Positions 1-36,095 of a DNA stretch of 36,095 nt are shown here, piece by piece. The DNA is taken from NCBI RefSeq assembly GCF_000820725.1, contig NZ_CCXH01000027.1, positions 1 through 36,095 of the forward strand. The letters run 5' to 3'. A program made the translations under genes and the position numbers. This DNA is from Actinomyces polynesiensis. Its GTDB lineage: Bacteria; Actinomycetota; Actinomycetes; Actinomycetales; Actinomycetaceae. The notes under the pieces are model-generated. The model saw only the letters and a program-made list of their open reading frames with translations. It did not search any database and was not told the DNA's origin. Position 1 is the stretch's first letter. Each line of letters opens with the position of its first letter.

Positions 1-43
1 TGTCCGGGGTCCCTCCCGCGACGACCCGCCCCGGGTGCCCTGT

Positions 44-61
44 CCGGGTCGCCGGACCCGG
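44..61 (-). terminator. Hairpin downstream of the DedA-like gene
   Basis: CCGGGTC and GACCCGG form a 7-bp stem with a GCCG loop, just past the stop codon of the minus-strand DedA-like gene. There is no T-run, as is common for actinobacterial terminators. The remaining bases of 1-89 show nothing else I can name. Confidence 0.35.
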
Positions 62-89
62 GGGCGGAGGGCCCCGGGCGGGGTGGCGC

Positions 90-635
90 TCAGGCCCGCT
101 CGGTGGAGTGCGCGACGGCGGGTGCCGCCTCCTCGGCGTGCCTGATGCGGTGGCCGCCGTGGCGTCGGTGCCACTGCAGCCCGATGAACAGGGCGGCGAC
201 ACCGGCGAAGGCTGCCCAGGCCCACGGGCTGCCGGCGATCGCGGCGAGGGCCGCCTGCCACACGGCCAGCATCCCGAGGCCGTACATGAGGGCCCAGGCG
301 ACACAGCCCGGCACCATGGCCAGGGTGTAGGTCCGCCAGCGCAGGCGCACCACGCCCGAGCCCGCATTGACGGCCGTCTGGATGCCGACGGTGAGGAAGC
401 ACAGGGGGATGATGATGAGCCCCCAGCGCTCGAGGAGGGCCGCGCCCTTGCGGGGGGTGGGTCCGTTGAACCAGTGGGCGATCCGGCCCACCAGGCCATT
501 GCGGTCGGAGGCCTTGAGGGCGCCCGCAGCGGCGAGCCTGCCCAGCCAGTACGTGCCCTGGGCGCGCAGGAGGACGACGAAGAACAGGAAGACGATCAGG
601 CGTACTCCGGAGGAGGCCCAGTCGGGAACGGGCAT
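90..635 (-). CDS. DedA/VTT-family integral membrane protein
   Basis: A 181-aa protein with an N-terminal hydrophobic segment (RLIVFLFFVVLL), a polar middle with NGPTPRKG, and hydrophobic stretches near residues 78-90, 110-130 and 135-155. The order of a basic segment, a Gly-rich re-entrant-like stretch and GCVAWALMYGLG resembles the VTT (SNARE-associated, DedA) domain, whose members are membrane transporters or lipid scramblases. The classical DedA arginines are not clear, so this is a divergent member. The ATG at 635 has a GGAAGAG ribosome site. Longer upstream readings in this frame run antisense to zur and look like shadow sequence. The gene starts only 16 nt after the zur stop, so the two are probably cotranscribed. 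Confidence 0.6.
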   Translation of the reverse strand: MPVPDWASSGVRLIVFLFFVVLLRAQGTYWLGRLAAAGALKASDRNGLVGRIAHWFNGPTPRKGAALLERWGLIIIPLCFLTVGIQTAVNAGSGVVRLRWRTYTLAMVPGCVAWALMYGLGMLAVWQAALAAIAGSPWAWAAFAGVAALFIGLQWHRRHGGHRIRHAEEAAPAVAHSTERA

Positions 636-651
636 GATGATCTCTTCCTTG

Positions 652-1119
652 TCAGACGGTGGTGGGGGATGGTGTGGCGTCCGGTCCGTCCGCGGTGTTG
701 CCTGCCGGTGTCGCCGGGGCCGGGTCCTCGTGACGCGCCGCCGAGCAGGTGGCGCACAGGCCGAAGAGTTCCATGGAGTGGTCGACCTCGGTGTACCCGT
801 GCTGGCGGGCGACGTCGGCGACCCAGGACTCCACCTCGGAGAGCAGGATCTCCTCGGCGTGCCCGCACTGCCGGCAGACCAGGTGGTGGTGGTGACCGCG
901 GTCGTCGCAGAGTCGGTAGAGACTCTCCCCATCGGCGGAACGCAGGACGTCGACATCGCCCTCGGAACTGAGTCCCTGCAGGTTGCGGTAGACCGTGGCG
1001 AGCCCGACGCGGTGGCCCTCCTCGCGCAGGTCCTCGAAGACCTGCTGGGCGGAGCGGAAGTCGTCGACGCGCCGGAGCTCGGCGAGGACGGCCTGGCGCT
1101 GTCGCGTCATGCGTTGCAC
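652..1119 (-). CDS. zur: Fur-family zinc uptake repressor (Zur)
   Basis: A 155-aa metal-dependent repressor. It has a winged helix (RSAQQVFEDL...VGLATVYRNLQGL) and a dimerisation domain with the HHHHLVC metal-binding stretch. The CRQCG and CATC pairs supply the structural zinc site. The match VDVLRSADGESLYRLC...HHHHLVCRQCG is closer to actinobacterial Zur than to FurA, so zinc is the likely co-repressor; this is a family-level inference. The GTG at 1119 is chosen because GGAGG lies six nt upstream and the conserved domain begins there. A reading from GTG 1197 would add about 26 low-complexity residues that cover a palindromic repeat. I could not recognise a clear Zur box upstream. Confidence 0.85.
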   Translation of the reverse strand: MQRMTRQRQAVLAELRRVDDFRSAQQVFEDLREEGHRVGLATVYRNLQGLSSEGDVDVLRSADGESLYRLCDDRGHHHHLVCRQCGHAEEILLSEVESWVADVARQHGYTEVDHSMELFGLCATCSAARHEDPAPATPAGNTADGPDATPSPTTV

Positions 1120-1142
1120 GGTGCCTCCGGTGGTGGTTCCAG

Positions 1143-1161
1143 ACGAGGGCGGCGCCCTCGT
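1143..1161. repeat. Palindromic ACGAGGGC repeat upstream of zur
   Basis: ACGAGGGCG, one base, then CGCCCTCGT: a perfect 9-bp inverted repeat. It belongs to the octamer family ACGAGGGC/GCCCTCGT seen across the chromosomal part of the window. It sits 24-42 nt upstream of the chosen zur start. Confidence 0.6.
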
Positions 1162-1302
1162 TCCCGGGGCGGTCCGCACGGCTGCGCGGCGCCCCACTCA
1201 CGTAGGGTAGCCCCCCGCGCACGAGGTCTCCACGTGGGACACCGTGTCAGAAAATCCGCTTGTTTCCGCGGGTGGACGGACGTCCGACCACGGCGCGGAC
1301 AG

Positions 1303-1324
1303 CGGGGTCCCGGAGAGGACCCCG
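1303..1324 (-). terminator. Hairpin after the LacI-family gene
   Basis: CGGGGTCC and GGACCCCG form a perfect 8-bp stem with a 6-nt loop between the LacI-family stop (1384) and zur. No T-run follows on the minus strand. It probably separates the LacI-family transcript from zur. The rest of 1120-1383 holds a TACCCT box on the minus strand (1204-1209), a possible -10 for zur. Confidence 0.45.
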
Positions 1325-1383
1325 ACCCGCCCGGATCCGCTCGCAGGGGCGGCGCGGGGACGGCGGGGTGCGTGGACGCGCAG

Positions 1384-2442
1384 TCAGGCGTGGGTGCGGG
1401 CGGCGCGGGGTGCTGGATCCGACCCGGCCCGGTCCGGGGCCTGGCCCGTGGACCCCCGCACGACGAGGTCGGGGGTGTACACGTAGGCCTGGTGCTCCTG
1501 AGGTGATCCGGGCTCCATCGAGGTCAGGGCGCGCACCGCGGCGGTGGTGATCGACTGGACGGGTTGACGCACGGTGGTCAGGGGAGGGTCCAGGTGTGCC
1601 ATGAGCATCGAGTCGTCGAAGCCCACCAGTGAGACGTCCTCGGGCACGCGCAGCCCCATGGCGTGGATGGTGCGTGCCGCTCCCAGGGCCTGCAGGTCCG
1701 AGCCCGCCACGATGGCGGTCGTGCCGGCCTCGACGAGCCCGCGTGCCGCGCTCGCAGCGGCCTCGTAGGTGTAGAAGGTCTCGGTGACCAGGGGATCCGT
1801 GTCGCCGAGCTCGCGTCCCATCACCTTCCGGAACGCCTCGGCCTTGCGGGCCGCGGGCACGATGTGGGTGTGGCCACCCAGCAGGGCGATGCGCCGGTGG
1901 CCGAGCTGGACGAGGTGGTGGACGGCTGCCTCGATGCCCATGGCGTCCCCGGTGGAGAAGTCGGGTGCGGGCACCTCCGCGCGCGCGCCGTTGACGGTGA
2001 CGAAGGGGACGCCACTGGCGGCCAGGGAAGCGTAGCGGCTGATGTCGGCGCGGTAGTCGGCATGCCGACCCGAGACGAAGACGATGCCGGCCACGCCGCG
2101 ATCCAGCAGACTTCGGACGTACTGCTCCTCACTGGTCCCCCCCGGTGTCTGGGTGCAGACCAACGGCAGGAACCCCGCACGCGTGATCTCGGCCTGCATG
2201 GAGTGGGCGTAGAGGGCGAAGATCGGGTTCACGAGCTCCGGGGTGATGACCGCGATGGCGGAGGAGTTGCCCGGGCGCTCGGCGTTGGGGCGTTCGTAGC
2301 CGAGGGAGTCCAGCGCGACGAGGACCTTGTGCCGGGTCTCCCCGGAGACCTGTCCCGAGCCGCTGACCACCCTGGACACGGTGGCCGTGGAGACGCCGGC
2401 CAGTGCGGCGATGTCCGCCATTCGCGTACGGGGTCTCGACAT
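1384..2442 (-). CDS. LacI-family transcriptional regulator (probable maltose operon repressor)
   Basis: A 352-aa regulator. Residues about 9-40 form the LacI helix-turn-helix (ADIAALAGVSTATVSRVVSG), followed by a hinge and a periplasmic-binding-protein-like effector domain (residues about 60-330, with IAVITPELVNPIFA and VGFDDSML). The ATG at 2442 has a strong GGAGGAGG ribosome site. The gene is divergent from malEFG with a 168-bp shared regulatory region, so by position it most likely represses malEFG and its own gene, with maltose or a maltodextrin as inducer. That role is inferred from context. The C-terminus ends in an Ala/Arg/Pro-rich tail outside the conserved domain. Confidence 0.88.
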   Translation of the reverse strand: MSRPRTRMADIAALAGVSTATVSRVVSGSGQVSGETRHKVLVALDSLGYERPNAERPGNSSAIAVITPELVNPIFALYAHSMQAEITRAGFLPLVCTQTPGGTSEEQYVRSLLDRGVAGIVFVSGRHADYRADISRYASLAASGVPFVTVNGARAEVPAPDFSTGDAMGIEAAVHHLVQLGHRRIALLGGHTHIVPAARKAEAFRKVMGRELGDTDPLVTETFYTYEAAASAARGLVEAGTTAIVAGSDLQALGAARTIHAMGLRVPEDVSLVGFDDSMLMAHLDPPLTTVRQPVQSITTAAVRALTSMEPGSPQEHQAYVYTPDLVVRGSTGQAPDRAGSDPAPRAARTHA

Positions 2443-2610
2443 GGGTCCTCCTCCGTGGGGCGCGTCCTCGCTGCCTGTGAATGTAACAGTTCGTCAACGC
2501 TTCCTGTATCAATCACCCAATCCTTGCAGAGGATTGCAGCAACGATTACAGTCATGTTCAGCGACCGTGCCCACCGATGAGTGCGGCGGAGACAACACTG
2601 AGGAGTTGAC
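2443..2610 (+). promoter_or_regulatory. Divergent regulatory region between lacI-type gene and malE
   Basis: TTGCAG at 2524-2529 and TACAGT at 2547-2552 are 17 nt apart and could be the malE -35/-10. GCAACG inside this spacer resembles half of a LacI-family operator, but I see no full TGnAAnCGnTTnCA match. On the other strand, TTGATA about 2511-2516 could serve the regulator gene. AGGAG lies 5 nt before the malE ATG. Confidence 0.4.
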
Positions 2611-3849
2611 ATGCGAAGAGGCATTGCTGCCCTGGGAGCCCTGGCACTGGTGGGGACCCTCGCGGCCTGTGGCGGGGAGGCAGACCAGTCCGGTGACGCC
2701 GCCTCCGGCGCCGCCGGGGACCAGTCGGGCGCGGCCGGGGTGGGAACCCTCACCATCTGGGCCGATGACACGCGCTACGGGGAGATGCAGGAGTTCGCGA
2801 AGGACTTCACCGCCGAGACCCAGATCGAACTCTCCGTCGTCCAGAAGTCCGAGTCGGACATGGACCAGGAGTTCATCACCCAGGTCCCCACGGGCAAGGG
2901 CCCCGACCTGATCGTCATGGCCCACGACAAGCTCGGCGCCCTGGTCACCAACGGCGTGGTGGGAACCGTGGACCTCAGCGACGTCCAGGACGAGTTCTCC
3001 GACTCCGCCGTCCAGGCCGTCGCCTATGACGGCCAGACCTACGGGGTCCCCTACGCCATCGAGTCGGTCGCGCTGGTGCGCAACAACGCGCTGACGACCG
3101 ACACCCCCACCACCTTCGACGACATGATCTCCTCCGGGGAGGCCACGGGGGTGAAGTACCCCTTCATCATCCAGATGGGTGACGAGGGCGACCCCTACCA
3201 CTTCTACCCCTTCCAGACCTCCTTCGGGGCGCCGGTCTTCGAGCAGTCCGCTGACGGCTCCTACACGACCGACCTGGCCCTGGGTGGCGAGAACGGCACG
3301 GCCTTCGCCGAGTGGCTGAAGGCCCAGGGCGACGCGGGCATCCTGGACCCGGCCATCACCTCCGACGTCGCCAAGCAGGCCTTCCTGGACGGCGAGGCAC
3401 CCTACACGGTGACCGGCCCGTGGAACGTCACCGCCTTCCGTGAGGCGGGGATGGACGTCTCGGTCCTCCCCGTGCCGAAGGCCGGCGACCAGGATGCCCA
3501 GCCCTTCGTCGGGGTCCAGGTGTTCTTCCCCTCCGCCAAGACCGAGAACCAGCTGCTGGTCAACAAGTTCCTCGAGTACGTCGAGACGGCCGCAGCCCAG
3601 CAGCAGCTGTACGAGATCGGCGGACGTGTGCCGGCGATGACCTCGGTCGCCGAGGGGATCGACGACGAGGACATCAAGGGCTTCGCGACGGTTGCCGGAG
3701 CAGGTGTCCCGATGCCGGCCATCCCGGAGATGGGTTCGGTCTGGCAGTTCTGGGGTGTCACCGAGGCGAACATCGTCACCGGCAAGGAAGCCCCCGAAGA
3801 GGGCTGGTCGACGATGGTCGAGAACATCAAGGGTGCCATCAGTAAGTGA
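2611..3849 (+). CDS. malE: Maltose/maltodextrin ABC transporter substrate-binding lipoprotein
   Basis: A 412-aa extracellular solute-binding protein. It begins with a lipoprotein signal (basic MRRG, hydrophobic core, LAAC lipobox with Cys20), so it should be lipid-anchored outside the membrane. A Gly/Ala/Asp/Ser linker follows, then the type 1 sugar-binding fold: LTIWADD, PDLIVMAHDKLGALV, YGVPYAIESVALVRN, FLDGEAPYTVTGPWN and QLYEIGGRVPA. These match maltose-binding proteins (MalE/MdxE) more than other sugar binders. It delivers maltose or maltodextrin to MalFG. No ATPase gene of the MsmX/MalK type is present here; many actinobacteria supply it from another locus. Confidence 0.88.
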   Translation: MRRGIAALGALALVGTLAACGGEADQSGDAASGAAGDQSGAAGVGTLTIWADDTRYGEMQEFAKDFTAETQIELSVVQKSESDMDQEFITQVPTGKGPDLIVMAHDKLGALVTNGVVGTVDLSDVQDEFSDSAVQAVAYDGQTYGVPYAIESVALVRNNALTTDTPTTFDDMISSGEATGVKYPFIIQMGDEGDPYHFYPFQTSFGAPVFEQSADGSYTTDLALGGENGTAFAEWLKAQGDAGILDPAITSDVAKQAFLDGEAPYTVTGPWNVTAFREAGMDVSVLPVPKAGDQDAQPFVGVQVFFPSAKTENQLLVNKFLEYVETAAAQQQLYEIGGRVPAMTSVAEGIDDEDIKGFATVAGAGVPMPAIPEMGSVWQFWGVTEANIVTGKEAPEEGWSTMVENIKGAISK

Positions 3850-3877
3850 CACACCTCGACTGACGGCAGTCAGGGGA

Positions 3878-3904
3878 GTCCCCGGGCCCGAGGGGCCCGG
3901 GGAC
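3878..3904 (+). terminator. 12-bp GC hairpin between malE and malF
   Basis: GTCCCCGGGCCC, loop GAG, GGGCCCGGGGAC: a perfect 12-bp stem in the 102-bp malE-malF gap. It is likely a partial terminator or a 3' stabiliser that leaves more malE than malFG mRNA, as is known for other binding-protein operons. That effect is an inference. Confidence 0.6.
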
Positions 3905-3951
3905 GCCCCGACCCTCGCCCTCGTCCCATGACGCGACAACAGGAGCACCCC

Positions 3952-5550
3952 ATGGCTTCACCGGGCACCTCACCCAGCACCACCACACCCCCCACCCGTC
4001 ACACCAACTCCCACGCCCGTGACGTGGGGGGTCGCGGCTTCCTCCTCAAGCTCGTCCTCGTCATGCTCGTGGACGCCCTGGGTGTCTACGGCATCCTCAC
4101 CGCCTGGAACGCCGGGTCATGGGGGATCGTCGCCGTCCTCGTCCTGCTCCTCGTGGCGGTCAACGTCGTCTACTTCTCCCCGCGGATGCTGCCCGCGAAG
4201 TACCTGCTCCCCGGGCTGGTCTTCGTCCTCGTCTACCAGGTCTTCGTCATGGGCTACACCGGCTACGTGTCGCTGACCAACTACGGGCAGGGACACAACT
4301 CCACCCAGCAGGACGCGATCTCCGCGATCCTCCAGAAGCACGAGAAGCGGGTCGAGGGATCCCCCACGGTCGCGGTCGCCGTCATCGACGACGGGGGCAC
4401 GCTGGGGTTGGCCGTCCTCGACCCGGACACGGACGTCGTCTCCGTGGGGACCCCGGACCAGCCCCTGGAGCCCGTGGAGGGCGCCGAGGTCGGAGCGATG
4501 GGCATCACGGCCGTCCCCGGGCACGACGTCCTGACCTTCGCCCAGCTCAGCCAACGCCAGCAGGAGGTGGCGGGTCTGGCCGTCCCGGTCTCCGACGACC
4601 CCTCCGACGGCCACTACGTCACCACCGACGGCTCCAAGGGCTACCTCGCCCGCTCCACCTTCTCCTACGACGCGGCCACCGACAGCATCACCGACAGCGA
4701 GACGGGGACCACCTACACCGCGACCGACGCGGGTGCCTTCGTCGCCCCGGACGGGACGGAGCTCACCCCCGGGTGGCGGGTCTTCGTGGGGCTGGACAAC
4801 TTCACGAACATGGTGGTCAGCCGTGACCTGGGTGGGCCCTTCCTCAGGGCACTGGTGTGGTCCTTCGTGTTCGCCGGTGGCTCCGTGCTCACGACCTTCG
4901 CGCTCGGCCTGTTCCTGGCGCTGGTCTTCTCCGACACCCGGGTGAGGGGGCGCAGGATCTACCAGTCCCTGCTGATCCTGCCCTATGCGTTCCCGGCCTT
5001 CCTGGCGACGCTGGTGTGGAAGGGGATGCTCAACGAGCGCTTCGGGTTCGTCAACCAGGTGCTGCTCGGGGGTGCGGAGATCCCGTGGCTGACTAACGGG
5101 CTGCTGGCCAAGGTCGCCATCCTGGGCGTCAACCTGTGGCTGGGCTTCCCCTACATGTTCCTCGTGTGCATGGGCAGCCTCCAGTCGTTGCCCTCCGACG
5201 CCCTGGAGGCCGCGAAGATCGACGGCGCCGGGGCGCTGCGCACCGTCTGGTCCGTCAAGCTGCCGCTGGTGCTCCAGTCGACGGTGCCGCTGCTCATCGC
5301 CTCCTTCGCCTTCAACTTCAACAACTTCTCCCTGATCTACATGCTCACCGGGGGAGGCCCGAACTACCCGGGCCTGTCGGTGCCCGTGGGGGAGACGGAC
5401 ATCCTGATCTCCATGGTCTACAAGATCGCCTTCGACAGAGGGGGCCAGGACTACGGTCTGGCCTCGGCGATGTCGATCGTCATCTTCATCGTGGTGGGCC
5501 TGATCGCCTGGGCCGGTTTCCGTCGGACGCGAGCACTGGAGGACCTGTGA
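3952..5550 (+). CDS. malF: Maltose ABC transporter permease MalF
   Basis: A 532-aa membrane permease. An N-terminal cytoplasmic tail rich in Ser/Thr/Pro is followed by three membrane segments. A large extracytoplasmic insertion (about residues 110-275) corresponds to the MalF P2 loop that contacts the binding protein. A core permease domain follows, carrying the EAA loop (DALEAAKIDGAGALRTVWSVKLPLV) that docks the ATPase. AGGAG lies 6 nt before the ATG at 3952, so this start is preferred to the ATG at 3928. It ends one base into malG (TGATG), showing translational coupling. Confidence 0.9.
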   Translation: MASPGTSPSTTTPPTRHTNSHARDVGGRGFLLKLVLVMLVDALGVYGILTAWNAGSWGIVAVLVLLLVAVNVVYFSPRMLPAKYLLPGLVFVLVYQVFVMGYTGYVSLTNYGQGHNSTQQDAISAILQKHEKRVEGSPTVAVAVIDDGGTLGLAVLDPDTDVVSVGTPDQPLEPVEGAEVGAMGITAVPGHDVLTFAQLSQRQQEVAGLAVPVSDDPSDGHYVTTDGSKGYLARSTFSYDAATDSITDSETGTTYTATDAGAFVAPDGTELTPGWRVFVGLDNFTNMVVSRDLGGPFLRALVWSFVFAGGSVLTTFALGLFLALVFSDTRVRGRRIYQSLLILPYAFPAFLATLVWKGMLNERFGFVNQVLLGGAEIPWLTNGLLAKVAILGVNLWLGFPYMFLVCMGSLQSLPSDALEAAKIDGAGALRTVWSVKLPLVLQSTVPLLIASFAFNFNNFSLIYMLTGGGPNYPGLSVPVGETDILISMVYKIAFDRGGQDYGLASAMSIVIFIVVGLIAWAGFRRTRALEDL

Positions 5551-6518
5551 TGAGTGCACCCGGTACGACCCCCCTGGAGGTGGGGCGCGAGGAAGGACGC
5601 AGCACCGGCGGTCCGGGGAGGAGGACGCGCCGCACCACCCGGCGGGCGCCGGAGGAACTCCACACCTCCCTGAAGGGGCTGCGCTGGTGGGCAGAGGTCG
5701 GGTGGCGTCACATCGTCGGCGTGGTGGCCATCATCTACTGCGTGGTGCCCCTGCTCTACGTGCTCTCGGTCTCCCTGGTCCCCAATGCGACGTTGACGGG
5801 GTCCAACAGGTTGTTCGCGACCTTCAGCACGCAGAACTTCTCCGCGCTGTCCGGCACGGAGTACTGGAGCTGGATCCGCAACTCCCTGGTGGTCTCCATC
5901 AGCACCGCCGTCGGCACGGTGCTCATGGGGGCGAGTGCCGCCTACGCCTTCTCCCGCTTCCGCTTCCGGGGACGGCGGGGCACCCTGACCTTCCTGCTCC
6001 TGGTCCAGATGTTCCCGCAGATGCTGGCCTTCGTGGCCCTGTTCCTGCTGCTGCTCTCACTCCAGGACGTCTTCCCGGCCCTGGGCCTGAACTCCCAGCT
6101 GGGGCTCATCTGCGTGTACCTGGGTGGTGCGCTCGGGTCGAACACCTTCCTCCTCTACGGGTTCTTCAACACCGTGCCCAAGGAGTTGGACGAGGCCGCC
6201 GAGATCGACGGCGCCTCGCACGCCCAGGTGTTCTGGACGATCATCCTGCCCCTGGTCCTGCCGGTCCTGGCCGTGGTCGGACTGCTGTCCTTCATCGCCA
6301 GCTTCGGTGACTTCGTGATCGCCCGGGTGGTCCTCCAGACCCCCGACAGGTACACGCTGGCAGTGGGCATGTACAACTGGGCGGCGGATGCCCGCACCGC
6401 CCCGTGGGGTCTCTTCGCCGCAGGAGCAGTCGTGGCGGCGGTCCCGGTGGTGCTGATCTTCCTGTACCTGCAGCGCTACATCGTCTCCGGTCTGACGGCG
6501 GGGTCCGTCAAGGGCTGA
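5550..6518 (+). CDS. malG: Maltose ABC transporter permease MalG
   Basis: A 322-aa permease partner of MalF. After a charged, Arg-rich cytoplasmic N-terminus of about 55 residues come six predicted membrane segments. The EAA loop KELDEAAEIDGASHAQVFWTIILPLVLP contacts the shared ATPase, and the C-terminal IVSGLTAGSVKG is the typical MalG ending. The ATG at 5550 overlaps the malF stop and has GGAGG 7 nt upstream. The family forms a heterodimeric channel that takes sugar from MalE. Confidence 0.9.
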   Translation: MSAPGTTPLEVGREEGRSTGGPGRRTRRTTRRAPEELHTSLKGLRWWAEVGWRHIVGVVAIIYCVVPLLYVLSVSLVPNATLTGSNRLFATFSTQNFSALSGTEYWSWIRNSLVVSISTAVGTVLMGASAAYAFSRFRFRGRRGTLTFLLLVQMFPQMLAFVALFLLLLSLQDVFPALGLNSQLGLICVYLGGALGSNTFLLYGFFNTVPKELDEAAEIDGASHAQVFWTIILPLVLPVLAVVGLLSFIASFGDFVIARVVLQTPDRYTLAVGMYNWAADARTAPWGLFAAGAVVAAVPVVLIFLYLQRYIVSGLTAGSVKG

Positions 6519-6541
6519 GTGGAGCCGGGAGGGGCTGTGCC

Positions 6542-6584
6542 ACCGGTGCCTGTCACGGACCGGTGCCCGGTCCCTCCGGACCGC
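6542..6584 (+). terminator. Two hairpins after malG
   Basis: CACCGGT (6542-6548) pairs with ACCGGTG (6560-6566). CGGTCC (6569-6574) pairs with GGACCG (6579-6584) across a 4-nt loop. They lie 23 nt after the malG stop, consistent with an operon end without a T-run. Confidence 0.45.
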
Positions 6585-6616
6585 CGTGTGTGGTTCCCCT
6601 GTCAGGAACCCGCGTC

Positions 6617-6711
6617 GCCCTCGTGGGCGAGTGGGTCCACCCGCATCAGGGTGTGGGCCCGCCCTCGTCGGGCTGTGGGTGCGCTCTCGCGGGGGTGCGG
6701 TCCGCCCTCGT
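6617..6711. repeat. Intergenic cluster of GCCCTCGT repeats
   Basis: The 340-bp gap between malG and glyS has no gene. Apart from the hairpins and the glyS promoter it holds three GCCCTCGT copies (6617, 6661, 6704), each followed by G-rich sequence, plus related degenerate units such as GTGGGTnCRCCCKC. They look like decayed tandem copies of the repeat family also seen at 22282-22364. Confidence 0.45.
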
Positions 6712-6792
6712 GGGGGAGGACCCGCGCGATGCGCACCCGTCCGCCCGGGCGCGCCCACCCGGACGGCACCGGCCCCGGGGTGCACCTGAGGC

Positions 6793-6798
6793 TAGAAT
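6793..6798 (+). promoter_or_regulatory. -10 box for glyS
   Basis: TAGAAT fits the actinobacterial TAnnnT -10. It would give a leader of about 55 nt before the GTG at 6859. No good -35 is visible. Confidence 0.4.
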
Positions 6799-6858
6799 CT
6801 CCACAGCCAGGAGCCGCGCCAGCCAGGTGCGGCCCACAGGACACAAGGAGTGCACCAA

Positions 6859-8250
6859 GTGGCACAGGGTTCCAGCCGCCTCGATTCCGTCATCAGCCTG
6901 GCCAAGCGCCGTGGCTTCGTCTTCCCCTCCGGAGAGATCTACGGCGGCACCCGCTCCGCCTGGGACTACGGCCCGCTGGGCGTGGAGCTCAAGGAGAACA
7001 TCAAGCGCCAGTGGTGGAACCGCGTCGTGCGTTCCCGTCAGGACGTCGTCGGCCTCGACTCCTCCGTCATCCTGCCGCGCAAGGTGTGGGAGGCCTCCGG
7101 CCACGTCCAGGCCTTCACCGACCCGCTCATCGAGTGCCTGAGCTGCCACAAGCGCCTGCGTGAGGACGAGCTCATCGAGAACTACGCCGAGCGCAAGGGC
7201 CTCACCGAGGACCAGGTCAGCCTCTCCGACCTGCCCTGCCCCAACTGCGGCACCCGCGGCCAGTGGACCGAGCCGAAGGCCTTCTCCGGCCTGCTCAAGA
7301 CCTACCTCGGCCCCGTCGACGACGAGGCCGGGCTGCACTACCTGCGTCCCGAGACCGCCCAGGGCATCTTCACCCAGTTCGCCAACGTCATGTCGACCTC
7401 GCGCATGAAGCCCCCCTTCGGCATCGGCCAGATCGGCAAGTCCTTCCGCAACGAGATCACGCCCGGGAACTTCATCTTCCGCACGCGTGAGTTCGAGCAG
7501 ATGGAGCTGGAGTACTTCGTCGAGCCCGGCACCGATGAGGAATGGCACCAGTACTGGATCGACGAGCGCTTCTCCTGGTACACCGACCTCGGCATCGACC
7601 CTTCCCACCTGCGTATGTACGAGCACCCCCAGGAGAAGCTCTCCCACTACTCCAAGCGCACCGTCGACATCGAGTACACCTTCGGTTTCCAGGGCAGCGA
7701 GTGGGGCGAGCTCGAGGGCATCGCGAACCGCACGAACTACGACCTCACGGTCCACTCCGAGGCGTCGGGCCAGCACCTGGACTACTTCGACCCGGAGAAG
7801 AAGGAACGCTGGACGCCCTACGTCATCGAGCCCTCCGCCGGCCTGACGCGCTCCCTCATGGCCTTCCTGGTGGAGGCCTACTCCGAGGACGAGGCCCCCA
7901 ATGCCAAGGGCGGGGTGGACAAGCGCACCGTGCTGCGCCTGGACCCGCGCCTGTCCCCGGTCAAGGTCGCGGTCCTGCCGCTCTCGCGCAAGCCCGAGCT
8001 CACCGGCCCCGCGTCCGAGCTCGCCCAGGAGCTGCGCTCCACCTGGAACGTCGACTACGACACCTCCGGCGCGGTGGGGCGTCGCTACCGTCGCCAGGAC
8101 GAGATCGGCACCCCCTTCTGCATCACCTATGACTTCGAGTCCGTCGAGGACCACGCCGTCACCGTGCGTGAGCGCGACTCCATGGAGCAGGTGCGCCTGC
8201 CCCTGGACGAGGTGCGTCCCTGGCTCGTCGAGCGCCTGGGGTGCTGCTGA
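6859..8250 (+). CDS. glyS: Glycyl-tRNA synthetase (single-chain, homodimeric type)
   Basis: A 463-aa class II aminoacyl-tRNA synthetase that charges tRNA-Gly. Motifs run in order: [29 protein letters not shown], a Zn-like insert with CPNCGTRG, motif 2 ([23 protein letters not shown]), motif 3 ([13 protein letters not shown]), and an anticodon-binding domain from about residue 365 ([12 protein letters not shown]...[15 protein letters not shown]). The length matches the bacterial alpha2 type. The GTG at 6859 has AAGGAG 8 nt upstream; an in-frame ATG at 6850 lies inside that ribosome site and is less likely. Confidence 0.95.
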
Positions 8251-9603
8251 GTGGTCCCCACTCCCGTCGTCAGCGGTCCGGCCCCCCGTATGGAGGTCGG
8301 ACCGCTGCGTCTGTGGTCCCCGGTCATCCTCGCGCCGATGGCCGGGGTCACCGACGCGCCCTTCCGGCGGCTGTGCCGCCGCTTCGGTGAGGAGGGGCTG
8401 CCGCCGGGGCTGCGTCCCGTCGACGGTGGCCGCACGGGGGAGGGCAGCGCCCACGAGGGCGGCCCCGCCCTCGTCGATGCGGACACGGACCGCGGCGCGA
8501 CCGCGGCGGAGGACTCTGCCACCGCGGGAGCGCCCTGGATCCGGGGGGTGGACGCCCCGGCCGGGCTGTACGTGACGGAGATGGTGACCTCCCGGGCGCT
8601 CGTGGAGGGCAATGCCGAGACCCTGCGGATGGTGCGCACGGACCCGGAGGAGCGGGTGCGCTCCATCCAGCTCTACGGGGTGGACCCCGCCACCATGGCG
8701 GCGGCCGTGCGGCTGCTGGTCGACCGTGACCTCGCCGACCACATCGACCTGAACTTCGGCTGTCCCGTGCCGAAGGTGACCCGCAAGGGTGGGGGAGCGG
8801 CGCTGCCGTGGAAGAGGGACCTCTTCGAGGACCTCCTGCGCGCGGTGGTGGGCGCCGCGGAGGAGAGCGGCCGGGCGGCGGGGCGCGAGGTGCCCGTGAC
8901 CATCAAGATGCGGGTGGGCATCGACGACGACCACCTCACCTACCTCGACGCCGCGCGCACCGCACAGCGCTGCGGGGTGGCCGGCATCGGCCTGCACGCC
9001 CGCACCCAGGCGCAGTACTACTCCGGCCACGCCGACTGGACGCGGATCGCGCGCCTGCGCGAGGAGGTGGACGTGCCCGTCTTCGGCAACGGGGACGTCT
9101 TCTCAGCAGCCGACGCGCAGGAGATGATGGAGCGGACCGGTTGCGACGCCGTGGTCATCGGGCGCGGGTGCCAGGGGAGGCCCTGGCTGTTCCGGGACCT
9201 GGTGGCCGCGGCCCACGGGCTGCCGGTGCCCGCCGGGCCGTCGCTGCGCGAGGTGGCGGGCGTCATCGAGACCCACGCGCGTTGGTGCGTGGAGGACCAG
9301 GGGGAGGAGGCGCGCGCCATGCGTGAGATGCGCAAGCACGTGGGCTGGTACCTGCGCGGCTTCGCCGTGGGCGGGCCCGCGCGGCGCGACCTCAACCTCG
9401 TGTCCTCCCTGGAGGAGCTGCACGAACGGCTGTGGGCCCTCGACCTGGACCAGCCGTTCCCGGCGTCCGCGGAGGGCGCGCGGGGACGGGCGGGCACACC
9501 CAAGGTGCCCCACCTCCCCGAGGGGTGGCTCGACTCGCCGTGCCTGTCGGAGGCGGAGCGCTCGGAGCTGCACCTGGCCGAGGACGGTGTCTCCGGTGGC
9601 TGA
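8251..9603 (+). CDS. dusB: tRNA-dihydrouridine synthase, DusB type, with an N-terminal insertion
   Basis: A 450-aa FMN enzyme that reduces uridines in tRNA. It shows the TIM-barrel signatures APMAGVTDAPFRRLC, DLNFGCPVPKVTRKGGGAAL (catalytic Cys), KMRVGI, GLHARTQAQYYSG, FGNGDVFS and VVIGRGCQGRPWLF. Between the first barrel helix and LYVTEMVTSRAL lie about 60 extra residues, Gly/Ala/Asp-rich, where most DusB proteins pass directly from GAGL to VTEM. This insertion contains a palindromic ACGAGGGC repeat (8453-8474). The start is uncertain: the GTG at 8251 directly follows the glyS stop, while the ATG at 8290 also fits the family. The last 40 residues are variable. Confidence 0.9.
   Translation: MVPTPVVSGPAPRMEVGPLRLWSPVILAPMAGVTDAPFRRLCRRFGEEGLPPGLRPVDGGRTGEGSAHEGGPALVDADTDRGATAAEDSATAGAPWIRGVDAPAGLYVTEMVTSRALVEGNAETLRMVRTDPEERVRSIQLYGVDPATMAAAVRLLVDRDLADHIDLNFGCPVPKVTRKGGGAALPWKRDLFEDLLRAVVGAAEESGRAAGREVPVTIKMRVGIDDDHLTYLDAARTAQRCGVAGIGLHARTQAQYYSGHADWTRIARLREEVDVPVFGNGDVFSAADAQEMMERTGCDAVVIGRGCQGRPWLFRDLVAAAHGLPVPAGPSLREVAGVIETHARWCVEDQGEEARAMREMRKHVGWYLRGFAVGGPARRDLNLVSSLEELHERLWALDLDQPFPASAEGARGRAGTPKVPHLPEGWLDSPCLSEAERSELHLAEDGVSGG
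8453..8474. repeat. Palindromic ACGAGGGC repeat inside dusB
   Basis: ACGAGGGCGG, two bases, then CCGCCCTCGT: a perfect 10-bp inverted repeat translated as part of the extra loop of DusB. It has the same core as the palindrome upstream of zur. Confidence 0.6.
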
Positions 9604-9610
9604 GGAAGCA

Positions 9611-10480
9611 GTGGTCACGGTCCCCTGGCCGCCGCTCCTGGGCGACGGGGGTGCTGCCGGTGGTGGGGTTGTCGGCGGCGGTGCCGACGCCGGGAACTCC
9701 CGGTGCGCGGCGCGCCGGATCGTGACGGTCGGTCGGGACGGTGGCGCGGTGGAGCTCGGTGGGATGACGCGGATCATCGTCCCCCTGACGGGCGGGGACG
9801 TGGGCGAGCTCGAGGCCGAGTGCCTGGCCCTGCGCGGTCATCCGGTGGACCTCGTGGAGTGGCGCGTGGACCACCTCCGGGCCCTGGCCCGACGTCGGCC
9901 CGGGTGGGAGGAGGACGTCGCGGCGGTGCTCGCCACCGTCCGGGACCGTGCGGGACACCCGGTGCTGGCCACGGCGCGCACGGTTCACGAAGGCGGGGCC
10001 GCAGATCTCGGGGACCTGGGGTACCGGGAACTGGTGGGACTCCTGGCCACCTCGGGGGCCGATGCCGTCGATGTCGAGTTCCGGCGGGCAGGCGCGGAGT
10101 CGATCATCGAACGTGCCCACCGCGCAGGGGCGGTGGTCATCGCCTCGAACCACGACTTCACGGGCACACCTGCCGAGGAGGAGGTCATTGCCCGGCTCGT
10201 CGCCATGCGTGACCTCGGTGCGGACGTGGCCAAGGTCGCCTACCGCGAGCAGGACCCGCTGGACATGTTCCCGGTGCTGAATGCCCAGATGTGGGCGCGT
10301 GACCACCTGGGGATCCCGGTCATCGCCATCTCGATGGGGGCGGCAGGAGCCGTCACCCGCATCTGTGGGGAGCGGCTGGGGAGCGCCGCGACCTTCGCGA
10401 CCGTGGGGCGGGGGAGTGCGCCCGGTCAGTTCAGCGCCGAGGAGGTCGCGCAGGTCCTCCGCACCATGCGCGAACCCTGA
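9611..10480 (+). CDS. aroD: 3-dehydroquinate dehydratase, type I
   Basis: A shikimate-pathway enzyme that forms a Schiff base with 3-dehydroquinate. The core matches type I AroD: RIIVPLTGGDVGELEAE, VEWRVDH (Glu), SNHDFTGTP (catalytic His), DVAKVAYREQDPLDM (Schiff-base Lys), AISMGAAGAVTRICGERLGSAATF and GSAPGQF. From GTG 9611 it is 289 aa, about 35 longer than usual; the extra N-terminus is Gly/Ala-rich. GTG 9611 has GAGGA just upstream. GTG 9722 would give a family-typical N-terminus (TVGRDGGAVELGG) but lacks a ribosome site, and GTG 9596 would overlap dusB. The stop abuts the inverted repeat at 10481. Confidence 0.88.
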   Translation: MVTVPWPPLLGDGGAAGGGVVGGGADAGNSRCAARRIVTVGRDGGAVELGGMTRIIVPLTGGDVGELEAECLALRGHPVDLVEWRVDHLRALARRRPGWEEDVAAVLATVRDRAGHPVLATARTVHEGGAADLGDLGYRELVGLLATSGADAVDVEFRRAGAESIIERAHRAGAVVIASNHDFTGTPAEEEVIARLVAMRDLGADVAKVAYREQDPLDMFPVLNAQMWARDHLGIPVIAISMGAAGAVTRICGERLGSAATFATVGRGSAPGQFSAEEVAQVLRTMREP

Positions 10481-10885
10481 CCCCCCTCGGTGAAGTCCGC
10501 TCTGTTCTGGGGTCGAAGTCCGCTCAGTTCTTCCCGGCGGGATCCATGGGGTCCCGCGCCGGACATGTCCCGTATCCCACAGAGGCCCTCCTTCCCATCG
10601 CCGTCCCGGCGGCTCGCTGTTCCCTGTTCCTCGCGGCTCCGGCACCGCACATCTCGACCGGGTCCGTCGGACCCCGCGCCCGTGTCCGGTCGTGGCGTCC
10701 AGCCCGGGATGTTCCACGGGGACGGTGTGTCCCGTGACCGGTCGTGGCGTCCAGTCCGGGATGTTCCAAGGGGACGGTGTGTCCCGTGACCGGGAGCGCG
10801 ACCGGCGTTGCAGATCAGAGCGTACTTCGGGCCTGGAACAGAGCGGACCTCGAGCCCAGAACAGAGCGGACTTCGCCGAGGGGGG
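10481..10885. repeat. 405-bp intergenic repeat island bounded by a 31-bp inverted repeat
   Basis: 10481-10511 and 10855-10885 are inverted copies of a 31-bp sequence (starting CCCCCCTCGG, ending GTTCTGGG) with one mismatch. Each copy directly touches the stop codon of its flanking gene, aroD on the left and the GH13-like gene on the right. Inside, a unit of about 22 bp with core GAAGTCCGCTCTGTTC repeats: twice from the left end and three times, inverted and diverged, from the right end. There is no believable gene here. It may act as a bidirectional terminator and is probably a non-autonomous repeat element. Confidence 0.75.
10689..10792. repeat. 52-bp tandem repeat, two copies
   Basis: 10689-10740 and 10741-10792 agree at 50 of 52 bases. 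Each copy contains an internal inverted repeat (CACGGG...CCCGTG in the first, eroded in the second). They lie in the centre of the 405-bp island. Confidence 0.85.
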
Positions 10886-12160
10886 TCAGTCGGTGTGCTC
10901 GAAGGGGGCGGGCAGGATCCGTGCGGTGTCGAACCAGGCGCAGGTCTCCGGCGGCACCGGGGTGGGAGCTCCGGCGGGCGGGAGGGCCTCGGGCGCGGGG
11001 GCCTGGGAGGAGACGAGGAACCTGTGCTCGGCCGGGACCTCGACGGTCGCGTCGGAGGTGTTGAGGACCACCATCGTCCCGGCGCACACGTGCACCCCCA
11101 CACCGGGGTGCGTCCAGGACAGCTCGTCCACGAAGGCCAGGGATCCCGACCCCATCGCCCTCTCGGTGCGCAGCCTGAGCGCCGTGGTGAGCGTGCGCAT
11201 CTCCCGTGCGGGGCGTCCCTCGTCCCCCCAGGTCCGGTGGGCGCGGCCGGATCCCAGGACCTCGAGCCGACCGGCGAAGTGTTCGAAGGTCATGTAGGCG
11301 GCGCCGGGGAGCGAGAGCTCGTAGAGCGCCATCGCCGCACGTCGAGGGGCCGTCGCCCCCTCCTCCCAGGACCCGGGCTCGGGAGCGTCGTCGCACCCGT
11401 TCCCGGCCCGGTTGGAGGCGTGCCAGGCGGTCACCTGGCCCAGCCGGTCGCGGTCCTCGAGGGCCGAACGCACCCGGTCCCGGAGCGCGTCGGACTGCCA
11501 GGGGCACGTGGTCAGGGAGTCGTCGCGCAGGTGGTGGAACCACTCCTCCTCGAGGTGGCGGTGGAAGGCGTCCTGCTCGGAGGTGGTGGCCTCCGCGGAG
11601 AGGACCGGCAGGGTGTCGAAGTCCGCCAGTTCGGCCTGGAGGATGCGCACCAGACGGGAGAAGCGCTCGGCCCGCCGGGCCTTCTCCACCGGGTCGGGGG
11701 TCTCGGCGTTCCCGCAGGAGTCGTCGATGCGGCCCAGGTCGATGCCATCGGCCCCTGCCTTGAGGGCCGCCCTCGTGCGCAGGACCAGGGAGGTCACCCC
11801 GTCCTCGAGGTCGATGAAGGTGCCTCCGCACCCTCCCGGGAGGGTGGACCCCGCCAGGCGCACGACCACCTTCAGGCCGGCGTTGTGGACGCGGGTGATG
11901 AAGCGCTCCAGGGTGGTGCCGTCGGTGACGATGTCGGACCGCGCGGGTCGCACCAGCACCGCGGTGAAACCTGCGCGCGCGATGCCCAGGACGATGCCCT
12001 CGACCTCGGCCAGCTCCTCGTCGTCCAGTGCCTCCACGAGGTCGCACACCACTGCTCGGCGCCACCACGGGAAGCGCCCGCGTTGGATCCGGTGGATGAG
12101 AGTGGTCGTCACCCCGGTGGGGGCGGGTGCGGTCTCGGTCACGTGCCCATTGTGACCCAT
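10886..12160 (-). CDS. Degenerate GH13 (alpha-amylase family)-like protein
   Basis: About 424 aa. The layout follows GH13 alpha-glucosidases: FPWWRRAVVCDLVE resembles the WWrxaVvYqi start, KVVVRLAG replaces the usual DxVxNH, AGADGIDLGRIDD sits where GFRxDxA should be, VLSAEATTSE aligns with the acid/base Glu strand, and VTAWHASNRAGNG stands where WvLsNHD normally gives the third catalytic Asp. The C-terminus (VVLNTSDATVEVPAEHRFLVSS) looks like the GH13 beta domain. Loss of SNHD and of DxVxNH suggests weak or absent hydrolase activity. The ATG at 12160 and GTG at 12142 are both possible and neither has a clear ribosome site. It is convergent with aroD and divergent from dgt. Confidence 0.6.
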   Translation of the reverse strand: MGHNGHVTETAPAPTGVTTTLIHRIQRGRFPWWRRAVVCDLVEALDDEELAEVEGIVLGIARAGFTAVLVRPARSDIVTDGTTLERFITRVHNAGLKVVVRLAGSTLPGGCGGTFIDLEDGVTSLVLRTRAALKAGADGIDLGRIDDSCGNAETPDPVEKARRAERFSRLVRILQAELADFDTLPVLSAEATTSEQDAFHRHLEEEWFHHLRDDSLTTCPWQSDALRDRVRSALEDRDRLGQVTAWHASNRAGNGCDDAPEPGSWEEGATAPRRAAMALYELSLPGAAYMTFEHFAGRLEVLGSGRAHRTWGDEGRPAREMRTLTTALRLRTERAMGSGSLAFVDELSWTHPGVGVHVCAGTMVVLNTSDATVEVPAEHRFLVSSQAPAPEALPPAGAPTPVPPETCAWFDTARILPAPFEHTD

Positions 12161-12193
12161 TCGGCACCCGAGGGTGTGCACGGCAGCCCGGGA

Positions 12194-12199
12194 TAGGGT
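12194..12199 (+). promoter_or_regulatory. -10 box for a leaderless dgt transcript
   Basis: TAGGGT ends 6 nt before the GTG at 12206, the spacing expected when transcription begins at the start codon. No ribosome site precedes this GTG. Confidence 0.5.
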
Positions 12200-12205
12200 G
12201 GTCAC

Positions 12206-13528
12206 GTGAGACCAGGACCACCGAGCCCGAGCCCGGACCGGGAAGCGGGACCCGCCGGCCACTACCACGACGGCGGACACTACGGCGCCCACGACCGGGC
12301 CCGCTTCGTCACCGAGAGCCCCAAGAACCCGGCCCGCACCGACTTCGAGCGCGACCGCGCCCGCGTGCTCCACTCCTCAGCGCTGCGGCGCCTCGGCGCG
12401 AAGACCCAGGTCCTGGGACCCTCCTCCGACGACTTCGTGCGCACCCGCCTGACGCACTCCCTGGAGGTCGCCCAGGTCGGTCGCGAGCTCGGCAAGGAAC
12501 TCGGGGCCGACCCCGACGTGGTGGACGCCGCCTGCCTCTCCCACGACCTGGGCCATCCCCCCTTCGGGCACAACGGTGAGCGCGCCCTGGACGAACTCGC
12601 CGCGGACGCCGGCGGCTTCGAGGGCAATGCGCAGACCCTGCGCATCGTCACCCGACTGGAGCCGAAGGTCCTCACCCCCGAGGGGACGCCGGCCGGCCTC
12701 AACCTCACCCGCGCCACGCTGGACGCCATCGCGAAGTACCCCTGGCTGCGCGGCCAGGGTCCCGATCCAGTCAAGTCCTCCCACAAGTACGGCGTGTACG
12801 CGGAGGACGCGGAGGTCTTCGCGTGGATGCGCCAGGGGGCGGTGCCCGGCAGGCGCTGCCTGGAGGCCCAGATCATGGACCTCTCCGACGACATCGCCTA
12901 CAGCGTCCACGACGTGGAGGACGCGGTGGCGACCGGCAAGATGGACCTCTCCCGCCTCACGACCGACACCGAGACCGAGGCCGTCATCGCCTCCACCCTC
13001 GAGTGGTACGGGCCCTCGGTGGGGGCCGACGAACTCGGGACGGCGATCGAGCGCCTGGTGTCGATGCCCGCGTGGCTGCACTCCGACTCCGGCTCCTACG
13101 CGGACATGGCCCACCTCAAGGACATGACCAGCCAGCTCATCGGCCGGTTCTGCTCCGCCACCGTGATGGCCACCCGCCGGACCTTCGGGGACGGGCCGCT
13201 GGGCCGCCACGGCGCCGACCTGGTGGTCCCCGGGGACACCCGCGCCGAGATCCAGGTCCTCAAGGGGATGGCGGTGCACTACGTCATGAGCCCCCGGGAG
13301 ACCGAACCCGTCTACCTCCACCAGCGGACCCTCCTCGCCGACCTCGTCGATGCCCTCCACGAGGCCGGACCCGCCGCGCTCGAGGAACCCTTCGCCACGG
13401 ACTGGCGCCAGGCGGAGGGGGAGGCCGGCAGGGTCCGGGCGGTCATCGACCAGGTCGCCACCCTCACCGATCCCTCGGCCTCGCGGCTGCACGCCCGGCT
13501 GTGCGGGATGCTCTCCACCCAGTTCTGA
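12206..13528 (+). CDS. dgt: Deoxyguanosinetriphosphate triphosphohydrolase-like protein
   Basis: A 440-aa HD-domain dNTP triphosphohydrolase, which releases tripolyphosphate from dNTPs. Metal ligands are visible as RTRLTHSLEVAQVGREL (His), CLSHDLGHPPFGHNGE (HD pair) and MDLSDDIAYSVHDVEDA (Asp). The upstream FERDRARVLHSSALRRLGAKTQV is typical of the dGTPase family type 2. The C-terminal half (LLADLVDALHEAGPAAL) is the usual helical extension. It lies just before dnaG, a pairing common in actinobacteria that links dNTP control with replication. The GTG start appears leaderless. Confidence 0.9.
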   Translation: MRPGPPSPSPDREAGPAGHYHDGGHYGAHDRARFVTESPKNPARTDFERDRARVLHSSALRRLGAKTQVLGPSSDDFVRTRLTHSLEVAQVGRELGKELGADPDVVDAACLSHDLGHPPFGHNGERALDELAADAGGFEGNAQTLRIVTRLEPKVLTPEGTPAGLNLTRATLDAIAKYPWLRGQGPDPVKSSHKYGVYAEDAEVFAWMRQGAVPGRRCLEAQIMDLSDDIAYSVHDVEDAVATGKMDLSRLTTDTETEAVIASTLEWYGPSVGADELGTAIERLVSMPAWLHSDSGSYADMAHLKDMTSQLIGRFCSATVMATRRTFGDGPLGRHGADLVVPGDTRAEIQVLKGMAVHYVMSPRETEPVYLHQRTLLADLVDALHEAGPAALEEPFATDWRQAEGEAGRVRAVIDQVATLTDPSASRLHARLCGMLSTQF

Positions 13529-13551
13529 GATCCCACCGGGGGGCGCCCGGT

Positions 13552-13572
13552 CCCGCCCTCGTCCGCGGCGGG
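13552..13572 (+). terminator. Hairpin after dgt
   Basis: CCCGCC (13552-13557) pairs with GGCGGG (13567-13572) across 9 nt, 24 nt after the dgt stop. The 177-bp dgt-dnaG gap otherwise holds one GCCCTCGT copy (13555) and the dnaG -10. Confidence 0.4.
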
Positions 13573-13692
13573 ATGGCCCCTCCCCGCCTCGCTCCCCGCC
13601 CCGCCCGGGAGGAGCACCCACCCGAGGGACCCCGCCTGTTCGCCGGTGGCGCAGGCGCCTGGGGACGCCCACTGGACGGGGTGGGCTGCGCA

Positions 13693-13698
13693 TAGACT
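13693..13698 (+). promoter_or_regulatory. -10 box for a leaderless dnaG transcript
   Basis: TAGACT ends 7 nt before the ATG at 13706, and no ribosome site is present. Confidence 0.5.
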
Positions 13699-13705
13699 GG
13701 TCGCC

Positions 13706-15697
13706 ATGGCTGGCCTGATCCGACGCGAGGACATCGCGGCCGTGCGCGAGGCCTGCCGGATCGAGGAGATCGTCGGGGAGCACGTCGCCCTGCGCACCGC
13801 CGGTGTCGACTCCCAGAAGGGACTGTGCCCCTTCCACGACGAGCGAACCCCGTCCTTCCACGTCCGCCCCGCAGTCGGCCTGTGGCACTGCTTCGGGTGC
13901 GGCGAGGGCGGGGACGTCATCAGCTTCGTCCAGAAGATCGACCACCTCTCCTTCTCCGAGGCCGTGGAGATGCTCGCCCAGCGCGCCGGCGTCACCCTGC
14001 ACTACGAGGAGGGCGGGCGCCAGGTCCGCAGCGAGGAGCCCGGCCGGCGCCAGCGCCTCCTCGACGCCCACCGCGTCGCCGAGGAGTACTACCAACAGCA
14101 GCTCGCCAGCCCCGAGGCCCACGTCGGCCGCGCCTTCCTGGCGGGGCGGGGGTTCACCGAGGCCATGAGCCGGCACTTCGGCGTGGGGTACTCGCCGAAG
14201 GGCTGGGACCACCTCACCCGCCTGCTGCGCTCGAGGGGCTTCACTGATGCCGAGATCCAGGCCGCGGGACTGGGATCGCAGGGCAGCCGCGGCGTCTACG
14301 ACCGGTTCCGCGGGCGCCTGATGTGGCCCATCCGCGACATCACGGGCGCCACCGTCGGGTTCGGCGCGCGCAGGCTGGACGAGGACGAGGACTCACCGAA
14401 GTACCTCAACACCCCCGAGACCGCGATCTACAAGAAGTCCCAGGTCCTCTACGGTCTGGACCTGGCCAAGAGGGACATCACCCGCCAGCGACGCATCGTC
14501 ATCGTCGAGGGCTACACCGACGTCATGGCCGCCCACGTCGCGGGGGAGACGACCGCCGTGGCCACCTGCGGCACCGCCTTCGGCTCGGACCACGTCCGCA
14601 TCGTGCGCCGCCTGCTCGGCGACGCGGCGGACCCGGCCGCCGGGGTGGTCCTCTCCTCGGGACGCGCGCGCGGCGCGGAGGTCATCTTCACCTTCGACGG
14701 CGACGCGGCGGGGCGCACGGCGGCGCTGCGTGCCTTCCACGAGGACCAGAACTTCGCCTCCCAGACCTTCGTCGCGGTGGAGCGCACGGGCCTGGACCCC
14801 TGCGACCTGCGCATGCAGCGCGGTGACCAGGCGGTGCTCACCCTGGTCGCCTCGCGCACCCCGCTCTTCGAGTTCGTCATCCGCTCGGTGCTCTCCCAGG
14901 TGGACCTCGACACCGCCGAGGGTCGTGTGGCGGCACTGCGCGGCGCCGCCCCCGTCGTGGCGGGCATCAAGGACCGCGCGCTGCGCCACGAGTACACCCG
15001 CTCCCTGGCCGGCTGGCTCGGCATGGAGCAGGGCGAGGTCACCCGCGCGGTGCGCCAGGCCGAGTCCCACCGGGGACGTCCCGGGGACGAGGGCGGACGC
15101 GTCCAGCCCGACCGGGCGGGCGGACCCGAGCCCATGGCCGGGGCGGGTCTGCCGGGAGGCATCGTGCGACGTGGTCCCGAGGATCCCGTCACCAAGGTCG
15201 AACGCCAGGCCCTGGAGGCACTGCTGCAGCGCCCCATGGACCTCATCGGCTCGGGATTCGAGGACCTCGACGGGGCCTCCTTCACGGTGCCCGCGCACCG
15301 CGCCGTCCACGACGCGGTGCGCGCCATCGGCGGGCTCGACGCCTTCGCCGAGATGCTCAAGCAGGCCGAGGCCACCCTCGGCGTGGGCGAGGAGTCCGAG
15401 GCCGCGGCCACCCGGCACTTCGACGAGGCCGTGCGCGAGTCCGCCGGGGAGGTGGTCGGTGACGTGGTCACCGAACTGGCGGTCGCACCCCTGCCCCAGG
15501 ACAAGCCGGGTGGGATGCGCGCCTACTCCCGCGGCGTCATGGGGGCGCTGGTGCGCATGGACCTCACGCGGCGCACCGGGGACGTCCGTGCCTCTCTCCA
15601 ACGCATGGATCCCGATGACCCGGACTACTCGCGCACCTTCACCGAACTCATGAAGCTCGAGCAGAGGCGCCGGGCCTTCTCGGAGGCGCAGCAGTAG
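13706..15697 (+). CDS. dnaG: DNA primase
   Basis: A 663-aa primase that makes RNA primers for replication. The N-terminal CHC2 zinc finger is CPFHDE...WHCFGCGEGGD (residues about 41-66). The catalytic core follows with YSPKGWDHLTRLL and FRGRLMWPIRD, and then the TOPRIM domain with VIVEGYTDVMAAH (Glu) and FTFDGDAAG (DxD-type metal ligands). The C-terminal part (from about residue 490) is the variable helicase-interaction region with a Gly/Pro/Arg-rich linker; one ACGAGGGC copy is translated there. Length is normal for actinobacteria. The ATG at 13706 fits both the MAGLIRREDI start and the -10 spacing. Confidence 0.95.
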   Translation: MAGLIRREDIAAVREACRIEEIVGEHVALRTAGVDSQKGLCPFHDERTPSFHVRPAVGLWHCFGCGEGGDVISFVQKIDHLSFSEAVEMLAQRAGVTLHYEEGGRQVRSEEPGRRQRLLDAHRVAEEYYQQQLASPEAHVGRAFLAGRGFTEAMSRHFGVGYSPKGWDHLTRLLRSRGFTDAEIQAAGLGSQGSRGVYDRFRGRLMWPIRDITGATVGFGARRLDEDEDSPKYLNTPETAIYKKSQVLYGLDLAKRDITRQRRIVIVEGYTDVMAAHVAGETTAVATCGTAFGSDHVRIVRRLLGDAADPAAGVVLSSGRARGAEVIFTFDGDAAGRTAALRAFHEDQNFASQTFVAVERTGLDPCDLRMQRGDQAVLTLVASRTPLFEFVIRSVLSQVDLDTAEGRVAALRGAAPVVAGIKDRALRHEYTRSLAGWLGMEQGEVTRAVRQAESHRGRPGDEGGRVQPDRAGGPEPMAGAGLPGGIVRRGPEDPVTKVERQALEALLQRPMDLIGSGFEDLDGASFTVPAHRAVHDAVRAIGGLDAFAEMLKQAEATLGVGEESEAAATRHFDEAVRESAGEVVGDVVTELAVAPLPQDKPGGMRAYSRGVMGALVRMDLTRRTGDVRASLQRMDPDDPDYSRTFTELMKLEQRRRAFSEAQQ

Positions 15698-15874
15698 GGT
15701 CACGCACCGGTCGCACGCAGATGATCTCGCAGGTCACAGTGTTGTCACATGATCTCAGATCCTGCCGACGGCTCATCCTCGGAGCCCGGTGCGGGAACAC
15801 TCCTGAGTGCGGGAACCCCTCCCGCCGGCGGGACACCGCCGGACCCCACGGGGGTCGACACCGAGGAGGAGAAG
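15698..15874 (+). promoter_or_regulatory. Structured leader upstream of metQ
   Basis: GTGCGGGAAC occurs twice (15789-15798 and 15807-15816). CCGGCGG (15825-15831) pairs with CCGCCGG (15836-15842) around GACA. Immediately next, GACCCC (15842-15847) pairs with GGGGTC (15851-15856). The GAGGAGGAG ribosome site follows. Two hairpins this close to a methionine-transport gene suggest RNA-level control, but I do not recognise the SAM-I or SAM-IV riboswitch consensus. Confidence 0.4.
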
Positions 15875-16738
15875 ATGTCCACACGACTTCGTGCCATCGG
15901 CGCTGCAGCAGCACTGACAGCCATGCTCACGGTGCTGACGGCCTGCGGAGGGGGCTCCCAGGCGGCGTCCGGGAGCGATGCCGGCGGGCAGTCCGACGCC
16001 ACCACGACGATCACGGTGGGCTTCAACTCCGGGCCCTACGAGGACATGTTCGAACAGGGCATCCAGCCGATCCTCGAGAAGGACGGCTACACGGTGAAGT
16101 CCCAGAACTTCACCGACGGGATCCAGGTCAACGCCGCGCTCGACGAGGGCGACATCCAGGCCAACATCATGCAGCACCCCGTCTACCTCGACTTCGTCAA
16201 CGAGCAGCGCGGGTTCGACAACGTCGCCCTCGTCCAGGTCCCCGGACCGCCGATGGGCCTGTACGCGGGGAAGTCGGACACCCTCGACGTCGCCGACGGG
16301 GCGACGGTCGCCCTGCCCAACGAGCCCTCGAACCTCTACCGCGCCCTGCTGCTCCTGCAGAAGACGGGGTGGATCACCGTCAAGGACGGCATCGAGCCGG
16401 GCACCGCCTCCATCAACGACATCGCCACCAACCCGCACGACCTCGACCTGCGCCTCCTGGAGAACTCCCAGGCCGTGCGCGCGCTCCAGGACCTCGACTA
16501 CGCGGTGGTCCAGGGCAATTTCGCGGTCGCCAGTGGACTCAAACTGACCGACGCCCTCGCGTTGGAGGACCTCCAGGACGACTACTCCGTGGTGGTGGCC
16601 GTCAAGGGCGGCAACGAGTCCACCCCCTGGGCCAAGGCCATCGTCGAGGCGTACCACTCCCAGGAGTTCGCCGACTTCATCGCCTCCCACGACGAGTACG
16701 CCGGCTACCACCTGCCGTCCTACATGGACGTGAAGTGA
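15875..16738 (+). CDS. metQ: Methionine ABC transporter substrate-binding lipoprotein
   Basis: A 287-aa NlpA/MetQ lipoprotein that binds methionine outside the cell. The signal ends in LTAC with lipid-bearing Cys24. The mature part shows TITVGFNSGPYEDMF, DGIQVNAALDEGDIQANIMQHPVYLDFVNEQ (the HxxYLdxfn region is diagnostic) and TVALPNEPSNLYRALLLLQKTGWI. The ATG at 15875 has GAGGAGGAG upstream; an in-frame extension to 15749 would place 42 Pro/Gly-rich residues before the signal and is rejected. The stop overlaps the metN start. Confidence 0.92.
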   Translation: MSTRLRAIGAAAALTAMLTVLTACGGGSQAASGSDAGGQSDATTTITVGFNSGPYEDMFEQGIQPILEKDGYTVKSQNFTDGIQVNAALDEGDIQANIMQHPVYLDFVNEQRGFDNVALVQVPGPPMGLYAGKSDTLDVADGATVALPNEPSNLYRALLLLQKTGWITVKDGIEPGTASINDIATNPHDLDLRLLENSQAVRALQDLDYAVVQGNFAVASGLKLTDALALEDLQDDYSVVVAVKGGNESTPWAKAIVEAYHSQEFADFIASHDEYAGYHLPSYMDVK

Positions 16739-17817
16739 CCGTCCCGCAGGGAGCCCGTCCCGTCCCGGGCACGGCGAACGCGGCCCCGGGGCGAGGGGTG
16801 GCGGTGCGGTTCTCCCACGTGACCAAGACCTTCGCCGCGCCCTCCCACGACGTCCAGGCCCTGCACGACGTCAGCCTCGACGTCCCCACCTCCTCGATCC
16901 AGGGGATCATCGGGTACTCGGGTGCGGGGAAGTCCACCCTGGTGCGGATGGTCAACGGTCTGGAGCGACCGACCTCGGGCCAGGTGTGGGTGGAGTCGCT
17001 GGAGGTCGAGAAACTGCGGGGCCCGGGCCTGCGGGACCTCAAGAAGCACACGGCCATGGTGTTCCAGTCCTTCAACCTGCTCGGGACGCGCACCGTCGCC
17101 GCGAATGTCGCCATGCCCCTCGTCCTGGACGGGGTGGACGTCCGTGAACGTCAGGCGCGGGTGGAGGAGGTCCTCGACTTCGTCGGGCTCGCCGACAGGG
17201 CCGGCGCCCACCCCGGGGAGCTCTCCGGTGGGCAGAAGCAACGCGTGGGCATCGCACGTGCCCTCGTGCGGCAGCCCTCGATCCTGCTGTGCGACGAGGC
17301 GACGAGTGCCCTGGACCCCGCGACGACCACGCAGATCGTCGAGCTGCTGGACCGCGTGAACGCCGAGTTCTCCACGACGATCATCGTCGTCACCCATGAG
17401 ATGGACGTCATCAAGGACCTCTGCGACTCGGTGGCGGTGATGGAGGCGGGCGAGGTCGTGGAGTCCGGTCCCGTCCTGGACATCTTCAACCGTCCCGCCC
17501 ACCCCGCCACGCGGCGGTTCGTGGAGAGCGTCGTCCCGAGCACCCCGCCCCCCTCGCTCATGGAGTCCGGTGGGCCCGGGCAGGTGTGGCGCCTCGTCTA
17601 CGTGGGGGAGGGAGCGGGCCGCCCGCTCCTGTCCCGCCTGGTGCGCGACTTCGGGCTCGAGGTCAACATCCTGGCCGCCACCGTCACCGAGATCCGGCAC
17701 CACACGGTGGGACACATGGTGGTGCGCGTCTCCGGTGCACCCGAGGACCTCCGCCGGGGGGCCGAGAACCTCAGGGCCAACGGTGTCCAGGTCGACCAGA
17801 CGGGAGGACGGCCATGA
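16735..17817 (+). CDS. metN: Methionine ABC transporter ATP-binding protein
   Basis: A 360-aa ATPase that powers methionine import. Walker A is GYSGAGKST, the signature is LSGGQKQRVGIARAL, Walker B is ILLCDEATSALDP, and the switch His is in VVTHEMDV. After the ABC domain (about residues 22-265) comes the NIL domain (VWRLVYVGEGAGRPLLSRL...GHMVVRVSG), which in this family binds methionine and shuts off transport when the cell is replete. The GTG at 16735 overlaps the metQ stop (GTGA); GTG 16798, which has GCGAGGG nearby, is the alternative. Confidence 0.92.
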   Translation: MTVPQGARPVPGTANAAPGRGVAVRFSHVTKTFAAPSHDVQALHDVSLDVPTSSIQGIIGYSGAGKSTLVRMVNGLERPTSGQVWVESLEVEKLRGPGLRDLKKHTAMVFQSFNLLGTRTVAANVAMPLVLDGVDVRERQARVEEVLDFVGLADRAGAHPGELSGGQKQRVGIARALVRQPSILLCDEATSALDPATTTQIVELLDRVNAEFSTTIIVVTHEMDVIKDLCDSVAVMEAGEVVESGPVLDIFNRPAHPATRRFVESVVPSTPPPSLMESGGPGQVWRLVYVGEGAGRPLLSRLVRDFGLEVNILAATVTEIRHHTVGHMVVRVSGAPEDLRRGAENLRANGVQVDQTGGRP

Positions 17818-18473
17818 TCGGTCAGTCGGTCACCATCGCCCAGTTCCTGGAGAGCATCCTCCAGACACTCCAGATGGTCTTCATCTCCCTGGCCATCGGG
17901 TCGGTGCTCGGGACGGTGCTGGGCATCGCGCTGGTCATCACCCGTCCCGGCGGGGTGCTGGAGAACGGGTGGGTGTTCCGCATCCTCAACCCCATCATCA
18001 ACGTCCTGCGGTCGATCCCCTTCATCATCCTCATGGTCGCGATCCTGCCGTTCACCCGGTTCATCGTGGGCACCACGGTCGGAACGGGCGCGGCCATCGT
18101 GCCCCTGGTCGTCTTCGTCGGGCCCTACATCGCCCGGCTGGTGGAGAACTCCCTGCTCGAGGTGCCCCAGGGCATCATCGAGGCGGCCGACTCGATGGGG
18201 GCCACGTCCTGGCAGATCGTGTGGCGCTTCCTCCTGCCCGAGGCGCGTTCCTCCCTGGTCCTCTCCCTCACCACCGCGACCATCGGCCTGATCGGGGCCA
18301 CGGCCATGGCGGGCACCATCGGGGGCGGCGGCCTGGGCGACCTCGCGATCTCCTACGGGTACCAGCGCTTCGACACGGTCACCATGATCGTGACGGTCAT
18401 CGTGCTGGTCGTCATGGTGCAGGGCATCCAGGGGCTGGGCAATGTCCTCGCCCGACGCTGGAGGAGGCGCTGA
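17814..18473 (+). CDS. metI: Methionine ABC transporter permease
   Basis: A 219-aa permease with five predicted membrane segments. The EAA-type loop is GIIEAADSMGATSWQIVWRFLLPEA, which contacts MetN. The ATG at 17814 overlaps the metN stop (ATGA) and has GGGAGG upstream. With MetQ and MetN it completes a D/L-methionine importer. Confidence 0.92.
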   Translation: MIGQSVTIAQFLESILQTLQMVFISLAIGSVLGTVLGIALVITRPGGVLENGWVFRILNPIINVLRSIPFIILMVAILPFTRFIVGTTVGTGAAIVPLVVFVGPYIARLVENSLLEVPQGIIEAADSMGATSWQIVWRFLLPEARSSLVLSLTTATIGLIGATAMAGTIGGGGLGDLAISYGYQRFDTVTMIVTVIVLVVMVQGIQGLGNVLARRWRRR

Positions 18474-18474
18474 C

Positions 18475-19734
18475 ATGGCTCCACAGGACACCGTGACCAC
18501 CCGGGACCTGCCCGGCACCGGGGACCTGCCCGCCACCGGGGACCTGTCGACCGCGCGTCCGGGGTCCCGACGGGTGGCCCGGCTCGGGCACAACTACTTC
18601 GACCACCTCGACGCACTGATCGCCCGCGCACGGGCACGTCACGGGGACGTCATCGACCTGTCGAAGGGCAATCCCGACCTGGCGACTCCCGACCACATCG
18701 TGCGTGCCGCCCAGGCGGCCGTCGCCGACCCGGGCAACCAGGCCTACCCACCCTTCCTCGCCAAGAGGTCGGTGCGCGAGGCCATCACCGCCGACTACCG
18801 GCGCTCCCACGGGGTCGACCTCGACCCCGACACCCAGGTGACCGCCTTCCACGGTGCCCATGAGGCCCTGGTGGCACTGCCCTGGGCGCTGCTCGAGGCG
18901 GGGGAGACGATGGTCGTCCCCGATCCCTGCTACCCGCCCTACCTCGATGCCGCGCGTCTGGCGGGCGTGGAGGTCACGCGCGTCCCGCTGGAGGAGGACC
19001 TGGGCTACCAGCCCTGCGCCGACACCCTCGAGCGGGGACTGGCGGGCGCACGCCTGCTCCTGCTCAACTACCCGAACAACCCGACCGGGGCCGTGGCGAC
19101 CCAGGAGTCCTGGGAGACGGTCCTGGCCGCCGCCGCCCCGCACGGGACGCTCGTGGTCAACGACTTCGCGTACTCCTCGCTCGACTTCGCCCACCCCTGG
19201 GCGGCCTCCCTGCTCGCCGCCCAGCCGGGCGGGGCGAACACGCTGGAGATCTCCACCCTGTCCAAGACCTACTCGATGGCCGGGTGGCGCTTCGGCTACG
19301 CCGCGGGTGACGCCGACGCGATCCGCGCGCTGAAGGCCTACCAGTCGGTGGCGTTCTCCACGATCTTCGGTGCCGTGCAGGACGCGGCGGAGGCGGCGCT
19401 GCGCGGCGACCAGGCCTGCGTGACGCGCATCGCGGCCACCTACCGCCATCGGCGCGAGCGGGTCGTCACAGCCCTGCGAGCGCAGGGTTGGCACGTCGCG
19501 GACACCGCGGGCACCTTCTTCGTCTGGGTCCGGGCACGCGGGGTGCCCGATGCGGGGGATCTCGCCGAGCGCCTCCTGGAGGAGTCCCGGGTGGCGGTCG
19601 CACCGGGGGAGGGCTTCGGTGCGCAGGGGAGCGGATGGTTCCGCCTGAGCCTCGTCCACGACGAGGACACCCTGGCTGAGGCCGTGCGCCGTCTGGGCGC
19701 GTGGGCCCGGGCCCGGGAGGGCGGGCGGTCATGA
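18475..19734 (+). CDS. PLP-dependent aminotransferase, class I/II
   Basis: A 419-aa fold-type I aminotransferase. Key features are IDLSKGNPDLATP, NYPNNPTGAVA, the PLP-binding Asp/Tyr in VVNDFAYSSLDF, and the Schiff-base Lys in STLSKTYSMAGWRFGYAAG. The C-terminal Arg in GWFRLSL binds the substrate carboxylate. The N-terminal about 35 residues hold an imperfect repeat (DLPGTG/DLPATG/DLST) and are not conserved. Aspartate/methionine aminotransferases and MalY-type C-S lyases share these motifs, so substrate is unclear. Placement after metQNI and before luxS suggests methionine, its 2-oxo acid, or another sulfur amino acid. GGAGGAGG lies upstream of the ATG, which is 2 nt from the metI stop. Confidence 0.85.
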   Translation: MAPQDTVTTRDLPGTGDLPATGDLSTARPGSRRVARLGHNYFDHLDALIARARARHGDVIDLSKGNPDLATPDHIVRAAQAAVADPGNQAYPPFLAKRSVREAITADYRRSHGVDLDPDTQVTAFHGAHEALVALPWALLEAGETMVVPDPCYPPYLDAARLAGVEVTRVPLEEDLGYQPCADTLERGLAGARLLLLNYPNNPTGAVATQESWETVLAAAAPHGTLVVNDFAYSSLDFAHPWAASLLAAQPGGANTLEISTLSKTYSMAGWRFGYAAGDADAIRALKAYQSVAFSTIFGAVQDAAEAALRGDQACVTRIAATYRHRRERVVTALRAQGWHVADTAGTFFVWVRARGVPDAGDLAERLLEESRVAVAPGEGFGAQGSGWFRLSLVHDEDTLAEAVRRLGAWARAREGGRS

Positions 19735-20951
19735 CCACGTCGACGAGGACCTCCGCGCGCCGGGACCTGCGCGAACGCACCGTCCCGCACCTGGTCGGCC
19801 AGGAGACGGGCGTCGTGGCCCGGGTGGGGCCCCAGCAGTACACGTTCAGGGAGGGTGCCCTCGACGACCTGCCCCGCATCCTCGACGAGGGCGGCTACCG
19901 CAGCCTCGCCCTCGTCCACGGGGACATCGGGCTGGGCAGGGCGCGTCCCTACCTGCCCGACCTCGGAGGGGCAGGTGTCGAGGTCCTCGACGTCCCCTTC
20001 GCCGGTGAGTGCACCCTCGCGGAGGCCGAACGCATCGCGGACCTGTTGGTGGGGGGTGGCCTCCACGCGGTCCTCGCGGTGGGGGGCGGCAAGGTCCTGG
20101 ACACCGCCAAGGCCGCGGCGTTGCGCGCGGGGGACCTGCCCCTCGTCCTCGTGCCGACCCTCGCCTCGAACTGCGCACCCTGGGCGTGCCTGAGCGTCAT
20201 GTACGAGGCGGACGGCACCCCCATCGGGCACGAGGTACACCCCACGCAGGCCAAGGCGCTCCTGGTCGAACCGCGCATCCTGCTCGACTCACCGCTGGAG
20301 ACCCTCCGGGCGGGCATCGGCGACACCCTCGCCAAGTGGTACGAGTGCCGCGGCGGCCTCGACACCGCGCCGACCACGGACCTGTGCGTGGGTCTGGCCG
20401 CCCACGCCGCGCAGCAGTGCCGCGACGTCCTCCTCCGCGACGGGGCGCAGGCACTGGCGGACGCAGAGGCGGGCATCGCGAGCGCGGCCTGGAGCCGGGT
20501 CGTCCAGGTGGTCGTCATGACCGCGGGCCTGGTCGGCAGCTTCGGGGGGTCATTCGGCCGTGCGACGGGGGCCCACGCGGTCCACGACGGGATCTCGGTG
20601 CTGCCCTCGCAGGCCGGGACGCCCCACGGCACGAAGGTCGCCTACGGGACGCTCGTCCAACTGGCCCTGGAGGCCAGGTGGCAGGAGGTCGACGAACTCG
20701 ATCCCGTCCACGACGCCCTCGGCCTGCCCTGCACCCTGGGCGACCTCGGGGTCACGGAGCCGCGCGACGGGGCCGTGCGGACCATCGCCCGGGTCGCGAC
20801 CCTGCCGGGCAAGACCATCCACAACCTTCCCCTCCCCGTCACCGCCCGTGACGTCGAACGCGCCATCGACGCGCTCGAGGAGCACGAGGCGGCGCGTCGG
20901 AGGGGCCGCAGGAGAACACCGATCCCCACAGGAGGACACACCAATGGCTGA
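19731..20951 (+). CDS. GldA-like iron/zinc-containing alcohol dehydrogenase
   Basis: A 406-aa member of the Fe-ADH/glycerol dehydrogenase superfamily. The nucleotide-binding loop is [15 protein letters not shown], followed by [22 protein letters not shown] (SN(C)A region as in GldA), [11 protein letters not shown] (metal Asp), TGAHAVHDG and [11 protein letters not shown] (two metal His). GldA relatives oxidise glycerol or reduce dihydroxyacetone, hydroxyketones and methylglyoxal. The ATG overlaps the previous stop (ATGA) and its own end overlaps luxS by 8 nt, so it belongs to the same transcript. Its true substrate is unknown; the luxS product is a tempting candidate. Confidence 0.8.
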
Positions 20952-21423
20952 TGTCGAGAGCTTCTCACTGGACCACACCCGGGTGAAGGCGCCCTACGTG
21001 CGCCTCATCGCGCGCGAGGAGGGGGCACGGGGGGACACGATCTCCAACTTCGACCTCCGACTGGTCCAGCCCAACCAGAACGCCGTCCCCACGGCGGGCC
21101 TGCACACCATCGAGCACCTGCTGGCCTCCCTGCTGCGCGACCGCCTCGATGGGGTCATCGACTGTTCGCCCTTCGGGTGCCGCACCGGGTTCCACCTCAT
21201 CACCTGGGGGGCCCCCGAGGTCGAGGACGTCGTGCGCGCCCTCACCGAGTCGCTGCGGGCGATCGCCGAGGACGTCACCTGGGACGAGGTCCCCGCCACG
21301 GACGCACTGAGCTGCGGGAACTACCGAGACCACAGCCTCTTCTCCGCCAAGGAGTGGGCGCGCACGGTCCTGGACCAGGGCATCAGCACCGACGCCTTCG
21401 AGCGCGTGCTGCTGGAGGCGTGA
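20944..21423 (+). CDS. luxS: S-ribosylhomocysteine lyase
   Basis: A 159-aa enzyme that splits S-ribosylhomocysteine into homocysteine and DPD, the precursor of autoinducer-2. Metal ligands are His54 and His58 in HTIEHL and Cys124 in LSCGNY. Glu57 is the general base, and the FGCRTG segment carries the catalytic Cys79. The length is normal. AGGAGG lies upstream of the ATG. The gene overlaps the end of the GldA-like gene and the next gene starts 2 nt after its stop. Confidence 0.95.
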
Positions 21424-21425
21424 GG

Positions 21426-22235
21426 GTGACCGTCGGGGACGGCGGGACCGCTGTGTTCACCCACCCGTTCCACTCGCTGGAGGGCGAGGTCGTCCTCGTC
21501 ACCGGGGCCCGACAGGGCATCGGTGAGGGGGTGCGCGACGCCTTCGTCGCCGTGGGGGCCCGGGTCGTGGGCGCCGACCTCGCCTGGTCGGACCCACGTC
21601 CCACGGCTGATCCCGCGGGGTACTGGCGGGCCCATGTCGACGTCTCCGACGAGGAGTCCGTCGAGGCACTGGCCGGTGCCGTCGAGGAGGAACTGGGCAC
21701 GATCGGCGTGGTGGTCAACTGCGCGGGACTGTCGACGATGGCCCGGGTGGTCGACACCCCGGTGGGGGACTGGGACCTCGACGAGCGGGTCAACGCCCGC
21801 GGGTCCTTCCTCGTCGCCCGCGCCGTGGCACGCAGACTGGAGGCAGCCGGGCGGGGTGGACGCATCATCCTCGTGGCCTCCCAGGCCGCCAAGAACGGCT
21901 ACCGCTGCATGGGTGCCTACGTCGCCTCGAAGCACGCCGTGCTCGGCCTGACCCGCACGCTGGCCATCGAGGAGGCACCCCTGGGCATCACCGTCAACGC
22001 GGTGTGCCCCGGCATCATCGAGACCCCCATGAAGCACCGCGAACGCATCGAGGGCGGGGCCCTGCGCGGGATGACCGCACAGGAGGTCGAGGCCGAGGAC
22101 AACTCCCAGGTCCCCCTGGGGCGCACCGGGACACCGGCGGACGTGGCGGGGGTGTGCCTGTTCCTGGCCTCGGACCTGGCGTCCTACATGACCGGGCAGG
22201 GGATCAACGTCACCGGTGGGATGACGATGCACTGA
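21426..22235 (+). CDS. Short-chain dehydrogenase/reductase
   Basis: A 269-aa classical SDR. The cofactor motif is VTGARQGIGEGV, followed by VVNCAG, the active-site Ser in LVASQAAKNGY, YVASKHAVLG (Tyr and Lys), and VCPGIIETPM. The Asp in VVGADLAWSD suggests NAD preference. The C-terminus (MTGQGINVTGGMTMH) resembles acetoin/diacetyl reductases and sorbitol dehydrogenases. GTG 21426 has GGAGG 7 nt upstream; GTG 21420 overlaps the luxS stop. The gene closes the met-lux run. Confidence 0.88.
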   Translation: MTVGDGGTAVFTHPFHSLEGEVVLVTGARQGIGEGVRDAFVAVGARVVGADLAWSDPRPTADPAGYWRAHVDVSDEESVEALAGAVEEELGTIGVVVNCAGLSTMARVVDTPVGDWDLDERVNARGSFLVARAVARRLEAAGRGGRIILVASQAAKNGYRCMGAYVASKHAVLGLTRTLAIEEAPLGITVNAVCPGIIETPMKHRERIEGGALRGMTAQEVEAEDNSQVPLGRTGTPADVAGVCLFLASDLASYMTGQGINVTGGMTMH

Positions 22236-22281
22236 GGTGGTTCGAGGGGCGGGTGGAGGCCCCGTTGGGCGAGCCCTGGTC

Positions 22282-22370
22282 GCCCTCGTCACCGGGGACC
22301 TGTGGAGCGTGCCTGGGTCGCCCTCGTCGGCGGACCCCGTGGAGCGTGCCGGGGTCGCCCTCGTCGCCGG
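22282..22370. repeat. Tandem repeat of about 38 bp, 2.5 copies
   Basis: Units start at about 22280, 22318 and 22355 with GGTCGCCCTCGTC and share GTGGAGCGTGCC. Each contains the GCCCTCGT octamer. They fill most of the 186-bp gap between the SDR gene and the disrupted monooxygenase gene. Confidence 0.75.
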
Positions 22371-22421
22371 TCGACGGGGCGGTCAGGGAATGCCGAGGGA
22401 GTGCGCGGCGTTGGGAGGGAC

Positions 22422-22673
22422 ATGAAGAAGATCGCCTTCCTGTCCTTCGGGCACTGGAGCAACAGCCCCGGATCCCGGGTGCGCACCGCGGCCGATGCCC
22501 TGACGCGGTCCGTCGAGCTGGCCGAGGCCGCGGAGGAGGTGGGGGCGGACGGCGCGTTCTACCGCGTCCACCACTTCGCCCGCCAACTGGCCTCCCCGTA
22601 CCCCCTGCTGGCCGCCGTCGCCGCACGCACCTCGCGCATCGAGATGGGCACCGGCGTCATTGACATGCGCTAG
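22422..22673 (+). pseudogene. Luciferase-like flavin monooxygenase, N-terminal part (interrupted)
   Basis: Encodes 83 residues beginning MKKIAFLSFGHWS and ending MGTGVIDMR before a TAG created at the junction with the integrated element. The family (LLM, F420- or FMN-dependent) normally continues RYxNPLxxAEE, and exactly that text resumes at 32270. Together the two parts give a 339-aa protein with no frameshift. The ATG at 22422 has GGGAGGGA upstream. The fragment alone lacks most of the barrel and should not be active. Confidence 0.9.
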
Positions 22674-22696
22674 CGCATGCCTGGGTTGTAGCACCC
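22661..22696. other. attL of the integrated element
   Basis: The common core ATGCGCTA lies at 22665-22672, with host sequence to its left. A perfect 16-bp palindrome, CATGCGCTAGCGCATG, spans 22664-22679. The element arm GGTTGTAGCACCC lies at 22684-22696, exactly 12 nt from the centre of the palindrome. Confidence 0.8.
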
Positions 22697-22810
22697 GTTG
22701 TCAGTGTCGGCGCGCTCTACAGCACAACGTTGACGACAATCCTGGCTGGTTTTCGATGAAAGCGGCTCTTCCTGCGCTGAGCGTCGGTGCGATGATCGCG
22801 TGCTCCACCC
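22674..22810. other. Left end of the element, no gene
   Basis: 137 bp with visibly lower GC than the host. It contains the attP arm and no convincing reading frame on either strand. Confidence 0.5.
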
Positions 22811-23113
22811 TCATAGAGGCGCATCGAGTACTTCGCGCAGCTGATCGACGGTGGGCGAACCAGCCAGCCCGGCAGGAGTGCGGAACACTCGACAGGCAAG
22901 CCCCACCGGCGTGTGCTCGTCGGCGAAGGGGTCGGAGCCGTCAATGAGGACGGTCGGGGACCCGTGGAACCCGAGGCGGGCGGCGTCCTCGGCGGTCTCG
23001 ACTCGCTGATGCGCGACGCGGACGTCCGATCGGCCGTCGAGGGCCTCGGCGAGCCGCCGGTCGAGCACCTCCCAGTTCGGGCACCCGTCGAAGTACTGCA
23101 ACGTGATCTCCAT
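22811..23113 (-). CDS. Small thioredoxin-fold protein of the metal cargo
   Basis: A 100-aa protein starting MEITLQYFDGCPNWEVLDRRL. The FDGCPNW motif after the first strand, FHGSPTVLIDG (cis-Pro loop) and the length match small thioredoxin-like proteins often found beside mercury and other heavy-metal genes. Only one Cys is in the active-site loop; another is in LACRVFR. The ATG has GAGAGGAG upstream, and the gene starts 12 nt after the ATPase stop, so it is the last gene of the cargo operon. Its role may be metal or thiol handling; the substrate is unknown. Confidence 0.7.
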   Translation of the reverse strand: MEITLQYFDGCPNWEVLDRRLAEALDGRSDVRVAHQRVETAEDAARLGFHGSPTVLIDGSDPFADEHTPVGLACRVFRTPAGLAGSPTVDQLREVLDAPL

Positions 23114-23125
23114 GATCCACTCCTC

Positions 23126-25087
23126 TCAATCTCTGTCCGCGCGGACCGTGGCCGGTGACGCCGTCTCAGGCGACACAGCCGCCGCCGGGCGCTTGGCACG
23201 CGCGGCGCGCAGCCCGTTGGCGATGACGACGAGCTCGGCGACCTCGTGGACGAGGACGACCGCGGCCAGGCCGAGCACGCCGGTGATGGCCAGCGGCAGC
23301 AGCACGGTGATGATCGCCAGGGACAGCACGATGTTCTGGTTCATGATCGCCCGGCCACGGCGGGCGTGCCGCAGCGCCTGCGGGATCAGGCCGAGGTCGT
23401 GGCCGGTGAAAGCGACGTCGGCGGACTCGATCGCGGCGTCGGAGCCGGTCGCGCCCATCGCGATGCCGACGGTCGCACCGGCCAGGGCGGGGGCGTCGTT
23501 GATGCCGTCGCCGATCATCGCGGTGGGCGAGGCCCCGGAGAGCTGGGCGACGATGCGGGCCTTGTCCTCGGGCCGCAGCTCGGCGTGCACGTCGCCGATC
23601 CCGGCGATCTGCGCGAGCGCGTGCGCGGTGCGGGCGTTATCGCCGGTGAGCATGCTCACCTCGACGCCCTGGGCCCGCAGCGTGCGCACGACCTCGGGGA
23701 CCTCGGGGCGCAGCTCATCGCGGACGCCGATCGCCCCGGCCAGCTGGCCGTCGACAACCACGAGCACGCAGGTCTGGCCCTCGGCCTCCAGGTCCTCGAC
23801 CCGGGCCTTGAGCGGCCCCGCATCGATCCAGCGGGGGCTGCCCACCGTCACCCGGCGGCCGTCGACCAGGCCGCCGATGCCGTGCCCGGCCTCCTCCGTC
23901 ACGTCCTGCGCGGCGGGGGCTCCCTTGCCCGCGGCGGCGATGGCGGCGGCCAGCGGGTGCGTGGAGTGCTGCTCGACGGCGGCCGCCCAGGCGAGCACCT
24001 GGGCGTCGTCGAACCCGTCGGCGGCGACGACGGCGGTGACCTCGGGCCGGTTGCGGGTCAGGGTGCCGGTCTTGTCCACGGCGAGGTGGCGGATGCCGCC
24101 GAGGCGTTCGAAGGCGGCCCCGCTCTTGATGACGACGCCGAACTTCGTCGCGGCCCCGATCGCGGAGACCACGGTGACGGGCACCGCGATCGCCAGCGCG
24201 CACGGGCTGGCCGCGACGAGGACGACCAGGGCGCGGGTGATCCAGGTCTCCGGGTCCCCGAGCAGCGAGCCGAGCACGCCGACCAGGACGGCGAGGACCA
24301 TCACGCCGGGTACCAGCGGGCGGGCGATCCGGTCGGCGATCCGGGCCCGTTCGCCCTTCTCGGCCTGGGCCTGCTCGACCAGCTCCACGATGGTGGTCAG
24401 CGAGTTGTCGGTGCCCGCCGCGGTCGCCTCGACCTCCAGCACACCGGCGGTGTTGATCGCGCCCGCCGAGACCGCGTCATCGAGGGCGACCTCGACCGGG
24501 ATCGACTCGCCGGTGATCGCCGCGGTGTCCAGACTGGAGCGACCGGACCGGACAATCCCGTCGGTAGCGACCCGCTCGCCGGGGCGGACCAGCAGCACGT
24601 CGCCGACGGCGATCTCCTTGGCCGGGACCTCGACCGAGGCACCGTCGCGCAGCACGGTCGCAGTCTCCGGCACGAGCTTCAGCAGCGCGCGCAGGCCGCC
24701 ACGGGCGCGGTCCATCGCCTTGTCCTCCAGTGCCTCGGCGATCGAGTAGAGGAACGCCAGCGCGGCTGCCTCCTCCACGTAGCCGAGGATCACCGCGCCG
24801 ACGGCGCTGATCGTCATCAGCAGCGCGATCCCCAGCTTCCGCCTGACGATCAGGTTCCGCAGCGCGCCGGGCACGAACGTGTACGCGCCCAGCAGCAGGC
24901 CCGCCCAGAACGCGACCAGCGCCGCGAGGTGCAGCCCCGACCACTCCAGCACCAGGCCGGTGCCGAACGCGACGCCAGAGAGGATCGGCACCACCAGTCC
25001 CGGGTCGCGCCACCACGGGCTCTCGGCCTCCTCGGCCTCTTCGGCGGCGCTGGTGGTCGGCTCGTCGCAGCCGCAGGCGGCGCTCAC
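23126..25087 (-). CDS. P1B-type heavy-metal-exporting ATPase with an SPC motif
   Basis: A 653-aa membrane pump. It has a short Cys-containing N-terminus (CGCDEP) and no HMA domain. Then come TGES (about 192), the membrane motif SPCALAIAVPV (about 294), the phosphorylated Asp in DKTGTLT (about 338) and the hinge GDGINDAPALA. The last membrane region ends HEVAELVVIANGLRAAR. SPC rather than CPC, together with a His-Glu near the end, places it with P1B-4 pumps (Co, Zn, Cd, Fe). The neighbouring Cd/Pb-type sensor argues for Cd or Pb export. The GTG at 25087 overlaps the cmtR-like stop (GTGA). A reading back to 25816 is antisense shadow of the mob gene. Confidence 0.88.
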   Translation of the reverse strand: MSAACGCDEPTTSAAEEAEEAESPWWRDPGLVVPILSGVAFGTGLVLEWSGLHLAALVAFWAGLLLGAYTFVPGALRNLIVRRKLGIALLMTISAVGAVILGYVEEAAALAFLYSIAEALEDKAMDRARGGLRALLKLVPETATVLRDGASVEVPAKEIAVGDVLLVRPGERVATDGIVRSGRSSLDTAAITGESIPVEVALDDAVSAGAINTAGVLEVEATAAGTDNSLTTIVELVEQAQAEKGERARIADRIARPLVPGVMVLAVLVGVLGSLLGDPETWITRALVVLVAASPCALAIAVPVTVVSAIGAATKFGVVIKSGAAFERLGGIRHLAVDKTGTLTRNRPEVTAVVAADGFDDAQVLAWAAAVEQHSTHPLAAAIAAAGKGAPAAQDVTEEAGHGIGGLVDGRRVTVGSPRWIDAGPLKARVEDLEAEGQTCVLVVVDGQLAGAIGVRDELRPEVPEVVRTLRAQGVEVSMLTGDNARTAHALAQIAGIGDVHAELRPEDKARIVAQLSGASPTAMIGDGINDAPALAGATVGIAMGATGSDAAIESADVAFTGHDLGLIPQALRHARRGRAIMNQNIVLSLAIITVLLPLAITGVLGLAAVVLVHEVAELVVIANGLRAARAKRPAAAVSPETASPATVRADRD

Positions 25088-25452
25088 GAGGCGTCCCCCG
25101 AGCCGGTCGCGGCGCAGCAACCGGGCACCGAGCAGTGCGGGTCGATGCACGGCGCGCTCTCGTCCACCGCGAGCGTGACGTCCACCAGCGCCGTCAGCGC
25201 CGCCGCGAGGTGCGGGTCGGCGATCTCGTAGCGGGTCTGGCGGCCCTCGGGCTCGGCGACCACGATCCCGCAGTCGCGCAGGCAGGTCAGGTGGTTCGAC
25301 ACGTTCGAGCGCGTCAGCCCCAGCTCGCGCGAGAGCACGGCGGGGTGGCTCGGGCCGTCGAGCAGGGACATCAGGATCCGGGAGCGCGTCGGGTCCGCCA
25401 TGGCCCGACCCAGCCGGTTCATGACGTCGAGGCGCGAAGCAATGGTCAGCAT
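25084..25452 (-). CDS. cmtR: ArsR/SmtB-family Cd/Pb sensor, CmtR-like
   Basis: A 122-aa winged-helix repressor. The start RLGRAMADPTRSRILMSLLDG and the recognition region LGLTRSNVSNHLTCLRDCGIV closely follow mycobacterial CmtR. The three thiolates that bind Cd/Pb in CmtR (Cys57, Cys61, Cys102) fall here at exactly residues 57, 61 and 102. The C-terminal tail has extra cysteines (PHC, GCC) that could bind further metal. It should leave DNA when Cd or Pb binds and so switch on the downstream pump. It is cotranscribed with the ATPase. Confidence 0.88.
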   Translation of the reverse strand: MLTIASRLDVMNRLGRAMADPTRSRILMSLLDGPSHPAVLSRELGLTRSNVSNHLTCLRDCGIVVAEPEGRQTRYEIADPHLAAALTALVDVTLAVDESAPCIDPHCSVPGCCAATGSGDAS

Positions 25453-25489
25453 ACACTGAACTATACAGCGCGGACTGACCTATCGTCCA
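25450..25489 (-). promoter_or_regulatory. Promoter/operator of the metal-resistance operon, probably leaderless
   Basis: On the minus strand TATAGT (25460-25465) is followed by 7 nt and then the ATG at 25452, with no ribosome site. ATACA occurs twice, at 25451-25455 and 25463-25467, 12 nt apart, overlapping the -10 and start. This is a good place for the CmtR-like repressor to bind. Confidence 0.5.
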
Positions 25490-25539
25490 GTAGCAGGGCT
25501 GCCGCACGCGCTCCGCGCGCTTGCCCTCGGGAATCACGG
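25490..25539 (-). terminator. GC-rich hairpin between mob genes and cargo
   Basis: CGCGCT/GCGCGCG-type inverted sequence around 25507-25521 could fold just after the MobB-like stop, separating the mob transcript from the cargo promoter. The stem is imperfect. Confidence 0.25.
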
Positions 25540-26445
25540 TCACCTCTTGCGCCAGCTCGGCCACGTCGACATCCCGCGACCCTTCCACGTCTCCACAAGA
25601 CCGGCGGCCCACCGGACGGACGCGAAGAGCCCGTAGCCGGCCCCGGCGAGGCCAGCGCCTACCACGAGCCACCGCCCGATGCCGAGCCACACGCTCCCGT
25701 CCACGTCCAGTGCCCACTGAGCACCCGTGATGAGCCCGGCGATGCCCATCCAGAGCCCGGCGACGACGACCACCACCGGCAGGAGGGCGAGGCACATCGC
25801 GGCGGCGGCCGACCACAGCTGACGGGCCTCCAGCTTCGAGGTGGCGGCGATGATCCGCTCGGCCCGTTCGTTCGACGCGTCGAGGTTCGCGGGCATCGTG
25901 GTCGACGCCTCTCCGGTGACCTGCTCGACGGCCTTCTGGACCCGCTCCTCGATGTGCTTCTCGATCCGTTGGACCGCCCCGCCGACCTGGCTGACGAGGT
26001 TCTGGTTCGCCGCGGCCTGCGCCTTGAGCCCCTCAATCGCCGATGCCGTAGCCGCGTGATTCCTCTGCGCCTCCGCGACCAAGCTCTGCGACGCGGCGTT
26101 CAAGCCCTCGCCGTTGAGACTCTGCGCGAACTCGCCGAGCGTGCTCGCGATCTCGTTCTGCCTGCTCTCGATACTCGCGATCCTCGCGGACACGTCGTTG
26201 GAGAGCGAGGAGGTCGACGCCGGGGCCGTGATCCGCTCCAGCCGCGTCGTCGTCTCCTCGTCCATGACCTTCACGAACCCCGCGAGCTTCTTCTGCTGCT
26301 CGGCCAGCCGGTCGAGCCTCGCGTTCTGCGCCTCGACGGCGGCGAGGATCGAGGTCAACGCCTCCATCGTCTCCGGACTGTCGAGCTGCTGCTGCGATCC
26401 GCTCTGCGCGTTCTGCTGCTTCAGCCTGTCGAGCGCTGCGCTCAT
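25540..26445 (-). CDS. MobB-like membrane mobilization protein
   Basis: A 301-aa protein. The N-terminal about 180 residues are polar, Gln/Ala/Glu-rich and probably coiled coil. They are followed by two membrane segments (SAAAAMCLALLPVVVVVAGLW and IGRWLVVGAGLAGAGYGLFA) and a short basic tail. The ATG at 26445 has GGAGGAG upstream. The first 413 nt overlap the 3' end of the relaxase gene in another frame. This nested layout and the membrane anchor recall MobB of RSF1010-type plasmids, which helps bring the relaxosome to the secretion channel. Sequence homology to MobB itself is not evident, so the role is inferred. Confidence 0.65.
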   Translation of the reverse strand: MSAALDRLKQQNAQSGSQQQLDSPETMEALTSILAAVEAQNARLDRLAEQQKKLAGFVKVMDEETTTRLERITAPASTSSLSNDVSARIASIESRQNEIASTLGEFAQSLNGEGLNAASQSLVAEAQRNHAATASAIEGLKAQAAANQNLVSQVGGAVQRIEKHIEERVQKAVEQVTGEASTTMPANLDASNERAERIIAATSKLEARQLWSAAAAMCLALLPVVVVVAGLWMGIAGLITGAQWALDVDGSVWLGIGRWLVVGAGLAGAGYGLFASVRWAAGLVETWKGRGMSTWPSWRKR

Positions 26446-27319
26446 GTTCCTGCTCCTCCTGCTGCTGGTGGTAGTCGAAGAACGCCCGCGCGCCCTCCGG
26501 GGTGAAATCTGTCGAGAGCGCACTCGTGCGCTTGCGTCGCTCGGCACGCCCGGACTCGCCGCGGCGGTCCTCGATGTAGAGCGTCCACGTCTCCTTGCCG
26601 ACGTTCTTCCCTCGCTTGCTGATGGCGGTGTGGAGGCGCATCCGCGGCACCGGCTCCCCGTCGTCGCCGAGCTGCTGGTTCTGCTCCGCGATCACCGCTT
26701 CGAGACCGGCCTTGTCCGTCGCGCGGGGATCGGCCAGGGCGGCGCTCATCCGGTCGCCCATCTCGCGGTCGAGCCCACCCTCGGTGAAGTCCTCGCGGCG
26801 CAGCTCCCAGTCCTTCGGCGCGTGCTCCAGCCGCTTCACGACCGAGAGCCCGTGCTCGCGCATCAGCTCATCGTTCGCCGACTGCACGCCCTTCTGATTC
26901 CCGGCCTTGCGGTCGTGGAACGTGCGATAGTCCGAGAGCGCCTTTCCCGTGCGGTTGTTGTGATTGAGAACCAAAATATGGTTGTGCGGCTTCTTTCCCC
27001 GCCCATCCACATGACTGACGACGAGGCAGTCGGAATCCGGGTGCATCTTCTTCGCGAGCTGATAGCCCAGATCGTTCACCCGCTGCACGTCCTCCGGATT
27101 CTTCGGGTCAAACTCCTCATCGCTGAACGACTGGCGGTAATGAAGCGCCTCGACCTCGCGCGTTGTGTTCTGCGTAAGCGCCCGAGCGCGCGCCGAGAAC
27201 GCGCCGGGGCCTCCCGGCACATCGCACGTGATCGCGACGCCCCGCTCGTCCTCCTTGCCACGGATATAGCGCTCGGTGTCGGCGGCGCTGGCGCTCGGGC
27301 TGTAGTGCGTCGTGCTCAC
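26033..27319 (-). CDS. MOBP-like relaxase (MobA/VirD2 family)
   Basis: A 428-aa DNA-nicking protein. The N-terminus has MSTTHYSPSASAADTERYI (candidate nicking Tyr), LHYRQSFSDEEF, and the metal-binding motif SHVDGRGKKPHNHILVLN (H-x-D...HNH). A middle region includes LREHGL-like MREHGLSVVKR and the late part is highly charged, including a Glu/Gln/Arg coiled region. The final about 138 residues are read from DNA that also encodes the MobB-like protein. The GTG at 27319 overlaps the MobC stop (GTGA). It would nick oriT and lead one strand into a recipient using a helper transfer system. Confidence 0.8.
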   Translation of the reverse strand: MSTTHYSPSASAADTERYIRGKEDERGVAITCDVPGGPGAFSARARALTQNTTREVEALHYRQSFSDEEFDPKNPEDVQRVNDLGYQLAKKMHPDSDCLVVSHVDGRGKKPHNHILVLNHNNRTGKALSDYRTFHDRKAGNQKGVQSANDELMREHGLSVVKRLEHAPKDWELRREDFTEGGLDREMGDRMSAALADPRATDKAGLEAVIAEQNQQLGDDGEPVPRMRLHTAISKRGKNVGKETWTLYIEDRRGESGRAERRKRTSALSTDFTPEGARAFFDYHQQQEEQEHERSARQAEAAERAERIAAAARQSGDDGGVDLDPRRRRGAEREARPAGRAAEEARGVREGHGRGDDDAAGADHGPGVDLLALQRRVREDREYREQAERDREHARRVRAESQRRGLERRVAELGRGGAEESRGYGIGD

Positions 27320-27906
27320 GAGGCCGTCCGATCCCCGAGCAGCGCGCGGACCTCGCGCAGCAGCTCGATCAGCTCGGGCACGTCCGCCGACAGCGCCACC
27401 GCTTCACCGGCCCGCGCGCGGCGGTCGAGGTCATTAACGTTGATCGCCAGCGGGCGGATCTGCGCGGCCAGTTCCCGAGCGTCCGCCGACGCCTGCACGC
27501 TCGACTCGACGCCGAGCAGGTGCGCGGCCACGGCGGCGTCCAGCTCCTCGCTCCGAGAGGCGTGGAGGGCATCCCGGACGACGGTCCGCACCCACGTGCT
27601 CGGAGCCAGCCCGAGCCGCTTCGCACGAGTGCGAAGCGCCGCGAGCGTGGCCTCTCCGAAGTCGGTATCGAGCTTCGCGCGGCCCCCACGACGACGCTTC
27701 GCGCCGCCGTGACTCTGACGCACAGCCTCCGCATCAGCCCGACCGGTGTTCACCTGGGAGTCGGTCTGCTGCTCCACCTGTACGCCAGAGTGGCAAGCAG
27801 TAGCCGTGTCGGACATTTCGCTGACGCTCATGTCCTCCCCGGCTGCTTGCGAGGGGCCTCCGGCCCCCTCGACCCCCTGGAACTGCCCATCGAGTTCGGT
27901 GCTCAT
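27316..27906 (-). CDS. MobC-like relaxosome accessory protein
   Basis: A 196-aa protein. After an acidic, unconserved N-terminus (about 70 residues) comes a basic stretch AKRRRGGRAKLD and a ribbon-helix-helix-like region (TLAALRTRAKRLGLAPSTWVRTVVRDAL). The C-terminal RPLAINVNDLDRRARAG...LLREVRALLG resembles the MobC tail (IGNNLNQIAR-like). Such proteins bind oriT and help the relaxase nick. The ATG at 27906 has GGGAGG upstream and overlaps the Rep stop (ATGA). Confidence 0.75.
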   Translation of the reverse strand: MSTELDGQFQGVEGAGGPSQAAGEDMSVSEMSDTATACHSGVQVEQQTDSQVNTGRADAEAVRQSHGGAKRRRGGRAKLDTDFGEATLAALRTRAKRLGLAPSTWVRTVVRDALHASRSEELDAAVAAHLLGVESSVQASADARELAAQIRPLAINVNDLDRRARAGEAVALSADVPELIELLREVRALLGDRTAS

Positions 27907-30149
27907 GCCGCACCTCCCGCGACCAGCAGACCGCCGTTCGCGCGGAGCCGCGCGATCTTCGCGTCCAGCGCCTTCTGCTTCGCCTCGGCGCGGCGCTGGC
28001 GCTCGTCCTCTGAGAGCGCCGGGCACTCATCTCCGTGCCTCGCGTAGACGCCCGCCTGCGGCGTCGCGCAGGTGCAGAGCTTCAGCTCACGGTTGTGCTC
28101 CTCCAGCTCGGCGAGCCGCCTGCGCTGCTGCTCCTCGACGACCTCACGGTCACGCTTCGCCGCCTCCTCTGCGGCGGCGATCTCCTCAGCGCTCGGCTGG
28201 ATCGGCTGGCCGACTCCAGCGAACTCTGCGAACAGATCGGCCCCCTCGATCGGGTCCAGCTCGGGACGGGTGATCCGGTCGTGCTGCTCGACGATCGGAG
28301 CGACCGTGCGCGCCTCGATCTCACCGCGCACGCGCTCCCGCTCCGCGGTGTCCTTGATCGCCTTGCACCTGCGGGCCAGCAGTTCGAGGTCCTGGCGCAT
28401 GTGCTCGTACCGCTCGTAGCTCTGGTACTCGCGGGTGCCGTTGAGCACGCCGGAGTTCACGAAGATCGAGAACTCGCGCTCGGCGACCGGGATGATCACC
28501 GGGAAGCGGCGGAACCCCTGCCCGAGGTTCTCCGCCTCGTGCTTGACCCGCACGCCGCCTTGCATCGACTCGTACTCGCCCGCCAACCCCCGCAGGAACT
28601 CCTCGTAGTCCTGAGGGCCGGTGACGATATTCACCCGGTTCAGCAACTGCGTCTTCGAGTTCTTGATGTTGACGATCGGCTTCTCGTCCGCTTCGCGCCA
28701 CGGGCCCAAGATGCGGAAGAGCATGCCACGACTCTTCGCCGTGCGGATCATGTCGCCCACTCGCATGTCTTCCCAGATCACGACCGGCTCAGCGTCGTAC
28801 CCCTCCCATGAGACGTTGTCGCCGCCGACCTTGAAGTAGGGCCGTTCGGCGTCCGGAGCGAGCGCCCGAGCGAGCGCCTTCGCGAGCAGATCCTTACCCG
28901 TGCCGCCCTCGCCGAACACGTAGAAGTTCATGACCGACTCCGGCGCGTCCTGGTACGCGAGGTAGTCGCCGCGCAGCTTCTGGAAGTGCGCGAGGTTGCC
29001 CTTCGCGAAGTAGATCGCGGGCTCCTGGTCGCGGACCTGCTTGAGCGTCAGCGTCCCCTGGCCCACGGCCTGGAAGAGCTTGCTGAGCTTCGCCCCAGTA
29101 CCGCCTTCGGCGGCGTCGTGTCGGGTAGCCATGTGGGCGTCCAGTGAAGCGCTGAAGTCGAAGTTCGCGACTACCCGGCCGCGCCCGTACTGGTACTTTC
29201 CAGGCTGCCCCTGCTGCGACTTGTCGACCAGATAGTGGCGATCTGGATGATGAATGCCGACGATGCCCGATGCGCCCCGCGTCTCGTGGCAGAGGTACTC
29301 GCAGAGGTCGTAGAACGCCTTCTCCGCCGCGCCACGGCCAGCGTTCTTCTCGATCTCGTCGACCTCATTAGGCACCCGCACCCGTGGCGACGGAACGGTG
29401 AGCGCGTCGGACACCGTTCGGACCGTGGGACGCGGCCCATCAATGTCCTTGAACCACAGAACGATGTGGACGTGCAAGCCCTTGAGCCCGCAGCAGACCA
29501 TCTCGGTCGTGCCCTCGTCGACCTCCACGAGACGATCGCTGTCGTGCCAGATGTAGGCCCACCTGTACAGACGATCAGCGAGTGCCGCGAGACCTTCGTC
29601 GAGCTGTTCCTGAGTGAAGATCACCTCGCCCGTCTCCGGGTGCTGGTGATACTGCATCACACTGATCACCCGCGAAACCTTGCGAGCACGCTTCTTCTGA
29701 TCGGCGCTCTCTGAGGCTTTCACCGAAGCGAAGAACGCCTTTGCCTCGGCGATCTGAGCGGGCGTGGACTCTACGACGAACGGCGCGACGTCATCGCTGG
29801 GATCGGCTCCCGGCACGTCCAGCTCGGCGAAGTCCACGCTTGCAACCGAGGTAGGCGCCGATGCATCCGTTTCCGAAACGGATGCGCGGCCACCCAAGGA
29901 GGGCCGCGCATGCTGATCGGCGTTAATTCCCTGGTCAGAGCTGGGATCGACGGTCGCCTCGGAGTCGTCGGGGTCGGTCTGTGCAGCCGTATAGCCGTTT
30001 CCTGCGAAATCGTCCTCGACGGTGAGAACCGGGTTCTCACCGCTCGGAACGGCACCGGGCAGCCCGCCTGCGGCGGGTGCCAGGTCAGGCCCTCCGGGCG
30101 GGGTCAGGTCGGCGGGGACGATGGTGATGGTGCGGTCGGCGGTGCTCAT
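27903..30149 (-). CDS. Replication initiator with HUH nuclease and SF3-type helicase domains
   Basis: A 748-aa protein. Residues 1-130 are Pro/Asp-rich and unstructured. Residues about 155-330 form a rolling-circle nuclease: VISVMQYHQHP, the metal motif LHVHIVLWF (His226 and His228), and candidate nicking tyrosines Tyr280 and Tyr285 in FYDLCEYLCHE. Residues about 370-560 form a helicase with Walker A GEGGTGKD (413-420), Walker B VVIWEDM and a sensor strand NIVTGPQD. The C-terminus is charged coiled coil with a CTC...DEC cysteine cluster. This domain order is known from CRESS-DNA viruses and the related bacterial pCRESS plasmids. The start overlaps the preceding gene (ATGA). Confidence 0.85.
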   Translation of the reverse strand: MSTADRTITIVPADLTPPGGPDLAPAAGGLPGAVPSGENPVLTVEDDFAGNGYTAAQTDPDDSEATVDPSSDQGINADQHARPSLGGRASVSETDASAPTSVASVDFAELDVPGADPSDDVAPFVVESTPAQIAEAKAFFASVKASESADQKKRARKVSRVISVMQYHQHPETGEVIFTQEQLDEGLAALADRLYRWAYIWHDSDRLVEVDEGTTEMVCCGLKGLHVHIVLWFKDIDGPRPTVRTVSDALTVPSPRVRVPNEVDEIEKNAGRGAAEKAFYDLCEYLCHETRGASGIVGIHHPDRHYLVDKSQQGQPGKYQYGRGRVVANFDFSASLDAHMATRHDAAEGGTGAKLSKLFQAVGQGTLTLKQVRDQEPAIYFAKGNLAHFQKLRGDYLAYQDAPESVMNFYVFGEGGTGKDLLAKALARALAPDAERPYFKVGGDNVSWEGYDAEPVVIWEDMRVGDMIRTAKSRGMLFRILGPWREADEKPIVNIKNSKTQLLNRVNIVTGPQDYEEFLRGLAGEYESMQGGVRVKHEAENLGQGFRRFPVIIPVAEREFSIFVNSGVLNGTREYQSYERYEHMRQDLELLARRCKAIKDTAERERVRGEIEARTVAPIVEQHDRITRPELDPIEGADLFAEFAGVGQPIQPSAEEIAAAEEAAKRDREVVEEQQRRRLAELEEHNRELKLCTCATPQAGVYARHGDECPALSEDERQRRAEAKQKALDAKIARLRANGGLLVAGGAA

Positions 30150-30394
30150 CGGGCACCGCCCTTGCGGTAGCGCTTGATCGCGGCCTGGTGCGTGACGCCG
30201 AGGGCATCGCCGATCTTGGCCCAGGTCACCCCATCGGCGCGGGCATCGGTGACGGCGATCTCGACGGCCTCCTCCAGCACGGAGCGGAGCACTCCAAGGT
30301 CGTAGACACGGGCCTCGGAGTCGGTGAGGGAGGGGTCGCCCAGACGCCAGCGGAACGCGTTGACGTGATCGAAAGCAGCGGAGTTGGCGCTCAT
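30146..30394 (-). CDS. Small helix-turn-helix protein
   Basis: An 82-aa protein ending DGVTWAKIGDALGVTHQAAIKRYRKGGAR, a clear helix-turn-helix of the sigma-region-4/antitoxin-like kind with a basic recognition helix. It lies directly upstream of rep with overlapping ATGA and follows another small gene with a one-base overlap. It may control the rep-mob operon or plasmid copy number. No closer family is recognised. Confidence 0.7.
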   Translation of the reverse strand: MSANSAAFDHVNAFRWRLGDPSLTDSEARVYDLGVLRSVLEEAVEIAVTDARADGVTWAKIGDALGVTHQAAIKRYRKGGAR

Positions 30395-30606
30395 CAGCGA
30401 TCACCGCCCATCACGGCGGCGACGGCGGCGCGCTGGCGCGGGGTCAGTGGCGTGAGTGCCAGGCGCTCACCGGCCCGGCGACCGGCGGCACGGGCGGCGG
30501 CGATGACGGGATCGAACCCATCAGCCTGCGAAACGGGGGTCGGGTCCTGGTCGAGCCCAGGATGGTCCAGCGCAAATGCGCGGGGAGCGTCGATAACGAC
30601 AGACAT
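30394..30606 (-). CDS. Small protein of unknown function, first gene of the rep-mob operon
   Basis: A 70-aa protein, Ala/Arg-rich in its second half (FDPVIAAARAAGRRAGERLALTPLTPRQRAAVAAVMGG). TPRQRAAVAAVM could form a short helix-turn-helix. The ATG has GAGGA upstream and the stop overlaps the next start by one base, which supports it being real. I do not recognise the family. Confidence 0.6.
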   Translation of the reverse strand: MSVVIDAPRAFALDHPGLDQDPTPVSQADGFDPVIAAARAAGRRAGERLALTPLTPRQRAAVAAVMGGDR

Positions 30607-30788
30607 CGGAAGTCCTCAAACATGAGTGTGCTTCCGGTTCCCCGCCACGGTAGTTGGGCTGTTTGACCGGCGACTCATCCGGGAGTAGTACCGCCAGCTT
30701 CAAAGTCTGGCCCCCGGTGGGATCTTCTTGTCTGCAACCATTCTCCCATGACTCGACTCACCAGTCCACTGACGAGTCGACTCGCGTG
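30607..30788. promoter_or_regulatory. Non-coding region between recombinase and rep operon
   Basis: 182 bp with no gene. GACTCG (30750-30755) and CGAGTC (30773-30778) are inverted, and GAGTCGACTC (30775-30784) is a perfect 10-bp palindrome; further GACTC/GAGTC copies lie within 40 bp. This may be a repressor site, the recombinase terminator, or part of a replication origin, and must also hold the promoter of the rep operon. Confidence 0.4.
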
Positions 30789-32225
30789 TCAGTCGCGACG
30801 CGGCTCTATTCGAATGAGGTCGGGGTCGAACTTCACGTGGCCGGGAGCGATGGGCTCGATGGTCACCGTCACCAGCTCGTCCACGAGCATCCGGCGACGG
30901 TCCACGTCCAACGCCCTCCACTTCGACTCGACGACCTCTCGGCGCTCCGCGGTACCGACCGGCTCGTCCACGTCCGCGAGCAGCTTCGCCGCCACCGACA
31001 CCGAGCGGTCGAGCAGCTCCGCGTCGATCTCGTCGATGCGGGCCTTCACGTCGTTGATCGCCGCGGTGATCTCCAAGACCGGCTGGTGGATGTCTCGCAG
31101 CAGCGGGCTCAGTTCCTTCACGCGCACGACCAGGGCGTTCCGCTCGGTCAGCAGCTCCTCGCGGTCCGGCCCGTCGTCCTCCTGCGCCATCACGAGGTCG
31201 TGTACGTCCACCGAGGACAGTCGGGTGAGCACCGCCTCGGTGACCATCGCATCGACGGGCTCGCGCTGGCGGGTGAGGTGGAACTGCTCGCCGCAGCGGT
31301 ACGTCGGCTGCTTGCGGCTGTTCGTCCCCGAGACGAGCGTCGCGCCGCACTTCCCGCACAGCCCGATCGTGGACAGGAGGTACTTCGGCTGGTTGCCCTG
31401 TCTCGCCGACCTCCGCACGTTGTCCTCCAGCTTCGCCACCGCAGCCCGCCACGTCTGCTCGCCGACGATGGGCGGGAACGCCCCGCCATGCACCGGGTAC
31501 AGCTCGCCGGAGGCGTAGTGCTTGATGTAGCCAGCGTAGAGCGGGTTCGCCAGCAGGTACCGCACGGCATCGACGGAGAACTCCGACCCGCGCGCGGTGA
31601 GGTGTCCGGCCTTGTTCAGGTCCTCGCGGATGCGCCGGATCGACAGCGACGGCTCGCCGAGGAACGCGTCGAAGGCCCGCCGTACGGCGTCGGCCTCCTC
31701 CTCGATCACCTCGCCCTCCCTCGTCCAGCCGAACGCCTTCCAGGTGGACGCCGGGATGCCCTCGGCGCGGCGGCGCTCGTTCGACCTGATCTGGCGCTCA
31801 GCCTTGCGCCGGGCCTCGAACCGGGCGAGCGCGGCGAGCATCGTCGCCCGGAACTCGCCGTCAGCCGTAGAGAGGTCGATCTCGCCGTCCACTGTGACGA
31901 CGCGCAGGCCGAGGTCGATCAGTGTGTTCAGGTCTTTCGTGCTGCGCAGGAGGCGGTCCATGTCCACGGCGACGACCATCGAGAAACGGCCCGCGCGGGC
32001 GTCGTCCAGCATCTCGGCCCACCGGGTGCCAGCGCGGCGCTTCTTCGTCGCCGACACCGCGTTGTCGTCGTAGACCTCGACCACGTTCCAGTCCTTGGCC
32101 TCGGCCAGCGCCCTGATCTTCCGCAGCTGGGTCTCGACGGTCCACCGGTCGCCCTTACGGTCCATCGAGGCGCGGACGTATGCGGCGACGTCGTTCGTCT
32201 TCCTGAGCGATACCAGTTCAACCAT
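30789..32225 (-). CDS. Large serine recombinase (integrase)
   Basis: A 478-aa site-specific recombinase. The catalytic domain has AAYVRASMDRKGDR with nucleophile Ser20, and VVAVDMDRLLRSTKDLNTLID with the active-site Arg residues. The recombinase domain follows (AFGWTREGEVIEEEADAVRRAF, LLANPLYAGYIKH). A zinc ribbon (CGKCGATLVSG...YRCGEQFH) and a coiled coil (REELLTERNALVVRVKELSPLL) come next, as in phage-type serine integrases. The ATG at 32225 lies 21 nt from the attachment-site arm, the normal position for an integrase gene. It would insert and, with a directionality factor not seen here, excise the element. Confidence 0.93.
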   Translation of the reverse strand: MVELVSLRKTNDVAAYVRASMDRKGDRWTVETQLRKIRALAEAKDWNVVEVYDDNAVSATKKRRAGTRWAEMLDDARAGRFSMVVAVDMDRLLRSTKDLNTLIDLGLRVVTVDGEIDLSTADGEFRATMLAALARFEARRKAERQIRSNERRRAEGIPASTWKAFGWTREGEVIEEEADAVRRAFDAFLGEPSLSIRRIREDLNKAGHLTARGSEFSVDAVRYLLANPLYAGYIKHYASGELYPVHGGAFPPIVGEQTWRAAVAKLEDNVRRSARQGNQPKYLLSTIGLCGKCGATLVSGTNSRKQPTYRCGEQFHLTRQREPVDAMVTEAVLTRLSSVDVHDLVMAQEDDGPDREELLTERNALVVRVKELSPLLRDIHQPVLEITAAINDVKARIDEIDAELLDRSVSVAAKLLADVDEPVGTAERREVVESKWRALDVDRRRMLVDELVTVTIEPIAPGHVKFDPDLIRIEPRRD

Positions 32226-32245
32226 GCAACCAAGCTTACGTGAAC

Positions 32246-32271
32246 GGGTGTTGCAACCACGATATGCGCTA
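32246..32271. other. attR of the integrated element
   Basis: The arm GGGTGTTGCAACC (32246-32258) is followed by the core ATGCGCTA (32264-32271) and then host sequence in frame with the monooxygenase. The arm matches the inverted attL arm at 11 of 13 bases, at the same 12-nt distance from the centre. Confidence 0.8.
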
Positions 32272-33040
32272 CGAGAACCCCCTCTACGCCGCCGAGGAGG
32301 CGGGGGCGACGGACCTCATCAGCGGGGGCCGTCTGCAGCTGGGCATCAGCCGCGGCTCACCCGAGCAGGTCGTGGACGGGTACCGGTACTTCGGCCACGT
32401 CCCACCCGAGGGCGCCACGGATGCCGACATGGCACGCCAGAACACGGCGACCTTCCTGGAGGTCATCCAGGGACGCGGCTTCGCCCAGCCGAACCCGCGT
32501 CCCATGTTCCCCAACCCACCGGGTCTCCTGCGCATCGAGCCCCACTCCGAGGGACTGCGCAAGCGGATCTGGTGGGGGGCCGGGTCACGTTCCACCGCGG
32601 AGTGGACGGCGCGCCAGGGCATGAACCTCATGAGTTCGACGCTGCTGACCGAGGACACCGGCGTGCCCCTGCACGTCCTCCAGGCCGAGCAGATCCGCCT
32701 GTTCCGGGAGGCGTGGGAGGAAGCCGGGTGGGACTGGGAGCCGCGCGTGTCCGTCTCGCGCAGCATCTTCCCCGTGGTGTCGGACCTGGACCGTGCCTAC
32801 TTCGGCGGGCAGCGCACCGACGAGGACCAGGTCGGGTACCTCGACGGGGGGAACGCCCGCTTCGGGCGCAGCTACATCGGGGAGCCCGAGCAGCTGGTGA
32901 GCGAGCTCGCCGAGGACGAGGCGATTGCCGAGGCGGACACCCTCATGCTCACCGTTCCCAACCAGTTGGGGGTGGAGTACAACGCCCACCTGCTCGGGAC
33001 CGTCGTGCGGGAACTGGCACCCGCGCTCGGTTGGCGCTGA
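32270..33040 (+). pseudogene. Luciferase-like flavin monooxygenase, C-terminal part (interrupted)
   Basis: Resumes the protein cut at 22670 with YENPLYAAEEAGATDLISGGRLQLGISRGSPEQ, the typical LLM continuation, and ends ELAPALGWR. It supplies 256 of the 339 residues, including most of the flavin barrel (WWGAGSRSTAEWTARQGMNLMSS). A GTG at 32240 inside the element could start a run-on product with eight foreign residues, but the N-terminal flavin-binding part would be missing. Confidence 0.9.
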
Positions 33041-33167
33041 CTCCGGGAGCAGCCGAGGAACGGGCGCTGGCCGGGAACCTTCTCCGCTCGTGCGGCAGGG
33101 TCCTGGAGTCTGGGGGCATTTCCCCCCCGAATGACTCGTTGGAGGTCTGTGAGGATGTGGGGGACCA

Positions 33168-33452
33168 ATGGGGGACGTGCACTTGACGGGCGAGCTCGTC
33201 TGCGGCAACGAGCGAGAGGCGGCACTGGTGGAGGAGCACCTGCCCGCTCACATCGCACTGACGGCCGCGGAGCCGGGATGCCTGTCGTTCGAAGTGACCC
33301 GGATCGGTGACTCGATGATCTGGCAGGTCGAGGAGCGCTTCCGGAGCGAGGCCGCCTTCAGGGCCCATCAGGAGCGCGTGACATCCAGCGAGTGGGGCAG
33401 GAAGACGGTCGGGATCACCCGCAACCACGTGGTCGAGTGGCCTTCCTCGTAG
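33168..33452 (+). CDS. ABM-domain protein (putative quinol monooxygenase)
   Basis: A 94-aa antibiotic-biosynthesis-monooxygenase-fold protein, similar to YgiN-type enzymes. LTGELVCGNEREAALVEEHLPAHIALTAAEPGCLSFEV is the usual first half, and WQVEERFRSEAAFRAHQERVTSSEW the second. Such proteins are small dimers that act on quinols or have unknown substrates. A G-rich stretch lies before the ATG at 33168. The gene stands alone. Confidence 0.8.
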   Translation: MGDVHLTGELVCGNEREAALVEEHLPAHIALTAAEPGCLSFEVTRIGDSMIWQVEERFRSEAAFRAHQERVTSSEWGRKTVGITRNHVVEWPSS

Positions 33453-33831
33453 CGATACGAGGTCAGGTCCGTTGCGGCGGTGGATCTGCCCTACCCCCGC
33501 TCGCGATCGGGAACGGCGCGGTGAGTCTGTCCGGTTCGCTCGTCGGAGCCACGGTGGCCGTCCTGTCGCTGCGCGTCGAGCGGTGGGCTTCCCAGCGAGT
33601 GGAGGGCCTGTAGCACCACCTTTCGGTGAGAAGTCCACCACTCGGTGAGAGGTGCGGACTTCACACGTCGATGGCCCCGCCGATCCGAGCTGGCCCGACC
33701 GGCCGAGGCGTGACTGTCCCCTTCTGGGGCGTGCCGCCCCCGCCCTCGTCGGTCGACCGTCCCCTGCCCCGGATGCTGGCGGAGCGGCGTAGCCTGACCC
33801 TGCCGCGCTGCGGCGGGAGGGGATGTGAGCA
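33453..33831. other. Intergenic region with a hairpin repeat and possible gene remnant
   Basis: 379 bp without a supported gene. A reading frame ending at 33613 (AIGNGAVSLSGSLVGATVAVLSLRVERW) looks like a hydrophobic remnant but has no start or family. GAAGTCC (33630-33636) and GGACTTC (33656-33662) are inverted, and CGGTGAGA occurs twice between or beside them. GTGAAGTCCGC (minus strand, 33654-33664) is shared with the island at 10481. One GCCCTCGT lies at 33742. Confidence 0.45.
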
Positions 33832-34263
33832 ATGGCAGACGGGAGTGTCCCCGGTGGCGCCGCGGCAGCGGGGGACGGGCCCGACGGGGCGGGACCGGGT
33901 TTCGAGTCCCCCGGCCGGGTGCTCGCGAGGCTCTCCCGCTCGACGTTCCGCTCCCGCCCCCACCTCACCGAGCGTGACTGTGCCTACGCCAGGTCCAAGG
34001 GACGCGACACCATCGTCCGTCACGCCCACGAGCTCCTCGGGGGCCGCATCGCAGCAGCCCACCCACGCAACGACGGACGCCAGACCCCCATGCGGGGGCA
34101 CCCGGTCTTCGTCGCCCAGCACGCCACTGCCACGTGCTGCCGGGGATGCGTGGCGAAGTGGCACCACATCCCCCAGGGGCGTGAGCTCACCGCGGAGGAG
34201 CTGGACCACCTGGTCGACGTGGTCATGGCCTGGATCGAGGCGGAACTGTCCGCGTCGCGGTGA
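33832..34263 (+). CDS. DUF4186 family protein
   Basis: A 143-aa protein. After a 35-residue Gly/Ala-rich start it follows the DUF4186 pattern: FRSRPHLTERDCAYARSKG, HAHELLGGRIAAAHPRNDGRQTPMRGHPVF, VAQHATATCCRGCVAKWHHIPQGRELT and VDVVMAWIE. The CCRGC cluster with nearby His residues suggests a metal or redox centre. The biochemical role of this family is not known to me. The ATG at 33832 has GGGAGGGG upstream. Confidence 0.85.
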   Translation: MADGSVPGGAAAAGDGPDGAGPGFESPGRVLARLSRSTFRSRPHLTERDCAYARSKGRDTIVRHAHELLGGRIAAAHPRNDGRQTPMRGHPVFVAQHATATCCRGCVAKWHHIPQGRELTAEELDHLVDVVMAWIEAELSASR

Positions 34264-34268
34264 CCGGG

Positions 34269-34303
34269 TGCCCGCGGCGTCGAGCGGATGCCCGCGGCGT
34301 CGA
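34269..34303. repeat. 20-bp direct repeat
   Basis: TGCCCGCGGCGTCGA occurs at 34269-34283 and 34289-34303, with a partial third copy after it, between the DUF4186 gene and the cysteine leader. Confidence 0.7.
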
Positions 34304-34354
34304 CCGGGCGCCCGCACCGCGGACGGGGCAGGGCAGGTGCGGGCGTTGATCTGC

Positions 34355-34360
34355 TACGGT
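34355..34360 (+). promoter_or_regulatory. -10 box for the cysteine leader transcript
   Basis: TACGGT lies 6 nt before the GTG of the leader peptide, which suggests a leaderless start for the peptide. Confidence 0.5.
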
Positions 34361-34366
34361 GACCAC

Positions 34367-34396
34367 GTGCATCTGAACCTGTGTTGCTGTCGCTGA
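34367..34396 (+). CDS. Cysteine-rich leader peptide (attenuator uORF)
   Basis: A nine-codon frame, GTG CAT CTG AAC CTG then TGT TGC TGT CGC TGA: peptide MHLNLCCCR. Three consecutive Cys codons just ahead of cysteine-pathway genes match the known actinobacterial pattern of short cysteine-sensing upstream ORFs. Ribosomes should stall there when charged Cys-tRNA is scarce and so change expression of the gene downstream. It is too short for normal gene calling. The frame starts 6 nt after a TAnnnT box. Confidence 0.75.
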   Translation: MHLNLCCCR

Positions 34397-34410
34397 TCTG
34401 CTGACTGCTC

Positions 34411-34424
34411 CACGCCCCGGCGTG
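34411..34424 (+). promoter_or_regulatory. Hairpin after the cysteine leader peptide
   Basis: CACGCC and GGCGTG form a 6-bp stem 15 nt after the leader stop. It could be one of the alternative structures of a translation-coupled attenuator. The 150 nt from here to the ATG at 34574 hold no other gene. Confidence 0.4.
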
Positions 34425-34573
34425 TCGACGCGGTCCTCCCGGCGCCACACAGTGCGACCACCCCTGATGAGCTGGTCGACGCACATCTCCTCGGTCCCCA
34501 CCGCACCACCCGTGCACCCACCTGTCGCACCGCGACACGGGACCTCCGCCTCCACCCCCACCGGAGCCATGCC

Positions 34574-36095
<1,522 letters not shown>

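Follow-up and report, generated by a model that had tools for sequence, protein, structure and literature searches.

The large serine integrases of phages A118, Bxb1, phiC31 and TP901-1 combine a Resolvase with a Recombinase domain, act on a pseudo-palindromic attP and cross over within 2 bp. The cores of Bxb1, phiC31 and TP901-1 are asymmetric. The native A118 core is GG; it fixes the direction of insertion and, as stated by the authors in the accessible portion of the A118 work, it alone sets orientation. When A118 cores were made symmetric in the laboratory, the same portion reports productive synapsis in both parallel and antiparallel alignment and recombination in both orientations. In the available part of a model paper, attP and attB are able to synapse equally well in either alignment. 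The serine-recombinase integrative mobilizable elements (IMEs) of Firmicutes (the Tn4451 group and the streptococcal IMEs in rumA) carry an integrase and their own relaxase, have no transfer channel and split a dispensable gene at a fixed site, according to the accessible sections of a review (PMC5704250) in which the term 'orientation' is absent. AICEs are integrated, self-replicating actinobacterial elements, with serine recombinases in 19 of 144 according to the available part of the source. The Rep of integrated pCRESS plasmids (pCRESS4-8, YLxH supergroup) combines the HUH, YLxH and Walker A motifs; neither 'integrase' nor 'serine recombinase' appears in the accessible text of the pCRESS paper.

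The locus compared with these systems lies in a window (the whole stretch of DNA analysed, 36,095 nucleotides of Actinomyces polynesiensis contig NZ_CCXH01000027.1), in which an element of 9,599 bp interrupts a luciferase-like monooxygenase (LLM) gene. Its features, and those of the gene, are as follows.

22422..22670, plus strand: 5' part of the split LLM gene in the joined frame (83 codons, then a TAG from the element arm)
22665..22672, plus strand: left ATGCGCTA copy (crossover TA at 22671-22672)
22673..22694, plus strand: left element arm, one dyad half of the rebuilt attP
22811..23113, minus strand: DF-family protein of 100 aa (NF049942, 62.1 bits, below the cut-off of 70)
23126..25816, minus strand: open frame with a cadmium-type P-ATPase (TIGR01512, over the cut-off; the ATPase match covers residues 331-872)
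25084..25452, minus strand: CmtR, Cd(II)/Pb(II) sensor (NF047906, over the cut-off)
25540..26547, minus strand: conserved ORF overlapping the relaxase gene, start uncertain (relatives in other elements; no Pfam match)
26033..27319, minus strand: MobA/VirD2-type relaxase (PF03432)
27316..28026, minus strand: conserved ORF adjoining the relaxase gene, start uncertain (relatives of 69-94% in other elements; no Pfam match)
27903..30404, minus strand: Rep with HUH (HVH), YLxH and Walker A motifs (PF00910; ORF overlapping the HTH gene, with an uncertain start)
30146..30394, minus strand: HTH protein of 82 aa (PHROG 686 HTH, E 2.6e-07; weak in Pfam, E 0.0037)
30789..32225, minus strand: serine integrase of 478 aa (PF00239, PF07508; PHROG 95 integrase; YVRAS at residue 16)
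32247..32269, plus strand: right element arm, other dyad half of the rebuilt attP, beside the integrase start
32264..32271, plus strand: right ATGCGCTA copy (crossover TA at 32270-32271)
32264..33040, plus strand: 3' part of the split LLM gene in the joined frame (258 codons and stop; PF00296)

Read leftwards from the right end, the genes of the element are all on the minus strand, in the order integrase, HTH, Rep, ORF, relaxase, ORF, CmtR, P-ATPase and DF-family protein. The integrase has an N-terminal resolvase domain (PF00239, residues 13-156) followed by a recombinase domain (PF07508, residues 175-269), both over the cut-off, which is the layout of a large serine integrase. The Ser of its YVRAS motif is taken to be the catalytic one. 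A zinc ribbon with four metal-binding residues is usual in this class; here it is not plain, because only three cysteines are present (at 290, 293 and 311), and no separate domain match was obtained. Among solved structures the best match was the TP901-1 integrase (residues 12-138). Assignment to CcrB, the recombinase of SCC, was rejected, since the likeness to its NCBIfam model is weak (NF047343, 91.2 bits, far under the cut-off of 900). In the Rep, HVH is at residue 311, YLCH at 370 and GEGGTGK at 498, so that an HUH nuclease with YLxH accompanies an SF3 helicase (PF00910) as in pCRESS4-8, a likeness by motifs. The HTH protein is a candidate repressor or directionality factor, and the true start of the P-ATPase is probably well inside its open frame.

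No transfer-channel family was found among the nine element proteins scanned with Pfam and NCBIfam profiles; elsewhere in the genome, a T4SS coupling-protein match was found on contig C302. With an integrase (PF07508), a relaxase of its own (PF03432) and no transfer-channel family in these nine proteins, the element looks like an IME by its gene layout. The relaxase would borrow the transfer channel of a helper, and the Rep would replicate the excised circle. The layout and the splitting of a gene at a fixed site are as in the IMEs of Firmicutes, from which the element differs in host phylum and target gene. Like AICEs, it is integrated in an actinobacterium and presumably replicates itself; unlike them, it has no TraB-type transfer gene among the proteins scanned and does have a relaxase. 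Gene content varies within the family. In a related element (L066), the Rep (12422-13840, in place of 27903-30404 in the window) is of another type (PF01719 and PF00910), with YLxH in both Reps, and integrase, relaxase and site are retained. The cargo of L066 (16571-18487) is a pyridine-nucleotide oxidoreductase, presumably a mercury reductase, and a MerR-type regulator in place of the cadmium-type genes.

ATGCGCTA occurs in exactly two copies in the window, at 22665 and 32264, with a spacing of 9,599 bp. When the flanks were joined, a single frame of 339 codons was obtained, beginning at 22422 and closing with a stop codon whose last base is 33040. In a profile search the right half matched PF00296 (luciferase-like monooxygenase); its score against NCBIfam TIGR04027 was under the cut-off. 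Searches of the genome for a further copy of either half, the left by DNA (E 0.001) and the right by protein (E 1e-30), found none. Relatives were sought in 148 genomes, the window's genome included, giving an LLM match in 56 and an integrase match in 20 (E 1e-30 or better). Both halves were contiguous and in frame in 27 of 29 LLM loci of relatives, the exceptions being cut by a contig end (L006) or interrupted by element sequence (L030), and the 5' part of the split gene was homologous to the 5' part of the intact genes, again at 27 of the 29. In genome G014, listed as the same genus, the LLM gene is unbroken, and to its left and right the flanks of the window align collinearly at 84-91%. The joined relatives and the unbroken gene of G014 in the same gene order thus establish that the splitting is real and derived. 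This confirms the first-pass annotation, in which a 9.6-kb element had been read as splitting a flavin monooxygenase gene and the joined sides as one 339-aa LLM-family protein. The counter-case it named, in which relatives would have the two genes apart and never an intact one, is excluded by the intact genes of relatives and by the differing occupancy of the site from genome to genome. An apparent second copy of the LLM 5' part inside some elements was an artefact of the L030 query, which contained element sequence; the search was repeated after removal of L030.

Named genomes were scanned for relatives of the integrase, and 53 loci were obtained, most of them at 92-96% identity (lowest 70-73%). 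With the window and five further loci, 59 distinct loci were compared, two of 61 initial junction sequences (L056 and L060) having been dropped as coming from the same genomes as L084 and L110. Eight loci were assigned by hand (L055, L096, L105, L109, L115, L073, L108 and L114). Orientation A is that of the window, with the 3' part of the gene beside the integrase, and B is the reverse. The element was in the LLM gene, at the same codon, in 49 loci (30 A, 19 B) and beside a re-completed LLM gene in five (four A-type, one B-type); three had a non-LLM junction and two (L072 and L113) were cut by a contig end. The LLM half starts 39 bp from the integrase start in most of the 59 loci. The family is spread over 28 named genera and 14 named families (group codes excluded). 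Three non-LLM junctions among 59 mean that the LLM site is preferred, not absolute: a non-LLM gene is at the integrase end in L108, in L114 (presumably of the amino-acid permease kind) and in L073 (with repeats that we take to resemble FG-GAP repeats), the last with LLM at the far end. Since no LLM match was found within about 1.5 kb on each side of the more distant integrases (32-39% identity, 15 loci, L040-L054), the site rule is shown for the near family only, at about 70% identity and up. No relative was confirmed in the IMG/VR scan, and in plasmid and phage records all matches were under 60%. Among 394 genomes drawn from the class, the carriers were the window's genome and G483 only. The integrase is in two frames in G483 and in L112 (a B locus).

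The crossover was placed by comparing junctions. At the 3'-half end, TA is part of the codon that served for placement, so the other end is the independent check. Unrepaired sequence at both ends was read in 37 loci (24 A, 13 B), and every one of them has TA at each end; L058-L061 and L110 are not in this set, their near junction being re-completed. In L074, the host has A flanking TA on both sides and the element has C on both, so that the shared stretch is exactly TA. The whole 8-bp repeat was therefore ruled out as the crossover, gene and element of L074 sharing TA only; its other six bases are a likeness between element arm and gene. The duplicated sequence, which had been taken to mark the crossover, does hold it and is longer than it. 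Two further expectations of the first-pass annotation stood: the target lies in the conserved RYxNP motif, the TA being the first two bases of its Tyr codon, and related elements land in the same gene family, as the 49 loci show. All 28 relatives in which that Tyr codon is readable have TAC or TAT. The rebuilt attP is near-palindromic, with GCGC-TA-GCGC at its centre, 18 of 24 positions symmetric and the dyad centre within TA. The attB consensus is asymmetric (GTCATCGACATGCGC-TA-CGAGAACCC) and spans the codons for VIDMR-Y-ENP. The junctions point to a 2-bp core common to attP and attB. In orientation A, the 5' part of the LLM gene is ended by a TAG supplied by the element arm; in B it is likewise TAG-ended for elements whose near arm begins with G. 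Judged from the junction sequences, a crossover of 2 bp and insertion in both orientations go beyond the earlier annotation.

The share of B (19 of 49) gave a binomial p of 0.15, the loci being non-independent. Among whole elements whose alignment covers above 90% of the shorter member, twelve A/B pairs were at least 99.35% identical. In the closest pair, identity was 99.95% over 8,577 bp (3 mismatches, one gap) between L065 (Gulosibacter, B) and L066 (Tessaracoccus, A); between L093 (Glutamicibacter, B) and L111 (Janibacter, A) it was 99.86% over 9,133 bp (13 mismatches). A tree of 49 integrase genes, 45 of them labelled (28 A, 17 B) and truncated integrases left out, required at least 14 changes of orientation, of which well-supported branches force 12. 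With the labels shuffled, the mean was 13.3 changes, and 399 of 500 shuffles were as low; orientation does not cluster on the tree. More distant members are also found both ways (L101 and L104 in A; L057 and L105 in B). All seven Brevibacterium loci (L075, L078, L079, L091, L095, L097 and L103) are in A, either by bias or by chance, and B occurs in many other genera.

Several loci depart from the simple arrangement. A duplicated half has restored a complete LLM gene next to the element in L058, L059, L061 and L110 (Schaalia group) and in L115 (Actinomyces oris); the duplicates are 89-98% alike over about 310 bp in the Schaalia group and 92% over 916 bp in L115. The N-terminal part of the integrase is lost at these re-completed loci, which are seen in both orientations. 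Such loci suggest that the enzyme is under selection and that the element is stranded. In genome G071, two tandem elements (L055 and L116) are in a single LLM gene, and where they meet the order is that of attP, far arm-TA-near arm. In L117 (G143), element genes facing both ways lie between two LLM parts. The contig of L120 (G033) begins at residue 5 of the LLM 3' part, and this gene may be occupied too. The contig of L072, from a Brachybacterium MAG, begins exactly at the near-arm TA, which may reflect mixed junctions in the sample or assembly only.

The insertions in the LLM gene very probably arise from action of the integrase at a palindromic TA, either way round. The serine integrase would insert the IME into the LLM gene by joining the near-palindromic attP to attB, with the crossover at the TA that opens the Tyr codon. 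Because this TA is palindromic, either alignment in synapsis would leave ends that can be rejoined, and the element could enter either way round; both orientations are apparently found because the core reads the same on both strands. Two-way insertion is what a natural TA core predicts by analogy with the symmetric cores of A118. We infer that this integrase is the catalyst and that the palindromic core is the cause of the two orientations. Counting against this account are the three non-LLM junctions, the uniform orientation in Brevibacterium, the three-cysteine integrase and the two-frame integrase of L112.

Other explanations were weighed against the same data. That two neighbouring genes merely resemble the halves of a gene that was never one has nothing in its favour and virtually no probability, being already refuted by the joined gene in 27 of 29 relatives and by G014, which has it in the same gene order. 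It is highly improbable that the orientation of integration is fixed and that elements were reversed by homologous recombination between repeats or element copies. That two copies can share one genome is shown by the tandem arrangement in G071, and exchange between copies could account for L073, whose two ends adjoin LLM and a different gene; against this, none of the 25 longest of 102 inverted pairs listed for the window joins both ends of the element, and the arms switch exactly at TA in both orientations.

An unlikely course, which a palindromic core also allows, is one-way insertion followed by inversion in place through antiparallel attL x attR recombination. It would yield the same junctions as reversed insertion, with the same dependence on TA, and both courses would be compatible with orientations mixed on the tree. 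However, it requires an excision-type activity without excision, and attL x attR recombination by integrases generally depends on a directionality factor. The opposite-orientation elements are, moreover, in different hosts, which fits separate insertions. Two-way insertion is favoured over flipping after insertion, the present data being alike for both.

The enzyme is likely to be a natural direction-blind integrase, whose TA core would be held by an invariant Tyr codon, whose orientation would be effectively random and which may also flip its element in place. The TA opens a Tyr codon that is invariant in the relatives read, so the target protein would keep the core in place while the surrounding codons vary. 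The integrase shares its domains, a pseudo-palindromic attP and a 2-bp crossover with the phage enzymes; unlike the GG of A118, its core is palindromic and both orientations are found. Membership of the large serine integrases rests on domains, an asymmetric core being a feature of the studied members. Neither a natural palindromic-core serine integrase nor this element family was found in the literature searched, which consisted of the accessible parts of mostly open-access journal articles; such a core was not found in the available text of PMC10083194, PMC3783163, PMC3556126, PMC6668415, PMC3218068, PMC5704250, PMC12904643, PMC13044945 and PMC10669575. Set against this literature, the novelty of a natural palindromic-core integrase is provisional.

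That the orientation of serine integrases is set by nothing but the central two base pairs is a rule based, in the accessible portions of the sources, on cores altered in the laboratory. This element family looks like a natural experiment on that rule, with 49 insertions at one codon and near-identical elements both ways round, and it adds a new attP/attB pair whose core is known. The part that matters would be orientation-blind insertion at a codon fixed by the protein it encodes, a landing site occupied in 28 named genera of 14 families.
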